Shown here: positions 1 to 64,000 of the stretch, one piece after another
How the letters are laid out: the number at the start of each line of letters is the position of its first letter
Numbering within the stretch: the first letter of the stretch is position 1
DNA from: Rhodobium orientis
GTDB taxonomy: Bacteria > Pseudomonadota > Alphaproteobacteria > Rhizobiales > Rhodobiaceae
Assembly (NCBI RefSeq): GCF_003258835.1
Contig: NZ_NPEV01000028.1
Location: forward strand, 1-64,000
Length of the DNA: 64,000 nt
Reading direction: 5' to 3'
Program-made: the position numbers and the translations under genes
The notes under the pieces: model-generated
Seen by the model: the letters and a program-made list of their open reading frames with translations, nothing else
Told to the model about the DNA's origin: nothing
The model's database searches: none

Positions 1-245
1 CACTCTCCTCCTCAAGGAAAGTGAATCAGACAAAACCTCCGGTGGGAATCCCCTATCGATTCAGATCAATCGCAAGGTGCTTTAAATTCTGTTCGCTGGG
101 GTTTCCTCTCTTGCGCATGATTTCCGAGGATTAACGCGCACGACACCTCCCAGATGCGATCGCGCGCGAGCGATTCTCGTAATGTAGGCCACGGTTGGTA
201 AGAGACCGCAGCGAATGAGCGACAGTTGATCCGCCTCGACGCCGT

Positions 246-944
246 CTACGAGTCGTACAACGCCGCCCCCGACATCAGCACGATGACCTTGGCGCCTCTG
301 TCGACGCGGTCGTAAAGGTGCTTGATGTCCTCGTTGTTGAGGCGGATGCAGCCGGACGAGACGTTGAGGCCGATCGACCAGGGCTCGTTGGTGCCGTGGA
401 TGCGGTAGAGCGTGTCCTTGCCGCCGGAATGCAGGTACATCGCCCGCGCGCCGAGTGGGTTCTTGGACCCGCCGGGCATGCCGCTGGCATATTTCACCAG
501 CTTCGGGTCGCGCTCGATCATGTCGGCCGGAGGCGTCCAGGTCGGCCATTCGGCCTTGCGACCGACGGTGACGACGCCGGACCAGCCAAAACCCTCGCGG
601 CCGACGCCGACGCCGTAGCGGATCGCCTTGAAGCCCGGCTGGACCAGATAGAGAAAATGCTGGTCGGCATCGATGATGATCGTGCCCGGTCGCTCCGCCG
701 TCTCGAAGTCGACGACCGTGCGACGGAACCGCTTCGGCGTGCCGCCCTGCGCCGTCGCCGCCTCCTGGACGCGCTTCGGATTGTAGACGATCCATTTCTT
801 CGACACCGGATCCCAGTAGCGCGACGCCTCGGCAACGGCCACGGCCGACACGCCGGCAATGCCGAGGATCGCGACCGCAAGGAACGCGGCCCTCTTCAGC
901 CGGGAGAGGAGGGCGAAGCGAGTGATGTGCGTTTTCCCGGTCAT
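246..944 (-). CDS. L,D-transpeptidase (YkuD family), secreted
   Basis: The 232-residue protein has an N-terminal signal/anchor (positive residues then a hydrophobic run at about residues 15-35). The C-terminal half is a YkuD domain ending in HGTN and SSGCIRLNN, the family active-site motif with the catalytic Cys. These enzymes form or edit 3-3 cross-links, or attach proteins to peptidoglycan, in the periplasm. I chose the ATG at 944 because it precedes the signal peptide and overlaps the upstream gene's stop in an ATGA, which implies translational coupling. A longer in-frame extension to 1214 runs through the neighbouring gene and is unlikely. Family assignment is firm; the exact substrate is not known. 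Confidence 0.9.
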   Translation of the reverse strand: MTGKTHITRFALLSRLKRAAFLAVAILGIAGVSAVAVAEASRYWDPVSKKWIVYNPKRVQEAATAQGGTPKRFRRTVVDFETAERPGTIIIDADQHFLYLVQPGFKAIRYGVGVGREGFGWSGVVTVGRKAEWPTWTPPADMIERDPKLVKYASGMPGGSKNPLGARAMYLHSGGKDTLYRIHGTNEPWSIGLNVSSGCIRLNNEDIKHLYDRVDRGAKVIVLMSGAALYDS

Positions 945-1903
945 TGCAGCCACCCCTCGATGCGCTCCGCGTTTTCCCTGACCCATTCGCCCGCGAACTC
1001 CGCCGGATCCGTGCGCTCCACGACGAGGGCGTAGGTCATCGCCGAAATCGTGTCGGTGTCGAGTTCCACATTGGAAAGCAGCTTGGCGATGTCCGGATGG
1101 GTCTCCTCCAGCGCCTTCTGGTAGTGGATGTGCAGGAACGAGACGTCCCAGGCGACCGGGGCCGACGAATTCTTCAGCCAGTCCGGATCGTCCGAGGGCG
1201 AATGCACGATCCACTTGGTCGGGTCGTGCGCCGGCTCGTCGAGAAGCTTAACGTCGTGAAGCTGGAACAGGTGGTGCGGGGCGTAGCAGTAAAAGACCAG
1301 CGGCTTGCCGGTCGCGACCGCTACGTCGATCATCGCCATCGCCACCGTCTCCTCGCCCTCAAGCAGCGTCATCGTCGTGTCGTAGCCGTAGCTTTTGGCG
1401 CGGATCTTCTCGATGCGCGTCGAGGCCCAGTCCTTGTCGCCGATCCAGACCTCGCCCTTGCCGTTACTGTCGGTGTCGAAGATCTTGACCTTTTCCGGAT
1501 CGGAAAGGTCGGCGATCGAGGCGATATGGTATTTCTCCGAAGTCGCCGCCGTCGTGCACATCCCTTGCGTCGCCGGCACGCCGTGCGGGTTCATCGCCAC
1601 CGTCTTCTTGCCGTTGACGTAGGCCAGCACCAGGTCGCGGTGGTTCGGCAGCCAGACCTCCGGATGCACCTGCACCGAGCCGCTGTCCATGCCGGCAAAA
1701 ATCTCCTCGTTGGTGCCAGCCTTGTAGGCGACCGAGACGCCGAACTTCTGGTGGATGATCTCGCCGAGGACATGCGCGGTCGCCTCGGCGGAGGACCAGC
1801 TCGGCACCCCGATGACGATATCGGCGGCACGGGCCGGACCATGGGTCGCCAGTGTGCCAAACATCACCGCAAGTGCTGCAAGAAAAACGCGTGCCGTTGC
1901 CAT
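941..1903 (-). CDS. Glycine betaine/proline-type ABC transporter substrate-binding protein
   Basis: The 320-residue protein begins with a signal peptide (hydrophobic stretch, then GPARAAD). It has the OpuAC/ProX-like layout: VIGVPSWSSAEATA near the start, a GSVQVHPEVWLPNH segment and an aromatic-rich ligand region. It would bind a quaternary amine such as glycine betaine or proline betaine in the periplasm. No permease or ATPase gene is adjacent, so it is an orphan binding protein or works with a distant transporter. The ATG at 1903 gives a proper signal peptide; 20 further upstream codons are open but look non-coding. The stop overlaps the L,D-transpeptidase start, so the two are probably co-transcribed. 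Confidence 0.85.
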   Translation of the reverse strand: MATARVFLAALAVMFGTLATHGPARAADIVIGVPSWSSAEATAHVLGEIIHQKFGVSVAYKAGTNEEIFAGMDSGSVQVHPEVWLPNHRDLVLAYVNGKKTVAMNPHGVPATQGMCTTAATSEKYHIASIADLSDPEKVKIFDTDSNGKGEVWIGDKDWASTRIEKIRAKSYGYDTTMTLLEGEETVAMAMIDVAVATGKPLVFYCYAPHHLFQLHDVKLLDEPAHDPTKWIVHSPSDDPDWLKNSSAPVAWDVSFLHIHYQKALEETHPDIAKLLSNVELDTDTISAMTYALVVERTDPAEFAGEWVRENAERIEGWLQ

Positions 1904-2209
1904 GAGAGCCGCCAACTCCGTCCAGAACCGAAATGCACCGGACCCGAACGACCGCCGGGCCAAAGGTCACACGCTACAAACTACCGGGCGTGGTCCGGAG
2001 TTTCTACAAGTTTTCACTTCGGGGCCGGATTCGACTTGTTGCCGCGCGCACATCGCTCCCTGGACATTTGGAATGGTTCCGCGTGAGCGCCCGCCGGTGG
2101 CGCCTGTGCGAGCAGACAGCGCCATGGCGGCATTGTCGCGGAAAGCGGTCGACATCAACGCCTCGAAATGAGAACATAAAGGGAACAATCAGAAAGGCGC
2201 CAGGCAAGA
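1904..2209. other. Divergent intergenic region
   Basis: These 306 bases separate the binding-protein gene (minus) from the RNA-ligase gene (plus) and must hold both promoters. The part nearest the plus-strand gene (about 2165-2200) is relatively A-rich. I see no clear repeat, hairpin or RNA gene. Confidence 0.4.
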
Positions 2210-2797
2210 ATGGCGAACGGTCAGCTTTCCCTCGATCTGGGCATGCAGGAGCGGCCAGACCTCCTCTATTTCGCCCTGCGCCCGGACGCCGGCGCCGCAT
2301 CGGCAATGCTCGACGTCGCGCAGCGTTGCAAGGAGCGCCACGGCCTTTCGGAACGCCCGTTCGGCGCCGACCGGCTGCATGTTTCGCTCGTGCCGGCGAT
2401 CTCCCGGCATGGCGTCCGCAGGGACGATGCCGCGGCGGCGCTCCGCGCTGGCTCCGGCGTCAGGGCGGCGCCATTTCCGGTGGTCTTCGATCGCCTGTGC
2501 ACCTTCGGTGGCGCGCAGAAGCGTCCCGTGGTGCTCTGCAGCCGCGGCCGGATCGCGGCGCTGGAGGATCTGCGGCAGGCGCTACGGGGCGAACTCGTGA
2601 AGGCTGGGCTCTGGCAGGGTCCGGCGCGGTTCCGGCCGCACGCCACCTTGTTGTGGGGCAGGCGGCCGGTGCCGGAAACCCGCCTCGACGAGGCGATCGG
2701 CTGGACCTGCGACGGCTTCGTGCTGGTGAAAAGCCTGGTGGGCCAACGTCGCCACGTCGACCTCGGGCGGTGGCCGCTCGAGGCGGCGGGTGGGTGA
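2210..2797 (+). CDS. 2'-5' RNA ligase / LigT-ThpR family phosphoesterase
   Basis: The 195-residue protein has the two HxS/T motifs of the 2H phosphoesterase fold: RLHVSL at about residue 65 and FRPHATLLW at about residue 145. These place it with LigT/ThpR, RNA 2',3'-cyclic phosphodiesterases that can also join 2'-5' ends in tRNA halves. The usual length is 175-200 residues, so it is full length. The start at 2210 gives MANGQLSLDLG, a common opening for this family in alphaproteobacteria. The physiological substrate is unclear, as for most members. Confidence 0.88.
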   Translation: MANGQLSLDLGMQERPDLLYFALRPDAGAASAMLDVAQRCKERHGLSERPFGADRLHVSLVPAISRHGVRRDDAAAALRAGSGVRAAPFPVVFDRLCTFGGAQKRPVVLCSRGRIAALEDLRQALRGELVKAGLWQGPARFRPHATLLWGRRPVPETRLDEAIGWTCDGFVLVKSLVGQRRHVDLGRWPLEAAGG

Positions 2798-2888
2798 GGG
2801 CGTCTCGGTCCGATCGTTCGCGCAGCCAGGCGGCTTTACAGCCGGCATTTGCAAGGTCAGGATCGTTTGCCGCGCAACACCGATTATT

Positions 2889-3869
2889 GTGAGCCTGGAA
2901 CCGTTGAGCACAAAATCCGGACCGCCCAGAACCGACAACGCCGTCCACGGCACCACGCTCTATGGCGGCAGCCATGAGCCGGCCTATTGCGGCGCGCTCT
3001 CCTTCATGCGCCGGCGCTACAGCCGCCATCTCGATGGCGTCGACGTGGCGGTCTGGGGCATCCCGTTCGATGCCGCCGTCTCCGACCGGCCGGGCGCCCG
3101 CTTCGGGCCGCAGGGCATCCGCAAGGCGTCCGCCACCTTCTGCGGCGATCCGAACTACCCCTTCGCCTTCGACATCTTCGAGACGCTCGCCGTCGTCGAC
3201 TATGGCGACTGCGCCTTCGACTACGCCCGCCACCAGGAAATCCCCGGCCATATCCGCCGCCAGGCCGGCACCATCCTCGATGCCGGCTGCCACCTCTTTT
3301 CGATGGGCGGCGACCATTACGTCACCTGGCCGCTGCTGCAGGCCCATGCCGAGCGCCATGGCCCGCTCGCCATCGTCCAGTTCGACGCGCACCAGGACAC
3401 CTGGGACGACGACGGCGACCGCATCGACCACGGCACCATGATCGCGCGGGCGGTGAAGGAGGGGATCATCGACCCGGCCGGCTCGATCCAGATCGGCATC
3501 CGCAGCCACGCGCCGGACGATTTCGGCATCGAGATCGTCTATGGCGACGAGATCGAGACCCTCGGCGTCAAGGGCATCATCGACGCCATCGTCACCCGCG
3601 TCGGCGATCGCCGTGCCTATATGACCTTCGACATCGACTGCCTCGATCCGGCCTTTGCGCCGGGAACCGGCACGCCCGTCGCCGGCGGGCTGTCGAGCCG
3701 CGAGGCGCTGTCGGTGCTGCGCGGCCTCGGCGCAGTGGAGTTCGTCGGCGGCGACGTGGTGGAGGTCGCTCCCGCCTACGACCATGCCGACGTCACCTCG
3801 CTTGCGGCCGCTTCCATCGCCCAGACCTATCTCGGCCTCCTTGCCGAGCGACGCCGCAACGGAAGCTGA
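2889..3869 (+). CDS. speB: Agmatinase-family ureohydrolase
   Basis: This is a binuclear manganese ureohydrolase of the arginase/agmatinase family. The metal-binding motifs are visible in order: GGDHY, FDAHQDTWDD and FDIDCLDPAFAPGTGTPVAGG. The SDRPGARFGPQGIR segment is typical of agmatinases, which hydrolyse agmatine to putrescine and urea; guanidino-acid hydrolases look similar. The start is uncertain. A GTG at 2889 gives 326 residues, the usual family length. The frame is open back to a GTG at 2790 that overlaps the upstream stop, but that extension looks non-conserved. Neither start has a strong Shine-Dalgarno. Confidence 0.82.
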   Translation: MSLEPLSTKSGPPRTDNAVHGTTLYGGSHEPAYCGALSFMRRRYSRHLDGVDVAVWGIPFDAAVSDRPGARFGPQGIRKASATFCGDPNYPFAFDIFETLAVVDYGDCAFDYARHQEIPGHIRRQAGTILDAGCHLFSMGGDHYVTWPLLQAHAERHGPLAIVQFDAHQDTWDDDGDRIDHGTMIARAVKEGIIDPAGSIQIGIRSHAPDDFGIEIVYGDEIETLGVKGIIDAIVTRVGDRRAYMTFDIDCLDPAFAPGTGTPVAGGLSSREALSVLRGLGAVEFVGGDVVEVAPAYDHADVTSLAAASIAQTYLGLLAERRRNGS

Positions 3870-3980
3870 TACCGGTTCCCCACCGAGGATTTTTGCTGTC
3901 GGGGCACTGGCGGCATGGGCGCGGCTGGCGTAAAAGGCGCCGCGAGAAAGACATTTCCCGACAGTCAGATGGAGACGGCA

Positions 3981-5033
3981 ATGGGCGAGAGTATCCGCAT
4001 CGGCGTTTTGGGCGCGTCCGGTTATACGGGCGCCGACATGGTCCGCCTTGCCGCCCGCCATCCGCGGATCGAGATCGCCGCGCTGACCGCCAACACCCAT
4101 GCCGGCAAGCAGATGGCCGAGGTGTTCCCGCATCTTGGCGTCCTCGACCTGCCGACCTTGCAGAACTGGGAGGAGGTCGACTGGGGCACGGTCGACGCCA
4201 TCGTCTGCGGCCTGCCGCACGGCACCACCCAGGACATCACCAAGCAGATCCTGGCGGCCCATCCGCGCACCCGCATCATCGACATGTCGGCCGATTTCCG
4301 GCTGCGCAACACCTCCGTCTACGCCTCGGCCTACGGCCAGGACCACCGCGCCCCGGAGATCCAGCCCGAAGCCGTCTACGGCCTTTCGGAGCACTACCGC
4401 GCCGAGATCGCCGGCGCCCGGCTCGTCGCTTGTCCCGGCTGCTATCCGACGGCCGTGTTGACCGCGCTGCTGCCGATCGTTGCCGCCGGCATCGTCGATG
4501 CCACGGACCTCATCATCGATGCCAAGTCCGGCGTCTCCGGCGCCGGCCGCGGGCTGAAGCAGAACACGCTCTTCTGTGAGGCGGGCGAGGGGCTGTCGCC
4601 CTATTCCATCGGCACCCACCGGCACGCGCCGGAGATCGAGCAGGAGATCACGCGGGCGGCCGGCGAGGCGGTGACGGTCAATTTCACGCCGCATCTGGTG
4701 CCGATGAGCCGCGGCGAACTGGTCACCTGCTACGTGAAGCTGACCAATGGTGCGTCGCCGGCCGACGTGCGCGAGGCACTGCGGCGGCGCTATGCGGAAG
4801 AGCCCTTCGTCCATGTCCTGCCGGAGGGCGGCGTCCCCGCGACCCAGGCCGTGCGCGGCTCCAACCACGTCATGGTCGGCGTCTTTCCCGACCGCATTCC
4901 GGGTCGCGCCATCGTCATCGGCGCGCTGGACAATCTGGTGAAGGGCTCCGCCGGCCAGGCGCTGCAGAACCTGAACCTTGCCTTCGGCATCGAAGAGACC
5001 GAAGGCCTGATGCAGCTCGCTCTGTTCCCGTAG
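3981..5033 (+). CDS. argC: N-acetyl-gamma-glutamyl-phosphate reductase
   Basis: This enzyme reduces N-acetylglutamyl phosphate to the semialdehyde with NADPH, the third step of arginine synthesis. The 350 residues match the long ArgC type. The NADP-binding motif GVLGASGYTGADMVRL is at the N-terminus, the catalytic Cys lies in ACPGCYPTAVL at about residue 155, and SGVSGAGRG follows. The ATG at 3981 is preceded by GGAG at the right distance. The speB-like gene ends 111 bases upstream, so this gene may have its own promoter. Confidence 0.95.
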   Translation: MGESIRIGVLGASGYTGADMVRLAARHPRIEIAALTANTHAGKQMAEVFPHLGVLDLPTLQNWEEVDWGTVDAIVCGLPHGTTQDITKQILAAHPRTRIIDMSADFRLRNTSVYASAYGQDHRAPEIQPEAVYGLSEHYRAEIAGARLVACPGCYPTAVLTALLPIVAAGIVDATDLIIDAKSGVSGAGRGLKQNTLFCEAGEGLSPYSIGTHRHAPEIEQEITRAAGEAVTVNFTPHLVPMSRGELVTCYVKLTNGASPADVREALRRRYAEEPFVHVLPEGGVPATQAVRGSNHVMVGVFPDRIPGRAIVIGALDNLVKGSAGQALQNLNLAFGIEETEGLMQLALFP

Positions 5034-5112
5034 GCGCGTCCGGCTCCGTTCCGTCAGCCCTTGGCGGCGATGGCGGAGACTGGCGGGCGCGGGGCACGGG
5101 GAAGGGCGGGGT

Positions 5113-5706
5113 TTACCCCTCCCGCCGCTTCCGCCGCGGCCACTTGCGGGCGGCCTCGTTGTCGTTGACGGGGATGCGTTCCCAGGAGCGGTAGATCGGG
5201 TCCATGTCCTTCATGTCCTGGTAGAGCCAGACCATGCGGTCGAGGAACCAGAATTTGCCGAAGAGCACGATGACGATGCCGACGAGCGTTGGCCAGAAGG
5301 CGGCAAGGAACGTGCCCCAGAGCGCGATCACCGCGCCGGTCGCGGCGATGCCGGCAAGCAGATGCGCGACGACGGCATGGTGGCGCGGGATCGGGATGCG
5401 GTGGCGGTTGAGCCAGACCCGCTCGCCGAAGGTCGCCCGCGCGTGCCAGGTGTCGGTGCGCTTGGGCGCGGGGAAGATGCGCGGATTGAGATAGATCCAG
5501 ACGACGACGAGGCCGACGAGGCAAAGCGCGCCGCCGATGCCGATCCAGCGATGGCTCCATACGGCGAGCACCAGGAGCGGCAGGCTCGCCGCCCGGGTCC
5601 ACACGCTCCAGCCGCTGGCGTGCCGGCGCCAGACGCCGTCATCCATCCGGAACAGCCGGCTCAGCCACTCATCGTAGCGCAATCGATCCTTGTTGCCTTT
5701 CTTCAT
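5113..5706 (-). CDS. Predicted membrane protein (DUF6653-like)
   Basis: The 197-residue protein has about four hydrophobic segments, two centred near residues 45-75 and two near residues 118-155. Trp/Arg-rich loops and the stretch between the hydrophobic pairs (TDTWHARATFGERVWLNR) match my memory of DUF6653 proteins. No catalytic motif is visible and the function is unknown. The start at 5706 follows a weak purine stretch. It lies downstream of phaC on the same strand with a gap of about 100 bases, so it may be in the same transcript. Confidence 0.75.
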   Translation of the reverse strand: MKKGNKDRLRYDEWLSRLFRMDDGVWRRHASGWSVWTRAASLPLLVLAVWSHRWIGIGGALCLVGLVVVWIYLNPRIFPAPKRTDTWHARATFGERVWLNRHRIPIPRHHAVVAHLLAGIAATGAVIALWGTFLAAFWPTLVGIVIVLFGKFWFLDRMVWLYQDMKDMDPIYRSWERIPVNDNEAARKWPRRKRREG

Positions 5707-5809
5707 CGCCGAAATCTGCCTGAAAGAGCCTTGTCGCCCGTCCGCCCGCCTGCATGGTTTTCCGGCGTTTTGCCGCAATCGTCAACAATCGCGATGACGG
5801 CGCCCGCTC

Positions 5810-7615
5810 TCAGTCCCGAATCTTGACGTAGCTGCCGGGCGCGTCCTCGATCGGCTTCAGCTTGCCGCCGCCCGGTTTTCGCGCCTTGACCTTTTCCTCG
5901 GCAAGGCCGGAGGCCCATTGCTGCCAGTACGGCCACCAGGAGCCGGGCGTCTCCTTGGCCTTGGAGACCCAGGCCTCGAAGCTGCCTTTCGGCTTGCCGC
6001 CGGTCCAGTACTGGTACTTGTTGCGCGCCGGCGGGTTGACGACGCCGGCGATATGGCCCGACCCGGCCATGACGTATTCCACAGGCCCGCCGAACGAGGA
6101 GCAGCCGAGGAACACCGATTTCGCCGGCGCGATGTGGTCCTCGCGGGCGGCGAGGTTGAAGATCGGCACCTTCGACTTGGAAAGGTCGAGGGTGACGCCG
6201 CCGACCACCATCCGCTTCTGGCTGAGATTGTTCTCCAGATAGCAGTTGCGCAGGTAGAAGGAGTGGTTCGCCGCCGGCATCCGCGTCGCGTCGGAGTTCC
6301 AGTACAAAAGGTCGAAGGGAAACGGCTCGCGTCCCTTCAGGTAGTTGTTGACCACATAGGGCCAGATCAGGTCGTTGGAGCGCAGGAGGTTGAAGGCGTT
6401 GGCCATACGCCGGCCTTCCAGATAGCCGCGCTCGGCCATCCGCCGCTCCACCGTCTCGATCTGCTCCTTGTCGACGAAGACCTTCAGGTCGCCGGCATGG
6501 GTGAAGTCGATCTGGGTGGTGAAGAAGGTGGCGCTGGCGATCCGCTTGTCCTTCTTGGCGGCCAGATAGGCAAGGGTGACGGCGAGCAGCGTGCCGCCGA
6601 CGCAATAGCCGACGGCGTTGACCTCGCTCTCGCCGGTCGCCTTTTCCACCACCTTTAGGGCTTCCAGAACGCCCTCCATCATGTAGTGCTCGAAGCTCTT
6701 GCGGGCGAGGCGCTGGTCCGGATTGACCCAGGAGATGACGAACACGGTGTGGCCTTCGCCGACGGCCCATCTGATGAAGGATTTGTCCGCGTTGAGGTCG
6801 AGGATGTAGAACTTGTTGATCCAGGGCGGCACGATGAGGAGTGGCCGCTTCAGCACCTCGTCGGTGGTCGGCGTGTATTGCAGCACCTGGCAGATGTCGT
6901 TCTGGAAGATCACCTTGCCGGGCGTCGTCGCCAGGTTTTCCCCGACCTTGAACTTGGTCGGGTCGGACTGGCGCAAGCGCAGGTCGCCGCCGCCGGCCTT
7001 GATGTCCTCGGCCAGCATGTGCATGCCGCGCACCAGGTTCTCGCCGTTGGAATCCAGCGTCTCGCGCAGCAGCTCCGGATTGGTCAGGATGAAGTTGGTC
7101 GGCGACAGCGCGTTGGCGATCTGCTTGACGTAGAAATCGGCCTTGTGCCGCGTGTGCTCATCGAGGTCGGCGGCGTCGGCGACCATCGTCTCGGCCCATT
7201 GCGAGGTGATCAGGTAGGCCTGCTTCAGGAAGTCGAAGAACTGGTTCTTCTGCCACTCCGGGTCCTGGAAGCGCTTGTCGCGCGGATCCGGCTCGATCGT
7301 CGGCGAGGAGGTCTCGCCGAGCATGCGGCGCATGGAAGCGCCCCACAGCTCCATGAAGCCGCTCCACAGCCGCATCTGCGCCTCGAAGGTGCGCTGGGGA
7401 TCGGACAGCCAGTATTCGCCGACCCGCGACAGGGTCTTGATGATCTCGGCGATGGTGTCGGCAAGATCGGACTGGATCTCGCCCTTTTCCCGCGGCTCCG
7501 AATAGGCGGCCATCGCCTTACCGGCCTCCTCGATGACGCGGGCCAGATTCTGCGCAAAGACTTCCGGATCCTTGACGAGGTAGGGCAGATTGGTTTCGTC
7601 GGTGCCGGACTCCAT
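5810..7615 (-). CDS. phaC: Class I poly(3-hydroxyalkanoate) synthase
   Basis: This enzyme polymerises (R)-3-hydroxyacyl-CoA into polyester storage granules in the cytoplasm. The 601 residues contain an alpha/beta-hydrolase domain with the PhaC lipase-like box GYCVGG (catalytic Cys near residue 338), the Asp in AAREDHIAP and the His in [12 protein letters not shown], in the expected order. The length and N-terminal region fit class I rather than class III. I took the ATG at 7615, where an AAGGAAA purine run lies upstream; ten more codons are open to 7645. phaA/B are not adjacent, as is common in this group. Confidence 0.95.
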
Positions 7616-7838
7616 GCCCGTTTCCTTCCCGGTATCGTGGCGCATGCTTCAGGGAACTCCGCTAGATGAATCCGCTGGATGCAACCGTTTTGACTATAAT
7701 AGGCAGCGATGGACCGCCCAATGCAAGGGCGTGTCGAGTTTTTGCCACGAACGTTGCGCAGTGTTATCGCAGATGACTGTGACAGCCGGTGGGACCGGCG
7801 GACCGGCAATACCCGGTTCCAAGAGATTCGCAAGACGT

Positions 7839-8273
7839 ATGACCGACCAATGTGTTGCGCTGCCGCGACGCGGCCTGGCCGCGCTTTTCCTGTTCCTCGG
7901 CGCCCTCACGGCGACGGCCGGTGCGGTGCGTGCCGACGACGGCCCGATGCAGCTCCTGCCGGAGGGTTTCCTCTCCGGGGCGCCAGTAGGGTCCGACACC
8001 GCACCCGCTCCGACCCCAGGCGAGGTGGCGCCGGCCACGGTCCGGCCGCCCGCTCCTACCGACAGGGCGGAGGGCGCCTCCGTCTTCGATCCGTCCGGCC
8101 GACCGGCGCTCCTGAAGGACGACGAAAAGGACCGCACCATTGACGATCTGCGCGCGCTGGCAGCCCGCAATGCCGCCCGCGCCGGCGCCCGTGGACCCGC
8201 CTTCGCCAACCGGCTGAAGCGCCTCGGCGAGAGCCACGGCAAGGAGGCGCTGAGCGAAATCGAGGAGAACTGA
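7839..8273 (+). CDS. Small secreted protein of unknown function
   Basis: The 144-residue product starts with a clear signal peptide (LAALFLFLGALTATAGAVRA, then DDG). A Pro/Ala/Thr-rich low-complexity linker follows (about residues 45-85), then a charged helical C-terminus. I recognise no family. It is divergent from phaC, and the 220 bases between them should hold both promoters. An A/T-rich patch, ACTATAATAGG, lies near 7691. The start at 7839 is chosen for the signal peptide; the frame is open further upstream. Confidence 0.6.
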   Translation: MTDQCVALPRRGLAALFLFLGALTATAGAVRADDGPMQLLPEGFLSGAPVGSDTAPAPTPGEVAPATVRPPAPTDRAEGASVFDPSGRPALLKDDEKDRTIDDLRALAARNAARAGARGPAFANRLKRLGESHGKEALSEIEEN

Positions 8274-8509
8274 CCCCGTCTTCCCTGCGCGCGGCTGGCG
8301 CGACAAATGGAGCCCACCCCCGCCATTTCACGTTGAAAGGCGGCATCAGCTCCGGCACCATGCTCGGATTCAAGGGAAAACAGCCGAATCGGCAGGGCCC
8401 GCGCAACGGCCGCCCCGCCACACTGTTCTGAAACCAAGGGCCGTTTCGAGCCGCGCAACCGTTGCCAAGACATCTGCGCCGACGTTCAACGGAGCCTCCG
8501 GACGATAAA

Positions 8510-9727
8510 ATGGACGAATTTCACAAGATCCGCCGCCTGCCGCCTTACGTCTTCGAACACGTCAACCGCCTGAAGGCGAGCGCGCGGGCCGCCGGCGCCG
8601 ACATCATCGACCTCGGCATGGGCAATCCCGACCTGCCGACGCCGGAGCACATCGTGGAGAAGCTGGTGGAGACCGTGCGCAAGCCGCGCACCAACCGATA
8701 TTCCGCCTCCAAGGGCATTCCGGGTCTGCGCCGCGCCCAGGCCGCCTATTACGACCGCCGCTTCGGCGTCAAGCTCGATCCGGAGACCCAGGTCGTCGCC
8801 ACCCTCGGCTCCAAGGAAGGCTTCGCCAATATGGCCCAGGCGATCACCGCGCCGGGCGACGTGGTGCTGGTCCCCAATCCGAGCTATCCGATCCACGCCT
8901 TCGGCTTCCTGATGGCCGGCGGCGTCATCCGCTCCATCCCGAGCGAGCCGGGCCCCGATTTCTTCCACGCGCTGGAGCGGGCGATCCACCATTCGACGCC
9001 CAAGCCCATCGCCGTGATCCTGTGCTATCCGTCGAACCCGACGGCCTGCGTCGCCGACATCGAGTTTTATCGCGACGTCGTCGCCTTCGCCCGCCAGCAC
9101 GAGATCTTCGTCCTGTCCGATCTCGCCTATTCGGAGATCTATTTCACCGACACGCCGCCGCCCTCGCTGTTGCAGGTGCCGGGCGCCATGGACATCGCCG
9201 TGGAGTTCACCTCCATGTCGAAGACCTATTCCATGCCCGGCTGGCGCATGGGCTTTGCCGTCGGTAACGAGCGGCTGATCTCCGCGCTCGCACGGGTGAA
9301 ATCCTATCTCGACTATGGCGCCTTCACGCCGATCCAGGTCGCCGCCGCCGCCGCCCTCAACGGGCCGCAGGACTGCGTCGCGGAGTTCCGCGAGACCTAT
9401 CGCAAGCGCCGCGACGCCATGGTCGACGCCTTCGCCCGCGCCGGCTGGGAGATCCCGGCGCCTGAGGCCTCCATGTTCGCCTGGGCACCGCTGCCGGAAC
9501 GCTTCCGCGAGATCGGCTCGCTGGAATTCTCCAAGCTCCTGGTCGAAAAGGCCGACGTGGCGGTGGCGCCGGGAATCGGCTTCGGCGAGCACGGCGAGGG
9601 CTATGTCCGCATCGCCATGGTGGAAAACGAGCAGCGAATCCGCCAGGCCGCCCGCAATGTGCGCCGGTTCCTTGAAACGGCGGGGGAAACGTTGCACAAC
9701 GTGGTCCCGATCAGCGCCCGCGGTTAG
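8510..9727 (+). CDS. Class I PLP-dependent aminotransferase (AlaC / LL-DAP aminotransferase-like)
   Basis: This 405-residue fold-type I aminotransferase has LGMGNPDLPTP near the N-terminus, the substrate-loop Tyr in SNPTA, DLAYSEIYF, and the PLP lysine in SMSKTYSMPGWRMGF. This subgroup is annotated variously as LL-diaminopimelate aminotransferase or AlaC. The genomic position immediately before hom is conserved in many alphaproteobacteria and suggests a role in aspartate-family or alanine metabolism. GGAG near 8491 precedes the ATG at 8510. Confidence 0.88.
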   Translation: MDEFHKIRRLPPYVFEHVNRLKASARAAGADIIDLGMGNPDLPTPEHIVEKLVETVRKPRTNRYSASKGIPGLRRAQAAYYDRRFGVKLDPETQVVATLGSKEGFANMAQAITAPGDVVLVPNPSYPIHAFGFLMAGGVIRSIPSEPGPDFFHALERAIHHSTPKPIAVILCYPSNPTACVADIEFYRDVVAFARQHEIFVLSDLAYSEIYFTDTPPPSLLQVPGAMDIAVEFTSMSKTYSMPGWRMGFAVGNERLISALARVKSYLDYGAFTPIQVAAAAALNGPQDCVAEFRETYRKRRDAMVDAFARAGWEIPAPEASMFAWAPLPERFREIGSLEFSKLLVEKADVAVAPGIGFGEHGEGYVRIAMVENEQRIRQAARNVRRFLETAGETLHNVVPISARG

Positions 9728-9765
9728 CCACGGGCGCGCGCCAGTTTTAGCGGACCACCTTCACC

Positions 9766-11073
<1,308 letters not shown>

Positions 11074-11126
11074 TTAGCTCGTACAAAGGGCTGATTGAAC
11101 TCCATTCTGACCCTTTTGGTGAGAGA

Positions 11127-12119
11127 ATGTCGAAGACGAAGATCAGCGCCACCATCGACCGCATCCTGACCATCGAGCTGGTCCGTGTGACCGAGCGTGC
11201 GGCGGTGGCAGCGGCCCGCATGCGCGGCCGCGGCGACGAGCGCGCCGCCGATCTTGCCGCCATCGATGCCATGGAGCGCGAGCTCAACCACCTGCCGATC
11301 GATGGCACCATCGTCATCGGCGAGGGCACCGAGGACGCCGTCGACCACCTCTATCTCGGCGAAAAGGTCGGGACTCTGAACGGCCCCGAGGTCGACGTCG
11401 CCGCCGTGGCGCTGGAAGGCGCGACGCTGTGCGCCAAGAACCTGCCGAACGCGCTGACGGTCGTTGCCATGGCGACCGGCGGCAGCTTCCTCAACGTGCC
11501 CGACGTCTATATGGAAAAGATCGCCGTCGGCCGCGGCTATCCGGACGGCCTCATCGATCTCGATGCGACCCCGGGCGAGAACCTTCTGGCGCTGGCCGCC
11601 GCCAAGGGCGTTTCGGTCGAGGAGCTTTCCGTGTGCATTCTCGACCGGCCGCGCCACGCCCGCCTGATCGAGGAAGTGCGCGAAGCGGGCGCCGCCATCC
11701 GTCTCATCGGCGACGGCGACGTCTCCGGCGTCTTCCACACCACGAACCCCGAACGGTCCGGCGTCGACATCTATATGGGCACCGGCGGCGCCTCGGAGGG
11801 CGTGCTTGCCGCCGCGGCGCTGCGCTGCATCGGCGGCCAGATGCAAGGGCGCCTGGTGCCGCGCAACAAGGAAGAGCGCGACAGGATCAAGGCCGTCGGC
11901 CTCAAGGACGTGGAGCGCAAATACGGTATCGAGGACATGGTGCCCGACGATGTCTATTTCGCCGCGACCGGCATCACCGATGGCAATCTGGTCCGGGGCG
12001 TCCATTTCCGCGACGACGAGATCCGCACCCACAGCGTCGTGATGCGGTCCTCCACCGGCACGGTGCGCTGGGTCGATGCCTGCCACCAGCGGCTGGAAAA
12101 ATTCCACCTCGACAGGTGA
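11127..12119 (+). CDS. glpX: Class II fructose-1,6-bisphosphatase
   Basis: The 330-residue GlpX-family phosphatase is a gluconeogenic or Calvin-cycle enzyme. Family motifs are IVIGEGTEDAVDHLYLGE, the metal-binding region GPEVDVAAVALEGATLCA, and YMGTGGASEGVLAAAALRCIGGQMQGRL. Full length. The start at 11127 is supported by GAGAG just upstream. The placement between hom and recJ is a recurrent alphaproteobacterial arrangement. Confidence 0.95.
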   Translation: MSKTKISATIDRILTIELVRVTERAAVAAARMRGRGDERAADLAAIDAMERELNHLPIDGTIVIGEGTEDAVDHLYLGEKVGTLNGPEVDVAAVALEGATLCAKNLPNALTVVAMATGGSFLNVPDVYMEKIAVGRGYPDGLIDLDATPGENLLALAAAKGVSVEELSVCILDRPRHARLIEEVREAGAAIRLIGDGDVSGVFHTTNPERSGVDIYMGTGGASEGVLAAAALRCIGGQMQGRLVPRNKEERDRIKAVGLKDVERKYGIEDMVPDDVYFAATGITDGNLVRGVHFRDDEIRTHSVVMRSSTGTVRWVDACHQRLEKFHLDR

Positions 12120-12200
12120 GCCGGGGGACCGGCGAGCCTGGGGACAGGCGAGGGCGGCCCGCACCGGCCGACATTTGAGACAATCGAAGGGACACCGGCG

Positions 12201-14024
12201 GTGCTCCAGCCAATGGGCTTCAGCGACGATCCCGAGAGCCGTGCGGTTCTCGGCGTCACGCGCTCCGTCGGCGGGCGCGTCTGGCGCGAGCGGCTCGATG
12301 CGCCCGCGGCCCTGGCGGCCGAGACCATCGCCCAGCGCCAGGGGCTTCCCGACATCATCGCCAGGGTGATCGCCGGACGCGGCGTCACACCTGATGCCGC
12401 CGAGGGTTTTCTGGAGCCCCGCCTCAAAACCCTGATGTGCGACCCATCCGTCCTCACCGATATGGACGCCGCCGCCGCCCGCATCGCCGATGCGGTGATG
12501 GCGGGAGAGAGAATCGCGGTCTTTGCCGACTACGACGTTGACGGCGCCACCTCCTCCGCGCTCCTTGCCCGCTTCCTCCGGTCCCTCGGCACCGACCCTC
12601 TCATCCGCATTCCGGACCGCATCGCCGAAGGCTACGGCCCGAACCCGGAGGCGGTTTCCGAGTTCGCCGATGCCGGGGCAAAACTCCTCGTCACCGTCGA
12701 TTGCGGCACCAGCCCCTGTGCGGCCTTCGAGGAGGCGGCGAAGCGCGGGCTTGATGTGGTCGTCCTCGACCACCACCAGGCCGGCCTCGACCTTCCGGAG
12801 GTCGCCGCCCTCGTCAATCCGAACCGCCAGGACGACCTCTCCGGCGAGGGGCACCTCGCCGCCGTCGGCGTCACCTTCCTCGCGGTCGTTGCCATTAACC
12901 GCGAACTGCGCCGCCGCGGATTCTATGCCCGCACAGGAACGCCGGAGCCGGACCTCATCTCCTGGCTCGACCTCGTCGCGCTGGGCACCGTCGCCGACGT
13001 CGTGCCGCTGAAGGGCCTCAACCGCGCCTTCGTCGTCCAGGGCCTCGACATCCTGCGCCGGCGCGGCAATGTGGGGCTCGCCGCGCTCGCCGACATCGCC
13101 CGGCTCTCCGGTCCGCCGTCGCCCTATCACCTCGGCTTCTTGCTCGGCCCGCGCATCAATGCAGGAGGGCGCATCGGCGATGCGGAGATGGGCATGCGAC
13201 TGCTCACCTCCGACGATGCCGCCGAAGCCGCCGACATCGCCCGACAACTCGATACGCTCAACGCCGAACGCCAGGCGCTTGAAGCCGAAACGCTGACGGC
13301 GGCCGACGCCCAGGTCGCGGTCGTAGCCAGCGGCGGCAACCGCCAGGTCATCGTCGCCCATGGCGAGGGCTGGCACGCCGGCGTCGTCGGCCTCGTCGCC
13401 TCGCGCCTGAAGGAGCGCTATCGCCGCCCGGCCTTCGCCATCGCCTTTTCCGGCGACACCGGCACCGGCTCCGGCCGCTCTGTCTCCGGCGTCGACCTCG
13501 GCGCCGCGGTCCGCAAGGCTGCCGCCGAGGGCATTCTCGTCAAGGGCGGGGGCCACGCCATGGCCGCCGGCCTGACCCTTTCAAAAAACCGGCTGGAAGA
13601 TTTCGAGGCCTTTTTGGAGGAAGCCTTGGGTGAGGCGGCGATGGCGGCCCGTGCCAATGATGCGCTCTCCATCGACGGCGCGCTGACCGCTGGCGGCGCG
13701 ACGACTGAACTCTGCGAGATGCTGGAAAAAGCCGGCCCCTTCGGCGCCGGTCACCCGCAGCCGGTCTTCGCCTTTCCCGCCCACCGTGTGACCTATGCCG
13801 AGCCCGTCGGCAACGGCCATGTCCGTTGCACCATCGCCGGCTCCGGCGGCGTGTCGCTGAAGGGCATCGCGTTTAGGGCGGCGGAAGAGCCCCTCGGCCA
13901 GGCGCTCCTCGGCGCCCGCGGCGGATCATTGCACCTCGCCGGCTCCATCGGCCTCGACCACTGGCGCGGCCAGAAGAAGGTCCAGCTTCGGCTCATCGAT
14001 GCGGCGGATCCGTTGAAGGGCTAG
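12201..14024 (+). CDS. recJ: Single-stranded-DNA-specific exonuclease RecJ
   Basis: This 5'-3' ssDNA exonuclease functions in recombination and mismatch repair. The 607 residues contain the DHH phosphoesterase motifs VFADYDVDGATSSALL, VTVDCGTS and VLDHHQAG. The DHHA1 motif with GGGHAMAAG follows, then an OB-like domain. A GTG start at 12201 is preceded by an AAGGG purine run at a good distance; an ATG four codons in is an alternative. The 5' end is 80 bases from glpX. Confidence 0.95.
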   Translation: MLQPMGFSDDPESRAVLGVTRSVGGRVWRERLDAPAALAAETIAQRQGLPDIIARVIAGRGVTPDAAEGFLEPRLKTLMCDPSVLTDMDAAAARIADAVMAGERIAVFADYDVDGATSSALLARFLRSLGTDPLIRIPDRIAEGYGPNPEAVSEFADAGAKLLVTVDCGTSPCAAFEEAAKRGLDVVVLDHHQAGLDLPEVAALVNPNRQDDLSGEGHLAAVGVTFLAVVAINRELRRRGFYARTGTPEPDLISWLDLVALGTVADVVPLKGLNRAFVVQGLDILRRRGNVGLAALADIARLSGPPSPYHLGFLLGPRINAGGRIGDAEMGMRLLTSDDAAEAADIARQLDTLNAERQALEAETLTAADAQVAVVASGGNRQVIVAHGEGWHAGVVGLVASRLKERYRRPAFAIAFSGDTGTGSGRSVSGVDLGAAVRKAAAEGILVKGGGHAMAAGLTLSKNRLEDFEAFLEEALGEAAMAARANDALSIDGALTAGGATTELCEMLEKAGPFGAGHPQPVFAFPAHRVTYAEPVGNGHVRCTIAGSGGVSLKGIAFRAAEEPLGQALLGARGGSLHLAGSIGLDHWRGQKKVQLRLIDAADPLKG

Positions 14025-14083
14025 AGCGGCGATGTCCGTCGCGATTGCCGGGGCACCTCGGCCTCGACGCCCGTCGAAAAAAA

Positions 14084-15634
14084 TCAATGCCAGGCGTCGG
14101 GCATCGATTCCTTGCGCTTTGAGATGAACTCCTGCAGCGCGGCGTCGCGGTCGGGGTCGATCTCCGGCGGCACATAGGATTCAAGCATCGCCTTCCAGCG
14201 CTCATGCGCGCGCATGTTGGCGTCTTTCTCGCCGCCGTCGTGCCATTGCTCGAAGGATTCAGAATCCGTCAGCGGCGGGTTGATGTAGGCGGTCTCGAAA
14301 TTGGCCATGGTGTGGGCGCAGCCGAGGAAGTGGCTGCCCGGTCCGACCTCGGCGAAGGCGTCCATGCCGAAGCCGTTGTCGTCGAGATCGATGCCCTTGA
14401 GGTAGCGCGCCATCATGCCGAGGCGGTCGGCATCGAGCACGAATTTCTCGTAGCCCATGACCAGCCCGCCCTCCAGCCAGCCGGCGGCGTGGAGGATGAA
14501 GTTGGCGCCCGACTGCACCGCCGGCACCAGCGAGTCGACGCTTTCCTGGGCGGCCTGGAAGTCGGCGATCTTGGACGCCGTCAGCGAGCCGCCGCAGCGC
14601 AAGGGAACGCCGATGCGGCGGGCGAGCTGGCCGATGGCGAGATAGGACAGCGCCGGCTCCGGCATGCCGAAGGTCGGCGCGCCGGTCTTCAGCGACAGCG
14701 AGGAAAAGAAGTTGCCGTAGATCACCGGCGCCCCCGGCCGGATGAGCTGGGTCAGCGCGATGCCGACCCGCGCTTCGGCATGGGCCTGGGCAAGGGCGGC
14801 GGCAATCGTCACCGGACCCATGGCGCCGCCGAGGATGAACGGCGTGACGATGCAGCACTGGTTTGCCGCCGCATAGACCCGGAGCGCCGACGACATGACG
14901 TTGTCGAAGACGAGCGGCGAATTGATGTTGATGAGGTTGCTGACGACGCAGTTCTGGTCGACGAAGTCGGCACCGAACAGGACCTTGCACATCTCCACGG
15001 TGTCGGTCGCCCGTTCCGGCGCCGTGACGGAGCCCATGAACGGCTTGTCCGACCAGCGCATATGGGCATAGACCATATCCAGATGGCGCTTGTTCACCGG
15101 GATCTCGACCGGCTCGCAGATCGTCCCGCCCGAATGGTGCAGGTGCGGCGACATATAGGCGAGCTTGACGAAGTTCTCGAAATCCTTCAGCGAGGCGTAG
15201 CGCCGCCCGCCCTCAAGGTCGCGCACGAAGGGCGGCCCGTAGGCCGGCACGAAGACGGTGTGATCGCCGCCGATCTGGACCGAGCGCGCCGGGTTGCGGG
15301 CGTGCTGGGTGAACACCGGCTTGACGTTGTTCGCGATGATCTCGTCGAGCATGCCCTTCGGGAACCGCACCCGCTCGCCGTCGATCTCCGCCGCCGTTCC
15401 CTGCCAGATGGCGAGCGCTTCCGGATCGCCGCGGAATTCGATGCCGATTTCGGCAAGGATGCGGTCGGAATGGTGGACGATCTTGTCGAGCTCTTCCTCG
15501 CGCAAAAGGTCGACATAGCCGATCCTGCGGGTGAGGTAGGCCGGCGCCACTGAGCGCGACGCGTCGCGCTGGGCCCGCTTTGCAGTGCGCCCGCCCCGTC
15601 CGCGCCGCGAGGCGCCTTCCGTCTCTGATGCCAT
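14084..15634 (-). CDS. Trimethylamine methyltransferase (MttB) family protein, non-pyrrolysine
   Basis: The 516-residue protein is a TIM-barrel methyltransferase of the MttB superfamily. These enzymes move a methyl group from a quaternary amine to a Co(I) corrinoid protein. The frame has no in-frame amber codon, so it is a non-Pyl MttB homologue. Characterised relatives act on substrates such as glycine betaine (MtgB) or proline betaine. Asn/Gly-rich barrel motifs such as VVSNLININSPLVFDN are visible. It is the last gene of a six-gene operon with its own corrinoid protein, reactivase and methyl-THF methyltransferase. The substrate cannot be decided from sequence alone. The first ~30 residues are basic and probably disordered. 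Confidence 0.88.
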   Translation of the reverse strand: MASETEGASRRGRGGRTAKRAQRDASRSVAPAYLTRRIGYVDLLREEELDKIVHHSDRILAEIGIEFRGDPEALAIWQGTAAEIDGERVRFPKGMLDEIIANNVKPVFTQHARNPARSVQIGGDHTVFVPAYGPPFVRDLEGGRRYASLKDFENFVKLAYMSPHLHHSGGTICEPVEIPVNKRHLDMVYAHMRWSDKPFMGSVTAPERATDTVEMCKVLFGADFVDQNCVVSNLININSPLVFDNVMSSALRVYAAANQCCIVTPFILGGAMGPVTIAAALAQAHAEARVGIALTQLIRPGAPVIYGNFFSSLSLKTGAPTFGMPEPALSYLAIGQLARRIGVPLRCGGSLTASKIADFQAAQESVDSLVPAVQSGANFILHAAGWLEGGLVMGYEKFVLDADRLGMMARYLKGIDLDDNGFGMDAFAEVGPGSHFLGCAHTMANFETAYINPPLTDSESFEQWHDGGEKDANMRAHERWKAMLESYVPPEIDPDRDAALQEFISKRKESMPDAWH

Positions 15635-15649
15635 CGCCTTCTCTCCCGA

Positions 15650-17728
15650 TCAGGTGTCGCCCGGCTGGGTCTCGCCAGTTTGTTCTTGTGGATTGCCGCG
15701 CCGCCGGCGCCGTCTGCGCTCGCCGCCCGTGTCCGCCGAAACGGTGCGCTCCGGCAGCGGCACTTTTGAGGCAAGCCGCGCATAAGGGTCGGTCTTGTGG
15801 GGGATCGCCATGGCGGCGACGAAATGCTCCTGGAAGGCGGGCTCGACGGCGGTTTCCACCTTCTCGATCCGGGTCACGACGTCCTCGATCTCGGCCCGGG
15901 CGCGCGTGTCGAGCAGCGCCATCTGGGCGCCGGTGCCGGCGGCATTGCCGATGGAAGTGACCTTGTCGAGGTCGCAGTCGGGGATCATGCCGAGCAGCAT
16001 GGCGTATTTGACGTCGATATGGCTGCCGAAGGCGCCGGCGAGCCGGATCCGGTCAACGGACGCGGCGCCGAGCCGGTCCATCAGGAGCTGGATGCCGGCG
16101 CGCAGCGCTGCCTTGGCGAGCTGGATGGCGCGGATGTCGTTCTGTGTGATGCGCAGGGCCGGCGGGCCGTCGCGCATGACGTAGGAAAAGGTGCGCCCGT
16201 CGCCGACGACGCGGGGCGAGATGGCGGCCTTGGCGCCGTCGATGATGCCGTCGGTGGTCAAGAGCCCGGCAAGGAACATCTCGCCGATGGCCTCGATGAT
16301 GCCGGAGCCGCAAATGCCGGTGACGCCGGTGACCGCGACAGCCTCCTCAAAGCCGTCCTCGTTGGACCACAGATCGCAGCCGATGACCTTGAAGCGCGGC
16401 TCAAGGGTTGCCGCATCGATGCGCACACGCTCGATGGCGCCGGGCGCCGCCCGCTGGCCGGAGGTCAGTTCGGCGCCTTCGAAGGCCGGACCGGTCGGCG
16501 AGGAACAGGCGAGCACGCGCTCCGAATTGCCCAGCACGATCTCCGCATTGGTGCCGACATCGACGATCAGCGTCAGGAGATCGTCCTTGTAGGGCTTTTC
16601 GGAGAGGATGACGGCGGCGGCGTCGGCGCCCACATGGCCGGCGATGCAGGGAAGGGTATAGACGCTGGCGCCTTCGCCAAGTTCCAGGTCGAGGTCGCTG
16701 GCGGCGAGCGTCTGCGCGCCGGAGGTGGCAAGCGCGAAGGGCGCCCCGCCAAGCTCCGTCGGGTCGATCCCGAGGAGCAGGTGATGCATCACCGGGTTGC
16801 CGACGAAGACGGCCTCAAGGACATCGCTACGTTCCGCGCCCACATCCGCAACGACCTTGCCGACCAGCGCGTCGATCGCCTCGCGCACCGCGCCGACGAG
16901 GTCGGGAAGGCTGTCCGGGTTCATCATGATGTAGGAGACCCGGCTCATCAGATCCTCGCCGAAGCGGATCTGCGGGTTCATGATGCCGGAGGAGGTGAGG
17001 GTCCGACCCCGGTTGAGGTTCATCAGGTGGCAGGCGATGGTCGTCGAGCCGATGTCGACGGCGATGCCGAGGAGCTTGTCGTGGCTGCCGGGCCAGGCGG
17101 CGACGATCATTGCCGGCATGCGGCCGTCGTCTCGGACGGCGACGGTGATGCGCCACTCGCCCGCCCGAAGGGTCTTTTGTAAGGCCCGCAGGACGGCGGG
17201 AGCGCAGCGCTCGACCTTGACCTCAAAGCGCTGTTCCAGAGCCCGAGTCAGCCGTTCCAGGTCGCCGCTCGGATGGTGCATGTCCGGCTCGTCGACGGCG
17301 ACGGTGTAGAGCTTTGTGGCCGGATTAAGCGGCAGCTTGCGGCCTTCCGCACGCTTGCGCACGACCTGCCGGTGCATTTCCGAATCCGGCGGCACGTCGA
17401 CCACCATGTCGCCGAGAATGCGCGTCTGGCAGCCGAGCCGGCGGTCCGCCTTGAGACCGAAATCGGTCTTGAACCGGGCTTCGACGTCGCCAAACGCCGT
17501 GATGTTGTCCGGCTTGCTGTCGATGTTGTGCTTGGCGAAGGAGCCGAAGACGGGCATGAGCTGGCAGCGTCCGCAGATCGCCCGCCCGCCGCAGGCAGAC
17601 TCCAGATAGACCCCGAGCGAGCGCGCCGCATCGAGCAGCGTCGTGCCGTGCGCGAACGTGCCCCGCCGACCGCTCGGCAGGAACACGACGCGGGCCGTCT
17701 CGCTTTCGGGGGGACGCTCGTCTGCCAT
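15650..17728 (-). CDS. ASKHA-domain corrinoid activation protein with N-terminal 2Fe-2S domain
   Basis: The 692-residue protein begins with a ferredoxin-like domain whose cluster cysteines are visible (C46, C52, C55 and C100). It continues into an ASKHA (actin/Hsp70-like) ATPase region with IAVDIGSTTIA and LIVDVGTNAEI phosphate motifs. This is the RACE/RamA-like architecture that uses ATP and a low-potential electron to bring inactive Co(II) corrinoid proteins back to Co(I). It lies between the corrinoid methyltransferase gene (7-base gap) and the MttB homologue (15-base gap). The C-terminal 30 residues are Arg-rich and low complexity. Confidence 0.88.
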   Translation of the reverse strand: MADERPPESETARVVFLPSGRRGTFAHGTTLLDAARSLGVYLESACGGRAICGRCQLMPVFGSFAKHNIDSKPDNITAFGDVEARFKTDFGLKADRRLGCQTRILGDMVVDVPPDSEMHRQVVRKRAEGRKLPLNPATKLYTVAVDEPDMHHPSGDLERLTRALEQRFEVKVERCAPAVLRALQKTLRAGEWRITVAVRDDGRMPAMIVAAWPGSHDKLLGIAVDIGSTTIACHLMNLNRGRTLTSSGIMNPQIRFGEDLMSRVSYIMMNPDSLPDLVGAVREAIDALVGKVVADVGAERSDVLEAVFVGNPVMHHLLLGIDPTELGGAPFALATSGAQTLAASDLDLELGEGASVYTLPCIAGHVGADAAAVILSEKPYKDDLLTLIVDVGTNAEIVLGNSERVLACSSPTGPAFEGAELTSGQRAAPGAIERVRIDAATLEPRFKVIGCDLWSNEDGFEEAVAVTGVTGICGSGIIEAIGEMFLAGLLTTDGIIDGAKAAISPRVVGDGRTFSYVMRDGPPALRITQNDIRAIQLAKAALRAGIQLLMDRLGAASVDRIRLAGAFGSHIDVKYAMLLGMIPDCDLDKVTSIGNAAGTGAQMALLDTRARAEIEDVVTRIEKVETAVEPAFQEHFVAAMAIPHKTDPYARLASKVPLPERTVSADTGGERRRRRRRGNPQEQTGETQPGDT

Positions 17729-17735
17729 TCCGGGC

Positions 17736-18653
17736 TCAGCCGGCCCTGCGCCGGCGGCGTTCGCGCCGACCGCCCGCCGCGCCGTCGCCCTCCGGAGCGG
17801 GCTCGCGATAAGTGCGGATCCAGGTGGCGCAGTTCCTGTCCGTCGACATCAGCACGTCGGCGGCGCGCACGGCCTCCATCTCCTGGGGCCTCAGCGGGTT
17901 CATGATTGCGGACGTCATGCCCGACGCGATCGCCATCGGCAGGAAGGCGGCGTTGATGCCGTGCCGATGCGGCAGGCCGAAGGAGACGTTGGAGGCGCCG
18001 CAGGTGGTGTTGACCTTCAGCTCCTCACGCAGCCGGCGCACCAGCGAGAACACCTGCAGGCCGGCGGTCGCCATGGCGCCGATCGGCATCACCAGCGGAT
18101 CGACGACGATGTCTTCCGGCTTGATGCCGAAATCCTGCGCCCGCTCCACGATCTTCTTGGCGACCGCAAAGCGCACGTCCGGGTCCTCGGAAATGCCGCT
18201 CTCGTCGTTGGAGATCGCCACCACCGGCACGTCGTATTTTTTGACCAGCGGCAGGATCAGCTCCAGCTTCTCCTCCTCGCCGGTGACGGAATTGATCAGC
18301 GGCCGGCCCTTGCAGACCTGGAGACCGGCTTCCAGCGCGGCGGAGACGGAGGAGTCGAGCGACAGCGGCACGTCGACGAGGCCCTGCACCAGTTCCACGG
18401 TCTTGGCCAGCAGCGGCGGCTCGGTCTCATTGGGGTTGACCGATGTGACGCCCGCATTGACGTCGAGCATCGTCGCGCCCGCCGCGACCTGGGCGAGGGC
18501 GTCGGCTTCCACGGTGGAGAAGTCACCGTCCTGCATTTCCGCGGCCAGCTTCTTGCGGCCGGTCGGGTTGATGCGTTCGCCGATGACGCAGAACGGGGCA
18601 TCGAAGCCGATGACGGCTTCCTTGGTGGCGGAGGCGACGATGGTGCGGGTCAT
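17736..18653 (-). CDS. Methyltetrahydrofolate:corrinoid methyltransferase (pterin-binding family)
   Basis: The 305-residue protein has the pterin-binding TIM-barrel fold of AcsE/MtgA-type enzymes. Motifs are VIGERINPTGRKK near the start, MLDVNAG, PLSLDSSV, LINSVTGEEEKLE and CGASNVSFGLP. It would move the methyl group from the corrinoid protein to tetrahydrofolate, feeding C1 metabolism. The final ~30 residues form an Arg/Gly-rich tail. The operon context supports this direction of transfer in an aerobic alphaproteobacterium; that part is inference. Confidence 0.88.
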   Translation of the reverse strand: MTRTIVASATKEAVIGFDAPFCVIGERINPTGRKKLAAEMQDGDFSTVEADALAQVAAGATMLDVNAGVTSVNPNETEPPLLAKTVELVQGLVDVPLSLDSSVSAALEAGLQVCKGRPLINSVTGEEEKLELILPLVKKYDVPVVAISNDESGISEDPDVRFAVAKKIVERAQDFGIKPEDIVVDPLVMPIGAMATAGLQVFSLVRRLREELKVNTTCGASNVSFGLPHRHGINAAFLPMAIASGMTSAIMNPLRPQEMEAVRAADVLMSTDRNCATWIRTYREPAPEGDGAAGGRRERRRRRAG

Positions 18654-18686
18654 GGCGATGCTCCGGAAAAAGCGGCAAAAGGCCGG

Positions 18687-18992
18687 TCAGGGCGCGCTGT
18701 CGCGCCCGCCGGCGGCGATCAATGTTTTGAGCCGTTCCATGTCATAATCGGCCTCGATCGCGGCGGCGGCTTCGCCAGCGACGGCTTCAAGATCACCTGC
18801 GACATCCTCCGCCTCGCCGCGCCGCCAGTCGGCGAGATAGGCGTCGGTGTCGACGGCGCCGGAGCGCATGGCGCACTGGTCGATGGCCTTCTCGAAGCGC
18901 TCGGCGAGCACGCGCTTGGCGGTCTTGCGGCCCTCGCGGGCAATCACCTGGGCCGGGATATCGCGCCAGTAGACGATCTGCAGCTTGGCCAT
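18687..18992 (-). CDS. Virulence-factor family small protein (PF13769-like)
   Basis: The 101-residue protein starts MAKLQIVYWRDIPAQVIAREGR, matching the small 'virulence factor' family that sits beside corrinoid methyltransferase genes in alphaproteobacteria. The family name is historical and no virulence role is implied. The ATG at 18992 fits the conserved N-terminus. Spacing is 33 bases to the downstream methyltransferase and 110 from the upstream DUF1638 gene. The function is unknown, but the operon position suggests it supports the methyl-transfer system. Confidence 0.75.
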   Translation of the reverse strand: MAKLQIVYWRDIPAQVIAREGRKTAKRVLAERFEKAIDQCAMRSGAVDTDAYLADWRRGEAEDVAGDLEAVAGEAAAAIEADYDMERLKTLIAAGGRDSAP

Positions 18993-19102
18993 CAAACGGC
19001 TCTCCGCCAGAACAGGAAACCCGCGGTCGATGCCGCGATCCACGTAGTGTTACGTAGGACCCGCGGGGCCGGCGACGATGGAAACGACGTTGCGTTTCCG
19101 GA

Positions 19103-19729
19103 TTACGACACGGGCTCGGGTGTCCGCTCCAGAGCCGGCGCGGCGGCATCGAAAAGCGCCGGAGCCAGGTCGCCATAGCCGGTGAGGCGGCGTTCGAAGG
19201 TGAGCCCCAGTCGGTCGGCGGCCGCGCGCGCCTTTTCGGTCAGCGCCGGATCCTCGGTCTGGGCCAGATAGACGAGCTTTTCGTAGTTGCCGAAATACAT
19301 GTCGGCGAGTTCCGGATGCCGGTCGAGGCCGAGCGGCTTGATGACCATCGCCTCAAACTGGCGGGCGAGGAAATCGGTAAGGTAGAACGCCGTGATCTCG
19401 TCCTCGGCCGTCCTGGCAAAGGCGTCGACGCCGGAAAAGAAGGAATAGCAGTGCGGACCGTCGATCCGCTCCGCGCCTTCCTCGGCAAGGACAGCATCCA
19501 GCCGGCCGCCGGTGCCGCAATCGGCATAGGCAACGAAGATGCGGCCATAGACCGGTCGCATCGCGCGGATCGCCTCGCGCACGGCTGCCGGGATGCGCTC
19601 CGGCGTGTTGTGGAGCTGGGCGTTTAGGCAGGTGAGCGTGACGTGCTCCCAGCCGTTGAGCGCGATGACGGCGCGGATTTCGCGCGCGAGCGCCCCGCAG
19701 GCGATGATCAGGAGCGGCTCGGGGACCAT
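19103..19729 (-). CDS. DUF1638 domain protein
   Basis: The 208-residue protein has DUF1638 hallmarks: LLIIACGALAREI at the start, LHNTPERIP, and YADCGTGGRLD with conserved Cys/Gly. A later GPHCYSF segment adds further Cys/His that could bind metal. The family accompanies MttB-type methyltransferases and corrinoid proteins and is uncharacterised. The start at 19729 lies 8 bases after the corrinoid gene, so translation is probably coupled. Confidence 0.82.
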   Translation of the reverse strand: MVPEPLLIIACGALAREIRAVIALNGWEHVTLTCLNAQLHNTPERIPAAVREAIRAMRPVYGRIFVAYADCGTGGRLDAVLAEEGAERIDGPHCYSFFSGVDAFARTAEDEITAFYLTDFLARQFEAMVIKPLGLDRHPELADMYFGNYEKLVYLAQTEDPALTEKARAAADRLGLTFERRLTGYGDLAPALFDAAAPALERTPEPVS

Positions 19730-19737
19730 CGGCTCGC

Positions 19738-20439
<702 letters not shown>

Positions 20440-20748
20440 CGGACATCTTCCTGGTCGGCGAGGGTGCGGGAGGCACGGGTAAAACCACGTTGCCGCAACG
20501 GCCGCGAGACGATGCGACAGGAAGCGACAAGCGACGGCTGGAATGCGACACCCTGGCGCAGCCGCGCCCGGCCCTGGAGCCGAAGCGCCGGATTTTCGTC
20601 AAGGCGATACCCGCGAACCGGGCGGGCTTGATCGCGCGGGCACCGCGGCGCAATGTGTGCCGACCTGCGGCAATCCGCCGACGCATTCACAGAACAAGCC
20701 CCTTGACGAGGCCGCGGCGCGGACGCGCCGGCGGCCCGGAGTCCTCCC
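20440..20748. other. Divergent intergenic region
   Basis: The region contains the promoters for the corrinoid operon (leftward) and the TSUP transporter gene (rightward). I looked for a cobalamin riboswitch (B12 box) on both strands and saw none. A short GC palindrome (GGCGCGGACGCGCCGGC) lies close to the TSUP start. Nothing else is evident. Confidence 0.4.
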
Positions 20749-21480
20749 ATGATCGCCGACCTGCCGCTCTGGATGCTGGGGCTCGCCGCCCTGATTGTCG
20801 TTCTCGGCGTCATCGTGCAGACGACGACGGGCATGGGCTTCGGGCTGACCGCGGCACCGCTTCTGGCCATGATCGACACCCATTTCGTGCCGATCCCGAT
20901 CATCACGCTCGGCATCGTCACGGCGAGCCTTGCCGCCATCAAGGAACGCCGCCAGGTGCGCCTCGACGAGATCGGCATCGCGCTCGCCGGCCGCCTCGCC
21001 GGCATGCTGTGCGCGGTCGCGGTGCTCCTGGTGCTGCCGGACAAGGACAGTTTCGCGGTGCTGTTCTCCGCCGGCATCCTGTTTGCCGTCGCCCTCAGCC
21101 TTGCCGGGATCCGGCTGGCGCTGACCCGGGGAACGCTCGTGTCGATGGGCTTCGTCTCCGGCCTCATGGGCACCATTACGGCGGTCGGCGCGCCGCCGAT
21201 GGCGCTGATCTACCAGGACGTCAAGGCCGACCACGCAAGGGCGACGCTGAACGCGTTCTTTGCCATCGGCGCGGCGGTCTCCCTCGTCGGCCTGATCGCC
21301 ATCGGCCGGGCGCACTGGAGCGATGCGGTGCTGATTGCCGTTCTCGCCCCGGTGATGCTGGTGGCGAGCTACTTCGCGCCGAGGCTCAACGCCAGCGTTG
21401 CCCGCCGCTACCGGCCGGTGGTTCTGGCGCTTTCTGCCGTTGCCGCGATCAACCTGCTGTTTCACGCATTCTTCTGGTAG
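20749..21480 (+). CDS. TSUP (TauE/SafE) family membrane transporter
   Basis: The 243-residue protein is almost entirely membrane-spanning, with about eight hydrophobic segments. It has the TSUP-type pattern GMGFGLTAAPLLAMID near the start and a second-half repeat MGFVSGLMGTITAVGAPPMALIYQD. TSUP members export sulfite, sulfoacetate and related anions. Beside a taurine aminotransferase, TauABC and Pta, a sulfite-export role is plausible. It converges on pta with only 3 bases between the stops. Confidence 0.85.
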   Translation: MIADLPLWMLGLAALIVVLGVIVQTTTGMGFGLTAAPLLAMIDTHFVPIPIITLGIVTASLAAIKERRQVRLDEIGIALAGRLAGMLCAVAVLLVLPDKDSFAVLFSAGILFAVALSLAGIRLALTRGTLVSMGFVSGLMGTITAVGAPPMALIYQDVKADHARATLNAFFAIGAAVSLVGLIAIGRAHWSDAVLIAVLAPVMLVASYFAPRLNASVARRYRPVVLALSAVAAINLLFHAFFW

Positions 21481-21483
21481 GCC

Positions 21484-22419
21484 TCAGGCGCCGTTCTGCT
21501 TTTTCATGTAGTCGTTGACGACGGCGCCGAGCGCCGCCGAGGCGAGCCGGGCCGCCGGCGGGTCGGCGCGGCTGGTCAAAAGGATCGGCACCCTGGCGCC
21601 GAGAACGAGGCCGGCAGCGCAGGCGCCCATGAAATAGACCATCATCTTGAAGAGCGCATTGCCGGAGACGATGTCGGGCACGATCAGGATGTCGGCATTG
21701 CCGGCGACAGGGTGGTCGACGCCCTTGATGCGTCCGGCATCGGGCGAGACGGCGAGGTCGAAGGCGAGCGGGCCGAAGACTTCCGCATCGCTCACATTGT
21801 CGCTCGCCCAGTCGGAAAGTTTCTGCGCCTCCATGGAGGAGGGGATGGTCTCCGTCGCCTCCTCGGTCGCCGACAGGATCGCCACATGCGGCCGCTTGTT
21901 GCCGAGGGCGCGGGACATCAGGACGGCGTTCTTCAGGATCGACTTGCGGGTCTCGAAGTCGGGATGGACGTTGACCGCGCCGTCGGAGATCAGCAGCGAG
22001 CCGTCCCGGTCCGGCGCCGTCATGTGGAAGACGTGGGTGTAGCGGGCGCCGGTGCGCATGCCGGAGGCGCGCGAGACCATCGCCCGCATGAAGACGTCCG
22101 TGTGGATGTGGCCCTTCATGACCATGCCGACATCGCCGCGCCCGCCCCAGGCCGCCGCCTCTTTGGCCGCTTCGGCCTCGTTCTCCGTCGCAACGATGCG
22201 GTAGTCGGAAATGTCCCAGTTGAGTTCCAGGGCATGGTGGGTGATGGCCTCCGGATCGCCGAAGAACACCGGCTCGATCAGGTTGAGGCGGGTGGCGTCG
22301 TGCGCGCTCAGCATCGCAAGCTGGGCGCCGGCATTGACGATTGCCGTCGGCGTTGCCGGCAGCGGTTCGGCGAGTTCCAGGAGCGAGGGCGGGCAGGTAA
22401 CGGCCTGTCGGCTGAGCAT
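21484..22419 (-). CDS. pta: Phosphate acetyltransferase (Pta/Ptb family)
   Basis: The 311-residue protein is a PTA_PTB phosphotransacylase. It shows MLSAHD, GRGDVGMVMKGHIHTD, ISDGAVNVHP and PDIVSGNALFKMMVYF, typical of the acetyl/butyryl-transferase fold. In taurine degraders a Pta of this short type converts the acetyl phosphate made by sulfoacetaldehyde acetyltransferase (Xsc) to acetyl-CoA. The taurine genes nearby support that role. Xsc itself is not present here. Confidence 0.85.
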   Translation of the reverse strand: MLSRQAVTCPPSLLELAEPLPATPTAIVNAGAQLAMLSAHDATRLNLIEPVFFGDPEAITHHALELNWDISDYRIVATENEAEAAKEAAAWGGRGDVGMVMKGHIHTDVFMRAMVSRASGMRTGARYTHVFHMTAPDRDGSLLISDGAVNVHPDFETRKSILKNAVLMSRALGNKRPHVAILSATEEATETIPSSMEAQKLSDWASDNVSDAEVFGPLAFDLAVSPDAGRIKGVDHPVAGNADILIVPDIVSGNALFKMMVYFMGACAAGLVLGARVPILLTSRADPPAARLASAALGAVVNDYMKKQNGA

Positions 22420-22616
22420 GGCTGGAGTCCTTGTTGTCTAGTCCGAGGCGGCCCGTTTTTTCGTTTTGGTCAGGCGGTGGTCTTGGGAATCCGCTGCCTG
22501 GAGCCGGCGCGGACGCGCCGGCTTTGGGGAGAGTACCCGTCATCGGAAGGGATCGTAAATGCGAGTAGGTCCAATTCGCAGGATTCGATGGGGCCAGACC
22601 GGCGCCGGGCTGCCGC

Positions 22617-24152
22617 TCAGACCTGCCTTGCGGCGACCTGGGGTGGCAATGCCTCGGCACTGCCTCTCTGGGACGGCTTCGTCCCGAGCTGCCCCTCGAT
22701 CAGCCGCGCAAGGATCGCGATGCCCGGCTCGATCCGGTCATGCGCGATGGAGGAAAAGCCGAGCCGGAAGCAGTTTTTCGGCGCCGGCTGGCGGGCGAAG
22801 TTGACGCTGCCGGATTCGATCACGATGCCGTGCGACAGCGCGTCCTCGCGCAACAGGTCGGCGTCCAGCTCTTCCGGGCCGGCGACCCAGTAGCTGGTGC
22901 CGCCGAAGCTCGGCACCGCGCCGGCATTGGGCAGGTGCCTGTCGAGGGCGCGGCCGAGCTCCTCCCAGCGCCGCCGGTAGACCCGGTGCAGCTTGCGGAT
23001 CAGCGCGTCGTGGTGGCCGAGGGCGAGAAAGAGGGCGACGGTCCGCTGGTTGTTGCTCGGCGGATGGCGCACCATCAGCCGGCGCAATGCCCGCGCCTCG
23101 CGGATCAGTTCCTTGGAGCCGACGAGGAAGCCGAGCCGGAGCCCCGGAAACAGCGTCTTGGACAGGCTCCCCACATAGACCACCCGGCCGCGCGTATCGA
23201 TCGATTTCAGCGCCGGCGTCGGCTCGGTGACGTAGTTGGTCTCGAACTCGTAGTCGTCCTCGATGATGACGAAATCGTGGGTCTCTGCCGCTTCCAGAAG
23301 CGCCGTGCGGCGCGTCCGCGACAGCGTCGCCGTCGTCGGGAACTGGTGACTGGGGGTAACGAAGACGACGTCGCAGGCCTTCACCTCCGGGCCGATCTGG
23401 ATGCCTTCGTTGTCGACGGGGATCGGCACCATCCGGTCCGAGTGGATGCGGATGATGTTGCGGGCATCGGGATAGCCCGGCTCTTCCATGCCGACCGGCG
23501 TGTCGCGGGACATCAGCAGCGTTGCCAGCAGGAACAGCGCGTTCTGGGCGCCCAGCGTGACGAGGATCTCCGTGTCGTCGGCGAGGATGCCGCGCCGCGG
23601 CAGGATGCGCTTGCGGATCTGCTCGACCAGCATCGGGTCGTCGAGATCGCGTAAGTCGTCGGCCCACACGTCGAGCCATTGCTTGCCGAGCGCCTGGCGC
23701 GAGCATTCCCGCCATTCGGAAATCGGAAACAGGGAAGGATCGATCTGGCCGTAGATGAAGGGATAGGGGTATTGCCGCCAGTTGGCCGGCTTGGAGATGT
23801 TGCGCATCGCGGCCGGGCGGACGGTGAGGGGGCCCTTCCAGCCCGCCCGGCCGTCCGCCGCGGGCGCCGCCTCGCCGTCGCTCGCCGCATAGCCGGCCGC
23901 CGTCCTGCCGTTGACGAAATAGCCGGAGCGTTCCGAGGCGATCAGGAACTCGTCGTCGATCAGGCTCTGATAGGCGAGCATGACCGTGTTGCGCGAGACG
24001 CCGAGCGAGCGGGCCAGCTCACGGCTCGACGGCAGGCGTTCGTTTTCCAGGAGGTGCCCGGCCAGAATGGCGGTGACCAGCGTCTCGCGGATCTGCGATT
24101 GCAGGCCGACGGAGGAGGACCGGTCAAGCTGGAAGAGGATGTTCGACACCAA
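22617..24152 (-). CDS. tauR: TauR-like MocR/GntR regulator with aminotransferase domain
   Basis: The 511-residue protein joins an N-terminal GntR winged helix (about residues 10-80, LPSSRELARSLGVSRNTVMLAYQSL) to a fold-type I aminotransferase-like effector domain. The PLP-lysine region is SLSKTLFPGLRLGF. This is the MocR architecture. Its position, divergent from an omega-amino-acid:pyruvate aminotransferase followed by tauABC, matches TauR, the taurine-responsive activator of Rhodobacter and Paracoccus. The family activates the adjacent gene and represses itself. The ATG at 24152 gives a complete winged helix. Confidence 0.83.
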   Translation of the reverse strand: MVSNILFQLDRSSSVGLQSQIRETLVTAILAGHLLENERLPSSRELARSLGVSRNTVMLAYQSLIDDEFLIASERSGYFVNGRTAAGYAASDGEAAPAADGRAGWKGPLTVRPAAMRNISKPANWRQYPYPFIYGQIDPSLFPISEWRECSRQALGKQWLDVWADDLRDLDDPMLVEQIRKRILPRRGILADDTEILVTLGAQNALFLLATLLMSRDTPVGMEEPGYPDARNIIRIHSDRMVPIPVDNEGIQIGPEVKACDVVFVTPSHQFPTTATLSRTRRTALLEAAETHDFVIIEDDYEFETNYVTEPTPALKSIDTRGRVVYVGSLSKTLFPGLRLGFLVGSKELIREARALRRLMVRHPPSNNQRTVALFLALGHHDALIRKLHRVYRRRWEELGRALDRHLPNAGAVPSFGGTSYWVAGPEELDADLLREDALSHGIVIESGSVNFARQPAPKNCFRLGFSSIAHDRIEPGIAILARLIEGQLGTKPSQRGSAEALPPQVAARQV

Positions 24153-24175
24153 CTGGCCTCATCAAAACCACGTAT

Positions 24176-24228
24176 CTGGTCCTATAATATGGTACCAGCG
24201 GCAGCGTACCGTTCGGACCAATCAAAAA
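24176..24228 (+). promoter_or_regulatory. Candidate TauR operator and promoter in the tauR-aminotransferase spacer
   Basis: Within the 180-base divergent spacer, CTGGTCC (24176-24182) is followed by TATAAT (24183-24188). An inverted ACCAG ends at 24198, giving an imperfect 23-bp palindrome around the -10. A further inverted GGACCA lies at 24215-24220. MocR regulators of the TauR type bind repeated CTGGAC-like elements, so this is the best operator candidate. The -35 is not convincing. Confidence 0.45.
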
Positions 24229-24332
24229 CAAGGAACCGCGCGGGTAGCCGGACCGATCGTGACCGGCCATGACAGCGCCATGGCCGTTCGCCTTTCGGGT
24301 CGCCAGGCCCGTCAATTGAGGACATGCGACTA

Positions 24333-25649
24333 ATGAATATCGCGGCCAACTCCCTCGAGCATCACTGGATGCCCTTCACCGCCAACCGGGCTTTCAAGTC
24401 CGACCCGCGCCTCGTCGTCAAGAGCGAGGGGGTCCATCTTTGGGACCACCGCGGCGGCCAGCTTATTGACGGCTCGTCCGGCCTGTTCTGCGTCGCTGCC
24501 GGCCATGGCCGCAGCGAGATCGCCGACGCGGTCCACGCCCAGCTCCAGACCAACGACTACATGTCGCCGTTCGCCTCCGGCACGCCGGGCTCGTTCGAGC
24601 TGGCGCGCAAGCTCGCCGCGATCCTGCCGGAAGGCATCGATCACGTCTTCTTCGTCAACTCCGGCTCCGAAGCGGTCGACACCGCCTTGAAGGTCGCCAT
24701 GGCCTACAACCGCGCCAGGGGCGAGGGCCAGCGCATCCGGTTCGTCTCCCGCGAGCGCGCCTATCACGGCGTCAATATCGGCGGCGTGTCGCTGAGCGGC
24801 ATGGTCAAGAACCGCGAGACCTTCCCGGTGGTGATGCCGAACGTCGTCCTGATGCGCCATACCTGGTCGCCGAACGAGCGTTTCGTGCGCGGCCAGCCGG
24901 AAGGCGGCGCGGAACTTGCCGACGACCTGCAGCGCATGATCGACGCCTATGGCGCCAGCACCATCGGCGCCTGCATCGTGGAACCGATCGCCGGCTCCAC
25001 CGGCATTCTGGTGCCGCCCAAGGGCTACCTGGAGCGGCTGCGCGAGATCTGCGATAAATACGGCATTCTGCTCATCTTCGACGAGGTCATCTGCGGTTTC
25101 GGGCGCACCGGCAAGGCGTTTGCCTCCCAGTCCTTCGGCGTCACGCCGGACATCATGACCATGGCCAAGGCGCTGACCAACGGCGCCCAGCCGATGGGCG
25201 CGGTCGCCGTCAGCGACAAGGTCTACGACACCATCGTCGATGCGGCTCCCGACAACGCCATCGAGTTCTTCCACGGCTACACCTATTCGGGCCATCCGGC
25301 CGCCTGCGCCGCTGGCATCGCCACCCTCGACATCTACGAGAACGAGAAGCTGTTCGAGCGCGCCGCGGAGCTTTCGGACTATTTCCTCGACAAGATGTTC
25401 GAGCTTCAGGATATCGACCTGATCACCGGTATCCGCGGCTACGGCCTGTTGGCCGGCATCGATCTGGCGCCGGGCGCCGCCCCGGGCCTGCGCGGTTCGG
25501 AAGTGCAGACCAGGCTGTTCTGGAACGGCCTGCACGTGAAGTTCACCGGCGATTGCGGGATCATCGCGCCGCCGCTTGTCGCGGAGCGCTCGCATGTCGA
25601 CGAGATTTGTTCCATCATCAGAAAGACACTGGAGGAAACCGGCCACTGA
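24333..25649 (+). CDS. tpa: Omega-amino acid:pyruvate aminotransferase, probable taurine:pyruvate aminotransferase
   Basis: The 438-residue class III aminotransferase opens with LEHHWMPFTANRAFK, the signature of the beta-alanine/omega-amino-acid:pyruvate group. It has FVNSGSEAVDTALK, YHGVNIGGVSLSG, LIFDEVICGFGRTG and the PLP lysine in MTMAKALTNGAQPMGAV. The product with taurine would be sulfoacetaldehyde plus alanine. The adjacent TauR-like regulator and TauABC make taurine the most likely substrate, but beta-alanine cannot be excluded. I preferred the ATG at 24333, 11 bases after GAGG; an ATG at 24324 is very close to that site. Confidence 0.82.
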   Translation: MNIAANSLEHHWMPFTANRAFKSDPRLVVKSEGVHLWDHRGGQLIDGSSGLFCVAAGHGRSEIADAVHAQLQTNDYMSPFASGTPGSFELARKLAAILPEGIDHVFFVNSGSEAVDTALKVAMAYNRARGEGQRIRFVSRERAYHGVNIGGVSLSGMVKNRETFPVVMPNVVLMRHTWSPNERFVRGQPEGGAELADDLQRMIDAYGASTIGACIVEPIAGSTGILVPPKGYLERLREICDKYGILLIFDEVICGFGRTGKAFASQSFGVTPDIMTMAKALTNGAQPMGAVAVSDKVYDTIVDAAPDNAIEFFHGYTYSGHPAACAAGIATLDIYENEKLFERAAELSDYFLDKMFELQDIDLITGIRGYGLLAGIDLAPGAAPGLRGSEVQTRLFWNGLHVKFTGDCGIIAPPLVAERSHVDEICSIIRKTLEETGH

Positions 25650-25800
25650 GTAAGGGCCCGCATTAGCTTGGGGAACAGCGCATTGTCCGGACAGTCCGGC
25701 TGCCGTAGTTTCGGCGGCGTTATGGACGGTTCGCAATGACAGGAACGCCGCACCGATGGCAGAGAATCACGGGCGGCATCATGCAAATCAGGAGAACAAC

Positions 25801-26817
25801 ATGTTGAAACGTGTAATCGGTTCCATCGCCGCGGCCGCGACCGCCGCCGTACTGTCGGCCGGCATCGCCCAGGCCGCCGACAAGGAAGTGACCATCGGCT
25901 ACCAGACCATCTACAATCCGTGGAAGGTCGCCATCGCCGACGGCAAGTTCGAGGAAGTCACCGGCTACAAGATCAAATGGGCCAAGTTCTCGTCCGGCGC
26001 CAAGGTGATCAACGCCATGGCCTCCGGCGACGTGCAGATCGCGCTTGCCGGCTCCAGCCCGATCGCCGCGGGCGTCTCGCGCGGCCTCGACATCGAGCTG
26101 TTCTGGATCACCGAGGACATCGCTTCCGCCGAGGCTCTGGTCGTGCGCGACGGCTCCGGCATTACCGCGCCGCAGGACCTGAAGGGAAAGACGCTCGGCG
26201 TGCCGTTCGTCTCCACCACCCACTTCCACACGCTCTTTGCGCTCGAGCAGTTCGGCATCGACCCCTCCGAGGTCAAGATCCTCAACATGCAGCCGAACTC
26301 CATCGCCGCCGCCTGGGAGCGCGGTGATATCGACGCCGCCTTCATCTGGGATCCGGCGCTCGGCCGCATCAAGCAGAGCGGCAAGGTGCTGATCACCTCC
26401 GGCACCCTGTCGAGCTGGGGCAAGGCCACCTTCGACGGCATGGTCGTCAACAAGACCTGGGCCGGCGAGAACAAGGACTTCATGGTCTCCTTCGTGAAGA
26501 CCATTGCCGAGGCCGACGAGGCCTATCGCAGCGACCCGGAAGCCTTCGGCGCCGATTCCGAGAACGCCAAGAAGATCGTCAGCCTGGTCGGCGGCGAGGC
26601 TGCGGACGTTCCGGGCGTGCTCGCCCTCTACGGCTTCCCGACGCTTGAGGAGCAGGCCTCCAGCCGCTGGCTCGGCGGCGGGGCGGAGGGCGGTGCCGCC
26701 AAGGCGCTGTACTTCACCTCCGAGTTCCTGAAGGGCGAGAAGAAGATCGACAACATGCTCGACGACTACGGCACGGTGGTCACCGACGAGTTCGTCAAGG
26801 GCGCCCTCGGCCAATAA
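25801..26817 (+). CDS. tauA: Taurine ABC transporter substrate-binding protein
   Basis: The 338-residue periplasmic protein has a clear signal peptide (cleavage near AQAAD). It has the TauA/SsuA-type layout: TIGYQTIYNPWKVAIADG, SGDVQIALAGSSPIAAGVSRG and WDPALGRI. A strong Shine-Dalgarno (AGGAGA) lies just before the ATG at 25801. It delivers taurine to the TauBC permease complex encoded downstream. Expression is probably higher than tauBC because a strong stem-loop follows the stop codon. Confidence 0.92.
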   Translation: MLKRVIGSIAAAATAAVLSAGIAQAADKEVTIGYQTIYNPWKVAIADGKFEEVTGYKIKWAKFSSGAKVINAMASGDVQIALAGSSPIAAGVSRGLDIELFWITEDIASAEALVVRDGSGITAPQDLKGKTLGVPFVSTTHFHTLFALEQFGIDPSEVKILNMQPNSIAAAWERGDIDAAFIWDPALGRIKQSGKVLITSGTLSSWGKATFDGMVVNKTWAGENKDFMVSFVKTIAEADEAYRSDPEAFGADSENAKKIVSLVGGEAADVPGVLALYGFPTLEEQASSRWLGGGAEGGAAKALYFTSEFLKGEKKIDNMLDDYGTVVTDEFVKGALGQ

Positions 26818-26840
26818 TCCTGGCAGAACGACACGCCCTT

Positions 26841-26874
26841 GGCGGGCCGCGGCCGGCAACGGCTGCGGTCCGCC
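26841..26874 (+). other. Strong stem-loop in the tauA-tauB spacer
   Basis: A 14-bp stem pairs 26841-26854 (GGCGGGCCGCGGCC) with 26861-26874 (GGCTGCGGTCCGCC), with two G-U pairs and a GGCAAC loop. It starts 23 bases after the tauA stop. No T-run follows, so it is less likely a full terminator than an RNA-processing or 3'-protecting hairpin. The rest of the 324-base spacer (26818-27141) shows no gene I can support. Confidence 0.6.
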
Positions 26875-27141
26875 GGGGCATTTCGGGCATCGGCGCCATT
26901 GGGGACGCGCCGGCCGGCGGTACGCAAACCCTCCCTTTGCGGCGCCGCCCGATCGGGGTTCCTTCCCACGGACAACGGCCGGTCTCGCCGCGTTTCCCGG
27001 AGCCGGGACTGCCGGATCATTCCGGTATCCGGCCGGCGCTGACGCCTTTCCGGACCAGCGGTGTTATCGATTTTCGCTGCGGCCGCGCCGATGCGGTGCT
27101 ACTCAACGGACTCCCGTTCCATGCCAGCGAAAGGGGCTATC

Positions 27142-27981
27142 ATGGCAGAAACACTAGGTGCCGCTCCCGTACCTGCTGCCAGCAAGACGCTGAAGGCAGA
27201 CGACGTTACGGTCATCTACCCGACAAAGGGTGCCGGCGAAGGCGTTCACGCCCTGGAAAAGGTCTCCCTTACCATCAAGGACGGTGATTTCGTCGTCGCT
27301 CTCGGCGCGTCCGGCTGCGGCAAGACGACCTTCCTCAATCTGCTTGCGGGCTTCATCCAGCCGACCTACGGGACCGTCACCCTCGGCGGCAAGCGGGTCA
27401 ACGGCCCCGGAGCCGACCGCGGCGTGGTGTTCCAGAAACACGCGCTGATGCCCTGGCTGAACGTTCTGAAGAACGTCACCTTCGGCCTCAAGCTGCAGGG
27501 CGTCGGCCAGACCGAGCGGCGCGAGATCGCCCGCAAATACCTCAAGCTGGTGGGCCTGGAGGACTTCGAGACCCGCAACATCTACGAGCTGTCCGGCGGC
27601 ATGCAGCAGCGCGTCGGCCTTGCCCGTGCGCTGACCTCCGATCCGGATGCGCTCTTGATGGACGAGCCGCTCGGCGCCCTCGACGCGCTGACCCGCGAAT
27701 CCATGCAGGAACTCATCCTCGACGTCTGGCGCGAGACCCACAAGATGGTGTTCTTCATCACCCACAGCGTCGAAGAGGCCCTGTTCATGGCGACGCGGCT
27801 GATCGTCATGTCGCCGCGTCCGGGCCGCATCACCCACGAATACGAGCTCGACTTCTGCCACCGCTTTTTCGAGACCCGCAACGCCCGGGCCGTGAAGTCC
27901 GATCCGGATTTCATCGCCATGCGCGAAAAGATCCTGTCGATCATCCATGGCGACGAAATGGGAGGAGGTGCCGATGTCTGA
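27142..27981 (+). CDS. tauB: Taurine ABC transporter ATP-binding protein
   Basis: The 279-residue ABC ATPase has Walker [14 protein letters not shown], the signature [15 protein letters not shown], Walker [12 protein letters not shown] and the switch His in [11 protein letters not shown]. The sequence is of the nitrate/sulfonate/taurine subgroup. The ATG at 27142 is preceded by an AAAGGGG purine run; the frame is open for 27 codons upstream with no ribosome site. The stop overlaps tauC by 8 bases, so the pair is translationally coupled. Confidence 0.92.
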
Positions 27982-28834
27982 CCAGTCCCGCTCCAACGGT
28001 TTTGCCGGCTCGCTCGGCAACATTTTCGGCGCCGGCCCCGTCCAGCCTGGCGAGTCCTACGGCGCGCCCGGCTCCGGCCGCAGCCTCAGCATTTCAGTCG
28101 TCACCGCGGTCCTCATCCTCGGCCTTTGGTGGGTCGCCTCCAACTACGAGTGGGTGAAACCGCTGTTCCTGCCGACCCCGCAATCGGTGTTCCACCGGTT
28201 CATCACCATTTCCCAGGAGCCGTTTTCCGGCGGCACCCTTTGGGACCACACCTCCCAGAGCCTGATGCGGGTGTTCTCCGCCTTTTTCCTGGCCTGCATC
28301 ACGGCGATCCCGGTCGGCCTTGCCATGGGCATCAACCGCATCGCCCGCGGCATCTTCGATCCGCCGATCGAGTTCTACCGGCCGATCCCGCCGCTGGCCT
28401 ATCTGCCGCTCACCATCATCTGGCTCGGCATCGACGAGAGCCAGAAGATCTCGCTGATCTTCCTGGCCATCTTCGCGCCGATGGCGCTGGCCGCAAGGGC
28501 CGGCGTGCGCTCCGTGCAGATCGAGCAGATCCACGCCGCCTATTCCATGGGCGCCTCGCGCATGCAGGTGATCTGGCACATCATCTTCAAGGCGGCGCTG
28601 CCGGAAATCCTGACCGGCATGCGCATCGGCATCGGCTTCGGCTGGACGACGCTGGTCGCGGCCGAAATGGTCGCCGCCCAGGTCGGCCTCGGCCACATGG
28701 TGCTCGACGCGGCGGAGTTCCTGGTCACCGAGGTGGTGTTCATGGGCATCATCGTCATCGGCGCCATCGCCTATATCTTCGACCTGATGATGCGCCTGGT
28801 CGAAAAGAAGCTGGTGCCCTGGAAGGGGCGGTAG
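27974..28834 (+). CDS. tauC: Taurine ABC transporter permease
   Basis: The 286-residue integral membrane protein has about six transmembrane segments. The EAA loop region [31 protein letters not shown] contacts the ATPase. A very strong Shine-Dalgarno (GGGAGGAGG) precedes the ATG at 27974. It forms the inner-membrane channel with TauB, and a clear terminator follows the gene. Confidence 0.92.
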
Positions 28835-28880
28835 TCCGCGACAACAGCCGGCATGGCCGATGCGCCTCGCCGCAGGAACA

Positions 28881-28919
28881 AGGCCCGGGATGGCGGTTGT
28901 CCGTCCCGGGCCTTTTTGG
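28881..28919 (+). terminator. Rho-independent terminator after tauC
   Basis: A perfect 10-bp stem (AGGCCCGGGA with TCCCGGGCCT, arms 28881-28890 and 28904-28913) is followed by TTTTGGTTTTT. It ends the tau transcript 46 bases after the tauC stop. Confidence 0.88.
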
Positions 28920-28963
28920 TTTTTCATGCCTCTGCCCGGTGCAGCGACACCGCGCCCGCCGCG

Positions 28964-30295
28964 CTACATCAGCCCGTTGACGAGGATCGCCAGGATGGCG
29001 ACCGGGGCGACGAAGCGCAGGATGAATATCCACACGGTCAAGAGGACGCCTGGATGCTCGCCGTCCATGGTCACCTCGTCGGCGGCCCTCGGCCCCATCA
29101 CCCAGCCGACGAAGATCGCCAGCATCAGGCCGGAGACCGGCAGCATGATGTTGGAGGTCAGGAAGTCCAGGAGGTCGAGGAACCCCATGCCGAACAGCTT
29201 GTAGTCGGCCCAGATCCCTTGCGACAGCGAGGACGGCACGCCGAGCAGGAAGGTGACGCAGCCGATGGCGATCGTCGTCGGCACGCGGCCGAAGCCGCGG
29301 TCCCGGAACAGGGCAACGAGCGGCTCCAGCAGCGAGACCGAGGAGGTCAGCGCGGCGATCAGCAGCAGCACGAAGAAGGCGGGCCCGAAGATCGCGCCAC
29401 CGGGCATTGCCTGGAACACTGTCGGCAGGGTGATGAAGGTCAGCGCCGGGCCGGCCTTCGGGTCGAGGCCGAAGGCAAAGACCGCCGGCAGGATGGCGAG
29501 GCCGGCGAGGATCGCCACCATTGTATCGAGGGAGACGATGTACCAGGCCGAGCGTCCGATGCGCGTGTCGCGGTCGAGATAGGAGCCGTAGGTCAGCATC
29601 GCCGCCATGCCGATGGACAGCGAAAAGAAGGCCTGGCCGAGCGCGGCCATGAAGACGGCGCCATTGATCTTGGAGAAGTCGGGCGTCAGGAAGAACCGAA
29701 GACCGGCTTCGGCGCCCGGCAGGGTCAGGGAGCGGGCGACGAGGCCGATGAGGATGAAGAACAGGATCGGCATCAGGATCTTGCTGATGCGTTCGATGCC
29801 GGAGGCGACGCCCTTCAGGACGACGAAGACGGTCAGCACGACGAAGATCGCCTGGTAGATCAGGGGCTGCCAGGGGTCGGTGATGAAGCCGACGAATGAG
29901 TCGCCGATCGCGCCGATATCGAGGCCGTTGAAGGCGCCGTCCGCGGACTTGATCACATAGGCGATCGTCCAGCCGGCAATGACCGAATAGAACGACAGGA
30001 TGAGAAAGGCGACGGTGAGGCCGATCGCGCCGACCACGGTCCAGCCCTTGTGGCCGAGCACTTTGAAGGCCGAAAGGGCGTCGGTCTGACCGGCCCGGCC
30101 GATGGCGACCTCGGCAAGCAGGACGGACAGGCCGATGGTGAAGACGATGGCCAGGTAGAGCAGAAGGAAGGCGGCACCGCCGTTCTCGCCGGTGATGTAG
30201 GGAAACTTCCAGATGTTGCCGAGGCCGACGGCGGAGCCGGCGGCAGCAACGATGAAGCCGATGCGGGAATGCCACCTTTCTCGCGGAGCACGCAT
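28964..30295 (-). CDS. Sodium-dependent transporter, NSS (neurotransmitter:sodium symporter) family
   Basis: The 443-residue protein has about 11-12 membrane segments. It has the NSS N-terminal signature WHSRIGFIVAAAGSAVGLGNIWKFPYITGENGG, which contains the Na+/substrate site. Bacterial relatives (LeuT, TnaT, MhsT) import amino acids; the substrate here is unknown. Its closeness to the tau genes may be chance. The ATG at 30295 is supported by AGGA upstream on the minus strand; longer starts exist at 30322 and 30349. Confidence 0.9.
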   Translation of the reverse strand: MRAPRERWHSRIGFIVAAAGSAVGLGNIWKFPYITGENGGAAFLLLYLAIVFTIGLSVLLAEVAIGRAGQTDALSAFKVLGHKGWTVVGAIGLTVAFLILSFYSVIAGWTIAYVIKSADGAFNGLDIGAIGDSFVGFITDPWQPLIYQAIFVVLTVFVVLKGVASGIERISKILMPILFFILIGLVARSLTLPGAEAGLRFFLTPDFSKINGAVFMAALGQAFFSLSIGMAAMLTYGSYLDRDTRIGRSAWYIVSLDTMVAILAGLAILPAVFAFGLDPKAGPALTFITLPTVFQAMPGGAIFGPAFFVLLLIAALTSSVSLLEPLVALFRDRGFGRVPTTIAIGCVTFLLGVPSSLSQGIWADYKLFGMGFLDLLDFLTSNIMLPVSGLMLAIFVGWVMGPRAADEVTMDGEHPGVLLTVWIFILRFVAPVAILAILVNGLM

Positions 30296-30628
30296 GAATC
30301 GATCCTGTCGGTTTTTTCGCATGCCGACGGGCCGTCGAGCGGCCGGCACGGATGCGGTCGTGTGGTGGATGCCGGTGCGGGGAAGGACCGTCGGGCGACC
30401 GGCTCAGGCTGGCAGCCTTAAAACCCGGTGTGACACCGAAAGTCGATGATCGAAGACAAAAAAATGTTCTTTTATGCCCAAATTTAAAGCAATTGCACAA
30501 CTAAGAGACACTTCGGAGCGCTCTATGCACCCAGTGGCGGGCGTTGCCGGCGAGGCAAGGGCGGCGACGGCGCAATGCCGCAAGGACCGGCTCAGCATGG
30601 GGATCGTCCGTCCCGGGCTTATGCTTCG
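30296..30628. other. Intergenic region upstream of the NSS transporter
   Basis: This 333-base spacer lies between the NSS gene and the soxR 3' end. An A/T-rich patch at about 30450-30500 stands out from the GC-rich surroundings and may contain the transporter promoter. I see no coding frame with support and no RNA gene. Confidence 0.4.
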
Positions 30629-31081
30629 TCACGCCTCTCCCTGACGCAGCAGCACAGCGCCCGTGCCGTCGGCCGCCAGCTCGTCTGACGGGTTGCGGAG
30701 CGGGCATTCCGTCAGCGACAGGCAGCCGCAGCCGATGCAGCCGTCGAGCTTGTCACGCAGCTCCGCAAGATCGTCGATGCGCTTCTGGATCGCTTCGCGC
30801 CAGTCGGCCACCATCTCCTTGACGTCGGCCGCGCTCGGCGACTGGCCCTCCGGGATCGGCTTCAGCAGCGGCGTGATTTCCGCCAGGGAAAAGCCGAGGT
30901 CCCGCGCCACCCGGATGATGGCGATGCGGCGCAGGATGTCGCGCGAGTAGCGGCGCTGGTTGCCGCGCGTGCGGGCCGCCGAGATCAGCCCCTTGGCCTC
31001 GTAGAAGTGCAGGGCCGAGACCGCGACGCCACTGCGCTCGGAAACCTCGCCGACCGTAAGTAATGATCCGGGCTGTGCCAT
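30629..31081 (-). CDS. soxR: Redox-sensitive transcriptional activator SoxR
   Basis: The 150-residue MerR-family regulator has an N-terminal winged helix (LTVGEVSERSGVAVSALHFYEAKGLI), a dimerisation helix and the SoxR [2Fe-2S] motif CIGCGCLSLTEC (C-x2-C-x-C-x5-C). Oxidation of the cluster by redox-cycling compounds switches target promoters on. The ATG at 31081 gives the usual SoxR length. It is divergent from an SDR gene, and a near-consensus SoxR box lies between them. Confidence 0.95.
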   Translation of the reverse strand: MAQPGSLLTVGEVSERSGVAVSALHFYEAKGLISAARTRGNQRRYSRDILRRIAIIRVARDLGFSLAEITPLLKPIPEGQSPSAADVKEMVADWREAIQKRIDDLAELRDKLDGCIGCGCLSLTECPLRNPSDELAADGTGAVLLRQGEA

Positions 31082-31100
31082 TTTGTCCGGGGCTGTTTTC

Positions 31101-31131
31101 TTGACCTCAACCAAGCTTGAGGTTTTATACG
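31101..31131 (+). promoter_or_regulatory. SoxR-controlled promoter with SoxR box
   Basis: The 18-bp dyad CCTCAACCAAGCTTGAGG (31105-31122) closely matches the known soxS operator CCTCAAGTTAACTTGAGG. It sits between a -35 TTGACC (31101-31106) and a -10 TATACG (31126-31131). The spacer is 19 bp, the over-long value expected of MerR-type activated promoters. The promoter points to the SDR gene. Confidence 0.88.
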
Positions 31132-31236
31132 CAAAGATGGTTTGCCGGCGCAAGCCCTTCGGTTCTCCTCCCGGCCGAAGTGACTTGCCGGAGTCGATGC
31201 ACGTGCACCTCCGGCCCATTTGGAGCAAACGTTGAC

Positions 31237-31962
31237 ATGGAAAACAGCAAACTGATTGCGCTCGTGAGCGGCGGCAATCGCGGCATCGGCGAGGCCGTGA
31301 CGATCGCTCTGGCGCGCCAGGGCGTGCATGTGCTGATGGGCTGCCGCGACGTCGCCCTCGGCGAGGCCGCCGCGGCCCCGATGCGGGCCGAGGGGCTGTC
31401 CGTCCAGCCCGTCCAGCTCGACACCACGAACGACGCCAGCGTCGCCGGCCTTGCCGCCCTCATCGAGCGCGATTTCGGCCACCTCGACATCCTCGTCAAC
31501 AATGCCGGCGTCGGCCTCGACTACGACCCGACCCTGACGGTGCTGGAGAAGCTGGAGCGCACGCTTGAGGTCAACGTCGTCGGCACGGTGCGCGTGACCG
31601 AGGCGATGATCCCGATGCTGTCGGCATCGAAGGCCCCGCGCATCGTCAACGTCTCGTCCGAGCTCGCCTCCTTCGGCCTGCACTTCACGCCGGACTGGGA
31701 ACACTCCGACAAGAAGATGCCGACCTACAAGGCCTCCAAGGCGGCCCTCAACTCCCTGACCCTCAGCTACGCCGACCAGCTCCAGGACAAGGGCATCAAG
31801 GTCAACGCCATCTGCCCCGGCTACACGGCAACCGCCGCCACCAATTTCGGCCCCTCCCGCACCCCCGCCGAGGCCGCCGTCATCGTCGTCCGCATGGCGC
31901 TTCTGGACAATGACGGCCCGACCGCGAGTTTCTACAACGACGTCTGTGAGTTGCCCTGGTAG
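31237..31962 (+). CDS. Short-chain dehydrogenase/reductase, SoxR-regulated
   Basis: The 241-residue classical SDR has the cofactor motif ALVSGGNRGIGEAV, DILVNNAG, the catalytic Ser (VNVSSELASF) and YKASK with catalytic Tyr/Lys. It resembles carbonyl/quinone reductases. The C-terminus (DGPTASFYNDVCELPW) is like plant and bacterial carbonyl-reductase-type SDRs. The SoxR box upstream implies induction by redox-cycling compounds, fitting a quinone or carbonyl detoxification role. The ATG at 31237 gives a 105-base leader after the predicted promoter. Confidence 0.88.
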   Translation: MENSKLIALVSGGNRGIGEAVTIALARQGVHVLMGCRDVALGEAAAAPMRAEGLSVQPVQLDTTNDASVAGLAALIERDFGHLDILVNNAGVGLDYDPTLTVLEKLERTLEVNVVGTVRVTEAMIPMLSASKAPRIVNVSSELASFGLHFTPDWEHSDKKMPTYKASKAALNSLTLSYADQLQDKGIKVNAICPGYTATAATNFGPSRTPAEAAVIVVRMALLDNDGPTASFYNDVCELPW

Positions 31963-32010
31963 GGGACGCACGGCTCGCCTGAGCGTTCGTGCACGCACAA
32001 AAACGACTAG

Positions 32011-32041
32011 CGGCGCGGGAGTGGGCCTTCCGCGCCGTTTT
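32011..32041 (+). terminator. Rho-independent terminator after the SDR gene
   Basis: An 8-bp GC stem (CGGCGCGG with CCGCGCCG, 32011-32018 and 32030-32037) is followed by TTTT. It lies 49 bases after the SDR stop. Confidence 0.78.
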
Positions 32042-32103
32042 CAGATGGTCCTGCCGCGATTGACCGGCTGCAAATCAGACGGTCCCGGAACCGGTCGATT
32101 GCC

Positions 32104-33039
32104 TCAGCCGTCCTCGGAGAAGAAGTCCTCGTCGAGGCGCTGGACCTGGATGGTGCGGTGGGGACGGGTTCCGACGCCGTGTTCGATCATCAGATCGGCG
32201 AGCCGGTTGCCGTCGATCAGGATGACCCGCTGTGGCAGATTCTTGGCGTAGCTGACGGCGCCGCTGGAGAAAGTGGAGGCGGTGACGAAGACACCCTTGG
32301 TGGCGCCGAAGCCGACCAGCGAGCCGACGAAGCCCTGAACGGCCGGCCGGCAGATGGTGTTCTCCTCCGCATAGCGCTTGGCCTGGACGTAGATGCGGTC
32401 AAGGCCGAGCCGGTCCTCGTTGATGACCCCGTCCACCCCGCCATCGCCGGAACGTCCCAACTGCTCGGCCGCGTTCTTGTGCGAGCCGCCATAGCCCATG
32501 GCGACCAGCAGGTCGACGATGAGTTTTTCGAAGAAGGCCGGTGAGTTCTCCCGGATGCGGTCGAGGAGGTCGGCCCTCAGCGCGGCGTTCAGCGAGCGGT
32601 AGGCAGCCTCGATCTGCTCCTCTGGTGTCTCGGTTTCGTCCACGACGATGGCGGGTTCGCGGTCAGAGACCCGGTCGTTGCTGCTGCCCTTGCTGTGGCT
32701 GCTCTCGTAAAACTCCCGGAACCCCGGATAATCCATCAGCATCCGGGTGTCGAGGCGGGTGGGGTTGGATGCAAGCAATTCCCGGCCGGCCTCGGAGGCG
32801 ACGAAGCGGCCGCGCGCCGGGCTGTCGATCAGACCGGCCTTGGTCATGTAGAATTTCGCCCAGTGGATGCGGTTGTGCAGCACCCGCTGGCGCCCGCTCG
32901 GCAACATCTCCTCGCGCTCGTCGGGTGCGAGCCCCAACTCGTCGGCCATCTTTTCGGCGACCTCCGGCACCCGCGTTTCGCCCTTAGCGGCAATGCGCAG
33001 CACGGGAAGCATCAAGGTCTGGTAGTCCGGGATCGCCAT
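32104..33039 (-). CDS. Mrr-type restriction endonuclease
   Basis: The 311-residue protein has an N-terminal Mrr winged-helix region (about residues 1-90, IPDYQTLMLPVLRIAA and RVLHNRIHWAKFYMTKAGLI). The C-terminal PD-(D/E)xK domain (about residues 165-290) has GRSGDGGVDGVI and IYVQAKRY, i.e. D-x(n)-QxK, a known Mrr variant. Such enzymes cut modified or foreign DNA. No methyltransferase is adjacent, so a type IV, modification-dependent role is likely. The ATG at 33039 marks the conserved start. Confidence 0.88.
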   Translation of the reverse strand: MAIPDYQTLMLPVLRIAAKGETRVPEVAEKMADELGLAPDEREEMLPSGRQRVLHNRIHWAKFYMTKAGLIDSPARGRFVASEAGRELLASNPTRLDTRMLMDYPGFREFYESSHSKGSSNDRVSDREPAIVVDETETPEEQIEAAYRSLNAALRADLLDRIRENSPAFFEKLIVDLLVAMGYGGSHKNAAEQLGRSGDGGVDGVINEDRLGLDRIYVQAKRYAEENTICRPAVQGFVGSLVGFGATKGVFVTASTFSSGAVSYAKNLPQRVILIDGNRLADLMIEHGVGTRPHRTIQVQRLDEDFFSEDG

Positions 33040-33317
33040 GTCGCTCCAACTTTGCCTCTGGGTTCCGCCGCGGTCGAACCGCCAGGAGGCGTGACCGTCA
33101 TCGGGAGAGCGTAGTTGCCTGCGTCTCACTCTTCAATTGAGAGCTGGGTCGCACAAAGAGTCAGATCGGTCGGCTTCGGTCCTCGTGCAGCCACCCATTG
33201 TGAGACCTTTGCTTGCTGCTGTCCCAGGCAAGCATTAGGTCGAGCCGCCGGAAAAACGGGGCTTACGCGGCGAATGGAACATTGATGCGTGTCACTCGAC
33301 TTGGAGTCACCGGAAAT

Positions 33318-33441
33318 GTCGAGCGCAGCGAGGCTGTCGTGAGCGAACTAACGAACCGTCAGGTTCGCAAGCACGACCGTGCGCCGGCCGGTCAGGCCGC
33401 CCCGCGGAGGCGTCGAGCGCAGCGAGACTGTCGTGAGCGAA
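33318..33441. repeat. Direct repeat pair upstream of tRNA-Glu
   Basis: Two 30-bp copies (33318-33347 and 33412-33441) begin GTCGAGCGCAGCGAG and end GTCGTGAGCGAA, and differ at one base. They flank a 64-bp segment. The second copy ends 10 bases before the tRNA-Glu 3' end. The surrounding 33040-33451 region has no gene I can support. Confidence 0.75.
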
Positions 33442-33451
33442 AAAGAAATGG

Positions 33452-33523
33452 CGCTCCCTAGGGGAGTCGAACCCCTCTTTCCAGATTGAAAATCTGGCGT
33501 CCTAACCGATAGACGAAGGGAGC
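33452..33523 (-). tRNA. tRNA-Glu (anticodon TTC)
   Basis: A full cloverleaf on the minus strand: acceptor GCTCCCT/AGGGAGC, D arm with GGTTA, anticodon stem CCAGA/TCTGG with loop TTTTCAA (anticodon TTC), and a T loop TTCGACT. The CCA end is not encoded. Confidence 0.95.
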
Positions 33524-33675
33524 GCTTGGCCGATCATCGGAATCGACGGCCGGTTTATAGAGGGGAATGCTGCGGGCGACAAGACCGCCGGGCGCGATTT
33601 TTCGCCGTCCGCCGGCCGCTCGCAAGGGCTTGCGCCGCGGCCGCCGCACGGGCCGGCGACCGCGCCGGATCGGCC

Positions 33676-34116
33676 CTACCAGTGGCCGGTGTTGCCCATG
33701 GATGCCCAGGGCTCCGCAGGCTCCTTGGAGTCCCCCTTCTGCAGCAGCTCCACGGAAATGTTGTCCGGCGAGCGCACGAACGCCATGTGGCCGTCGCGCG
33801 GCGGCCGGTTGATGGTGACGCCGGATTTCTGCAGCTTGTCGCAAAGGCCGTAGATGTCGTCGACCTCGAACGCCAGATGGCCGAAATTGCGGCCCTCGCC
33901 ATAGTCTGCCGGGTCCCAGTTGTAGGTCAGCTCAACGAGCGGGGCCTTGTCGGTCTTGGCCCGGTCGCCGTCCTCCGGTGCGGCCAGGAAGATCAGCGTG
34001 AACCGGCCCTTTTCGCTCTCGGTCCGGCGCACCTCTTGCAGGCCGAGCTTGTTGCAGTAGAAATCGAGCGAGGCATCGAGGTCCTTCACGCGAACCATGG
34101 TGTGCAGATAGCGCAT
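33676..34116 (-). CDS. gloA: Lactoylglutathione lyase / VOC-family glyoxalase
   Basis: The 146-residue protein has the glyoxalase I layout: [33 protein letters not shown] (metal Glu), [13 protein letters not shown] (metal His) and a C-terminal VELLQKG. It converts the methylglyoxal-glutathione hemithioacetal to lactoylglutathione. Full length. GGGAG precedes the ATG at 34116. It is divergent from the sirtuin gene with only 40 bases between. Confidence 0.92.
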
Positions 34117-34156
34117 TTTTTGCGTCTCCCGTTTTTTCGAATCTGAGGCATAACTT

Positions 34157-34918
34157 ATGACGGTGATCGCGGAACTCAACGCCGCATGCGAAACAATCGC
34201 CGAGCTTCTGGCCGGCGCCCGCCGTGGCGTCGTCTTCACCGGCGCCGGCATCTCAACCGAGAGCGGCATTCCCGATTTCCGCAGCCCGGGCGGTATCTGG
34301 TCCAACTACAAGCCGATCATGTTCGACGACTTCTGCGCCTCCGAAGACGCGCGCATGGAGGACTGGCGCCGGCGCTTCGTGATGATGGACCAGTTCGGCG
34401 CGGCCGAGCCCAATGCCGGCCACCTGGCGATCGCGGAAGAAGTGCGCCGCGGCCATGTGGAAACGGTCATCACCCAGAACATCGACGGGCTCCACCAGCG
34501 GGCCGGCGTGCCCGCAGAGAGCGTCATCGAGATCCACGGCAACGGGAATTATGCCCATTGCCTCGACTGCCGCGAGCGCCACGAGCTCGCCGAAATGCGC
34601 GCGCACATCGATGAGACAGGGGAGAGCCCGCGCTGCCGTTCCTGCGGCGGCCTCGTCAAGGGCGCGGTGATTTCCTTCGGCCAGATGATGCCGGAGGCGG
34701 AGATGGCGCGCGCCCAGGAGGCGGCCGTCACGGCCGACCTGTTCCTGGCCATCGGCTCCTCGCTGGTCGTCTACCCCGCCGCCGCCCTGCCGGTGATCGC
34801 CAAGCGGGCCGGGGCGACGCTGGTCATCATCAACCGCGATCCGACCGACCTCGATGCCATCGCCGACCATGTCGTGCGCATGCAGATAGGCGATGTATTC
34901 AAGCCTTTTCTTGGGTAA
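34157..34918 (+). CDS. cobB: NAD-dependent protein deacylase (sirtuin, CobB)
   Basis: The 253-residue sirtuin has [20 protein letters not shown] (NAD binding, residue ~27 on), [12 protein letters not shown], the catalytic His in IEIHGN, two Cys pairs for zinc (CLDC and CRSC), and [10 protein letters not shown] near the end. It removes acyl groups from lysines using NAD+. The ATG at 34157 gives the usual length. Confidence 0.94.
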
Positions 34919-35115
34919 GAATTGGCTAACCGTACTGTCTCGGCGGAATAGCCGGTAAAATACGCCCGATTTCCTTGCGGATAATTTCGTGGCCGCCACG
35001 AAAACCCCTTGTGCCCGGCCCCCAACCCGATGGTATCCTTCTACCGGGAATCACTTCCGGCGGCCGTTGCTTGGGGACGGTGCGTCTGTGAGGCGTAAAA
35101 AAGAGGCCGATTGTC

Positions 35116-35700
35116 ATGGTGGCGAAGTATTCGCCAGATGCGCGCGACGACTTGGACGACCTCTCCGACGAGGCTGCCGTCGATGTCGTTGAGGTGGCGG
35201 GCACCATTAAGTGGTTCGACGTCGCCAAGGGGTTCGGCTTCATCGTCCCGGACGGGGACGGCATGGCCGACATCCTGCTCCACGTCACGTGCCTCCGGCG
35301 CGACGGTTTCCAGACCGCCTATGAGGGCGCCCGCGTCGTCTGTGAGGTGCTGGAGCGCCCGCGCGGCCTGCAGGCCTTGCGCATCCTTTCCATGGACGAG
35401 GCGACGGCCGTGCATCCCTCGCAGATGCCGCCCTCGCGCACCCATGTCCAGGTGACGCCCACCTTCGGGCCGGAGCGGGCCCAGGTGAAGTGGTTCAACC
35501 GGCTGCGCGGCTACGGGTTCCTGACCCGCGGCGAGGGCACCCCGGACATCTTCATCCACATGGAGACCCTGCGCCGCTTCGGCATCGCCGAACTGCGTCC
35601 CGGCCAGTTCGTCACCATCCGCTACGGCGCCGGCCCCAAGGGGCTGATGGTGGCCGAAATCCGGCCGGAAGACGGCGGCCACATCCCGTCCTCCCATTGA
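35116..35700 (+). CDS. Cold-shock protein with two cold-shock domains
   Basis: The 194-residue protein has two CSDs: the first at about residues 27-92 (GTIKWFDVAKGFGFIVPD), the second at about 122-186 (AQVKWFNRLRGYGFLTRGEGTPDIFIHMETL). Both carry RNP1/RNP2-like aromatic motifs for binding ssRNA/ssDNA. The double-domain form is typical of alphaproteobacteria. The long leader upstream may hold regulatory RNA structure. The DUF192 gene follows 8 bases later, so they form an operon. Confidence 0.92.
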   Translation: MVAKYSPDARDDLDDLSDEAAVDVVEVAGTIKWFDVAKGFGFIVPDGDGMADILLHVTCLRRDGFQTAYEGARVVCEVLERPRGLQALRILSMDEATAVHPSQMPPSRTHVQVTPTFGPERAQVKWFNRLRGYGFLTRGEGTPDIFIHMETLRRFGIAELRPGQFVTIRYGAGPKGLMVAEIRPEDGGHIPSSH

Positions 35701-35708
35701 GGCAGGTA

Positions 35709-36206
35709 ATGTCGGGTCCGGCCACGCGGACGGGTCTTTCCCAGGTCCGTTTTTTCCAGGCTCTTTTTCTGTTGGTCTTCGCCGGGCTGGCGCTTGGCGC
35801 GGCCGGTCAGCCACGCGCGGCCGACGCCGCGCCGGTGGTGCTGGAAACGGCGACCGGGTCCCATTCCTTCACTGTCGAGATCGCCGATACGATGGCGAAA
35901 CGCACCCGCGGCCTGATGTACCGCCGCGAGATGGCGCCGGACCACGGCATGCTGTTCGATTTCAAGCGGCCCGAACTGCTCTCCTTCTGGATGAAGAACA
36001 CCTATATCTCCCTCGACATGATCTTCATTGCCGGGAACGGCCGGGTGAATTTCATCGCACGCGACACCACGCCGGAATCGACGGAGCTGATCTCGCCGCC
36101 GGACCGCGCGCGCTTCGTGCTTGAGGTGGTGGGCGGCACGGCGGACCGCATCGGGCTGAAGGTCGGCGACCGCGCCCGCAATCCGCTGATCGGCGGAGAC
36201 GGGTGA
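35709..36206 (+). CDS. DUF192 family secreted protein
   Basis: The 165-residue protein has a signal peptide (VRFFQALFLLVFAGLALGAAG) and a DUF192 domain (TMAKRTRGLMYRREMAPDHGMLFDF, FWMKNTYISLDMIFI). The domain family is widespread and poorly understood. It directly follows the cold-shock gene, a conserved pair in alphaproteobacteria. Confidence 0.88.
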   Translation: MSGPATRTGLSQVRFFQALFLLVFAGLALGAAGQPRAADAAPVVLETATGSHSFTVEIADTMAKRTRGLMYRREMAPDHGMLFDFKRPELLSFWMKNTYISLDMIFIAGNGRVNFIARDTTPESTELISPPDRARFVLEVVGGTADRIGLKVGDRARNPLIGGDG

Positions 36207-36290
36207 GGCCAAAGGGCAAGGCAAGGGGCAAAGCGCTTGTCCGCGGGGCGGTCAGCGTGTAATCGGATAGTCGGTTCGGCGCCGGACCGG

Positions 36291-36367
36291 CGGGGCATAG
36301 CGCAGCCTGGTAGCGCAACTGCTTTGGGAGCAGTAGGTCGCAGGTTCAAATCCTGCTGCCCCGACCA
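36291..36367 (+). tRNA. tRNA-Pro (anticodon TGG)
   Basis: Cloverleaf with acceptor CGGGGCA/TGCCCCG, D arm with CCTGGTA, anticodon loop TTTGGGA (anticodon TGG), T loop TTCAAAT, and an encoded CCA (36365-36367). Confidence 0.96.
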
Positions 36368-36414
36368 GCCGTCTCCGGGCTTGAAGGCAACGGGATTTCG
36401 GGAGACCGCCAGCA

Positions 36415-36720
36415 ATGATCGCGCGCATCTACAAACCGACAAAGACGGCCATGCAGTCCGGCACCCGCAAGACCAAGCGCTGGGTGCTCGATTTCGAGCC
36501 TGCCGCGCCGCGCAACAGGGATCCGCTGATGGGCTGGACCTCGGCCACCGACATGACCCAGCAGGTGCGCCTGTTCTTCGCCACCAAGGACGAGGCGATC
36601 GCCTATGCGGAGCGCAACGGCCTGGGATTCCGCGTCCTGGAGCCGAAAGCCCGCGAGCCGAAGCGCAAATTTTACGCCGACAACTTCCGCTACGACCGCA
36701 CCGCGCCCTGGACTCACTGA
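36415..36720 (+). CDS. ETC complex I subunit (NDUFS4-like)
   Basis: The 101-residue protein matches the ETC_C1_NDUFS4 family: MIARIYKPTKTAMQSGTRKTKRWVLDFE at the start and DNFRYDR..PWTH at the end. It is a supernumerary complex I subunit shared by alphaproteobacteria and mitochondria. It sits between two tRNA genes. Confidence 0.92.
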   Translation: MIARIYKPTKTAMQSGTRKTKRWVLDFEPAAPRNRDPLMGWTSATDMTQQVRLFFATKDEAIAYAERNGLGFRVLEPKAREPKRKFYADNFRYDRTAPWTH

Positions 36721-36841
36721 CTTTTTTGTCCCGTCGGCACGAGCCCCCGAAAGGGACGCCGGACTCAAGGACAAAAAACTCCGGGAGACGGACCGAGAGC
36801 ATATGCCCCCGGGCTCCTGTTCGACCGCGCGAGGCATCAAC

Positions 36842-36918
36842 GACCCCGTAGCTCAGCCGGATAGAGCAGCTGACTTCTAATCAGCAGGTCGCAGGTTCGA
36901 ATCCTGCCGGGGTCGCCA
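36842..36918 (+). tRNA. tRNA-Arg (anticodon TCT)
   Basis: Cloverleaf with acceptor GACCCCG/CGGGGTC, D arm with CCGGATA, anticodon loop CTTCTAA (anticodon TCT), T loop TTCGAAT, and an encoded CCA (36916-36918). The tRNA is intact; the prophage end lies about 43 bases beyond it. Confidence 0.96.
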
Positions 36919-36960
36919 TTTTTCATCGAAAAGAAATGCGGCGAACGGGGTGTTCACCTA

Positions 36961-37005
36961 TGTAGCGCGCAAAATCAAATGGCGCGGCGCGCAAGATCGG
37001 ATGGC
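36961..37005. repeat. Candidate prophage right end with two transposase-binding repeats
   Basis: TGTA at 36961 is followed by GCGCGCAAAATCAAATGGC (36965-36983) and GCGCGCAAGATCGGATGGC (36987-37005). They match at 16 of 19 positions and start 22 bp apart. MuA end-binding sites are of similar size and spacing, and Mu-family ends begin with TG. A second TG candidate lies at 36951. The other end is outside the window. Confidence 0.65.
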
Positions 37006-37011
37006 AACAGT

Positions 37012-37599
37012 TCAGGCGGCGGCGAGACGCCCGGCTAAGACGCGGCTGTCCTGATCATCCGCCGGCAGGAAGCCATGAAGGGCGGCGTGCGAAACGGCGG
37101 TGTTGATGAGGTCTATCCCCATCGGGGCCAAAGCCCTGCGCCAAAGGGAGCGAGCGTCGTCATCGGGCCAGACAAAGCACCAATCGGCGAAGACAATCGG
37201 CCCGGCGTCGGTGTCGTCCGTGAGGTGATAGATCGTCCCGCCGGTGATGCGATCACCGGCGCGGATCGTCTGCTCTATGGAATCGCGGCCCCGGTGCAGC
37301 GGCAACAGCGACGGGTGATACCCAATTGCCCCGAGGCGGGCTTGGCCGCGCGCGCCGGTGTCGACAAACGCATGGGCATGGGCGGCAACGATGAGGTCGA
37401 CCGGCCCGCAAATATCGGCGGCCTCAACGCGCCGGCGACCGCCCAGGGCAACAACGCGAACGCCATCACGTGCGGCCGCCTGTGCTAGACGATCTTCCGA
37501 AGCAGGAGCCACAACCGCGGCAACCCGGCCGAACGCCGCCAGGTTCCTGTAGACCTCAGCGCCGAACCACCGGCTACCGACTATCGCAATCTGCATCAT
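37012..37599 (-). CDS. Formyltransferase-fold protein, last gene of the com/mom-like operon
   Basis: The 195-residue protein has a methionyl-tRNA/GAR formyltransferase-like fold: MQIAIVGSRWFGAEVYRNL at the start, then HPSLLPLHRGRDSIEQTI and GGTIYHLTDDTDAGPIV. The catalytic His and Asp of the family are visible. The Asn two residues before the His (NxH) is replaced by Gly (GYH). It lacks the C-terminal tRNA-binding domain of Fmt. GGAGGG precedes the ATG at 37599, and the start overlaps the stop of the ATPase-GNAT gene in ATGA. The context suggests a role in modifying phage DNA; this is inference. Formyl or related one-carbon transfer is the likely chemistry. Confidence 0.72.
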   Translation of the reverse strand: MMQIAIVGSRWFGAEVYRNLAAFGRVAAVVAPASEDRLAQAAARDGVRVVALGGRRRVEAADICGPVDLIVAAHAHAFVDTGARGQARLGAIGYHPSLLPLHRGRDSIEQTIRAGDRITGGTIYHLTDDTDAGPIVFADWCFVWPDDDARSLWRRALAPMGIDLINTAVSHAALHGFLPADDQDSRVLAGRLAAA

Positions 37600-38687
37600 A
37601 GTCCCTCCACGTAACGAAAGCCTTGGACCGCCCGAAAGTGCCCGCCGTAGCCGGCTTTGCCCGATGATCGCGCGCTCTTGACCTTGTTTGCGCCATGAAG
37701 AATGGCGCTGATCTGCGTCCATTTCGGGTCGCGCCGCAACGCCGCCGCCAATCCGGGGTGCGAGGTGTGAAAAAGGGTCAGCATCGGCTTGCCGTAGCGA
37801 TTCTGACCGCGCCTCCAGGCCGCGCAAACGGCGTTTAAGAACCGCATGCCGACGCCGGCGCCCTGCCATTCGGGCATCACGACAAGGCGGCACGCGCGCG
37901 CTTCTACCAGCCCAGGTCGGGTAGACACCGCCACATGCGCTACCGGCTGGCCCCCGACGAAACCGACATAGTTAAATGCCGCGATCATCTTCGGAGCTTT
38001 CAGATAATGATGGGGCTCGAAAAGCGGCCAATATCGCCAGTTGGTCTCGAAAACGTCGACTTCGATGGAAGGCCGGCGTCGAAGGCACCTCCCGGAAAAC
38101 TTGCCGGTCGCCGTATCGAGGATCCAATCCGGCTGAAGCCATTCGATGATGTCGTAATGGCAGGACAACAGCACGGCTTGGCCGCCAGACCGGCGCCAGG
38201 CCTTCGAGAAGGCAAAGGCGCCAATTCGGGCGATTTGCCGATCGACGACGGACGTGAACTCGTCGACGACAACGCGGGCCGGCTTTTCAGCCACAATGCG
38301 GGCGAGATCGGCGCGAAACCGCTCGCCATTGGACAACACGGCGTACGGGCGTACCCAAGCGGGAACCGACCCCAGGCCAACGGCGGAAAGCGCGGCCGTC
38401 ACGTCGTCAAACGCGCCGTCCGGCAGAATGGCGTCGATGATTGGTGCTTTGCCCGGCCAGCCCACCGGGCGGTAAAAGGCCGCCTTGCCAAAAAGCCGTT
38501 TGCCGATCGACGTCTTCCCGGACCCGGATGGGCCTACAATGAGGCCAATCCCCCAATCGTTGCCATCGATCGGCAGATCGACCGTAAGGTCGAAACGGTG
38601 CCCATCCTCGCAATTGAACAGGGATTTGACGCGCGCCGCCCGGTAGCTTTCGAAGGTGTTGCAGGAGTGGTGGATGTCGACCCTCAT
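37596..38687 (-). CDS. ABC-type ATPase fused to a GNAT/Mom-like acyltransferase domain
   Basis: The 363-residue protein has two parts. Residues 1-~200 form an ABC-ATPase with Walker A GPSGSGKTS (52-60), signature-like LSNGERFRADLARI (119-132), Walker B ARVVVDEF (137-144) and an H-loop-like LLSCHYDII. Residues ~210-363 look like a GNAT domain (VAHVAVSTRPG, CRLVVMPEWQGAGVGMRFLNAV), the fold of Mu Mom. It lies downstream of a Com-like gene at the right end of a Mu-like prophage, the position of mom in Mu. The start at 38687 overlaps the 63-aa gene's stop in ATGA. A role in adenine or other base hypermodification is inferred. It is not an ABC transporter component, as no membrane protein is near. 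Confidence 0.75.
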   Translation of the reverse strand: MRVDIHHSCNTFESYRAARVKSLFNCEDGHRFDLTVDLPIDGNDWGIGLIVGPSGSGKTSIGKRLFGKAAFYRPVGWPGKAPIIDAILPDGAFDDVTAALSAVGLGSVPAWVRPYAVLSNGERFRADLARIVAEKPARVVVDEFTSVVDRQIARIGAFAFSKAWRRSGGQAVLLSCHYDIIEWLQPDWILDTATGKFSGRCLRRRPSIEVDVFETNWRYWPLFEPHHYLKAPKMIAAFNYVGFVGGQPVAHVAVSTRPGLVEARACRLVVMPEWQGAGVGMRFLNAVCAAWRRGQNRYGKPMLTLFHTSHPGLAAALRRDPKWTQISAILHGANKVKSARSSGKAGYGGHFRAVQGFRYVEGL

Positions 38688-38875
38688 GTCACAACCACCC
38701 GGAGCTTGGACGAACAAACGGCCCGCAGGCCTTCATAGACCGCCTTCTGTGCCTCCTCATCGGGGCAGACGACAATCACGCCGTATTGCTCCTTGTATCG
38801 GGTTCCGCGCGGTTTTCCCGGTGCGCCGTCGGGCAAACAAGGGAGCGCGCCGGACCGGGCTTTTTCTTCAGCCAC
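38684..38875 (-). CDS. 63-residue phage protein of unknown function between com and the ATPase-GNAT gene
   Basis: The small protein has a GTG start with a perfect-distance AAGGAGG (38882-38888) and ends in an ATGA overlap with the next gene, so it is real and coupled. The core RGTRYKEQYGVIVVCPDEEA is probably a compact beta-alpha domain. I recognise no enzyme motif. Its ribosome-binding region is paired in a hairpin, so its translation, and by coupling that of the two genes after it, is probably controlled by Com. Confidence 0.65.
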   Translation of the reverse strand: MAEEKARSGALPCLPDGAPGKPRGTRYKEQYGVIVVCPDEEAQKAVYEGLRAVCSSKLRVVVT

Positions 38876-38946
38876 AAGAGGCCTCCTTTTTCAAAGACGC
38901 TCGCGGGCGTTCGCTCGGTTTTTCTGGGAGGGCTCGGGGCCTCTTG
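38875..38946 (-). promoter_or_regulatory. Translation-blocking hairpin between com and the next gene
   Basis: In the mRNA (minus strand), CAAGAGGCC (38938-38946) is perfectly complementary to GGCCTCTTG (38875-38883). The 3' arm contains the last two bases of the Shine-Dalgarno AAGGAGG, the whole spacer and the G of the GTG start. The 54-base loop carries a smaller ACGC/GCGT hairpin. In Mu, the zinc-finger protein Com opens a comparable structure at the mom start. Confidence 0.65.
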
Positions 38947-38955
38947 GGGGACCGG

Positions 38956-39126
38956 TCAGGGCCGGGTTTCGCGCCGGGCGGCTCCGGTCTTTTCGGGCCT
39001 AGCAGGAGGTCCGAATCTATTGATGTCGCCGCATCGGCGGCACTTGATTTCTATCACGTTTCCAAGGCGATTTGAATCCGCCTTGAAGAGCAGCGCGTCG
39101 CAGGCACTACAGCGTATGGACTCCAT
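38956..39126 (-). CDS. com: Com-like zinc-finger translational regulator
   Basis: The 56-residue protein MESIRCSACDALLFKAD... has C6/C9 and C29/C32 pairs forming a zinc finger. It closely follows the N-terminus of Mu Com, the protein that binds mom mRNA and lets it be translated. Length and C-terminal basic tail agree with the family. It lies 80 bases upstream of the 63-aa gene, with a hairpin between. Three GANTC sites (39119, 39132, 39143) cluster at its start codon. The Shine-Dalgarno is weak. Confidence 0.85.
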   Translation of the reverse strand: MESIRCSACDALLFKADSNRLGNVIEIKCRRCGDINRFGPPARPEKTGAARRETRP

Positions 39127-39516
39127 ATGAGGACTCGTCGTTGAATCCCCCCGCCGTGCATGTGTGTGGACGGCAGCGGCGGGGACGGCGTTGTGCTTCA
39201 TGGCGTCGGCCGGGACTGAGTTGGCGCTTGGCCCGGCGCTTGGAGCGCTGCAACGCTCCGGGCTCCCCGCTCCTTTGAGCAGGCGAACGGCAAATGGGTT
39301 GGACCCGAAAATGGCTTTGATCCGAAAGAAGCCGCGCTTCGTCGCAGTTCTCCTTCGGTTAATCATCGTGTTTTTGGTCGGCGGCATCACACTGATTGTC
39401 GCCGGTCACGTGATGGGGCTCGATTCGTCGGCCGTGCTCAGTTCGGCCCAGAAAGCGTTTTGCCGATGGTGGATGGCAAACTGGAAGACGGCCGCGCATG
39501 CGCCCGCGAGTGGATC

Positions 39517-40137
39517 ATGTCCTTGGGGCCGATCGTCGGTGCTTTGTTGGCCGTTCTTGCTGCCACTCTGGCAGCCCGACCGGTTTGGCGGCAGTTGCGA
39601 ATTCAAACGCGCCGGGAACTCATTGAGGAACTCCGACTGACCTACAAAGAGCACGAGAAATACAAGCAAGCGCTTGCCGTCGTCGAACGGTTTGATTTCC
39701 CCCGCCGACGCGTGGTGGACGCCCTCATCAAAGTGAAAATAGGCGACTACGCTCCGACCATGACGGTTGACCAGGTGAGAACAGCCACGGAGGAGATAAA
39801 AGCTGTATCCCACGAGATCGCGGAGCGACAAATCGATGACACAATAGAAATTGGCCAGCTTTTCGGTGCCCGTGACGGGCTTTTGGACGCTCTTAATGAT
39901 CTGCGTGAGTTCGTTGACTCCGACGGGGCCGAATTGGTAGCGGCCGCTTTTGTCGGTCCCAAATTGAATGGCAAGCATCCGACGCCGCAAGAAACGGCCG
40001 CCATCGAAGAAGGCCTCAAACAGCGCGTCGAGAGTGCAAGAGAGGCCTGCAATCATTATATTGCTGCCATAGTAGAAAATGCGAAAGGAATCCGCCGAGA
40101 AATCGAAAAGGTCAGCAACGGCCTGTTCGAAGCCTGA
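39517..40137 (+). CDS. Membrane-anchored helical protein on the opposite strand, unknown function
   Basis: The 206-residue protein has an N-terminal membrane segment (GPIVGALLAVLAATLAA) followed by long charged helices with LRLTYKEHEKYKQALAVVERFDF and a C-terminal coiled-coil-like stretch. It is on the plus strand inside a minus-strand phage operon and has lower GC than its neighbours, as expected of an accessory (moron) gene. The frame is open back to a TTG at 39460. Upstream, another frame (39311-39640) encodes a plausible membrane helix (VLLRLIIVFLVGGITLIVAG) before it degrades. The pair may be overlapping small membrane genes or one gene with a frameshift. Confidence 0.55.
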   Translation: MSLGPIVGALLAVLAATLAARPVWRQLRIQTRRELIEELRLTYKEHEKYKQALAVVERFDFPRRRVVDALIKVKIGDYAPTMTVDQVRTATEEIKAVSHEIAERQIDDTIEIGQLFGARDGLLDALNDLREFVDSDGAELVAAAFVGPKLNGKHPTPQETAAIEEGLKQRVESAREACNHYIAAIVENAKGIRREIEKVSNGLFEA

Positions 40138-40169
40138 AGCGGGCTGACGAAAAATCCACAGCGGCACGC

Positions 40170-41180
40170 TCACGTCCCACCCCCCTTCTTCACCTTGAAA
40201 TCCACCGTGCTCAGATAGGTCTCGGCGAACTCGTGGCGCACCTCGTTGGCGAGCCAGGTCTTGCTCATCGATGCGCGGAAGCCTGATAGGATGAGGTCGG
40301 CGCCGGCGGCGGCTTCCGGGTCGCCATCGAAGGTGACAGAGCCGACGGCGGTCTCCGACGATAGCCGCTCGCCCTCCGATTTTGCCGCCCGTTCGGCTTC
40401 GTCCTTCGAGGCGTAGGGGTGACGCAGGCGCCATTCCGGCCCTTCCAGCCCGGTTTCGGCCGTCTCCGGCACGTAGAGGCCTTTCTTGCGGTCGAACCAG
40501 CGGGTGCCGACCTTGCCGTATTGCGGCCGGGGATCCGGCGTGAAGGTCCAGTTGCTGCACTCGGACTTGTGCTTGCGGATCGCCGGCAGCGCGCTGCCGG
40601 AAACCGAGCCGGTGCCGCGCGCAACGAGCAGCATCTTGTTGTCCTTGTAGGTGTAGACCGCGCCGATGCGGTCGCCGATGCGGGTGCAGAAATCGTGCAC
40701 CGACTGGCCGTTGCGCAACAGGTACTTGCCGTCGCCGAGGGGCAGACTCTTAAGCGAAGGGCTGATTTCGAGCCCGAGGCCGTGGCGCTTCGCGAGTTCG
40801 CCGAACACCTTGTCCACGGTCGGATCGTCGAAATGCTCGGAAAGCGGCTCCTTCAGGTCGGCGCGCATGTCGGCGCCGCGGGCGGTGACGGTCAGGAACT
40901 CGCCGCCGTCGCCGCCCTCGATCTGCGGCGGCTTGTCGACGATGAAGGTGCCGGACTTATAGAGCTGCAGGTCGGCATAACCCATCCGGACGGAGACCAC
41001 CGCGCCGATCCGCGGCTCCTCGATGCGGTTTCCCTCATCGTCGAAACGCGCCTCGAAGCTGTCGGCCTCCGGGTTGCCGAACACGTCGGTGATGGTGGCC
41101 GACACCAGGAGGTTATAGAAAACCGACGACACCGGTTTGCCGTCGATCGCCACCTCTATGACAGGCTTCAATCCGATCAT
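40170..41180 (-). CDS. Phage late control D / VgrG-Pvc8-type tail spike hub protein
   Basis: The 336-residue protein is a P2 gpD-type baseplate hub. It has DVFGNPEADSFEARFDDEGNRI and VSVRMGYAD-type beta domains, and a C-terminal VDFKVKKGGGT. Such proteins form the central hub of contractile tails. A GTG at 41192 and an ATG at 41180 are both possible; the ATG leaves a 2-base gap to the tail X gene. Confidence 0.87.
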   Translation of the reverse strand: MIGLKPVIEVAIDGKPVSSVFYNLLVSATITDVFGNPEADSFEARFDDEGNRIEEPRIGAVVSVRMGYADLQLYKSGTFIVDKPPQIEGGDGGEFLTVTARGADMRADLKEPLSEHFDDPTVDKVFGELAKRHGLGLEISPSLKSLPLGDGKYLLRNGQSVHDFCTRIGDRIGAVYTYKDNKMLLVARGTGSVSGSALPAIRKHKSECSNWTFTPDPRPQYGKVGTRWFDRKKGLYVPETAETGLEGPEWRLRHPYASKDEAERAAKSEGERLSSETAVGSVTFDGDPEAAAGADLILSGFRASMSKTWLANEVRHEFAETYLSTVDFKVKKGGGT

Positions 41181-41182
41181 GG

Positions 41183-41440
41183 TCAGTCCCACAGCCGGAC
41201 AGTTTCGGCGTCCGCCTCGACGGTGAATTCCGGCAGGACGAAGGTCTTGCCGAGCGGAAGGACTTCGCCGATCGCGGCGAGGCCGGGATTGGCATCAAAG
41301 GTGGCATCGACATATTTCCGCAGCCGGCCGGCCTTGACCCGGTCGCCGAGGACGATCCAGGCGAACTCGAAGCAGATCTGGTCGACAGTGGCGTCCTCGA
41401 CGGTGACGCGGACCGGTTGGCGCGGCAGCACGAGAGCCAT
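41183..41440 (-). CDS. Phage tail protein X
   Basis: The 85-residue P2 gpX-type protein has a LysM-like core (TVDQICFEFAWIVLGDRVKAG) and ends EVLPLGKTFVLPEF. It fits the usual size and order between U and D. The ATG at 41440 overlaps the upstream stop by one base. Confidence 0.85.
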   Translation of the reverse strand: MALVLPRQPVRVTVEDATVDQICFEFAWIVLGDRVKAGRLRKYVDATFDANPGLAAIGEVLPLGKTFVLPEFTVEADAETVRLWD

Positions 41441-41862
41441 CAGAAAAGCCCCCATCGTCCGCTGAGGCCCGGTTTCGGCTTGACCTCGATCTCGTAGGAG
41501 ACCTCGCGGCCGAGGCCGTCCTGGCCGATCTCCTCGTCGCTGGTGGAGATTCTAAGCAGCACGACCATGCCGAAAACGCTGGCCGCCGTTCCCGTGAAGC
41601 CGGCCCAGCCGATAAGGCTCACCGGCTTTCCGGCGCTCAGCGTGGTCTTTACGGCTTCCAACTCCGTGCGCCCGCCGAACTCCTGGGGAAACAAGAGGCC
41701 GGATATGGTGATCGGGTTCTCGCCGAAGCCGGTCAACTGCGCGCCCGGCCGGCTGCCAAAATGGGGGATCGCCGGCCAGTTGGCGGAGACCTCGGCCTCA
41801 AGCCGCTGGTAGTTGAGCGGCATGATGTCGAAGATGTGGGGACCCAGCGCAAGGAGCGGCAC
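41440..41862 (-). CDS. Phage tail terminator-like protein U
   Basis: The 140-residue protein matches P2 gpU: MPLLALGPHIFDI.PLNYQRLEAEV near the start, then RPGAQLTGFGENPITISGLLFPQEFGG. It probably caps or connects the tail. The start codon overlaps the tape-measure stop, so the genes are translationally coupled. Confidence 0.88.
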   Translation of the reverse strand: MPLLALGPHIFDIMPLNYQRLEAEVSANWPAIPHFGSRPGAQLTGFGENPITISGLLFPQEFGGRTELEAVKTTLSAGKPVSLIGWAGFTGTAASVFGMVVLLRISTSDEEIGQDGLGREVSYEIEVKPKPGLSGRWGLF

Positions 41863-44258
41863 TATTCCGTCCCCCCGTGCAGGGCGCCGGTGCGCGCCTT
41901 GGAGACGGCTGCGCCGAGCTGCCGGCGGACCTCGCCGGCGACGGCCTTGGGATCGGTGACCCCGGAAATGCTGATTGGCGCATTGACGGTGACGTAGGGC
42001 GGCCGTTTGTCGATCAGCTGCGCCTTGATGTGGGTTTCCAGCTTCTGGATCGCCTTGTTGTCGCTGCCCTGGAAGAGCTTGCTGTAGTCCTCCACGGTTG
42101 GCGGGAGGTCTTGCGTCTTTGTGCCTCGCGCCGGCTTCGGCCGGGGCACCGGGCCGCGCGACGCGGCTGGAAGTTCCGGCTTGGGTTCCGGCAACCGCTC
42201 ATGCACCGCGTCCACCGATCCGGCGGCGTCGCGCTTTTTCAACTCACGGATCGTGTCGTTGATTTCCCGGATCTTGGCGGTCAACTGGTCCATAGCCGAG
42301 AACTGATCCGCCATGCGCTCAAGTTCCGACCGAGCCTCGGCGTTCTTGCCGCGGAGCGTTTCGCCGAGTTGGTAAAGCCGCGCCGTGATGTCTTCGGCGG
42401 AGATATCGCCTTCGGAGAACGAGCGGACAAGGTCTCGGACCTGGCGAATCTGGTCGGTGGATAGGCCCGTGAAGGGTCCGGATGATCCGACCGGCTCTCG
42501 GCCCGATGCCTTGCGGATGCGCTCCGCCCGTTCCAGCTCCTGCTCGGCCGATCGCAGCGCGAGCTTTGCCCTTTCGTCCGTGAGATCCGCGACCTCCTTT
42601 CGGTCGGCCTCCAACTCGGCGAGCTTGTCCTTGGCCTGGGAAAGCGCTCGTGCCTTCTCCGATTTCGTCAGTTCGTTGATCTTATCGGCGGCTTGCCCGG
42701 CGATGTCGGCAAACCCCTTCAACGTCAGACCGTGCTTTTCGGCGGCTTCCATGGCGCGGCCGTGGGCGTCTGGAAGCGCGGAAAGCTCGCGGATCAGCTC
42801 AAAAATCGCAGCGACGGCGCCGGCGCCCGCCACAAGGCGGGCCGCCCGGCCGAGCCCGCCCAAGTAGCCAACGAGCTTGGACAAAGGAGCGACATTTATT
42901 CCGTTGTCGAACTTGGCAAATAGAGAGATGAGCCGGATCAGAGGCCCGCTCACCAGCTCCATGCCGTAGCGCAGCACGCGAGATGCAACGCCGAAGGCGA
43001 GCAACCCGGCAGTCAGGTTTACGACGTTCTCGGTCAGCTCCGGATGGACCTCGGAAAAGGCCAGGACACCCGCCGTCATCTCGCCGAAAAGTTCCAGCCC
43101 GTCCTGGACGGTTGGCAGCATGATGTCGCCGAGGGTGATGGCAAGCTCGGCGGCCCGGTTCTTGGCCAGTTGCCATTGCTGCAGGCGGGTCTTCAGCCGC
43201 TTGGCGAATTCGTCCTCGACCGATCCCGCATAGTCGGCCTCCTTCGCGACCAGGCCGTAGGCTTGGCGGAGAAGGCCGAGGTTGTTGAGGAGCTTGTTGA
43301 AATCGTCGGTGAAGTCCTGGCCGGCGAGTTCCTTCATGATGAAGTCGCGTTCTTCGTGCTTCGAAACCCGCTCCAGGAGGTCGAGCAACGCCGGGACGCC
43401 TTCGGTCTTCAGACGCCTGGAAAACTCCTTGCGATTGAGGCCGATCATCTCGAAGGCGGCGAGGAGATTCTTGCCGGTGCCGGCATGAATGCGGTTTGAA
43501 AGGGCATTGACGGCACGTGAGGCGACTTCGGCCTGGGTGCCGGCAGCAATGAAGGCGGTGCCAAGTCCGGCCATCTCCGTCGCGGTGTGGCCAAGCCCGG
43601 GCGCGGCGCCGGCCGCCCGGCGCAGGAAATTGATGATCTCCGGTGCCTTTGCCGCCATGTTGTTGGAGAGATGGTTGGCAGCGTCGCCGGTGCGCTCGAT
43701 ACCCTCCTGGGTGAGTTGGTAGACGTTCCTGATCTTGGCGAAGTTCTCGCCGGTGTCGCGGGCGAGCATGTCGAAGGCGACGCTCGCCTTGGCCGTGAAT
43801 TTGGTGAAAGCCTCGGCAGTCTCCTGGGGGATACCCGCCTGCAGTGCCTCGGCGAGGATCTCCGCCATGCCCTTTGCCGAGACAGGGATCTCCGACGTGG
43901 TCGTCAGCAGGAATTTCTTGAAGTCGGCAAGCCGCTCGCGCGACCCTTGGAAGACCTTGTCGACCTCCGCAAAGGCGTCCTCAAACTGAGCGGACATCTT
44001 CACAGGCGTGAAGATGGTCATCGCCATGGCAGCCGCATCGAGGAGCTTGCCGCGTGCCCGATTGAGGCGCTGCTCGTGGGTGCGGATCGCCTCGTCGATG
44101 TTGTTGGCGGAAAGCGTTGAGCGAAGACCGTCGGCAAAGCCGCGTTTCGCCTGACCGACAACGCCGGCGATGCCGGCAAGGGCCTTCTTTCCGTGCTCGA
44201 CCTTGTCGACGCCGCGGGTCAGAAAGTCGACGAGGACGCCGACGCGCATGTCACCCAT
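41862..44258 (-). CDS. Phage tail tape-measure protein
   Basis: The 798-residue protein has the P2 gpT-like form: N-terminal helical region, a tail-tape-measure core domain (AQFEDAFAEVDKVFQGSRERLADFKKFLLTTTSEIPVS), hydrophobic segments in the middle and long coiled coils. It sets tail length. The start at 44258 overlaps the end of the E' frame by 8 bases. The 798 codons imply a moderate-length tail. Confidence 0.92.
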   Translation of the reverse strand: MGDMRVGVLVDFLTRGVDKVEHGKKALAGIAGVVGQAKRGFADGLRSTLSANNIDEAIRTHEQRLNRARGKLLDAAAMAMTIFTPVKMSAQFEDAFAEVDKVFQGSRERLADFKKFLLTTTSEIPVSAKGMAEILAEALQAGIPQETAEAFTKFTAKASVAFDMLARDTGENFAKIRNVYQLTQEGIERTGDAANHLSNNMAAKAPEIINFLRRAAGAAPGLGHTATEMAGLGTAFIAAGTQAEVASRAVNALSNRIHAGTGKNLLAAFEMIGLNRKEFSRRLKTEGVPALLDLLERVSKHEERDFIMKELAGQDFTDDFNKLLNNLGLLRQAYGLVAKEADYAGSVEDEFAKRLKTRLQQWQLAKNRAAELAITLGDIMLPTVQDGLELFGEMTAGVLAFSEVHPELTENVVNLTAGLLAFGVASRVLRYGMELVSGPLIRLISLFAKFDNGINVAPLSKLVGYLGGLGRAARLVAGAGAVAAIFELIRELSALPDAHGRAMEAAEKHGLTLKGFADIAGQAADKINELTKSEKARALSQAKDKLAELEADRKEVADLTDERAKLALRSAEQELERAERIRKASGREPVGSSGPFTGLSTDQIRQVRDLVRSFSEGDISAEDITARLYQLGETLRGKNAEARSELERMADQFSAMDQLTAKIREINDTIRELKKRDAAGSVDAVHERLPEPKPELPAASRGPVPRPKPARGTKTQDLPPTVEDYSKLFQGSDNKAIQKLETHIKAQLIDKRPPYVTVNAPISISGVTDPKAVAGEVRRQLGAAVSKARTGALHGGTE

Positions 44259-44915
44259 CAGCCGTCTCCGTCGTCACCAGGCGATCGAGGGCCGCGGCGG
44301 CCTGAAGGAACTCCCACCACGGCTGATCGTCGAAGGCGCCCGGACGCTGCCGGTAGGCAAGGCTCAGTCGCGCTTCAAGATCGAAGACAGCTGCGACGGG
44401 CTGTCGATAAAAAAACCGACGAGTGCCTTGGCGACCTCCCAAAGGTCGAGCGGATCGAGATCGTCGATGACCGCGGCCGGCTGCGAACAGAGATCGCCGA
44501 GGAGCGCCGAAAGCCCGTCGAGCCGATCCGGCGACAACAGGAGGGCAATGACTTCGCCGCCGATCTCTTCCAGACGGCCCTCCTTGGTGAGGTTTTCCGC
44601 CCGATCCTCGCCGGCCAGCGTCTTGATGATCTCCGGACCGAGGAGCGCAATCAGCTGCTTGACGTGGCGCACCCGCGGCCGGCGCATGACGAGCTGGCCG
44701 ACCTGCTCGACCTTGCCGCCGTCGATGACCTTGTCGGCAGGAACCGACAGCGGGATGGTCGTGTGCGTTGCCCGCTGCGGCCGGGCGGCAGATCCGGCCT
44801 CGGCCTTTTGCGGGGCCGCCTGGGCCTCGGCCGGCTTCGCGGCGGCGGGCGCGGCCGGGCGTTCCGGCGCGGCGGCGTCGGCCGGCGCGAAGGCTCTCGT
44901 CTCGGGACCGGCCAT
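44251..44915 (-). CDS. Predicted E-E' frameshift fusion of the tail assembly chaperone
   Basis: The heptamer T TTT TTT is read from complement 44409-44415, in frame as GGT TTT TTT. A -1 slip after codon 169 changes the next codon from ATC to TAT. Translation would continue for 52 more residues (YRQPVAAVFDLEARLSLAYR...), ending at 44251, 8 bases inside the tape-measure start. The extension contains WWEFLQAAAALDR, typical of the T-part of tail chaperone pairs. The fusion would be 221 residues. Such -1 frameshifts are known in P2 (E/E') and lambda (G/GT). Confidence 0.8.
44364..44915 (-). CDS. Tail assembly chaperone E (unshifted product)
   Basis: The 183-residue protein lies between the tail tube and tape-measure genes, the gpE position in P2 and gp41-like proteins in Mu. 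The N-terminus is Ala/Pro-rich and low complexity. The C-terminal half contains the chaperone domain (VDQVGQLVMRRPRVRHVKQLIALLGPE-like, i.e. a GpE/gp41 tail-assembly pattern). Near its end, codons 168-169 are TTT TTT preceded by a T, the slippery heptamer for the E/E' frameshift. The start overlaps the tail-tube stop by one base. Confidence 0.85.
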   Translation of the reverse strand: MAGPETRAFAPADAAAPERPAAPAAAKPAEAQAAPQKAEAGSAARPQRATHTTIPLSVPADKVIDGGKVEQVGQLVMRRPRVRHVKQLIALLGPEIIKTLAGEDRAENLTKEGRLEEIGGEVIALLLSPDRLDGLSALLGDLCSQPAAVIDDLDPLDLWEVAKALVGFFIDSPSQLSSILKRD

Positions 44916-45448
44916 CACGCGCCTCCCACACGGGCAAACAGGCGCCGGGAGCGGCCCTTGTTGATCTGCTGGAAGTTCCAGATCTGCCAGCCGCCGAGCT
45001 TGAAGTTGAAGCGGTGCATGACTCGGCCGTCCCACATCTCGGTGTAGTTCCAGATCGAGCCGATCGTGTAGTCGTAGCCGGCGGCATTGTCGGATTTCAT
45101 GTTCTCCGGCTCCATCTTGATGAGCCGGCCCTTCATGTCGACGGCGTGCTCGTGTTCGGCGCCGCCGTCCTCGTCGACGACGTGCTTGATGCCGGAAAAA
45201 TCGTGACGGACGCCAGGCGGGCCGCCGACCATTCCCATCACCGCCGGGGTGTGGGAGATGACCTTGAACGGCGTCGACAGCGCCTTGATGCCGAGGCCGG
45301 TGATGTCGATCTCAAGGTCGCCGCCACCCGGCTGAAAGGTCTTGGTCTTTTCCCCCAGTCCGGCGAGCCGCAATTCCTCGATATCGATGGCGAGGTTGAT
45401 ATTGTCGTTGATGATGAGGGTGAAGCCGCGAAGCAGTCTGAGCGACAT
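44915..45448 (-). CDS. Phage major tail tube protein (FII)
   Basis: The 177-residue protein is a P2 FII-type tail tube: RGFTLIINDNINLAIDIEELRLAGLGEKTKTFQPGGGD at the start and YDYTIGSIWNYTEMWDGRVMHRFNFKLGGW near the end. It forms the inner tube of the contractile tail. It follows the sheath gene by 15 bases. Confidence 0.93.
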   Translation of the reverse strand: MSLRLLRGFTLIINDNINLAIDIEELRLAGLGEKTKTFQPGGGDLEIDITGLGIKALSTPFKVISHTPAVMGMVGGPPGVRHDFSGIKHVVDEDGGAEHEHAVDMKGRLIKMEPENMKSDNAAGYDYTIGSIWNYTEMWDGRVMHRFNFKLGGWQIWNFQQINKGRSRRLFARVGGA

Positions 45449-45463
45449 GGTGATCTCCTGGCG

Positions 45464-46753
45464 TTAGGCCGCAAGGCTGAGGTAGTCGTCGACCGTGCGC
45501 TCGAAGCTCACGGCGATCCGCTCGTTGATCGCGGTGGCGAGATCGTTGAAATAGGCCTCGTTGCGGCGCGACCCGAAGATCAGGTCCTCAAGCGGCGGCG
45601 CCTCCTCGGCGTCGAAGTCGACGCGCAACTTGCCGAGGCGCAGCGAGGAATTGGTGTTGACCTCGCGGTCCCAGAACACTTCGCCGCCGAGGATGGCGCC
45701 GACCGAAGGCGCCTTCAGCTCGTCCAGGAAATTTTGGGTGGAGCGCATCACCGAAATGACGTGCTGGGGCGAGATGTTCTGGTCGTTGGCCCAAGGACGG
45801 AACGACCGCACCATCGACTTCTCGATCGAGGCGCGGGTGCGCACCACGTTGATGAACACCCAGAGCGGATCGAGGGACGCAGTGCGGTTGCCCCACAGGA
45901 TGCGGCCGTTGGCTGAATAGGCGCCGCCGGCCTGCTGCACGACCTTTGCCGGGATGAAGGTGGCGATGCCGTTCTCGTTGAGATAGTTCGCCTCGTGGTC
46001 GATCTCTCCGTCGAAGAAAGAGACCGGTCGGGCGATGCCGAGGACGCCGTGCGCCTCCTGGTTGGAGGGCGACCAGTAGACGCCGCCCTTTTCCTTGTCC
46101 TTCTTCACCATCAGGCCGGCAACCACCGGCGAGGCCGGCTTGGCGACAATCTCCGTGCCACCTTCGGGAAGGACGCGGACGTAGGGATCGACCAGATAGG
46201 TGAAGCGGGAGGCGAAGTCGGCCCGGTATTCCAGGGAGTCCTCCTTGGTTGGGCCGCCGGTGTCGAAGACGGAAATCGCCATCAACTTGTCGCCGACCTG
46301 CTCGAGCGCATCGGCCACCGGGTTCTTGGCGTTGTCGACCCGGCCGGCCACAAAGCCGGGGCAGATCAGGATGTCCGGCTCCTTGCCGACATGGCCGAGC
46401 GCATAGGAGAGCGCGTGAACGCCGGTCATCGAGGCGGCCGAGCCCATCAGCTTTGTCCGGGTGGCGTCGATGTCGGCCCCTTCCTCTACGACCGAAAGAA
46501 CGATCGACGCCTCAATGCCCTGGGCCTTCACCAGGTTGATCACGTCACGGACGGTGCCGGTGGCGCCGAGCTTGGCGACGGTCTCGGTATCGTGGGTGAA
46601 AAAATGGAACGGCTCGTCGCGCGGGATGCTCAGATCGGCATCCGGTGCTGTGACGACGGCCCCGATATTTGACTGGTCGGCAACCTCGATCGGCCGGGCG
46701 TCGTCGCCGAGCCGCAGGACGCGGGTGCCATGGTTGAAATCGCTTGTCGGCAT
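45464..46753 (-). CDS. Phage tail sheath protein (FI)
   Basis: The 429-residue protein has the P2 FI-type opening SDFNHGTRVLRL, a middle subtilisin-like sheath domain (ILICPGFVAGRVDN) and a C-terminal region with FINVVRTRASIEKSMVRSF. It forms the contractile sheath. The ATG at 46753 marks the conserved start; a GTG 19 codons upstream would read through a perfect inverted repeat and is less likely. A hairpin touches this start, and a palindrome shared with the protease promoter region lies 60 bases upstream. Confidence 0.92.
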   Translation of the reverse strand: MPTSDFNHGTRVLRLGDDARPIEVADQSNIGAVVTAPDADLSIPRDEPFHFFTHDTETVAKLGATGTVRDVINLVKAQGIEASIVLSVVEEGADIDATRTKLMGSAASMTGVHALSYALGHVGKEPDILICPGFVAGRVDNAKNPVADALEQVGDKLMAISVFDTGGPTKEDSLEYRADFASRFTYLVDPYVRVLPEGGTEIVAKPASPVVAGLMVKKDKEKGGVYWSPSNQEAHGVLGIARPVSFFDGEIDHEANYLNENGIATFIPAKVVQQAGGAYSANGRILWGNRTASLDPLWVFINVVRTRASIEKSMVRSFRPWANDQNISPQHVISVMRSTQNFLDELKAPSVGAILGGEVFWDREVNTNSSLRLGKLRVDFDAEEAPPLEDLIFGSRRNEAYFNDLATAINERIAVSFERTVDDYLSLAA

Positions 46754-46780
46754 GCGCTTGACCTCATGAACGTCAAGCGC
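46754..46780 (-). promoter_or_regulatory. Hairpin at the tail sheath start codon
   Basis: A perfect 9-bp inverted repeat (GCGCTTGAC/GTCAAGCGC, 46754-46762 and 46772-46780) with a 9-base loop ends directly at the ATG. The Shine-Dalgarno-like GAGG lies across the loop-stem junction. It may limit initiation of sheath synthesis. Confidence 0.55.
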
Positions 46781-46811
46781 GACTGTGGAGGCGCGGGCTA
46801 AAAGCCTCACG

Positions 46812-46827
46812 CCTGACAGGTGTCAGG
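46812..46827 (-). promoter_or_regulatory. Palindrome upstream of the tail-sheath operon
   Basis: CCTGACAGGTGTCAGG is a 16-bp palindrome centred about 67 bases before the sheath ATG. The core CTGACAnnTGTCAG is repeated at 59300-59313 before the protease gene, suggesting a late-activator binding site. Confidence 0.55.
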
Positions 46828-46879
46828 AGTTGCCGGTTAGCCGAAGATCGACACTTAACTGTATTCCGCGGGGAAAGCC

Positions 46880-47212
46880 ATGGTCGGGATTGATCGCAAT
46901 ACCGGTAAAGTCATTGGACGAGCCGATAGCATCAAGCAAGGCATCAAGACTGTTTTGACGACCGCCAAAGGATCAAGGCTAATGCGCCGCGAATTTGGTG
47001 TTGGTTTTCTTGCCGATTCCGGCGCTCCCAAGCCACCTTTCAATGTTGATCAGATACGGCAACAGGCGCTTCACGCGCTCGCGGAATATGAGCCCCGAAT
47101 TGAGGATGTCGACGTGTCGGTCGACCAATCCATTGACGGTTCACTAGTTTTGAAGGTCCGGTATTCCGACAAAGACAGCGGAGAACGAGCCGCGGTTGAC
47201 GTCCTTTACTGA
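46880..47212 (+). CDS. GPW/gp25-family protein on the opposite strand
   Basis: The 110-residue protein has the gp25-like baseplate pattern (VIGRADSIKQGIKTVLTTAKGSRLMRREFGVGFL) and a C-terminal LKVRYSDKDSGERAAVDV. The prophage also carries a standard baseplate W protein at 53370-53783. This is therefore a second, shorter family member, divergently transcribed from the sheath gene. Its lower GC suggests a separate origin. The role may be accessory or an alternative baseplate part. Confidence 0.72.
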   Translation: MVGIDRNTGKVIGRADSIKQGIKTVLTTAKGSRLMRREFGVGFLADSGAPKPPFNVDQIRQQALHALAEYEPRIEDVDVSVDQSIDGSLVLKVRYSDKDSGERAAVDVLY

Positions 47213-47241
47213 CGTAACGGTTCTGCCCGCTGCAGCCGGCC

Positions 47242-47421
47242 TCACGGCCCCGTTGTCGTGGCCATATCCCAGACCGGAAAGTCGTCGCCGTCGGGCTCGA
47301 GCGTGGCGATGAGCTGGCGGTGGCGATTGCGCATGTCATCGGGGACGAATATCTCCCTTTCCCCGATCACGAGGCGGAACATTGTCTTGGCCGTATTGGC
47401 GTATTCGACCGTGATTGGCAT
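47242..47421 (-). CDS. 59-residue phage protein of unknown function
   Basis: This short gene begins three bases after the stop of the fibre gene, with GGAG upstream of its ATG at 47421. The peptide MPITVEYANTAKTMFRLVIGE...DDFPVWDM has a compositionally normal sequence. Its position, immediately after a fibre gene, is where tail-fibre assembly or companion proteins occur, but I recognise no domain. Confidence 0.6.
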   Translation of the reverse strand: MPITVEYANTAKTMFRLVIGEREIFVPDDMRNRHRQLIATLEPDGDDFPVWDMATTTGP

Positions 47422-47424
47422 CGA

Positions 47425-48801
47425 TCAGAACTCCGCATCGTAGTCGACGGTGCCAAACCAAAAGGTTCGGCCGGCACCGGATGAAGCCACCGTAATCATC
47501 GCGCCGTCCCTGAAGCTGGCGAGCACCACGAACGAGCCGGGAGAAACGTTCGAGGAGTTGTAAACATTGTGGGCAACGACGGCGGGCTTCACACGCATAG
47601 GGACCGGAGCGCGCGGAATGGCGTAAAATGGTGCGGTCTGGCCGGCGCCATCGGCCATTGCCGAATGGGAGAAGGACACGCCGGCAGCGAAATAGCGATG
47701 GCAAAGCATCTCCTCGACGGCCGGCGGCCGCGTCTCGAAGGCCGTGATGGCGCCGCCCTCACGAAGCTGTAGTCGAGAAAAAGAGGCGCCCGTCCCGGCA
47801 ATTTCGACATCGAGGTCGGTCAGCCCAGATGGAACGGCGATCTGCACCCCGCGCCGGCCCGCGCCGGCGGCAATGACACCCGTTGCGCCGCCGATGTCGA
47901 TGCCAAGGTCGGCACTGGGGTCGTCCACGTCTACGGTGACGGTCTTGCCGGCAAGACCGGGATCCTCGATCGTCTGGATCAGAGAGCCGCCCGCCAGCGT
48001 CACGATGCCGTCGGCGACGTCAAACTCGGCGCCGTCGGCACCGGCCCGAAAGCGGTCGTTGCCGTATTCGCCTGCGGCCAGCATCCCACCGGCAAAATCC
48101 CGCTGGTTTATGCCGAAGCCGCCATTGACGATCAGATTAGCGAACCCGCTCAGCGGCCCGGCATTGACGCCGTCAAGGCGCGGATAAAGCGCATCTGCGG
48201 CCGCGACATTGAGCCGGGCCTCCAAAGCCGCGTCGACGGCGGCCTTGGCATAGGCACCGACCTGATCCGCCGTCACCCGGTGCGGATTGTCGGCACGGGC
48301 CTCGTGGTTGAGGATTGGCGGCGGCGACGGGGAAATGGTCCAGGCGTCGAACGTGCCCGCGCCGGCGGCGCTAACCGCCGTGATCTGCATCTGGCCGCTG
48401 TCGCGGAGATAGAGGTCGACCGAGGCGACCATGACCGCGCTCGGATCGGCAATTGCGCGGATCACCACCCAACCGGTCGGCGCGAAGGCGTAGCGCTCCG
48501 GCTCGGTGACGATAACGGTTTTTGCGCCGATCCCGACCGTCAGCTCCGACCGGCTCGGCGCTGTCAGCATCGCACCGATATTCGAGGCAAGCGCCTGGAC
48601 GTTGGCCAGCGTCGGCAGGATCAATTGGTCGATCCGGCGGAGGCCGTCCTCGGTCAGTCGTTTGACGGCAGCGTCGGCGCCGGCCTGGGAGTCTTCCAGG
48701 CGCGACAGCCGCGCATGGAACGGCTTGATCAACTTATGCTCAAGCGTCTCCGCCGACAGGGTGTCGTTGGCGCCGAGTTGCGGGGGCCGGTAGGCAACCA
48801 T
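47425..48801 (-). CDS. Phage tail fibre-like protein
   Basis: The 458-residue protein has an N-terminal region with heptad-like helices (ETLEHKLIKPFHARLSRLED) and a long beta-rich, Gly/Ala-rich middle with NLIVNGGFGINQRDFAGGMLAAGEYGNDRFRAG, a motif common in phage fibre/receptor-binding domains. It probably contacts the host receptor. It lies downstream of the gpI gene and a larger tail protein, the usual fibre position. Confidence 0.72.
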   Translation of the reverse strand: MVAYRPPQLGANDTLSAETLEHKLIKPFHARLSRLEDSQAGADAAVKRLTEDGLRRIDQLILPTLANVQALASNIGAMLTAPSRSELTVGIGAKTVIVTEPERYAFAPTGWVVIRAIADPSAVMVASVDLYLRDSGQMQITAVSAAGAGTFDAWTISPSPPPILNHEARADNPHRVTADQVGAYAKAAVDAALEARLNVAAADALYPRLDGVNAGPLSGFANLIVNGGFGINQRDFAGGMLAAGEYGNDRFRAGADGAEFDVADGIVTLAGGSLIQTIEDPGLAGKTVTVDVDDPSADLGIDIGGATGVIAAGAGRRGVQIAVPSGLTDLDVEIAGTGASFSRLQLREGGAITAFETRPPAVEEMLCHRYFAAGVSFSHSAMADGAGQTAPFYAIPRAPVPMRVKPAVVAHNVYNSSNVSPGSFVVLASFRDGAMITVASSGAGRTFWFGTVDYDAEF

Positions 48802-48803
48802 CG

Positions 48804-48974
48804 TCAGCCCTTCTCGATCGCCGCTGTGGTCACCTTGTCCTTGATTGCCTCAAGGATTTTGCCCCTGACGATGTTCTTGCGTCCCGGCGAGTAGCGCTTG
48901 CCGCCGTGCTCGGCGACACCGGAAAGGGTGATCCGGTAGCGCGCATCCGGATCGATGGTTTTCGGCAGTCCCAT
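48804..48974 (-). CDS. 56-residue phage protein of unknown function
   Basis: A short minus-strand frame (MGLPKTIDPDARYRITLSG...) begins 15 bases after the large tail gene and ends 2 bases before the fibre ATG, so it fills the gap in the operon exactly. It is basic (KRYSPGRKNIVRGK). The good spacing and normal codon pattern support coding. I recognise no family. Confidence 0.6.
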   Translation of the reverse strand: MGLPKTIDPDARYRITLSGVAEHGGKRYSPGRKNIVRGKILEAIKDKVTTAAIEKG

Positions 48975-48989
48975 GTGTCAGGCCTTTCT

Positions 48990-51254
48990 CTAAAGCGCCA
49001 CGTCGTCGCGGCGGGCGCCGTGGAACAGGTCGAGCGGCGTCGTCGTGGTGCCGTCGACGACGATCTCGTAGCGGTCGGTGGGGGCGTCCAGATTGAAGGT
49101 GAAAACGCGCTCGATGCGCCCCTCGATGTCAGGCTCATCCTTCAGCGTGATCTCCTCCATGGAGTCCCAGGCCTCGATCGCGCCGCCGATCCGGAGCGCG
49201 CAATCGAAGGTGTGGCGGGCCTCGTTCCAGCCTTCCAGCAGCCACCGCACCTCCACCGTGGATGTCGGGGCTGCGAGTAGGCGTTCGGTGGAAAAGTGCT
49301 TGAAGACGTTGGCCGAGCGCATCAGCCGGATGGTTGCATCGTCCAGATTGACGCCGGGCATGAGATCGGTGGAACCGAGCATGGTGACGCGCACATCGAC
49401 AATCGCCGGAAGGTTGGCGAACACGGCTGCATCGGCGGCAGCCTGGTCGATCGAGACCCAGCCGTCGCCGGGATTGATCTCATAGACGAGGCTGGTTCCG
49501 TCGGGGACGACCTGGCCGGCGATAATCTCGATGCCGCCGATACCGCCGTCGAGATTGCAGGCCTTGAGATTGAGGACCACGTTGCCGCGCTCAAACTGCG
49601 CATAAACGAGATTGAACTTCAGGTCTTTGGTCAGGTCGCCTTGCAGGAAGCTGCCGGCAACGCCTTGCCGAAGCGCACCGGCGGTGTACTTCGCGCCGGG
49701 GGCAGTGACCAGGCGGTGATCTCCCGTCGTCACGATGACGATGGCGTAGCGTTCGCCGATCTCGGTGAACACCGGTGTGATCGGCACGCTGGTCTTGTGC
49801 GGATAAAGCTTCAGGTCTTCCACATCGAGGACGGCCTCGCCGATCACCGCGTTGACGTCCGGATCGCCGTTGCTGAGAGTCTTGGTGAGGAGGACATTGA
49901 CCGGTCCGATCCGCCCCAGGCTGGAGAAGTAGAGCGGGATATCCACCAACCATCCAGTTGCCGGCGCAACGAAATCCTGCGCCGTGATCGTGCCGGTGAT
50001 GGTGATCGTGTTTTCTACCGGATACCAATAGGTGTCTGTGATGGTGTCCTTCTTGAGCTTGGCGTAGCGTGTGAACTTCGGCTGGTTATGCTTTCCGGCC
50101 CGGACGTTTTCTCCCAGGACCACGAACACTTCGCCGTGCCGGGCGAATGTCGTCTGATTGTACCAGGTAACGTCGGACCACCATGCGCGGCTGTTGGTAC
50201 ATGCCAGATGCGGCGCGCCGAGGCTGGTCACGGTCCGCGAGATAACCTTCCGTTTGAAGGTGGTCTCCTGGGTTTCATAGGCCGAAACCGCGACTGAGCC
50301 ATCTTTGCCGGGGACGGCCAGCCTGGTGACTCCGCTCCATTTCGGCAACAGGATGTTGCCGACGATCGTCGCCTTGGGATCGTTCGCATTGGCAAGATCG
50401 ACCGGCAGGTGGCCGCTGTCGTTGGCGTAGGGGAAGCGCACGCCTTCCTCAACACGGACAAGGGAGTCGAGATCCGAAAGGTTGCTTTCGTCAGCGGTCA
50501 GGAAGCTGTCCGATCCGGAGCCCGTGTAGCTGTCCGGCAGGTTGACCTGCTCGCGCAGACGGGCGATTTCGCGCAACGCGCCAGAGAACTGGTCGGCGGA
50601 GACAACCGGCTCGGAACCGGCAATGGAGGCGACGTCGGAGGCAATCCCGGAAATAATGGGCTCATAGTCGTTCCGGAAGGCCTCCAACGCCTCGGTGCGG
50701 TTTTCGATGTCGGCAAGGTTGGGCAGTCGATGCTGCTCCTGCATCTCAATCGAGACGATCCCGGCCGTGTCCATGGTGACGACGGCAATGAGGAGAACGC
50801 TCGATGAGATCGCCGGCAGTTGGGGGTTGGGATCGTCGGCGCCGCCGAGCGCCTGGACCGAGACGTTGCGCAGCCTGGTCGTTGCGACCTGTTGCTCCGT
50901 TGTCTGCCGGGTTTCGGTGTTCGTCATGATCGTCCGCGTCGCGATGTCCGTGCTGACATCCGCGCCCCAGGCGACGATCGCCACTTTGGTCATGTGCTGG
51001 GCGGCCTTCAGGCTGAAAAGGTCGAGGGCGTCGCCGGCATAGGTGTGGACCGGCCCGCCGAGCCACAGCCGGCCGGCATCGACGGTCACCCCGGTCGGCC
51101 CGTCTTCGCTGACACCCATGCCGGTAAAGGCCCTTCCGGAAACGATGGCGTCGCGCACCACATGATCGACCGCCTCGCGGGCGAAATCCTGGACCCGAAG
51201 AAGTTCCGAACTCGGGAGCTTCTGGTTCTGAACAACGTTGACCTGGCGTTCCAT
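48990..51254 (-). CDS. Large phage tail/baseplate-associated protein
   Basis: The 754-residue protein follows gpI by 3 bases, in the place of the tail-fibre or baseplate wedge extension of P2-like phages. The N-terminal ~130 residues look like a baseplate attachment domain (RVDAGRLWLGGPVHTYAGDAL-like). The middle has fibre-like repeats without strong homology. A DUF4815-type relationship is possible but I cannot verify it. Structural role likely. Confidence 0.65.
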   Translation of the reverse strand: MERQVNVVQNQKLPSSELLRVQDFAREAVDHVVRDAIVSGRAFTGMGVSEDGPTGVTVDAGRLWLGGPVHTYAGDALDLFSLKAAQHMTKVAIVAWGADVSTDIATRTIMTNTETRQTTEQQVATTRLRNVSVQALGGADDPNPQLPAISSSVLLIAVVTMDTAGIVSIEMQEQHRLPNLADIENRTEALEAFRNDYEPIISGIASDVASIAGSEPVVSADQFSGALREIARLREQVNLPDSYTGSGSDSFLTADESNLSDLDSLVRVEEGVRFPYANDSGHLPVDLANANDPKATIVGNILLPKWSGVTRLAVPGKDGSVAVSAYETQETTFKRKVISRTVTSLGAPHLACTNSRAWWSDVTWYNQTTFARHGEVFVVLGENVRAGKHNQPKFTRYAKLKKDTITDTYWYPVENTITITGTITAQDFVAPATGWLVDIPLYFSSLGRIGPVNVLLTKTLSNGDPDVNAVIGEAVLDVEDLKLYPHKTSVPITPVFTEIGERYAIVIVTTGDHRLVTAPGAKYTAGALRQGVAGSFLQGDLTKDLKFNLVYAQFERGNVVLNLKACNLDGGIGGIEIIAGQVVPDGTSLVYEINPGDGWVSIDQAAADAAVFANLPAIVDVRVTMLGSTDLMPGVNLDDATIRLMRSANVFKHFSTERLLAAPTSTVEVRWLLEGWNEARHTFDCALRIGGAIEAWDSMEEITLKDEPDIEGRIERVFTFNLDAPTDRYEIVVDGTTTTPLDLFHGARRDDVAL

Positions 51255-51257
51255 GAT

Positions 51258-52478
51258 CTAGTCCTTGATGTATTGGCCGAGGCGATAGGTGCCGTCGAGC
51301 GGCGGGGCGTCGCCGAGCGCTATGAGGCGGTGGACGTTGGTGTTGAGGAGCACGGTGTCACGGGCGGCGGAGCCGGCATCGATAGCCTCGATGAGCCGGT
51401 CGAGCCGGTCCGGGCCGTCCGGGGTGAAAAAGCCGTCGTCGAGGAAATCGGCGTCGCAAAATGTCTCGTCGACGCCAGCGGCGCCGATGATCTCCACGTG
51501 GACGATCAAAGTAAAATCGGGCAGGCCAAGTCGATCGGCGTCGAGATAGCCGCCCGGCGCAGCGGCGACCCGGACCGCGCCGGCGTCCGGATCGTACAGC
51601 CGATAGCGCCAATAGGTGGCGGAGCCGTCACCGGCCGCGCCAAGGAACCCGTCGTCGAGAGTGTCGACGTCCAGGTAGAAGTTTGCCGCGTCGACGCGGG
51701 GTTTCGAAACGAGTTCCGGCGTCGCCGTCACCGGCCGAAGCCCCGGCGCGACGGCGTTTCTCCCGATCGTGCCGCGTGAAATGACGACGGTGCGGCCGGC
51801 CGGGTCAGGCTCCAGGAAGTCAATGCCGAAAAAGCCATCATCGAGGAACATCTCGCCGACATCGGCAAAGCCCGGCAGGGCGAGCCGGATCTCGCCGCCG
51901 TCCACATCGACGGGCGCGGTGCGGTCGAGCAAGCCTATGTCGGCCTCGGCGCCGTCCTTGAAAAAGGTGGCCCGGAAGCCGGACTCCGCGCCGTCGTCGA
52001 CGAGGAAGTCGCCCCCCAGAAAATCGGCATCGAGAAAAAGGCCGGCGTCGTCGCCCGGCTTGAAAAAGGGGTAGATGCGCAGCTCCGGCAGGCCGTCCAG
52101 CCAGGCGCGATTGGCATCCTCGTCCTCGTCGATCAGGAAGAAGTCCTGGGGCGCGTCCTCGATCCGATGGACCCGCGCCCAATCGTAAAGCTCCACATAG
52201 GCGCGGATCGCCTCCGGCAGGCCGACCAGGCGCTTGCGCGCGGCTTCGGTCGCGATCACCCGGCGCTGCTTGTCGAGCGTCCAGTCGTCATCCCAGACCC
52301 GGCAGCCCTTCTTGCGGGCAAGGAACGGCAGCAGCGCGTCGGGGCAGCGATAGGGATCGTCGAGGCCCCACAGGATCGTCGCCGGCAGCGGCCGGCGGGC
52401 GGCATTGACTTCCTCAACGGCACGCTCGAAGGCGCCGGCGTTGGATGGAACGACGGTCCGGTGGAGATCGTCAGACAT
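51258..52478 (-). CDS. Phage tail protein I with Asp-rich C-terminal extension
   Basis: The first ~120 residues match P2 gpI (AFERAVEEVNAARRPLPATILWGLDDPYRCPDALLPFLA), a baseplate wedge protein. P2 gpI is about 176 residues; this one has 406. The extra part contains degenerate repeats with Asp and Phe, e.g. LFLDADFLGGDFLV (about 147-160), MFLDDGFFGIDFLE, FYLDVDTLDDGFLG and FCDADFLDDGFFTPD. These look like beta-strand repeats. The start overlaps gpJ by 8 bases. Confidence 0.85.
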   Translation of the reverse strand: MSDDLHRTVVPSNAGAFERAVEEVNAARRPLPATILWGLDDPYRCPDALLPFLARKKGCRVWDDDWTLDKQRRVIATEAARKRLVGLPEAIRAYVELYDWARVHRIEDAPQDFFLIDEDEDANRAWLDGLPELRIYPFFKPGDDAGLFLDADFLGGDFLVDDGAESGFRATFFKDGAEADIGLLDRTAPVDVDGGEIRLALPGFADVGEMFLDDGFFGIDFLEPDPAGRTVVISRGTIGRNAVAPGLRPVTATPELVSKPRVDAANFYLDVDTLDDGFLGAAGDGSATYWRYRLYDPDAGAVRVAAAPGGYLDADRLGLPDFTLIVHVEIIGAAGVDETFCDADFLDDGFFTPDGPDRLDRLIEAIDAGSAARDTVLLNTNVHRLIALGDAPPLDGTYRLGQYIKD

Positions 52479-53373
52479 CGACCACCTCCGCCGTCACGGC
52501 GATGTCGGTGCAATAGGCGACTTCACCGAGGGTCGGCTTGATGTCGGCGGCCGGCGAAAGGATCACGGCGGCCTCGGCGCCGGCAACGAGGGCATTTGCC
52601 TGGATGCGGTCGCGGCCGACCGATGCGCCGAGCAGGTGGCGCCGATCGGCCATCGCCTGCAGGCGTGTCGTTGCCTCGGCGATCGCCGCCGCCTTCGACG
52701 GGCCCCGCGGCAGCAGGAGATGGACAGCAATTTGATAGGTGAGAACCCCCGCGCCGGTAAATTGCGGCACGTCGGTGCCGAGCTTAGCATGGTTGGCGGC
52801 GTCGTAGACGTAGTTGTGGACGGCTGCGACCGCCCCGGCCGAGGGCGTGCCGTCGCCGTAGCGGCCGAGCAGGGCGAGATTGATCCGCGGCCCATCGATG
52901 CCGACGATCCGGGCGTGTTTGATTTCCGGATGGACGCTCGAGGCGAAGTACTCGTAATTGCCCGGCGCGGCCTGAGAAAGGGTCGCTGGCGCCAGCTTGA
53001 TGCGGCGCCGGTATTCCTCGTCCTCCTCCATGACCGGATTGCCGTTGGCGTCCGTTCCGATCACCCGCCGGATGCAGAAGACGCCGGCGCCGAGGACATC
53101 CAGGAACTCGCCCCAGGTATCGTCAATCGACCACGCCTTGACCGCGTCGTTGATGCTGCGCCGGTCGCGCTGTTCGCGGTCGGCGTCGTGCTGCTCCAGG
53201 ATGACGCCCGGTTCCCATTTGGTCTGCCCGGTGTCCCAACCGAGCCCGCGGGCCTCGTAGCCGGCCTTCAGCGCGGCAAGGCGTTCGGCCTCGATCGTGT
53301 CGTAGTCGTCGTCGACCAGCTTCGGAAGCGAGAGCCGGCTGCGGTCGAGATCGTTGGCGATGTAATCGGTCAT
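52471..53373 (-). CDS. Phage baseplate J-like protein
   Basis: The 300-residue protein has the gpJ pattern (AERLAALKAGYEARG near the start, FLDVLGAGVFCIRRVIGTDANGNPVMEEDEEYRRRI). It forms the baseplate wedge with W and I. The start overlaps the W stop by 4 bases, and its end overlaps gpI by 8. Confidence 0.9.
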   Translation of the reverse strand: MTDYIANDLDRSRLSLPKLVDDDYDTIEAERLAALKAGYEARGLGWDTGQTKWEPGVILEQHDADREQRDRRSINDAVKAWSIDDTWGEFLDVLGAGVFCIRRVIGTDANGNPVMEEDEEYRRRIKLAPATLSQAAPGNYEYFASSVHPEIKHARIVGIDGPRINLALLGRYGDGTPSAGAVAAVHNYVYDAANHAKLGTDVPQFTGAGVLTYQIAVHLLLPRGPSKAAAIAEATTRLQAMADRRHLLGASVGRDRIQANALVAGAEAAVILSPAADIKPTLGEVAYCTDIAVTAEVVDV

Positions 53374-53783
53374 GAGCCCACCTCGACAAGGTCGAGCCGG
53401 GCCGTGGTCGAGACCGGAATGACCGCGCGCCGGTCCTCCGCGATGCTGAAATCACCGAGATGGCCGTTCGGGTAGTAGATGCCGTCGAGCATGAAGGCAA
53501 AACGGCCAGCCCGCCCATATTCGATCATCTCGATCGAGGTCAGGTCGAAGCCGGGTTCGCCGTCCGTCTCGTCGTCGATGGCCGCATGAACTGCGGTGTA
53601 GAGCTTCAGGAGGGTGTGGTCGGTGGCGTTCTGGTCCTGAAGGTCGGGAACGTCGCTGCCAAGGTGGCGGTACCGGGTGCGCGTGTTGAAACGGGTGCTG
53701 AGGATCTTGCGGATCGACTGCTCGCAATGCGGCCAGCCGACCAGCAGCTTCCCCGTCTCCGCGTTGATCCCGGTGCGCGCCAT
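53370..53783 (-). CDS. Phage baseplate assembly protein W (gp25 family)
   Basis: The 137-residue protein matches P2 gpW / T4 gp25: GINAETGKLLVGWPHCEQSIRKILSTRFNTRTRYRHLGSDVPDLQDQN. It is the main W of this phage; a shorter relative lies on the plus strand at 46880. Overlaps J by 4 bases. Confidence 0.9.
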   Translation of the reverse strand: MARTGINAETGKLLVGWPHCEQSIRKILSTRFNTRTRYRHLGSDVPDLQDQNATDHTLLKLYTAVHAAIDDETDGEPGFDLTSIEMIEYGRAGRFAFMLDGIYYPNGHLGDFSIAEDRRAVIPVSTTARLDLVEVGS

Positions 53784-53794
53784 TGTGGTCGGTC

Positions 53795-54061
53795 CTATCC
53801 CTTGGAGCGGCCGCCCTTGGCGGGCTTCGGCGTCTCGGTCCCGGATTCCGCAGCGGGCGCGTCGCCCTCAGTGTCTTCGGCCGATCCGTGCAGCTTTTCG
53901 TCCCACTTGTCTGACGGCACCAGCTCGCCGGCGATCACGCCGTAGCGTGCGCCTTCCTCGGTGAGTTGAAGCGTCTTGCCGGTTCCGGGATTGCGGACGC
54001 CGGCAACGAAAGGACCGGCCTTCCTGGTGACGCGGTAGTCGTTCTTTTCGCGGGTCGTCAT
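53795..54061 (-). CDS. 88-residue phage protein of unknown function
   Basis: The small protein lies between V and W, where P2-like phages often carry a small ORF. The N-terminal half (NDYRVTRKAGPFVAGVRNPGTGKTLQLTEEGARYGVIAGEL) may be a beta fold. The C-terminal ~35 residues are a disordered acidic/Lys tail. It overlaps V by 4 bases. Confidence 0.7.
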   Translation of the reverse strand: MTTREKNDYRVTRKAGPFVAGVRNPGTGKTLQLTEEGARYGVIAGELVPSDKWDEKLHGSAEDTEGDAPAAESGTETPKPAKGGRSKG

Positions 54062-54633
54062 GTTGCCCTCACTTTCTCCGAGCCTGAAACAATCGGCCAG
54101 TAGCCGGCCGAAGAGCCGGACTGGACGTGGACCAAGTCGCCGACGCGGGCGACCTTTGGGCCGCCTTCGTCGCCGAGGTCGACCCGGTCCGATTTGACGA
54201 GATGGGCCGGCGTCTCGATGCGGTGCCGGTCGCCCTTGATGCCAACGGTCGTGTCGCCTTTGCGAAGGACGGCCTCGCTGTGATCCGTTGCCGGGTTGGG
54301 ATTGTCGTCATCGTGACTGTCGCGGATCGCGATCGAGCCGGGCCCGACCTCACCGGAGGGCGAAAGCAGCCGCATCGGCTCGTTCACGGCGACCGGAACC
54401 GAAGAGGAGAACTCCCCGCCGCCGGCGCCGGCGAGATCCTGCACCTGCACCCAGGGCGAAAGCGTCTTCTTGCCCGTTCGCGGGTCGAGCGGCGCGATCT
54501 CCATGCGGATTTCCTGGCGGTCGCCCTGCCAGCGCACCTCGGCGACCCTGCCATTGACGATGACGGAGGCAAGGCGCCGGTCGAGATCTTCAAACCGCTT
54601 GTACATGTCGCGGAAAGCGCCTTCGAAGCTCAT
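54058..54633 (-). CDS. Phage baseplate assembly protein V
   Basis: The 191-residue gpV-type spike protein has an OB-like N-terminus (RLASVIVNGRVAEVRWQGDRQEIRMEIAPLDPRTG) and a C-terminal beta-helix region (VRKGDTTVGIKGDRHRIETPAHLVKSDRV-like) ending in the tip. It pierces the membrane at the end of the contractile tail. The start overlaps the upstream gene by 4 bases. Confidence 0.88.
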   Translation of the reverse strand: MSFEGAFRDMYKRFEDLDRRLASVIVNGRVAEVRWQGDRQEIRMEIAPLDPRTGKKTLSPWVQVQDLAGAGGGEFSSSVPVAVNEPMRLLSPSGEVGPGSIAIRDSHDDDNPNPATDHSEAVLRKGDTTVGIKGDRHRIETPAHLVKSDRVDLGDEGGPKVARVGDLVHVQSGSSAGYWPIVSGSEKVRAT

Positions 54634-55160
54634 GTCGCGTCCTCCGCCAGATCAACGGCAAGCGCGCCGTCGATGTAGAGTTCGGTGTAGGCAACGTCTT
54701 TTTCGTCGAACACCGAGGCGCCGATCTCCGACAGCGATTGCGACCATTGCACGACGACAAGGGCGACCCCGCGTTTGCGCCGCGATATCACCGGCTCGAT
54801 CCTGACCTCGCTCGGCAGGGCGAGATGGTCGAGGCCCCAGCGCGCCGTGCTCTTTGAGACGGCCAGCGCCCCGATCGCCTCCGCGATTGCCCAAGACGTG
54901 TCGTCACGGGAGCGCCCCTCGGTCAGGACGAAGGCCGCAACCTTGAGGGTGGCCCGGCCGGTCCCCTGCGCCTCGGACTTCAGCGGTGCGGCCAGGATGC
55001 CGACCAGGACCGCTGGCGACGTGATCGACCGGCTTTCGATTTCTTCCAGGTCGAATCGGCCACCGATGCCGTCGCAGGTCTTCAACTCCGGCAGCGCGGC
55101 CCTGATGCCGGCGGTGACGGCCTTGCGATAGGCAACGAGGCGGGATTCCGGATCCGTCAT
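54630..55160 (-). CDS. Mu gp37-like (DUF1834-type) phage protein
   Basis: The 176-residue protein lies between gpG and V, in the Mu gp37 place. The sequence (RLVAYRKAVTAGIRAALPELKTCDGIGGRFDLEEIE) fits Mu gp37/DUF1834 proteins, a small tail/neck component. The start at 55160 overlaps the gpG stop in an ATGA, and its end overlaps V by 4. Confidence 0.78.
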   Translation of the reverse strand: MTDPESRLVAYRKAVTAGIRAALPELKTCDGIGGRFDLEEIESRSITSPAVLVGILAAPLKSEAQGTGRATLKVAAFVLTEGRSRDDTSWAIAEAIGALAVSKSTARWGLDHLALPSEVRIEPVISRRKRGVALVVVQWSQSLSEIGASVFDEKDVAYTELYIDGALAVDLAEDAT

Positions 55161-55648
55161 TGGACGAGCCCCCCAATCCAGTCGGTGACCGCTTCGAGGA
55201 TTTCCGCCTTGTTGTCTTCCGAGACGCCGAGATAGGGGCGCGCCGGCATCGTCACCTGCTTCGCAATGACGAAGTCCACGTTTGCGCCGACCTGGAACCA
55301 GAACTTCAACGCGTCGCCGTAGCGCGGTTTGATAACGCCGCCGAACTGGTGAATGGCGGCATAGACTAGCCCGGAGCCGATCATCACTGACGAACCATCG
55401 ACCGCATAGTCGATGGAATCCGCGAGCGCTCCGCTTTGTTCTAGGATCGGCGTCCTTGCGTAGTTTTCCTTCCAGGCTGCGCCATCCGGCGAGGTTTTTT
55501 CCGACGTGATACGCCGGCGGGTCTGCTCCTGGACCAGCCGGCCGATGGTGTCGAGCACCTTGTGTTCCGGCAGGTGGGCGATGCCGTCGATCGCGGCGAC
55601 CGCTTCGGACAGCCCCGTTTCGGTGATTGTGACGGCGGCCCCGGTCAT
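55157..55648 (-). CDS. Phage virion morphogenesis protein (gpG-like)
   Basis: The 163-residue protein has the phage_tail_S/virion-morphogenesis pattern (RRRITSEKTSPDGAAWKENY then HQFGG and PARPYLGVS). It is related to Mu gpG, a tail-completion factor. Overlaps on both sides are 4 bases. Confidence 0.9.
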   Translation of the reverse strand: MTGAAVTITETGLSEAVAAIDGIAHLPEHKVLDTIGRLVQEQTRRRITSEKTSPDGAAWKENYARTPILEQSGALADSIDYAVDGSSVMIGSGLVYAAIHQFGGVIKPRYGDALKFWFQVGANVDFVIAKQVTMPARPYLGVSEDNKAEILEAVTDWIGGLVQ

Positions 55649-56094
55649 CGCATGGTGTCCCGTGTGAAGCGGCGCGGCTCAGCCGTGAAGTCGGCGCCGG
55701 AGCCGGTTGCGGTGGTCGATCCGCCGCCATCGATGCGCGGCTCGCTGGTCCCGAGGCCGGACTTGCCGTCGGCGATGCGTTTCAGGCGCGCGGTGGCGTC
55801 CTCGTAGCGCTGGCGGATATCCTCGGTCAGCGATGAATGGCGGTTTGCGAGCACATAGACGGCGATGTCGATCGCCGGGCGGCGCAAATTGGACGGAGCC
55901 GACTTCAGCGGCAGCCGGTAGCGGGCGGAGAGATATTCGTCGATCTCCTCCGAGGCGGCGCTGAGCGCATTGGCAACGGCGGCATCGATGTCGGCCGGCT
56001 CGGTCATCTCGCCCGGCAGGATGTCGGTCAGAAAATCCGGACCGTAGAGCGCCTCAATGTCGGCCTTGCTGGCGTAGATCATCGTTTCGCTCAC
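55645..56094 (-). CDS. Mu gp36-like DUF1320 protein
   Basis: The 149-residue protein matches DUF1320 (Mu gp36): IYASKADIEALYGPDFL, then EEIDEYLSARYRLPL and LRRPAIDIAVYVLA, a head-tail connector type. Its start overlaps the preceding gene by 4 bases. Confidence 0.87.
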   Translation of the reverse strand: MSETMIYASKADIEALYGPDFLTDILPGEMTEPADIDAAVANALSAASEEIDEYLSARYRLPLKSAPSNLRRPAIDIAVYVLANRHSSLTEDIRQRYEDATARLKRIADGKSGLGTSEPRIDGGGSTTATGSGADFTAEPRRFTRDTMR

Positions 56095-56396
56095 GCCTTC
56101 AACCGGGTCTTGATGGCCTGTTCTGCGACGGCCTTGTAGGGGGCCAGGAAGTTCTCGATCGTCTCCAGCTCCTTGCGCAATCTCGGCAGCGCCTCGATCG
56201 CTTCGATAATGGTTTGCTCTGGGCCCGTGTCACACGCCTCGGCGCCGCATATCGCAACCGCCACGGGCTGGAACTCACTCAATAACCCGGACCAAACACG
56301 CGACGACTCGTGGTAGGCGTCCGCCAGGTCGCTTACGGCGAAGTCGATCTGCTGATACAGATATCCGGGCTGAAAGCTTCCGAATTCTCGGCTCAT
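56091..56396 (-). CDS. 101-residue phage protein of unknown function
   Basis: The small protein (MSREFGSFQPGYLYQQIDFAVSDLADAYHESSRVW...) lies between gp35-like and gp36-like genes. It is mostly helical. The base composition is lower in GC than its neighbours. Overlap of 4 bases with gp36 supports it as real. Confidence 0.65.
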   Translation of the reverse strand: MSREFGSFQPGYLYQQIDFAVSDLADAYHESSRVWSGLLSEFQPVAVAICGAEACDTGPEQTIIEAIEALPRLRKELETIENFLAPYKAVAEQAIKTRLKA

Positions 56397-56565
56397 ATCT
56401 TCGCGAATGCTCCCGTTGACCGCCGTCGTCGTGACGGCCGAAATGCGTGCGGGCGGCGCGCTAAACGCCGTGTTGGCCGGATTGCCTCAACTCTCCCAAA
56501 GCCGGACGCGGGGAGAGTGCTGGGGGCCTTGCGAGCCGTACCAGACCGCCCTCTCGGATATTGTG

Positions 56566-56898
56566 TCAGTCCTCGGCGATGGAGACGCTCAGCTCCGGGT
56601 CGTTCTCGATCGCCTCGCGCTCGACTTCGCTGAGGTCGACGGCGGCAATCCGCACCGGCACGGGGCCGAAGCGGCGGCCGGCCCGTCGCCGGCCTTGCTG
56701 AGGGCCGGTGACGACCAGGACGGCGCCCGCCGATGTGCGAGAAGCGGCGTCGTCCTGGTCGCCTGGCGCCCCCGCTGGGGGATCGGCAGCCGGCGCGGCC
56801 GGTTTCGGCTCGGCCGCGGTCGGCTTGGATTGCGCCGTGGTCTTGCTGCGGCGCGTCCGTTTGCCGGTCGGCTTTGCGGTCTCATTGCCGGCCATCAT
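56566..56898 (-). CDS. Mu gp35 / HI1506-like phage protein
   Basis: The 110-residue protein has a disordered N-terminal ~60 residues (Lys, Pro, Ala) and a C-terminal AVLVVTGPQQGRRRAGRRFG...DLSEVEREAIENDPELSV that matches HI1506-type Mu-like proteins, located after the major head protein. Start ATG at 56898 follows GGGAG. Confidence 0.78.
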   Translation of the reverse strand: MMAGNETAKPTGKRTRRSKTTAQSKPTAAEPKPAAPAADPPAGAPGDQDDAASRTSAGAVLVVTGPQQGRRRAGRRFGPVPVRIAAVDLSEVEREAIENDPELSVSIAED

Positions 56899-56921
56899 CC
56901 ACGCTCCCTGTTACCCCTGGC

Positions 56922-57818
56922 TCAGGCGAGCCACGGGCAGATGAACACCTCGACGATGTCCTTGTTGGTGTTGTCGGTGAAATCCGTCCGCTTGGCGTTC
57001 TTGATCACCTCGTCGGCGGCCGTGCGCAGCGACGGCGGAATGACGAGGAGGGTCGGCTTGATGCCGAGCGGCCGGCCGTGGTCGGTCTTCAGCGTCGTCA
57101 TCGCGTCATAGGCCGCGTCGAAATTCGCGGTCGAAAGGTCCGCCTTCGAGCCGTGCGCCATCTGCCAGAAGCCGAGGCCGACATTGCCGCGATAGTCGAC
57201 GCCGTAGATGAACTCCTTCTGCTCGAACACGCGGTCGGAGGTCTTCGGGTCGGTCTTGGCGACGAACTCAGGCGCGCGCCGCTTCTGGAAGATGAACGGC
57301 TTCAGCGGCCGGGAGGTGTCGAGCAGATACCAGGCAGGGCCGGCGCCGGCCGTCATGTTGGAGACCGACGTCTCCTTGCCGTCCTCGTCGAGCACCTTGT
57401 GGTCGGTGTCGAAGAAGTTCTGGCCGTCATAGCACTTGGTCTCAAAGGCCGACTTGACCAGGCTGAAGACGAGCTGATCCGGATGGGCGGCGGTGGAGCG
57501 GCCGAGCTCCTCCATCATCGGCTTGTAGATGCCGATATTGTCGTCCTCGATGTCGTCGCGGTCGACGCCGACGGTGATCTCGAACGGCTTGTTCTTGATC
57601 GCGTAGCCGTGGTCCTTGATCGACTGGACGTGGCGGGGGCCGATCCATTCGCGCATGTTCGGGAAGTTGCCGAGCCAGCCATATTCGTTCTGGCGGGTGG
57701 TCGACGGGATCTCGGTGGCGATCCGGCCATATGCGGTCTGAGCAGCGTCGAACGCGCCCTGGAAGTTGCGCCGGAAGCCGACATAGAGGCTCTGCAGGTT
57801 GGCGGCATTGATGAGCAT
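56922..57818 (-). CDS. Mu-like major head subunit (gpT)
   Basis: The 298-residue protein matches Mu gpT: LYVGFRRNFQGAFDA, STTRQNEYGWLGNFPNMREWIGPRHVQSIKDHGYAIKNKPFE, TVGVDRDDIEDDNIGIY, PTLLVIPPSLR. It builds the head shell. A strong Shine-Dalgarno (AGGAG) lies upstream. The protease upstream probably processes the precursor head. Confidence 0.93.
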   Translation of the reverse strand: MLINAANLQSLYVGFRRNFQGAFDAAQTAYGRIATEIPSTTRQNEYGWLGNFPNMREWIGPRHVQSIKDHGYAIKNKPFEITVGVDRDDIEDDNIGIYKPMMEELGRSTAAHPDQLVFSLVKSAFETKCYDGQNFFDTDHKVLDEDGKETSVSNMTAGAGPAWYLLDTSRPLKPFIFQKRRAPEFVAKTDPKTSDRVFEQKEFIYGVDYRGNVGLGFWQMAHGSKADLSTANFDAAYDAMTTLKTDHGRPLGIKPTLLVIPPSLRTAADEVIKNAKRTDFTDNTNKDIVEVFICPWLA

Positions 57819-57830
57819 GGGGTCGGTCTC

Positions 57831-58232
57831 CTAGCGCAGCTCGACCAGCACCGCGTCGGTGCCGTCGAGACCGATGATCTTGCCGGCGGCCGAGAGGGTC
57901 CCGGTGCCGTCCGTGGCGGCGAGCGTCTCGTCGTCCTCGACGTAGGCGGTCTTGCGGATGTGGGTTTCGTCGATCGGGTCGGTGGCGGAGTTGGCGTAGG
58001 AAAAGACGCCCCGCTTCACCTTCACGGTCTTGGCGCCGTCGGCGCCGCCGGTGTTGTCGACGGTTTCCTCGGCGCGGCCGACTGAGACGAGGCCGGCGCC
58101 AGCCTTGCCGGCGTCGGCATAGCCGGCGTCGAGAACGACCATGCCGCCCTGGTGGACGACCGCATCGGCGGCGACCTCATAGACGTGCACGTCGCCGAGA
58201 ATTTCCTTCGTCATGCGCGGGCCGGAAAGCAT
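57831..58232 (-). CDS. Putative head decoration/capsid accessory protein
   Basis: The 133-residue protein lies between protease and gpT, the place of decoration or fibre proteins in Mu-like and other phages. It is beta-rich and glycine-rich (VVLDAGYADAGKAGAGLVSVGRAEETVDNTGGADGAKTVKVKRGVFSYANSA), typical of capsid decoration (DUF2190-like) folds. AGGAG precedes the ATG at 58232; an ATG at 58214 is an alternative. Confidence 0.7.
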   Translation of the reverse strand: MLSGPRMTKEILGDVHVYEVAADAVVHQGGMVVLDAGYADAGKAGAGLVSVGRAEETVDNTGGADGAKTVKVKRGVFSYANSATDPIDETHIRKTAYVEDDETLAATDGTGTLSAAGKIIGLDGTDAVLVELR

Positions 58233-58265
58233 CGCCGCGTTCTCCTTCTGACTGGTGAGCCTCGA

Positions 58266-59261
58266 TCAGGCGGCGACGGCCGCCTTGTCCTTTGCGTAGT
58301 CCGCCTCGGAAATGCCGAGCTGGGCGCAGATCGCCTTTTCCTCGCCGGTGAGCGCACCGGCTGGCTTTTGCGGGTCCTGGCCGTCGAGCCCGGAGCCGTC
58401 GCCGATGACCGGCATCGTTGCAACGAGCTGCTCGAAGGACTTGAAGCCGTCGTCGGTCTTGCAGAGCGCGACGTAGTGGTCCTTGGAGGCCGGCGCGATC
58501 TTGCCGGCCTTGACCGCCGCGTCGATCGCCGCGGCCACCTTCTTGTCGTGCTCGGCCTTGCGGGTCGCTTCCGTCTCGGCACGCGCCGTCGCCAGGTCTT
58601 CCTTGACCTTGTCGTAGTCGGCGCGCGGCACGAACTTGTCGATCGGCGGCGTCTTGGCGGCGGCAATCGCGGTCTCGGCCTCGGACCGGGCGGTATCGCG
58701 CTCGCCCTTCAGCTTCTCGATCGCTTCCAGGACTTGCTCCGGGCTTGCCGCGGCGACGAGGCCGAGGGCCGAGCAGATGGCGGTGAGGTTCATGGCGGGG
58801 TCCTCTTTCTCTTTGGCAAGGGCAGCCAGTTCCAGCGCCGGCCGATTGACGAGGCCGGCGGCGCGCAGTCGGGAGATTTCACGGGTGTCCCGGTCGAACA
58901 CGAACTCCGGGGAAAGGAAGCGGTACTCGCGCCGGGCGATCATGCCGCTGGCGCGCTCGGTCCATTCGACGCTTCCCCAGATCGAATTGTCCGGTTTCAC
59001 GAAGACGTCGGTGATCCAGCCGGCCGCCGGGGCCTCTTCGCCGCTGTCGGCCTTCAGAAACGACGCGTGCTCGTAGTCGATGACGAGCGGCGCCTTGTTG
59101 GCCTTGAAGGCGGCAACGACGGCGGCCGGGTCGCTGAGGCGCCAGGAGCGCCCGTCGCGGCCCTCAATCGCCGGGCCGGCCGGAAACAGCTGCGCCTCGC
59201 TCGGTGCCGAGGCGGCTTCGAAGGCGGTCGCGAATGCGGCTCTTGCGGTTTCCAGCGTCAT
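58266..59261 (-). CDS. Mu-like phage protease/scaffold (gpI)
   Basis: The 331-residue protein has an N-terminal protease domain (DYEHASFLKA, AAGWITDVF, EYRFLSPEFVFDRDTREI: the Mu I pattern) and a helical C-terminal part (KLKGERDTARSEAETAIAAAK) acting as scaffold. It processes capsid components. The ATG at 59261 fits the conserved start. A palindrome lies ~40 bases upstream. Confidence 0.9.
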   Translation of the reverse strand: MTLETARAAFATAFEAASAPSEAQLFPAGPAIEGRDGRSWRLSDPAAVVAAFKANKAPLVIDYEHASFLKADSGEEAPAAGWITDVFVKPDNSIWGSVEWTERASGMIARREYRFLSPEFVFDRDTREISRLRAAGLVNRPALELAALAKEKEDPAMNLTAICSALGLVAAASPEQVLEAIEKLKGERDTARSEAETAIAAAKTPPIDKFVPRADYDKVKEDLATARAETEATRKAEHDKKVAAAIDAAVKAGKIAPASKDHYVALCKTDDGFKSFEQLVATMPVIGDGSGLDGQDPQKPAGALTGEEKAICAQLGISEADYAKDKAAVAA

Positions 59262-59299
59262 GGGACACAAATTGACCGGTGCCCCATCCCGTTTCCCTA

Positions 59300-59313
59300 C
59301 TGACAGATGTCAG
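59300..59313 (-). promoter_or_regulatory. Palindrome upstream of the protease/head operon
   Basis: CTGACAGATGTCAG is a 14-bp near-perfect palindrome 38 bases upstream of the protease ATG. The same core occurs at 46813-46826 upstream of the tail sheath gene. In Mu a late promoter (PI) lies before the same gene, so this may be the activator site. Confidence 0.55.
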
Positions 59314-59508
59314 GGGACCGCGCGAAATCCGCGCCGCCAGGCCAGGCGCCGCACCTCTCCCTTCCGGATCGATCGAAACAGGCCCGTTAAAGGGGTTTCA
59401 AAGGGGGCTGGAGCCGCAAAACGGGTTTTCACGGCCGATGGCGCGCGGAAACGCTTCCCGCCGCCCTGGCGCGGCGCGGGTTGCCTCGCCGTTCTTTTTA
59501 GGGTGTCG

Positions 59509-59697
59509 TCAGGGGCGCCGGGCGTTTTCCAAGTCGCCGAATCCGCGAAGCTCCAGCCCGTGTTTCTGTGCGGCCGCTTCGGCTGCATTGTGGGCATCGG
59601 GGAGAGCGCTCATCTGCCCGATGCCAACGGCGAGAAGGACCAGCAGACCAATGCCGGCAGCGGCGGAAAGAAAGCGGGCGAGCGGATGTCTGGGTAT
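59509..59697 (-). CDS. Small membrane protein with non-standard ATA start (possible)
   Basis: A minus-strand frame encodes 62 residues: IPRHPLARF, a hydrophobic run (LSAAAGIGLLVLLAVGIG) and a polar C-terminus (HNAAEAAAQKHGLELRGFGDLENARRP). GGAGG lies six bases before an ATA codon, and no ATG, GTG or TTG exists upstream before a TAA. The first ATG is 28 codons in, after the membrane segment. Either an ATA (or ATT) start is used, or the gene is inactivated by an ATG-to-ATA change. It fills part of the 600-base gap between protease and plus-strand gene. I see nothing else in 59262-59864. Confidence 0.4.
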   Translation of the reverse strand: MPRHPLARFLSAAAGIGLLVLLAVGIGQMSALPDAHNAAEAAAQKHGLELRGFGDLENARRP

Positions 59698-59864
59698 GGC
59701 GAACCTCCGAATGACAACTTATGCATTCGGGAACATGTTGAAAACCCGCGTTCCGCGCGTCATATTCGGTTCGGGCCGAGCCAGTCGGAGAACCGGGCAC
59801 CTGCCCGTGGGGACGTTCCGCACCCCTGGCCCTCTTTCCCTCACATGGCGCGTGGAGTTCGGAG

Positions 59865-60374
59865 ATGAGCGAGGCGAACGGAGTGTCCTGGCCTCAGGCG
59901 ATCGCCATTGCCGTCATCACCAGCGGTCTGAGCTTCGCCGGCGGCTGGTGGACCTTCGCCAGCAAGGACCGCGAGCTCGATATCAAGATGGTTGAAGTTG
60001 CTCTTAGCATCCTGCGAAGCGATCCGGAGAAAAGCCCAGCTTCCGGAGCGCGGACCTGGGCGATGGATATTTTAGACCAGTATTCGGGCGTCACGCTTAC
60101 GCCGAAGGCCCGAGCGGAACTGCAAAGCGCACCGGTAATGATCGAACGGCCCTGGGGTTTGACGTTGGAAGAAATGAAGGGGCACCAATCGTCAAACGCC
60201 TCAACGATAGAGCAAATTATCCAGGACATTAAAGAAGCCGTGGCCGATAAGAAAAAAGCTTCCCGAAGGCAGTTCTTGGATCGCCTCAACGAAGAATTCG
60301 CCCCAAATGCCGCATCTCCAGCGGATGGAACGACTTCAGAAAAAGCTCCGACCCCGCAACCGTCCGGCGAATGA
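59865..60374 (+). CDS. Membrane-anchored protein on the opposite strand, unknown function
   Basis: The 169-residue protein has an N-terminal membrane segment (AIAIAVITSGLSFAGGWW) then helical cytoplasmic or periplasmic parts (DIKMVEVALSIL; IIQDIKEAVADKKKASRRQFLDRL). It is plus-strand within the head operon and lower in GC, and its 3' end overlaps the MuF gene by 89 bases. It resembles the other plus-strand gene at 39517 in layout (one N-terminal helix, long helical body). A moron (exclusion or lysis accessory) is possible. Confidence 0.6.
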   Translation: MSEANGVSWPQAIAIAVITSGLSFAGGWWTFASKDRELDIKMVEVALSILRSDPEKSPASGARTWAMDILDQYSGVTLTPKARAELQSAPVMIERPWGLTLEEMKGHQSSNASTIEQIIQDIKEAVADKKKASRRQFLDRLNEEFAPNAASPADGTTSEKAPTPQPSGE

Positions 60375-61530
60375 CCGCCAGCCAGGGCCGACCCTCTACC
60401 TCGCCCACGAATAGGACGTCTCGGTCCTGCTCGTGGATCGGTCGCCCCTTGTCGATGAGCTGCTGCACCTTTCCGTAGTCCTCGGCCGCAAGCAGCGGAG
60501 CACCGTCCTTGCGCCGACGCTTCCGCGCCTGCTTCTCGGCATCGGCCACCGAGAACCGAACCGTCTTCGTCCTGGACCCAAGCCGCTTGGCCAGGGCGTC
60601 TGGAAGCATGGCGACGGGTGCCGACAACGCGCCGCGTAACCGGTTGGCCGGATCGGGATCGTTGGGCCTGTAAGGAATCTCGCCGGACTGGATCGCCCGG
60701 AAGGGACGCGAGCCGACCAGGTCGGCGACGGCGATGCGGCGCCGGTTCTCCGTCATGGCGTCAAGCTCGCCGGAAAGGAACGTTGCGGCGTTGCGCGCCC
60801 GGTTCTTGCCGGGATTGGTCTGCCAGCCCGGATCGATGCCGACCGGCACCCGAACGGTCTCGCCCGTGCGCTTGTTGCGCCAGGGGCGCGTTGCGATCTC
60901 CGGCGCCGTGTCCCGGTAGATGACCCCGCCGTCGTCCGGTTCCCGGCCGAGCAGCTGTCGTGCCTCGCGAGCGGTGATCTGCCGGACCCGGCACTGGCAC
61001 ATCCAGCCGTTCGGCGGATAGTGGGTTGCCCAGAACGGATCGTCGACCGGCAGGATGATGCCGACCCAGGCGAGGTGTTCCGGCCGCTTGTGGCTGGCAA
61101 CCGAGATCATGTAGAGCAGATACGGCAGCGCGCCCTTGGTCCTTTGCGTCCGCTCCCATTCGCCTGCCGCATGTGCGGTTCGGGTGTTCGCCCAATAGAT
61201 GGTCCTGAGGCGGCGCGGGCTGCCGAGCTGGACGACCTTGTAGAGCCCGTCCTTGGGGTCCCCGGCGACGGCCTTTCCCCACCAACCCTTTTTCCTCAGG
61301 ACCGGTTCGAGGTTGCGGCGGAACGCTTCGAACGGCACCCGCTCGCGGATGGCCGCGTCGACCTCCTGGCGGATGTCGTCGAGGACGTCATAGCCAGCGG
61401 TCTTGGCAACGGTGAAGGAATAGGCGTGCTCCTCCGGCGCCACGTCGCGCCAGTCGAAGCTCGGCCGGCTGCGCTTCTGGTCGAAATAGCGCCGCACTTC
61501 CTCGGGCGCTTCGGCAAAGAGTTCGGGCAT
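60286..61530 (-). CDS. MuF-type head morphogenesis protein with nuclease-like C-terminus
   Basis: The 414-residue protein has the Mu gp30/SPP1-gp7 minor head region (about residues 70-200: TIYWANTRTAHAAGEWERTQ, GILPVDDPFWATHYPPNGWMCQCRVRQI). The C-terminal ~90 residues (KVQQLIDKGRPIHEQDRDVLFVGEVEGRPWLAVIRRT..GSELFLKSFHPL) look like the PBECR family of barnase/EndoU/colicin-like nucleases that ride on MuF proteins. Such a domain would be delivered with the virion. The start overlaps the portal stop. Confidence 0.85.
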   Translation of the reverse strand: MPELFAEAPEEVRRYFDQKRSRPSFDWRDVAPEEHAYSFTVAKTAGYDVLDDIRQEVDAAIRERVPFEAFRRNLEPVLRKKGWWGKAVAGDPKDGLYKVVQLGSPRRLRTIYWANTRTAHAAGEWERTQRTKGALPYLLYMISVASHKRPEHLAWVGIILPVDDPFWATHYPPNGWMCQCRVRQITAREARQLLGREPDDGGVIYRDTAPEIATRPWRNKRTGETVRVPVGIDPGWQTNPGKNRARNAATFLSGELDAMTENRRRIAVADLVGSRPFRAIQSGEIPYRPNDPDPANRLRGALSAPVAMLPDALAKRLGSRTKTVRFSVADAEKQARKRRRKDGAPLLAAEDYGKVQQLIDKGRPIHEQDRDVLFVGEVEGRPWLAVIRRTVAGSELFLKSFHPLEMRHLGRILR

Positions 61531-63110
61531 CAGCCGTCCCCGGTATCGCCGAGGCCGCGCGCCTTCATCATCAGGACCGCAAGCGAGCTGGCAAGCGGTG
61601 CGGCGTCCATGTCGCCGGAAAGGGTGTCGAGCCGTGCGATGAGATCGTCATAGCCGGTGGCCTCGTCGAAGGCCGCGCGAACCGGCGCAAGCAGCGGCTC
61701 AAGGTCCGGCTGCCAGGCGCCGAGGGCTTCTTCCAGAAGCTCGTCCAGCGCATCCCCCTGAAGCGCCGCCACCGCGTGCTCCTGGCCGCAGTCCGGACAG
61801 ACCCGTTGCCGCGCCCCGGCCGCATCTTCAGGCGGGCTGCCATCATCCGGCTTGGCTTTTGGACGTTTGGGAGACGCCAGAATTTTTGCGCCCTTCTCCG
61901 GTTCGCTGAAGCCGAGCCGGTCGCGCGCTTCGCCCATCTCCACTTCCAGGCCGAGCGGCACCAGCTTGGTCAGGGCGTTGACCATTGTGTTGATGTCCTC
62001 GGCCTCGGCGACCGGGATGTCCACATGCGGGTAGCGCTCCTGCGGCCCGTAATTGAACGACACGAACGGCTGCACCAGGTCCCGATTGACGGTGGCGGAG
62101 AGTTGGCGCGTGTCGGCGCGCAGGATGTCGAAGCGGACGTTTTCGTGGACGGCGGCCTGGGCAAGGCTCGACCCGTCGTCGGTCGTCATGGTCTGGCCGA
62201 GGACGAGCTTGGAGATCTGCCCGTCCTCGTATTCGCACATGGCGCCGAAGACCGCGTTGCCCTGGCCGCCCTTTGCCTCGATGAACTCGATGTCCATGCC
62301 CTGCGGCACGATCGCCGCCGCATCGATCGCCAGCATGCGGACCGCGCGCAGAAGCACGGCCCGCTCCTCCGGGCTGGCCCCGGAGGGGTAGCGGCCGAGC
62401 CTGAGCGGCATGCCGAAGACTTCCAGGAACGCCGCCCAGTCCTTGACCGCGAACGACTTTATGAGAAACGCCCAGGCCGCGGCGAAGGCGAGCCCGCCGC
62501 GCAGCGGTGAGCCCGATTTGAGCTTCGGGATATGGACGACGAAGGTGTAAGGCTTCAGCGGCAGACCGTCCGTGTTGCCGTCCTCGCGCAACCGCAGCCC
62601 GCGCCCCATTCTGTCGAACTGGAAGAACCGCGGATCGCGCCAGTGATATTCGGCCGGCTTCCAGAGATCGCCGTGCTCCCACACCGGCTCGACCACCGAA
62701 TAGCCCTTGCCGACGCCGTCGAGAAGATCGTCGAGCATGCCGGTGAACTCGGGCGTCTCGACCAGCTGCTCGCGCACCTTCTCGGCGATCTCGACGTCTT
62801 TCTTGTCCTCGCTGGCGGCCGTGACGATCGGCTCGATGCCGGTAACGGCGCGCTTGCGGGTGCCGAGCACGGACCGGTAATGAAGGTCGCGCTCCTCGAT
62901 CTCCTCGGCAAGCGTCAGATAGGCGACGTGATCGCCTTCCGTCGCCGCCCTCAGGATCGTGGAAAGGCGGTGAGGATCGAGCCCTGAGGCGACCGGCTCC
63001 GACCAGGTCGAGCGAACGCCGGTGACGGTCGGCGCGGCGATTTCCTCCTCCAGCAGCCGGGCCGAAAGCGGCCGGCCGTGGGGATCGACGAGAACGGGTT
63101 TTTTCGCCAT
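61530..63110 (-). CDS. DUF935 / Mu gp29-type portal protein
   Basis: The 526-residue protein matches the Mu portal family: EEIEERDLHYRSVLGTRKRAVTGIEP, YHWRDPRFFQFDR, FLIKSFAVKDWAAFLEVFGMPLRLGRYP, LGQTMTTDDGSSLAQA. A CPDCGQEH motif near the end is a typical additional piece. The start at 63110 overlaps the terminase stop by one base. Confidence 0.93.
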   Translation of the reverse strand: MAKKPVLVDPHGRPLSARLLEEEIAAPTVTGVRSTWSEPVASGLDPHRLSTILRAATEGDHVAYLTLAEEIEERDLHYRSVLGTRKRAVTGIEPIVTAASEDKKDVEIAEKVREQLVETPEFTGMLDDLLDGVGKGYSVVEPVWEHGDLWKPAEYHWRDPRFFQFDRMGRGLRLREDGNTDGLPLKPYTFVVHIPKLKSGSPLRGGLAFAAAWAFLIKSFAVKDWAAFLEVFGMPLRLGRYPSGASPEERAVLLRAVRMLAIDAAAIVPQGMDIEFIEAKGGQGNAVFGAMCEYEDGQISKLVLGQTMTTDDGSSLAQAAVHENVRFDILRADTRQLSATVNRDLVQPFVSFNYGPQERYPHVDIPVAEAEDINTMVNALTKLVPLGLEVEMGEARDRLGFSEPEKGAKILASPKRPKAKPDDGSPPEDAAGARQRVCPDCGQEHAVAALQGDALDELLEEALGAWQPDLEPLLAPVRAAFDEATGYDDLIARLDTLSGDMDAAPLASSLAVLMMKARGLGDTGDG

Positions 63111-64000
63111 CACCAAATCCCTCCGCGGTGTCCGGGATCGATGCCGCGCCCCGGCCATGCACCATCCTCAGCCGCGATGTCGTCGCCGCCTTCATGGATC
63201 GGGCGATAGGCGAACTCGCCGGCGTCGATCTCGCTGGCATAGTGGCCGAGCAAGGCGGCGATCGCCGCGTCGCCGTGGCGCTTGCGGGTCTGGGAGGCAA
63301 GCTCCAGCGTGCGCTTGTCGGTCGGGATGCGCGCAACGCCCGCGATCTTCTTGAAGACGCGTAGGTCCGTGTAGACGTCGTCATCCTTCGGGATGAGCAG
63401 CGACCCGTCCTCGAACGCGGCTTTGAATTTCGGCGTGTTTTCCCGGTACCACTCGGTGGTGAAGTGGACCGCCTCGACCAACGAGGCGCCGTATTTCTGT
63501 TGCGCGACTTCGGCGAGATAGGCGCCGTTGCCTGTGGCATCCATCGCGCCGCCGGAAAGCCGCGGCATCCGGTCGAGGATGAAAAAGAGAATCTGCTTCT
63601 GGCATTCGAAGGGGACGTTGCGCAGCTCGACCACAAAGGGCGTTGCAAGGTCCATCGTCCTCTGGATGACGAACGGCCAGATGACGGTGAGGTCGGCGAC
63701 GCGGGCGAAGTCCTCGCCGAAGCAGTGGCGGAGTGCCTTGTTGAGCGTGTCGAGGTGCGGCCTCAAGGCGTCCTCGCACCACGCCTCGACGATCGATGCC
63801 CGTTCGCTTTCCGGCCTGTGCACGAGGTCGGCCGGCGGCTCCCAACGAATGACCGGGATATCCGGCGACATGGCGGCCCGGATCAGGTGACCGGGCAGGA
63901 ACGTGCCCGATCCTTTCGAGGGAATGCAGAACAGCTCCTCGTCGGCGCCTTCGCCGTAAAAGCCGATGATTTCGGAACGAAACTTCGCCTCGGCCTCGAC
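63110..64000 (-). CDS. Phage terminase large subunit, Mu gp28-type (5' end outside the window)
   Basis: The visible 296 residues are the C-terminal nuclease part of a Mu gp28-like terminase. The frame stays open to the window edge, so the N-terminal ATPase lies beyond it. Motifs include a nuclease-domain FILDRMPRLSGGAMDATGNGAYLAEVAQQKYG, with Asp residues for metal. It cuts and packages DNA. A start at 63871 would give only the distal half and is not the real one. Confidence 0.88.
   Translation of the reverse strand, partial: VEAEAKFRSEIIGFYGEGADEELFCIPSKGSGTFLPGHLIRAAMSPDIPVIRWEPPADLVHRPESERASIVEAWCEDALRPHLDTLNKALRHCFGEDFARVADLTVIWPFVIQRTMDLATPFVVELRNVPFECQKQILFFILDRMPRLSGGAMDATGNGAYLAEVAQQKYGASLVEAVHFTTEWYRENTPKFKAAFEDGSLLIPKDDDVYTDLRVFKKIAGVARIPTDKRTLELASQTRKRHGDAAIAALLGHYASEIDAGEFAYRPIHEGGDDIAAEDGAWPGRGIDPGHRGGIW

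What the first reader, a model, noticed from the sequence alone, without database searches (positions are those of the whole stretch)
36961..39126. Com/mom-like right-end operon with an ABC-ATPase-GNAT fusion and a formyltransferase
Seen: at the extreme right end of a Mu-like prophage lie a Com-like Cys4 zinc finger (C6/C9/C29/C32), a 63-aa protein, a 363-aa ABC-ATPase fused to a GNAT-like domain, and a 195-aa formyltransferase. The last three are joined by two ATGA overlaps. Known: Mu carries com and mom here; Mom has a GNAT fold and hypermodifies adenines to resist restriction. Inference: this operon is a more elaborate DNA base-modification system in which an ATPase and a formyl-group chemistry replace or extend the Mom reaction. 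The host carries an Mrr-type (modification-targeting) endonuclease 4 kb away, which makes anti-restriction a natural context.
Basis: partly seen in the sequence, partly recalled or inferred. Interest (0 to 1): 0.92.

Follow-up and report, generated by a model that had tools for sequence, protein, structure and literature searches.

The report
Com-controlled phage DNA-acylation operon
The right end of a Mu-like virus in this bacterial genome carries, under the same RNA switch that phage Mu uses for its DNA-protecting enzyme, a recurrent but untested set of genes that probably decorates the virus DNA with an acyl group, likely involving one-carbon (formyl) chemistry, so that host restriction enzymes miss it.

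Summary
The four-gene operon is real and recurrent. It lies 51 bp inside the right end of a Mu-like prophage (TGTA ends, 5-bp duplication TAGGT, intact site in a relative). Com is a true Mu Com homologue. Downstream of com is a hairpin 14/17 identical to the RNA that Mu Com binds, with a compensatory stem change; such hairpins occur in 79% of 98 Com-bearing relatives (8% in shuffles). Elsewhere Com is followed almost always by DNA methyltransferases or Mom, so the Com setting itself argues that this operon modifies DNA. The 363-aa protein is an intact ABC ATPase plus a GNAT domain with a CoA-binding loop: GNAT fold, but not Mom family. The 63-aa protein is the free-standing tail of a ParB-like protein that precedes ABC-GNAT in other phages; Com and ParB never occur together. 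The 'formyltransferase' sits beside ABC-GNAT in 129 of 156 loci; it is closest to the 10-formyl-THF dehydrogenase hydrolase domain and lacks the usual catalytic Asn. ABC-GNAT was already predicted by others to acylate DNA bases; the Com switch, the split-off ParB tail and the folate-type partner are, as far as I could search, not described. Chemistry is inferred, not shown.

The parts
36961..37004 (.). right end of the Mu-like prophage with two transposase-site-like repeats (36965-36982 and 36987-37004); host 5-bp duplication TAGGT lies just outside
   Evidence: same TGTA..CGCGCAA end on C211, TAGGT at both ends, uninterrupted site in congener G001
37012..37599 (-). formyltransferase-fold protein, 195 aa; His95 and Asp131 kept, catalytic Asn replaced by Gly93
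   Evidence: PF00551 E 6e-17; profile nearest to 10-formyl-THF dehydrogenase N-domain E 2e-42; residue counts
37596..38687 (-). ABC ATPase (about residues 1-200) fused to GNAT acyltransferase (about 205-363)
   Evidence: phrog_11143 E 3e-151; invariant ATPase and CoA-loop motifs; confident models and fold matches
38684..38875 (-). 63-aa protein, free-standing version of the C-terminal tail of ParB-like proteins
   Evidence: profile comparison E 2.6e-25, probability 99.7%; phrog_28816 E 5e-9
38896..38912 (-). Com-type RNA hairpin GAACGCCCGCGAGCGUC (stem ACGC/GCGU, loop CCGCGA)
   Evidence: 14/17 identical to the Mu Com-binding RNA with a compensatory U-A to C-G change; family statistics
38875..38946 (-). 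possible translation-blocking stem: 38946-38938 (CAAGAGGCC) with 38883-38875 (GGCCUCUUG, whose last G is the first base of the GTG start)
   Evidence: predicted fold z -1.78; not shown to be conserved
38956..39126 (-). com, 56-aa Cys4 RNA-binding translational activator
   Evidence: 43% identity to Mu Com, E 2e-10; PF10122

Best explanation
This is a Com-controlled anti-restriction operon of a Mu-like phage. Late in infection Com binds the hairpin between com and the 63-aa gene and opens translation of the three overlapping genes, as Mu Com does for mom. The 63-aa ParB tail docks on the ABC-GNAT protein; the ABC ATPase uses ATP to load onto or open DNA, and the GNAT domain transfers an acyl group from a CoA thioester to an exocyclic base amine (adenine N6 or cytosine N4). 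The formyl-THF-dehydrogenase-like protein adds folate one-carbon chemistry: it either charges the carrier thiol with formyl for the GNAT domain or formylates the group that the GNAT domain has placed. Shown by comparison: the Com hairpin, intact motifs, the ParB tail and the fixed gene partnership. Inferred: DNA as substrate (strong, from the Com company), acyl transfer (moderate), formyl (weak to moderate), docking by the tail, and anti-restriction as the benefit.
For: Position and ends like Mu com/mom. Com homology. Hairpin 14/17 identical to the Mu target, the only such match in 64 kb, where 0.29 is expected, and lying outside the com reading frame. In 98 Com loci 79% have the hairpin against 8% in shuffles, while ParB loci (19 vs 10%) and tail-only loci (10 vs 7%) do not stand out; covariation score 0.378 against 0.150 in shuffles and at most 0.161 when slid. 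Of 80 Com loci found by searching with Com rather than ABC-GNAT, 60 are followed by DNA methyltransferases by motif, 5 by Mom and 4 by ABC-GNAT; ten sampled proteins all match methyltransferase families, nine of them DNA methylase families. ATPase motifs and Q-x-x-G-x-G CoA loop invariant in 69 sequences. GNAT fold matches acetyl-CoA enzymes. Formyltransferase partner in 129 of 156 loci. ASCH-domain genes follow ABC-GNAT in two phages, and the ASCH protein YqfB removes acyl groups from N4-acylcytosine (PMC6972931). The ABC-GNAT pair was predicted earlier to acylate DNA bases (PMC7824862).
Against: No biochemical data. GNAT enzymes often modify proteins or small molecules. The formyltransferase is missing from 12-13 Com loci and from the distant ParB relatives (Jace, LE4, Pmp13), so it is not essential to the core reaction. 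It lacks the usual catalytic Asn, so formyl transfer itself is uncertain. The translation-blocking stem is supported in this sequence only marginally.
Confidence: 0.7

Rival explanations
1. The operon modifies DNA with an ordinary acyl group such as acetyl, and the formyltransferase-fold protein is an accessory that makes or recycles the donor (for example a formyl-THF hydrolase), leaving no formyl in DNA.
For: Nearest known relative is the hydrolase domain of 10-formyl-THF dehydrogenase; active-site Asn lost; relatives without this gene keep ABC-GNAT.
Against: The tight overlapping gene order in most relatives suggests a step in the same pathway; a pure hydrolase has no obvious use here.
Confidence: 0.3
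2. The operon modifies RNA or a host protein (for example RNA polymerase, a tRNA or a defence protein) rather than DNA.
For: GNAT domains most often act on proteins and the best fold matches are such enzymes; tRNA genes lie near the module in two phages.
Against: In the other Com loci sampled, Com precedes DNA-modifying genes; ParB-type DNA-binding partner in relatives; protection genes at the mom position.
Confidence: 0.12
3. The GNAT domain is a true Mom and the product is Mom's methylcarbamoyl-adenine.
For: Same operon position, same Com switch, same fold class.
Against: No detectable sequence relation to Mom; Mom structure not among the best 50; canonical CoA loop invariant.
Confidence: 0.04
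4. Co-location is incidental: unrelated accessory genes at a variable phage end.
For: Mu-like right ends are variable; 12-13 Com loci lack the formyltransferase.
Against: 129 of 156 loci keep the pair with overlaps, across several bacterial phyla and non-Mu phages; the tail protein is adjacent in 162 of 165 hits.
Confidence: 0.03

Closest known systems
Phage Mu com-mom operon
   Same: Cys4 Com, Com hairpin ahead of the target start codon, extreme right end of a transposable phage, GNAT-fold enzyme, probable anti-restriction role
   Different: Target operon is ParB tail + ABC-GNAT + formyltransferase; GNAT not of the Mom family; ATP and folate chemistry added
ABC ATPase-GNAT DNA base acylation system predicted by Iyer et al. 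2013 (as cited in PMC7824862; Tenacibaculum phage pT24)
   Same: pT24 ABC and GNAT are homologues of this protein (E 1e-44)
   Different: pT24 and most distant relatives lack Com and the formyltransferase; many carry a ParB-like gene in front. I could not read the 2013 paper, so whether it mentions ParB or formyltransferase is unknown
10-formyltetrahydrofolate dehydrogenase, N-terminal hydrolase domain
   Same: best profile match (E 2e-42), shared Y-H-P-S-L-L-P and D-x-G motifs, loss of the usual Asn
   Different: stand-alone, no carrier or dehydrogenase domains, phage operon
Gordonia phage genes 1-3 (Axumite and others)
   Same: ABC-GNAT plus formyltransferase-fold gene in the same order
   Different: full ParB-like protein instead of the free tail, no Com, beside terminase at the left end

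Membership tests
Com (Mu translational activator) | Cys4 zinc ribbon alignable with Mu Com | tested here: met
   43% identity, E 2e-10; PF10122 above cut-off
Com (Mu translational activator) | hairpin with CC(N)2-3GAG-type loop just ahead of the target start | tested here: met
   against the Mu RNA in PMC6483171
Com (Mu translational activator) | start codon sequestered in an inhibitory stem | tested here: inconclusive
   9-bp stem in the window, z -1.78; family-wide p 0.04 and no contrast with Com-less loci
Mu-like transposable phage | 5-bp target duplication and TG..CA ends | tested here: met
   TAGGT at both ends, empty site in G001
Mu-like transposable phage | Mu-type transposase in the same element | tested here: met
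   PF09299 E 4e-12 on C211 beside the left end; the assembly gap between the contigs was not closed
Mom | sequence membership of the Mom family (PF25680) | tested here: not met
   no PF25680 hit; profile comparison probability 0.4%
Mom | GNAT fold | tested here: met
GNAT acyltransferase | Q/R-x-x-G-x-G/A acyl-CoA loop | tested here: met
   Q275-G-A-G-V-G280 (Q275, G278, G280 invariant) in alignment A1
ABC ATPase | Walker A, signature LSxGE, Walker B DE, D-loop, H-loop | tested here: met
   near 100% conserved
Folate formyltransferase | formyltransferase fold by sequence | tested here: met
   PF00551 E 6e-17; PDB profile hits
Folate formyltransferase | catalytic Asn-His-Asp triad | tested here: not met
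   His and Asp 100%, Asn position Gly in 86%
DNA base modification system | modified nucleoside in DNA | not testable with these tools
   needs mass spectrometry

The most novel reading that the evidence does not exclude
DNA formylation: the formyl-THF-dehydrogenase-like protein moves formyl from 10-formyl-THF onto the phosphopantetheine thiol of CoA (the dehydrogenase does this to its own phosphopantetheine arm, from general knowledge), and the ATP-driven GNAT domain puts it on a base amine, giving an N-formyl base in phage DNA; or a two-step acyl group capped by formyl, in the manner of formyl-methionyl-tRNA.
Probability: 0.3. Interest if true: 0.9.

Novelty: new variant of a known kind. Interest (0 to 1): 0.72.

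Why it matters
It links a predicted but untested class of DNA-acylating enzyme to a classic regulatory switch, and offers a cheap test: express three short genes and look for a new nucleoside. It also suggests that Com is not Mom's private activator but a general late switch for DNA-modifying genes of Mu-like phages, so the Com hairpin can be used to find new DNA-modifying enzymes.

Tried and rejected
Mom membership of the GNAT domain: rejected. Mrr as context: host gene, not at this place in the congener. A conserved start-blocking stem across the family: inconclusive. Whole-model fold search only returned ABC domains, so the GNAT half was modelled alone. GNAT half against PDB by sequence: no hits. 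PF02914 transposase search rang nowhere, controls included, so says nothing. phrog_11143 across 289 genomes of the class: only the window's own genome has a full-length match, the rest are ordinary ABC domains. The quick tree clusters Com and ParB labels but does not resolve how often they were exchanged. The tool's consensus fold found only the first hairpin because loop length varies. Papers on a Com-methyltransferase link or an ABC-GNAT-formyltransferase link: none found in the open library; the Iyer 2013 paper is not held.

Full report
Observation. The four genes are present as described, on the minus strand, and the last three are joined by two ATGA overlaps. com encodes a 56-aa Cys4 protein with cysteines at 6, 9, 29 and 32. 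Pfam and PHROGs both call it Com, and it is 43% identical to Mu Com.

Element. The prophage right end is at 36961 (TGTAGCGCGC...). The left end (TGTAACGCGC...) is on contig C211 near 111730. Both ends are flanked by TAGGT, a 5-bp duplication, and congener G001 holds the two host flanks together without a phage. C211 also carries a Mu-type transposase next to that end. The genes from 40 kb rightwards are sheath, tape measure, portal and head genes. The formyltransferase stop codon is 51 bp from the end, which is the mom position. tRNA-Arg at 36842-36918 is host sequence.

The ABC-GNAT protein. It matches PHROG 11143, of unknown function, over its whole length (E 3e-151). Sixty-seven phage records in the phage collection hold a relative, and large numbers of viral contigs and bacterial genomes do too. 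Walker A, the LSxGE signature, Walker B, the D-loop and the H-loop are essentially invariant, as are the GNAT CoA loop Q275-x-x-G-x-G and a set of histidines (HHYL, HTSHP, GGH). AlphaFold models are confident (mean pLDDT 90 and 92). The N half matches ABC ATPases, the C half acetyl-CoA GNATs such as RimI, PA4794 and HP0935 with TM-scores of about 0.6. Mom has a solved structure (8bv8) that is not among the 50 best, and there is no profile similarity to Mom; a Mom model from another phage comes in at rank 46 of viral models. So it is a GNAT, not a Mom.

The 63-aa protein. In phages that are not Mu-like, ABC-GNAT is preceded by a ParB-like protein (Gordonia phages, Jace, LE4, Pmp13; ParB_N confirmed). 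The last 45 residues of that protein are homologous to the small protein (profile E 2.6e-25; individual hits down to 1e-24). The tail is next to ABC-GNAT in 162 of 165 hits. In the table, Com occurs in 107 loci and ParB in 26, and never together. In Mu-like phages the ParB part is absent and only the tail remains, which points to the tail as an obligatory partner of ABC-GNAT (inference).

The formyltransferase-fold protein. It lies beside ABC-GNAT in 129 of 156 loci with room (the sample leans to close relatives of the query). The profile is closest to the hydrolase domain of 10-formyl-THF dehydrogenase (E 2e-42, against 1e-29 for methionyl-tRNA formyltransferase). The catalytic His and Asp are kept in all sequences, but the Asn of ordinary formyltransferases is Gly in 86%. 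In the dehydrogenase that Asn position is Ile in the aligned sequences. The label formyltransferase is therefore a fold assignment, not a demonstrated activity.

Com operator. The Com-binding RNA of Mu mom is GAAUGCCUGCGAGCAUCCC, and Com recognises CC(N)2-3GAG presented in a hairpin loop, with the GA essential (PMC6483171). The window has GAACGCCCGCGAGCGUC at 38912-38896: 14 of 17 identical, two of the three changes forming a compensatory U-A to C-G pair. It is the only match with up to three mismatches in the 64 kb (0.29 expected), and lies after the com stop codon, so coding constraint does not explain it. In 98 Com-bearing loci 79% carry such a hairpin against 8% in shuffles; ParB loci (19 vs 10%) and tail-only loci (10 vs 7%) do not stand out. 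Many have two hairpins about 22 nt apart. On an alignment of 54 sequences the two stems pair in 76% of cells (62% in shuffles, at most 51% when slid) with a covariation score of 0.378 (0.150 in shuffles). In most other loci the hairpins overlap the end of com, so coding constraint is a caveat there. A longer stem (38946-38938 with 38883-38875) could hide the GTG start as the Mu inhibitory structure does, but this rests on one sequence (z -1.78).

What Com keeps company with. A search for Com itself gave 80 viral loci. By motif, 60 are followed by DNA methyltransferases (C5-cytosine, Dam-type, N4/N6), 5 by Mom and 4 by ABC-GNAT; several of the unclassified ones are also methyltransferases, and most of these loci carry the hairpin. 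The few Com-like genes not followed by a modifying enzyme look like other zinc ribbons. Being a Com target is thus itself evidence for DNA modification.

Mechanism. The best reading is a Com-switched, ATP-driven DNA acyltransferase with a folate-linked helper. ATPase-GNAT fusions that acylate nucleic acid have a precedent in tRNA cytidine acetyltransferase TmcA (general knowledge, not tested here). ASCH genes after ABC-GNAT in Oenococcus and Streptococcus phages fit an N4-acylcytosine theme, since YqfB, an ASCH protein, hydrolyses such bases (PMC6972931). Whether the added group is formyl is open; 10-formyl-THF dehydrogenase passes formyl to a phosphopantetheine thiol (general knowledge), and CoA ends in the same thiol, which makes formyl-CoA as GNAT donor a concrete and testable idea.

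Known and new. That ABC-GNAT acylates DNA bases was predicted by Iyer et al. 2013 (as stated in PMC7824862; the original could not be read). I found no description of the Com control, the ParB-tail identity of the small protein, the dehydrogenase-like partner or the general Com-methyltransferase link, but the library is open-access only.

Noticed in passing
L217-L296 (Com loci): Com, with its hairpin, precedes many kinds of DNA methyltransferase at Mu-like ends, not just mom: a general late switch for DNA-modifying genes and a handle for finding new ones.
   Followed up: partly
window 32104-33129: Host Mrr endonuclease beside tRNA-Glu (33449-33523); in congener G001 its counterpart is on another contig, so it may sit on an island.
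   Followed up: partly
window 39460-40137 (+): 225-aa open frame with a hydrophobic N-terminus on the strand opposite to the late genes, between com and the tail genes; no family match. Possibly a moron.
   Followed up: no
L005, L008: ASCH-domain gene directly after ABC-GNAT, a possible reader or remover of an N-acyl base.
   Followed up: partly
L008:3308-3386 and L009:784-859: tRNA-Tyr and tRNA-Asn genes near the ParB-ABC-GNAT module; unexplained.
   Followed up: no
L005, L007, L008: ABC and GNAT parts are annotated as separate genes (Oenococcus, pT24, MismyG), so the fusion may not be universal.
   Followed up: no
contigs C165 (65356 b) and C211: The prophage is split over two contigs; the piece between C165:65356 and C211:125539 is missing from the assembly.
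   Followed up: no
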